From Treponema sp. (GTDB taxonomy: Bacteria > Spirochaetota > Spirochaetia > Treponematales > Breznakiellaceae), in NCBI GenBank assembly GCA_031263435.1, contig JAISFT010000154.1, positions 1 through 5,976 of the forward strand: a DNA stretch of 5,976 nucleotides, given 5' to 3'. The first letter of the stretch is position 1. Each line of letters opens with the position of its first letter. Under the pieces are notes generated by a model, which was given only the letters and a program-made list of their open reading frames with translations, made no database searches and was not told the origin of the DNA. Shown piece by piece: positions 1 to 5,976 of this stretch. The position numbers and the translations under genes are program-made.

Positions 1-328
1 GGTTTTCAATGACCACATCCCCCAGGGTTTGGTATGAAAAAGGGTGCCTCGGTATGGAGACCATAGTTTTGCTTCCCAGTTCGACCGCCTCTTTCAGACG
101 CCCCTCAAAGATAAGCTCCCGTACCCGGGGAAGCGCGGCGAGTCCCTTGGGGTTCAGCTTATCCACCGGCTTGCCTTCCCAGATCGAATCTTCGTTCAAA
201 GACACCAGATCCCTGTTGGCGCCGCCGTAGAGCATGGCCCCCAGCCTGCCGTTCCCAACAGGAAGCGCTTCAATCCAGTTTTCGGCCGGAACCTTGTACC
301 ACAGCAATTTTGTTTTCGAATCAGCCAT
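1..328 (-). CDS. Glycoside hydrolase family 95 protein (alpha-L-fucosidase type), N-terminal part, runs off the window
   Basis: Reading leftward from an ATG at 328-326 gives 109 residues with no stop before the window edge, so only the N-terminus is present. It has the typical GH95 opening: an LWY motif and PAENWIEALPVGNGRLGAM (residues 9-32), then a LNEDSIWEG stretch (44-52), an NP..LAALPRVRELIFEGR helix region (59-77) and a YQTLGD motif (99-104). In GH95 enzymes this part forms the N-terminal beta-sandwich; the catalytic (alpha/alpha)6 barrel lies further on and is not visible. Family members remove alpha-1,2-linked L-fucose (some L-galactose) from glycans. A strong Shine-Dalgarno (AAAGGAGG on the minus strand, complement of 337-344) lies 8 bases before the ATG, fixing the start. 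No signal peptide is evident, suggesting a cytoplasmic enzyme acting on imported oligosaccharides (inference). No convincing promoter was found in the leader. Family assignment is firm; substrate is not. Confidence 0.92.
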   Translation of the reverse strand, partial: MADSKTKLLWYKVPAENWIEALPVGNGRLGAMLYGGANRDLVSLNEDSIWEGKPVDKLNPKGLAALPRVRELIFEGRLKEAVELGSKTMVSIPRHPFSYQTLGDVVIEN

Positions 329-420
329 TCCGCAATCCTCCTTTGCGGATGCTATCCCCTTCGGCCTGTAAATTCAATCAACACTTTAGGGCGGCAATTA
401 AAATCTTCATTTTTCTATTT

Positions 421-741
421 GGGCGCATCGGACCTTTCAGGTCCGTGCTGTAAGGAAATGATTATACAGCATCTCCATTCGGAGATGGGCGCATCCGGCC
501 ACTTGCGTGGCCGGACCGGGCTTTCCGCTCCAATAAAAACGCCATTGTTCCCTGAAAGTGGAATTTGGGGCTTGCCCCAAATTCCAAAAGTAAAACCGCT
601 TTAGCGTTTTTATTCCGCTTCAATCCCTTGCGCGTCGCCGGGGCGGCGCATGGCAGGCCCCGGGAACGCGCACGAGATAGAAGGGGCGCTACAGACCCGG
701 AGAATCTTTCGCGTTTGCGGCGCCGGACGGCGCCGCAAACG
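421..741 (+). repeat. Modular hairpin-rich intergenic repeat, copy A
   Basis: This fills most of the gene-free stretch between the GH95 start and the lipoprotein end. It starts with GGGCGCAT after a T-rich run, a boundary shared with copies B and C. Hairpins seen are CGGACCT/AGGTCCG (428-444), ATCTCC/GGAGAT (471-486), TCCGGCCAC/GTGGCCGGA (494-515), a 12-bp stem with a TT loop (560-585; arm GGAATTTGGGGC), and a 13-bp GC-rich stem with a GGAC loop (712-741; arm CGTTTGCGGCGCC). GGGCGCAT occurs twice (421 and 487), a nested partial duplication. Blocks 516-543 and 598-635 match copy C (opposite strand) at 27/28 and 37/38 positions. An 18-base imperfect inverted repeat (618-635 versus 666-683, 15/18) joins two units head to head. 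No protein gene is credible here. The mode of mobility, if any, is unknown. Confidence 0.82.
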
Positions 742-801
742 GTGCGCGGCCGTCATAGGCGGCCTAAACATAAAATCTACCGTTTGGATGACGCTTAGCT
801 G

Positions 802-1143
802 CTAATTTTTGGTTAAAGTAAAAGTTTCCCCATTAAAGACAGCCGTCAGGGTTTTACCGGAAAGGGTTGCTGTTTGGTCAGGTACACCCTCTTGCTTCAT
901 GGTGGCGATATTCCCGCTGTAGGTATAGGTACCTGATGCCTCCAGGTCGCCATCTACCCTGACCTCCCAGGTAGTTTCGGCTACTACGAGGGTAATAACA
1001 TGCCCCCCCTCTATGTTGCCGGTATAGGTCCCCACAAAGGGGTTGCTGTCATCCTCGTCTTTGCAGCCGGCAAGGCCAAGCCCAAGTCCCAATACCAGGA
1101 TAACGCCCAGTAGTACCATGAAAATACGTGCTTGTTTTCTCAT
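802..1143 (-). CDS. Small beta-rich lipoprotein, probably envelope-anchored
   Basis: This encodes 113 residues. It begins with a signal peptide (MRKQAR, then a hydrophobic Leu/Gly/Val stretch, residues 8-26) ending in a canonical lipobox LAGC with the lipidated Cys at 27. The mature part starts with the acidic KDEDD tether and continues as short alternating strands rich in Thr, Gly and Val: FVGTYTGNIEGG, ITLVVAETTWEV, SGTYTYSGN, ATLSGKTLTAV, FTLTKN. This pattern resembles the small lipocalin-like or META-like lipoproteins common in treponemes; no catalytic motif is visible and the ligand is unknown. AAGGAGG (complement of 1149-1155) lies 5 bases before the ATG. The gene diverges from an XRE regulator gene across a three-site operator region, so joint control by that regulator is likely (inference). 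No clear rho-independent terminator follows the stop; transcription would run into repeat copy A. Confidence 0.85.
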   Translation of the reverse strand: MRKQARIFMVLLGVILVLGLGLGLAGCKDEDDSNPFVGTYTGNIEGGHVITLVVAETTWEVRVDGDLEASGTYTYSGNIATMKQEGVPDQTATLSGKTLTAVFNGETFTLTKN

Positions 1144-1213
1144 ACAAGCCTCCTTGTGATGGTTTGATGGTCCTGTTTTTGGTCCATCTTTACTGAAATA
1201 TCAGTATTTTACG

Positions 1214-1242
1214 TTTATGTTACACCAATATATCAGTATGAT
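1214..1242 (+). promoter_or_regulatory. Putative sigma-70-type promoter of the XRE regulator gene
   Basis: TTTATG (1214-1219; three of six consensus positions) is followed after 17 bases by TATGAT (1237-1242; five of six). The expected start near 1249 gives a leader of about 29 bases. The promoter overlaps the leftward lipoprotein promoter almost completely, so polymerase could probably occupy only one of the two at a time. Confidence 0.45.
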
Positions 1243-1245
1243 CAA
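1217..1245 (-). promoter_or_regulatory. Putative sigma-70-type promoter of the lipoprotein gene
   Basis: On the minus strand TTGATC (1245-1240) is followed after 17 bases by TAACAT (1222-1217), each matching four of six consensus positions. The expected start near 1210 gives a leader of about 67 bases. The spacer contains operator site 2 almost exactly, so a bound regulator would block this promoter. Confidence 0.45.
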
Positions 1246-1277
1246 GCATAAAATACTGAGATTGCTGTATTTTTTTT

Positions 1278-1625
1278 ATGATGGGGATGAGTTTCAGGGA
1301 GAATTTAAGGGTCGAACTTGACTACCTTAACCTGACCGTTAAAGAACTGAGCGCAAAAACCGGCATTGCCAAGAAAACCCTGGATTGCTATCTGGCGACC
1401 AAGGCTACCATGCCGCCGGCCGATACCGCGGTAAGGATAGCCAACGCCCTTTCGGTATCGGTTGAGTACCTGGTTACCGGAAAAAAAGACGAAAAAAGAA
1501 CCCTGCCCCTGCCTGCCGATGACCACACTATCAGGTCAATTATCCAGGTAATCCTGACACTCAACGCAAAAGACAACGAAATTATCCTTGAACTGGCAAA
1601 GATTCTCAAAAAACAGGCCACCTAG
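1278..1625 (+). CDS. XRE/Cro-type helix-turn-helix transcriptional regulator
   Basis: This encodes 115 residues. The N-terminal half is a Cro/C1-type HTH domain: FRENLRVELDYLNLTVKEL (residues 6-24), second helix about 20-28, turn at Gly29, recognition helix about 31-39 (AKKTLDCYL), then PPADTAVRIANALSVSVEYLVTG (46-68), a strongly typical ending for this domain. A polar linker (69-80) leads to a short amphipathic helix region (about 83-113) that could dimerise the protein; no metal-, ligand- or protease-type domain is seen. The start is ambiguous: ATG codons at 1278, 1281 and 1287 are all in frame and none has a good Shine-Dalgarno, since an eight-T run precedes the first, so expression may be weak. 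It diverges from the lipoprotein gene and has three dyad sites upstream, pointing to autoregulation and control of the lipoprotein (inference). A 5-bp stem AAACC/GGTTT followed by a T-rich stretch at 1641-1660 is at best a weak terminator. Confidence 0.88.
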   Translation: MMGMSFRENLRVELDYLNLTVKELSAKTGIAKKTLDCYLATKATMPPADTAVRIANALSVSVEYLVTGKKDEKRTLPLPADDHTIRSIIQVILTLNAKDNEIILELAKILKKQAT

Positions 1626-1660
1626 TATCCAGACATGATTCAAACCGTGGGTTTTGTTTT

Positions 1661-1790
1661 GGGCGCATTTCCGGCGTGAAGCGCCGGAAACCGGGCTATC
1701 CGGGGCTCCGCTATCGCTCCGGCCTCCTCGGACTGCCCCTTCGGGTCAGTCCTGCGGTGGCCGCTCCGCGCCCCTCCTATCCCTTGCGCG
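1661..1790 (+). repeat. Modular hairpin repeat, copy B (short variant)
   Basis: This copy has the same orientation as A and the same frame: a T-rich run, GGGCGCAT (1661-1668), a stem-loop (1668-1690, 9-bp stem TTTCCGGCG/CGCCGGAAA), CCGGGCTATCCG (1691-1702), and the end motif TATCCCTTGCGCG (1778-1790). The interior differs from A and C. It lacks the AATAAAAACGC block and the GGA-TTTGGGGC hairpin, and instead carries a GC-rich segment with the stem GGACTG/CAGTCC (1730-1752) extended by CCC/GGG around one bulged T. This supports a fixed frame with exchangeable interior modules. The following 1791-1916 holds nothing I recognise. Confidence 0.75.
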
Positions 1791-1916
1791 GTTCCGTGTT
1801 TGGGGCATTTTTTTGGAAAAAACCCACATTTTCAAAGTAGACGGGATACTAGCAGGCTGACAGCAAAAAAATGCGGCTCCACCTTCCCCCGGTGCAAAAC
1901 CGTACTGCACAGCGAA

Positions 1917-2275
1917 AGCCGGCATGGATGCCGGCTACAGTAGTTTCATAAGTTTTTTGCTTCGCAAAAAACTTACAGCTCAAAAATGGCAAGGATGCCG
2001 GATTGCGCCCGAAGGGGCGGCGGCAGGATGCCGCTGTAACCACGGCTATCCGCTGCAGGCGGATAGATGGATTTTGCCACAGGCAAAATCCAATGTCTTA
2101 ATCCGCCACGGATGGCGGATTAAGACACGCGCAAGGGATAGAAGCGGAATAAAAACGCTAAAGCGTTTTTATTTTCGGAGTTTGGGGCAGGCCCCAAACT
2201 CCACTCCCGGGGAAGAGGCGTTTTTATTGGAGCGGATAGCCCGGTCCGCCGCCCAAGAGGGCGGCGGATGCGCCC
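1917..2275 (-). repeat. Modular hairpin repeat, copy C (long variant, inverted)
   Basis: Read on the minus strand it begins with GGGCGCAT (complement of 2268-2275), then a 10-bp stem (2245-2268, arm TCCGCCGCCC, loop AAGA), then the block shared with A (2217-2244), a 12-bp stem (2177-2202, arm GGAGTTTGGGGC, loop AG), a 12-bp stem (2148-2173, arm AATAAAAACGCT), and the end motif at 2128-2140. Beyond the part shared with A and B it carries more perfect hairpins: 2094-2127 (15-bp stem, loop CGGA), 2068-2092 (11 bp, loop ACA), 2046-2066 (8 bp), 1949-1975 (12 bp, loop TTC) and 1917-1936 (8 bp, loop TGGA). GGATGCCG recurs at 1926, 1993, 2026 and 2382. An open frame crosses this zone in phase with thyX, but it consists of palindromic repeat and is not convincing as coding sequence. 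The outer limit at 1917 is set by the last hairpin and is uncertain. Confidence 0.8.
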
Positions 2276-2319
2276 AAAATCTTAAAAATCTTTGTAATGT
2301 TAAACCACTGCCGGGGGTG

Positions 2320-2348
2320 TTGCGGGAGAAACTGGACAAACATATACT
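2320..2348 (+). promoter_or_regulatory. Putative promoter of the thyX operon
   Basis: TTGCGG (2320-2325) is followed after 17 bases by TATACT (2343-2348). The -10 matches five of six consensus positions, while the -35 has only the initial TTG. It lies just past repeat copy C, in non-repeat sequence. The expected start near 2355 gives a leader of about 70 bases, containing a small stem GCCGG/CCGGC at 2386-2398. Confidence 0.4.
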
Positions 2349-2424
2349 GGGTTTGTCAGGAAAGAATGCAGTAACCCGTTTGGATGCCGGAATCCGGCGC
2401 CGGGATGGGACTGTGGGAGGAAAC

Positions 2425-3348
2425 ATGGCCCATTGTGTGGTTTCCGGTGCGGAAGCCATTCTGGATAAAGAATTCCCCGTTTTGGACAAGGGGTTTGTAC
2501 GGCTGGTGGACTATCTGGGGGGGGATGATCGGGTAGTCCAGTCGGCCCGGGTATCCTATGGGGCGGGGACCAGGAGCCGCCGCGAAGATGCGGGGTTAAT
2601 TGATTACCTTTTGCGCAACCGCCATACCAGCCCTTTTGAACAGGTAATACTTACGTTCCATGTCAAACTTCCTATTTTTGTGGCCCGCCAGTGGATTCGC
2701 CACCGCACCGCCCGGGTCAACGAGCTGTCCGGCCGGTATTCGATTATGAAGGACGATTTTTACCTGCCGGCAGCGGAGGATCTGGCCCTGCAGAGCGATG
2801 ACAACAAACAGGGCCGCCGGGAAGACGCCCTGGAACCGGGGCAGGCGGATGAACTGCGCGGTGCCCTTGAACAGGCCCAGCAGGAGGCCTACCATGACTA
2901 CAGCGCCCTTGTGGACCGGGGTATTGCCCGGGAGCTGGCCCGGATCAACCTGCCCCTGTCCCTCTATACCGAATGGTACTGGCAGATCGATCTGCACAAC
3001 CTGTTCCACTTTTTGGAACTCAGGCTGGACAGCCATGCCCAAAGGGAAATCCGGTTCTACGCCCAGGTTCTTTTGGATATTGCCCGAAAGGTTGCCCCGC
3101 TCTGCTGCGAATCCTTTGAACGGTACAGCCTGGGGGCGGTACATTTTTCCCGGGATGAATTTGCCGAACTTAAACGCCGGCTGGCCGGGGATGCCGATAA
3201 ACCGGACACCAGTAACCCGGACGATGACCGCGCCGGGGACAGGGAAAAGGATGCCGAAGAGAGCGCCGCTTGTAGCGGCGGCCCTTCCCTGTCGGGCAAG
3301 GCTTTGGAACGTTTTGAAGCAAAATTACATACGGGGAGGCAGTTGTGA
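2425..3348 (+). CDS. thyX: Flavin-dependent thymidylate synthase ThyX
   Basis: This 307-residue enzyme makes dTMP from dUMP, using methylene-tetrahydrofolate as carbon donor and FAD/NAD(P)H as reductant; family members are cytoplasmic tetramers. The ThyX signature RHRX7S is complete at residues 92-102 (RHRTARVNELS, followed by GRY). Other family hallmarks are HTSPFEQ (67-73), LARINLPLSLYTEWYW (171-186) and HNLFHFLELRLDSHAQREIRFYA (191-213). The core ends near residue 250; the tail carries an acidic, low-complexity linker (about 256-279) and a final helix LSGKALERFEAKL (289-301), making it longer than minimal members. The ATG at 2425 is preceded by GGGAGG with a 4-base gap. The frame stays open upstream to 1924 but only through hairpin repeats, so that extension is rejected. 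Its TGA overlaps the next start (GTGA, 3345-3348), implying translational coupling. Whether the host also has ThyA cannot be seen here. Confidence 0.95.
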   Translation: MAHCVVSGAEAILDKEFPVLDKGFVRLVDYLGGDDRVVQSARVSYGAGTRSRREDAGLIDYLLRNRHTSPFEQVILTFHVKLPIFVARQWIRHRTARVNELSGRYSIMKDDFYLPAAEDLALQSDDNKQGRREDALEPGQADELRGALEQAQQEAYHDYSALVDRGIARELARINLPLSLYTEWYWQIDLHNLFHFLELRLDSHAQREIRFYAQVLLDIARKVAPLCCESFERYSLGAVHFSRDEFAELKRRLAGDADKPDTSNPDDDRAGDREKDAEESAACSGGPSLSGKALERFEAKLHTGRQL

Positions 3349-4283
3349 AAGAACCGATATTGGTGGTCCTGGCGGCCGGCATGGGAAGCCGCTACGGCGG
3401 CCTGAAGCAGATGGATAAACTGGGGTCCAATGGGGAGGCCCTGTTGGATTACTCGGTCTTCGATGCCCTGCGGAGCGGTTTTAAGAAGATCATCTTTATC
3501 ATCCGCCATGACATAGAGAAGGATTTCCGGGAGATCGTCCTGGCCCGCATGGGGAGCGCCGTTCCCTACAGCCTGGCCTTCCAGGACCTGGACAGCCTTA
3601 TTCCCCAGCATATCTGGCAGGAGGTACAAAAACTGGGGCGGACCAAGCCCTGGGGTACAAGCCATGCCCTGCTCTGCGCGGCGGATCAGATCGACGCCCC
3701 CTTTGCGGTCATCAACGCCGATGATTTTTACGGCCGGGAGGCCTATACCGTCCTGGGGGACTACCTTTCCTCCCTGTCCGGCGCATCATCTGACGCTGCG
3801 GTCGGTGCTGCGGCTGACGCCGCCATTGTTCCCTACCGGCTGGAACCAACCCTGAGCCCCCAGGGCTCTGTGGCCCGGGGGGTCTGCGAGGTAAAAGAGG
3901 GCTACCTTATTTCGGTGGAGGAGCTTCTTGCCATCAAGAAAGAGGGGAACATCATCTACAACACCAATTCTGATACGACCAAACGGGAACTGGCCCCGGA
4001 CACGCCGGTATCAATGAATTTTTGGGGCTTCCCGGAGAGCATCCTGCCGGAATTCAAAAAATATTTCGATGCCTTTATTAACGCCTCGTTTGGAGACATC
4101 AAGAGCGAGTGCTACATCCCCAGGGCGGCGGATCATTTTATCAGGCAGGGTATTATCCGCATCAGGTCCCTGCCGGCACATTCGGAATGGTTTGGCGTTA
4201 CCTACAAGGACGACAAGGCCGCCGCGGTACGGCGAATCGCCGAACTGACCGCCCAGGGTGTTTATCCGGCAAGGCTCTGGTAA
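3345..4283 (+). CDS. Sugar-phosphate-type nucleotidyltransferase (NTP_transferase fold), substrate unknown
   Basis: This encodes 312 residues, starting at GTG inside the thyX stop, with GGGGAGG five bases upstream. The N-terminus has the family signature LAAGMGSRYGGLKQMDKLG (residues 9-27; Gly12, Arg16 and Lys21 are expected nucleotide contacts). KPWGTSHALL (101-110) and NADDFYG (124-130) follow; the latter holds the aspartates that normally bind the catalytic metal. The second half (FWGFPESILPEFKKYFDAFI; EWFGVTYKDDKAAA) resembles uncharacterised nucleotidyltransferases of spirochaetes and Bacteroidetes, not a classic GlmU, GalU or RmlA. The expected reaction joins an NTP to a sugar-1-phosphate or similar phosphate acceptor, releasing pyrophosphate (family knowledge). 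A short Ala/Ser-rich stretch (146-161) looks like a loop insertion. No kinase or glycosyltransferase sits beside it, so the acceptor cannot be guessed. The fold is firm, the substrate open. Confidence 0.85.
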   Translation: MKEPILVVLAAGMGSRYGGLKQMDKLGSNGEALLDYSVFDALRSGFKKIIFIIRHDIEKDFREIVLARMGSAVPYSLAFQDLDSLIPQHIWQEVQKLGRTKPWGTSHALLCAADQIDAPFAVINADDFYGREAYTVLGDYLSSLSGASSDAAVGAAADAAIVPYRLEPTLSPQGSVARGVCEVKEGYLISVEELLAIKKEGNIIYNTNSDTTKRELAPDTPVSMNFWGFPESILPEFKKYFDAFINASFGDIKSECYIPRAADHFIRQGIIRIRSLPAHSEWFGVTYKDDKAAAVRRIAELTAQGVYPARLW

Positions 4284-4294
4284 GGGGCCCGCGG

Positions 4295-4864
4295 GTGGGA
4301 CAATCCATAGGGCCGGAGGCCGGCGGGGGACTGCGGCCGGCAGTTCCCGAAGACGCCCCCGGAATTGCGGAGATCTACAACTACTACATCAAAAACACGG
4401 TGATCACCTTTGAAGAAGAGCTGGTTGACTCCCGGACAATGGCGGGGCGGATCGAAGAGGTAATCCCCCGGTATCCCTGGTTTGTGTGGGAAGCGGGGGG
4501 GGAACTTGTGGCCTATGCCTATGCCCATGCCTGGAACGAGCGGACAGCCTACCGCTTTGCGGCGGAGGATTCGGTCTACCTTAAGCCCGGCTGGGAACGG
4601 CGGGGTATCGGCCGGCGGCTTCTGGAACGGTTGATAGAGGAACTGCGGCAGCGGCAGATCCATGTACTGATGTCGGTGATCACCGTACCCAACCCGGCAA
4701 GCGTGGGGCTCCACGAAAGGCTGGCCTTCAAAAAAACCGGCCAATTCGACGCGATTGGCTTTAAGCATGGCCGGTGGCTTGATGTGGGTTACTGGGAACT
4801 GATCCTGGACGCCCGGGGAGGCGGGCCCGCAGAAGGGGGTGCCGGAAGGGAGGACGAAAAATGA
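4295..4864 (+). CDS. GNAT N-acetyltransferase, phosphinothricin acetyltransferase-like
   Basis: This encodes 189 residues with a GTG start at 4295, 11 bases after the previous stop; AAGGGG (4282-4287) lies 7 bases upstream. The frame continues open further left inside the preceding gene, but that part is the shadow of the nucleotidyltransferase. Group features are LRPAVPEDAPGIAEIYNYYI (13-32), ITFEEE (37-42), AYAYAHAW (73-80), EDSVYLKPGWERRGIGRRLL (91-110, with the acetyl-CoA loop RRGIGRRL at 102-109), NPASVGLHERLAFKKTGQF (123-141) and HGRWLDVGYWE (148-158). Relatives acetylate amino groups of small amino-acid-like compounds (phosphinothricin, methionine sulfoximine or sulfone); the natural substrate here is unknown, and resistance should not be assumed. 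The Gly-rich tail (163-189) is probably disordered. Its TGA overlaps the next ATG (ATGA, 4861-4864). Confidence 0.87.
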   Translation: MGQSIGPEAGGGLRPAVPEDAPGIAEIYNYYIKNTVITFEEELVDSRTMAGRIEEVIPRYPWFVWEAGGELVAYAYAHAWNERTAYRFAAEDSVYLKPGWERRGIGRRLLERLIEELRQRQIHVLMSVITVPNPASVGLHERLAFKKTGQFDAIGFKHGRWLDVGYWELILDARGGGPAEGGAGREDEK

Positions 4865-5355
4865 GCGGGGGGCTGGTTTTTTTCTGGACTGCTTTTCTGG
4901 CCTTCCTCCCCATATCGGAGCTGAGGGGGGCCATTCCGTTTGCCATTGCCAATGGGATTCCCTGGTACATTGCCTGTCCCTACGCGGTGATCCTGAACGC
5001 CCTGGTGGCTCCGGTGTGCTGGATTTTCCTTTCTACACTGCACAAACTGCTCCTTAGGGTAAGGGTCTACGCCGATTTTTTTAACCGTTTTGTGGAACGG
5101 GCCCGGAAAAAGCTGCAGGGCAGCGTGGAAAAGTGGGGCTGGCTTGCCATTGCCATTTTTGTGGCTATCCCCCTGCCCTTCACCGGCGCCTGGACGGGAA
5201 CCCTGGGGGCATGGGTCCTGGGGCTGCGAAAGGGCCGTACCCTTTTGGCAGTGATCCTGGGGGTTGTCTGCGCGGGGATCATTGTTACTGCTGTGGTAGG
5301 CTTGGGAATCCGGGCCTTTGATTTATTTATTAAACAGGTACATCTGGCAGCCTGA
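4861..5355 (+). CDS. COG2426 / Sm_multidrug_ex family small integral membrane protein
   Basis: This encodes 164 mostly hydrophobic residues. Family landmarks are ELRGAIP (20-26) after an N-terminal hydrophobic segment, and PLPFTGAWTG (104-113) in the second half. Membrane segments are seen at about 5-18, 32-60, 92-107 and 127-152, with a basic amphipathic loop (RVRVYADFFNRFVERARKKL, about 66-85) probably on the cytoplasmic side. The family is commonly labelled a small multidrug export protein, but that name rests on thin evidence. The two motifs placed around re-entrant-looking segments recall the DedA/VTT lipid-scramblase group, so lipid handling is an equally fair guess (inference). The ATG overlaps the acetyltransferase stop, and GGGAGG (4848-4853) sits 7 bases upstream. 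It is the last gene of the rightward set; its final 26 bases overlap the end of a gene on the other strand, and no terminator is evident. Confidence 0.86.
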   Translation: MSGGLVFFWTAFLAFLPISELRGAIPFAIANGIPWYIACPYAVILNALVAPVCWIFLSTLHKLLLRVRVYADFFNRFVERARKKLQGSVEKWGWLAIAIFVAIPLPFTGAWTGTLGAWVLGLRKGRTLLAVILGVVCAGIIVTAVVGLGIRAFDLFIKQVHLAA

Positions 5356-5635
5356 ACGCCGGGGGGCGGCCTGCCGGATCTTCCCCGGCAAGCCGGGCCC
5401 TCCCTTCCCAGCAACGACGAATTTTCTCCTCGGCAGCCCTGCGGGCTTCTTCGGCCTGCCGGGCCTCTTCGGCTTTGCGCTCCTCCTCTGTCTGCCGGGT
5501 TTCGACAACGCCGGAGGGATCTTCGCCTCCAAAATCCCACCAGTGTTCTACACCGGCGCAGCCCGGCAAAACGAGGGTAAGGGCAAAAGCCGCAAGAAGG
5601 GCCGCAAACCGGGCCGGTTTATCCCCGCGGTTCAA
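5330..5635 (-). CDS. Small lipoprotein with an acidic/basic coiled-coil region
   Basis: This encodes 101 residues. A basic N-terminus (MNRGDKPAR) and hydrophobic stretch (10-24) end in LPGC, Cys26 being the probable lipidation site. Pro just before the Gly is not the commonest lipobox, but spirochaetal lipoboxes are relaxed. A stretch of Glu/Ala/Arg heptad-like repeats (about 48-73, e.g. EEARQAEEARRAAEEK) suggests a short coiled coil, followed by a Pro/Gly-rich tail. The start is TTG (5635-5633), sharing bases with the TGA of the upstream barrel gene (TTGA), so translation is probably coupled; no strong Shine-Dalgarno is seen. Function is not recognised; a role with the neighbouring barrel protein is plausible only from position. 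Its 3' end overlaps the convergent COG2426 gene by 26 bases. Confidence 0.68.
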   Translation of the reverse strand: MNRGDKPARFAALLAAFALTLVLPGCAGVEHWWDFGGEDPSGVVETRQTEEERKAEEARQAEEARRAAEEKIRRCWEGRARLAGEDPAGRPPAFRLPDVPV

Positions 5636-5976
5636 CGTTTTACCGTAAAAAACAGGGTGAATTTTGTGTTATCCGCGGAAATGCCGGAACTAATGGTCAT
5701 CAGATCCATTGCCACCGCTTCGGTGAAATTAAGGGTAAGCCCCGAGGCAAAACGGGCGGAGGGCAGATCAACGGTCCTGGTGGTTGTTTTGGGAACCGCT
5801 ACGCCGGCACTCTCCCCCTGGACAGTAAGTTCCCGGAACGAGAACAGCGTGAGCCCCAAACCTGCATACAGGGAGAAATGATTGGGGATCAACCGGAAAC
5901 TGGCGCCGATGGAGAAATCCGGATTGACGGCCAGGCTGGTAGTTGAAGAAGAATAATCCGTTGTGCTGTCCTGCTG
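5632..5976 (-). CDS. Probable outer-membrane beta-barrel protein, C-terminal part
   Basis: The frame enters from the right edge and is open for 114 residues to a TGA at 5634-5632; the N-terminus lies outside the window. The visible part alternates polar and hydrophobic residues in strand-sized pieces separated by polar turns: DFSIGASFRLI, FSLYAGLGLTLFSF, ARFASGLTLNF, AVAMDLMTI, TKFTLFFTVKR. A longer Thr/Ser/Val-rich segment (RELTVQGESAGVAVPKTTTRTVDL) looks like an external loop. This is the usual look of transmembrane or OmpA-like barrels, though the last residue is Arg, not the terminal aromatic favoured by the proteobacterial assembly machinery. Family not identified. It is followed without a gap by the small lipoprotein gene, as in a two-gene envelope operon. 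An internal TTG at 5892 is not needed as a start because the frame is open upstream of it. Confidence 0.65.
   Translation of the reverse strand, partial: QQDSTTDYSSSTTSLAVNPDFSIGASFRLIPNHFSLYAGLGLTLFSFRELTVQGESAGVAVPKTTTRTVDLPSARFASGLTLNFTEAVAMDLMTISSGISADNTKFTLFFTVKR

Follow-up and report, generated by a model that had tools for sequence, protein, structure and literature searches.

Gene organisation at the lipoprotein–XRE locus

The stretch of Treponema sp. DNA analysed here (the window, 5,976 nucleotides) contains two divergent open reading frames: a small lipoprotein gene on the minus strand (802–1143; 113 aa, with the lipobox LAGC and a Shine-Dalgarno site matching at 6/6), which is the presumed target, and an XRE-family repressor gene on the plus strand (1278–1625; 115 aa), assigned through Pfam and with the recognition helix AKKTLD at residues 31–36. 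Three in-frame ATG codons lie at the start of the latter (1278–1290), none of them with a Shine-Dalgarno site, which the relatives lack too; by homology the ATG at 1281 is the most likely start, with 1278 and 1287 as alternatives. The lipoprotein has no match in Pfam or NCBIfam and four relatives besides itself, the best at 73%. This best relative and a 96% relative of the XRE protein each lie on a 1701-base contig, probably the same one, and the lipoprotein hence probably changes faster than its repressor. To the right of the XRE gene follow thyX, a nucleotidyltransferase-like gene, a GNAT gene and a gene for a small membrane protein.

The lipoprotein–XRE pair is flanked on both sides by inverted copies of a palindrome-rich intergenic repeat (486–635 and 2127–2276, 86% identical over ~150 bp). 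Stretches similar to the repeat and to the adjoining intergenic DNA were found at four loci of relatives (L153, L013, L098 and L044), and the repeat could be a dispersed element or could allow the intervening 1.5 kb to invert or move.

The XRE protein scored above the Pfam cut-offs (in parentheses) for Phage_CI_repr (28.6; 22), HTH_26 (26.3; 22) and HTH_3 (23.4; 23), and below that for HTH_19 (24.9; 30.2), which places it among the HTH regulators of the XRE/Cro-C1 type. Its best fold matches include P22 c2 and 434 Cro; a P22 c2/SinR-like DNA-binding domain is followed by a short pair of C-terminal helices that probably holds dimers together. A PDB sequence search with an alignment of 43 XRE relatives (A1, also used for the profile scans below) gave no match. 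The 115 residues contain no S24 peptidase domain of the LexA-type cleavable repressors by Pfam, and neither a ligand domain nor a conserved partner gene was found. A toxin–antitoxin pair was considered and rejected: the HigA-type model TIGR02607 scored 20.7 against a cut-off of 47.7, and the neighbour is a lipoprotein gene, with no toxin.

Three dyads and a divergent promoter region

Three copies of the dyad TACTGAN4TCAGTA occupy the region between the two genes: O1 (TACTGAAATATCAGTA, 1191–1206) is perfect, O2 (CACCAATATATCAGTA, 1223–1238) has three mismatches and a single good half-site, and O3 (TACTGAGATTGCTGTA, 1254–1269) has two mismatches. Their centres (1198.5, 1230.5 and 1261.5) are 32 and 31 bp apart, exactly as an earlier note on this DNA had described. 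With up to three mismatches allowed, no fourth match occurs in the whole window. At least three matches anywhere arose in 5 of 200 shuffles, and triples spaced by 29–33 bp in none of 3000 whole-window and none of 20000 intergenic Markov shuffles; both counts of spaced triples are post hoc, with the pattern taken from the data.

A leftward promoter can be read from the sequence around O2, with −10 TAACAT at 1217–1222 and −35 TTGATC at 1240–1245, both on the minus strand. The −35 is part of an element at 1240–1246 (minus strand) that serves below as the family anchor, TGTCAAG, and whose form in the window, GATCAAG (5/7), is weaker than in most members. On the plus strand, the hexamer TTTATG (1214–1219) and a −10-like TATGAT (1237–1242), which overlaps the leftward −35, are likewise readable, and a generic sigma-70 scan of 1000–1500 returned no site. 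In this arrangement O1 lies just 3′ of the expected leftward start, O2 within the leftward spacer, and O3 just 3′ of the expected rightward start and 5′ of the XRE start; relative to the anchor, the dyads are centred at −41.5, −9.5 and +21.5.

Distribution of related regulators

A search with the XRE protein yielded 1026 relatives at E ≤0.001, and the closest named ones among the best 120 of these belong to Spirochaetaceae and Treponema (T. primitia, 69%). Scanning the species-genome collection with A1 gave 48 loci, and a single-protein scan of contigs gave none. Within the taxonomic family, 118 of 195 genomes have matches at E ≤0.001, with 1–23 copies each, though some of these matches are weak, perhaps being other XRE genes. 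A profile scan of regions fetched from these genomes provided 180 distinct members, a sample weighted to high scorers rather than random. The promoter set comprised 161 of them, after leaving out 14 from one genome (G012) that are co-directional behind other genes and five with short upstream DNA.

Several occurrences deserve separate mention. A plasmid record of Treponema saccharophilum holds two family places. A 62% relative (L009) is on a contig filed under the non-spirochaete Candidatus Fibrimonas termitidis, through either horizontal transfer or a mis-binned contig. The 2.8 Mb assembly of G012 has up to 23 family matches, among which 14 members with an AKGTLD-type helix (L016, L019, L021, L026–L030, L034, L036, L039, L041–L043) lie directly 3′ of co-directional outer-membrane-protein genes; at five inspected loci these are mostly preceded by lipoprotein genes. 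The 14 members lack a divergent upstream region, and no operators of their own were found.

This distribution bears on whether the XRE gene is the remnant of a prophage immunity region, with a CI- or RstR-like repressor left behind. Such an origin would fit the Phage_CI_repr score above cut-off and a match over 105 residues (4–108) to the NCBIfam RstR model NF041951, at 35.4 bits against a cut-off of 80. The nine scanned proteins of the window include no phage gene, however, no relative turned up in 50,697 phage records or, by pattern scan, in viral contigs, the divergent gene is an envelope rather than a phage gene in most loci, and matches are spread over the 118 genomes mentioned above. We consequently rejected this reading as very improbable, given the lack of phage genes and phage relatives and the envelope neighbours.

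Anchor, promoter and triplet are conserved across the family

TGTCAAG, at a match of at least 6/7, occurs 18–70 bp 5′ of the XRE start in 116 of the 161 promoters (~9 expected from shuffles), and in 107 of these 116 it lies 38–46 bp before the start; with looser anchoring, 123/161 qualify and 38/161 have no anchor at the expected place. Its reverse complement, CTTGACA, is a −35 element of a promoter that points to the divergent gene, and a −10-like hexamer (at least 4/6) is found 16–18 bp to its left in 110/116 promoters, compared to ~28 in offset controls. For the XRE gene, 105 anchored promoters show −10-like columns (TAT-T-G-T) just before and in the anchor, with frequencies of 0.66 for T, 0.66 for A and 0.98 for the final T, the anchor columns being conserved partly by construction; these may be a weak −10, and no rightward −35 is visible in the same set. 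Of the two opposed, overlapping promoters proposed in the earlier note, the leftward pair is thus strongly supported by the relatives and the rightward −10 weakly, and the relatives show no sign of the rightward −35. The note's placing of O2 in the leftward spacer and of O1 and O3 shortly after the expected starts agrees with both the conserved promoter elements and the positions in the window.

The missing −35 could mean that the XRE promoter needs help, with the XRE protein acting mainly as an activator of one promoter from O2, as lambda CI does. We regard this as improbable, since O2 is in the leftward spacer and O1 and O3 are downstream of the starts, and proteins bound at such positions normally block RNA polymerase.

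The triplet itself is also conserved. When 107 promoters were each compared with themselves, perfect inverted repeats with 6-bp arms peaked at −40.5/−39.5 (0.47 and 0.46 per promoter), −9.5 (0.42) and +21.5 (0.40), but between different promoters the same count was 0.01–0.03, 0.05 and 0.07 at the O1, O2 and O3 places, respectively. Long-range matches within promoters join the three places to one another. Averaged anchored promoters thus have dyads at about −40, −9.5 and +21.5, in support of a triplet layout conserved between divergent genes. With its anchor ~40 bp before the XRE start and its dyads at the matching places, the window belongs to this family of cassettes.

A free search for three like dyads at distances of 22–42 bp in 123 promoters placed 34 above the 95th percentile of shuffles (~6 expected) and nine above the best shuffle, the remaining 89 being unremarkable one by one. 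In the 34 high scorers, O2–O3 is 31 bp in 24 and 30–33 bp in all, and O1–O2 is 27–33 bp in 31, with a mode of 30; shuffles are flat for both. When O1 was scanned for with O2 and O3 fixed, 81 cases were confident, and 57 of these have O1 between −41.5 and −38.5. The mean number of symmetric pairs, out of seven, is 4.64 for O1, 3.41 for O2 and 3.53 for O3 (background 1.79), and O1 is the sole best site in 39/81. Dyad symmetry alone (of eight: O1 5.89, O2 5.23, O3 5.03, shuffles 4.64; all three at least 6 in 11/123) separated sites poorly from shuffles, and shared half-sites were used instead. As a rigid spacing, the even phasing seen by the earlier note therefore holds in the family for O2–O3 only, and its weakest middle site is true of the window, with the weakest site varying in the family.

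These distances are also what would speak for a cooperative, graded or bistable switch of the phage type, in which neighbouring dimers, bound to the same side of the DNA, touch each other, and a given cell has its lipoprotein either fully on or fully off. Three operators about three helical turns apart, as in lambdoid immunity regions, the fixed O2–O3 distance and short C-terminal helices that could oligomerise are all compatible with it. Yet a single regulator leaves no CI–Cro double-negative loop, the O1–O2 spacing varies, and the rigid O2–O3 distance may reflect the two overlapping promoters alone. On balance, we think such switching unlikely, although it is the alternative that we would take most seriously.

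Operators covary with the recognition helix

Operator letters are common within a promoter and different between paralogues, and across 105 non-redundant natural pairs they track the recognition helix more than any other stretch of the DNA-binding domain. This covariation upholds the predicted binding of the XRE protein to the dyads and argues strongly, if indirectly, for a match between every XRE protein and the triplet beside its gene. It also bears on the idea that another factor, LexA-type or a global regulator, binds the dyads and that the XRE gene is a bystander. TACTG...CAGTA resembles LexA-like boxes, a point in favour of that idea; a global factor would, however, see one sequence, and the operators differ between paralogues together with the XRE recognition helix. 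We therefore rejected a LexA box and give another factor hardly any credence.

A loose operator pattern matched 12 places in 12 genomes, two of them at the family's own loci, whereas the backward control matched 20 and another pattern nine; there was hence no sign of a wide regulon. In searches with a locus's own operator (up to three mismatches, genome by genome), close copies were mostly, not exclusively, at the own locus. One genome (G001) has one other place at two and one at three mismatches, both inside a 225-codon ORF; another (G009) has six at three mismatches, with three in the control, and a third (G010) seven at three mismatches, with none in the control, which may point to extra targets in the latter.

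In G012 the own operator recurs as a second triplet and as a further site near the own locus. The former (L192, 1480–1720, contig 41) looks complete, with a promoter, 5′ of a lipoprotein gene: two sites are 63 bp apart, the O1–O3 distance of the window, a TTGACA/TATATT promoter is between them, and on the far side an XRE-like frame ends after about a dozen codons. The further site lies between lipoprotein and outer-membrane-protein genes, beside the own XRE locus. At L005, a shortened XRE copy retains operators, next to a divergent gene akin to the one beside the intact copy. These cases in G012 and at L005 may be cassettes that were duplicated and then lost the repressor, and are perhaps governed by the intact one.

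Similar operators were shared by one of 53 same-genome paralogue pairs, against 4.5 expected (P 0.04), while neither the sharing of helices (P 0.25) nor the mean similarity (P 0.13) differed among such paralogues; insulation within a genome is hence only hinted at.

Neighbouring genes vary and are usually exported

Clustering sorted the divergent proteins of 111 members into 77 groups, of which 64 hold a single protein, and the genes 3′ of XRE into 102 groups from 109, on either strand about equally (53 versus 56). The variety of the downstream genes and their lack of strand preference mark XRE as a unit of its own. With the start codon taken as that of the longest ATG frame, a signal-like N-terminus was found in 59/98 divergent versus 6/58 downstream genes and a Shine-Dalgarno site in 68/98 versus 21/58; a lipobox is present in 24 divergent genes and in no downstream one. 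The XRE genes themselves have a Shine-Dalgarno-like site (at least 4/6) in 4/123, below the 11/123 of shuffles. Pfam assigned, in 110 divergent proteins, eight outer-membrane barrels, eight LpoB, seven CsgG, four BspA-type leucine-rich repeat proteins, four glycosyltransferases, three GtrA and two MBOAT, besides others. From these predictions, the divergent genes are mostly unrelated between loci and usually exported.

Discussion

The layout of the region, its conservation, the covariation of helix and operator and the export bias of the neighbours are observed directly, and we consider it likely that the locus is a divergent switch under autorepression and belongs to a treponeme-wide family of cassettes, each with private operators. 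In such a switch, the XRE protein would bind as a dimer to the three dyads ahead of its own gene. Occupation of O1, where the lipoprotein transcript is expected to start, and of O2, in the promoter spacer, would turn the lipoprotein gene off, and O2 and O3, overlying the weak XRE promoter, would keep the repressor low and steady. Because O1 is the best dyad, the target should be silenced before the repressor silences its own gene, and the lack of a Shine-Dalgarno site in the XRE mRNA should likewise keep its level low. A signal of some kind would release repression. Each cassette would pair its own recognition helix with a matching triplet and a different neighbour, usually a gene for an exported protein.

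In kind, the parts of this switch are familiar: phages, too, have autorepressed three-operator XRE switches. The operators of lambda are spaced by ~24 bp and those of rstR–rstA number three. Like the lambdoid and phi11 CI/Cro regions, the window has three related operators between divergent promoters, as far as these can be deduced from sequence, but its XRE protein has no cleavage domain, the spacing is larger (31 bp), the opposite gene is a lipoprotein gene without Pfam match and there is no second repressor. CTX phage RstR resembles the XRE protein of the window in being a small one-domain XRE-type repressor without peptidase, with divergent promoters (rstR–rstA); the cassette in the window differs in being chromosomal, in its presumed control of an envelope gene and in having many paralogues with private operators. 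RstR is reported to form a dimer of dimers when it represses the rstA promoter (PMC8402870), the rstR–rstA intergenic region to have multiple operators (PMC3323433), and the phi11 immunity region to have three related operators between divergent promoters (PMC3991615).

Unlike SinR and ImmR of Bacillus, the XRE gene in the window has no SinI-like partner beside it, and its operators appear private to one locus rather than belonging to a biofilm regulon or an integrative element. Unlike the C proteins of restriction–modification systems, it has no such genes near it among the nine scanned proteins of the window. In Treponema denticola, TrtA (TDE_0127), a 104-aa XRE regulator, is linked to the oxygen stress response, in an account whose excerpted text makes no mention of an operator triplet (PMC12724145). 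A search of open-licence PMC papers brought up no account of a chromosomal family of this kind, in which envelope genes have private operators, and it is this family, beside mostly unrelated envelope genes, that is apparently new.

Well over 100 natural repressor–operator pairs can now be compared side by side. If our reading is correct, they would amount to a natural code from which the specificity of XRE recognition helices can be read and to a ready stock of pairs that may be mutually orthogonal. The display of surface proteins might even be combinatorial: with a few to about twenty insulated cassettes per genome, each envelope gene would be turned on or off independently so that clone-mates differ, helices and operators having diverged after duplication to avoid cross-talk. 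We offer this as a speculation, more likely wrong than right by some distance; the private-operator cassettes would, if real, make gene-by-gene control of the cell surface in treponemes and their relatives a testable idea.
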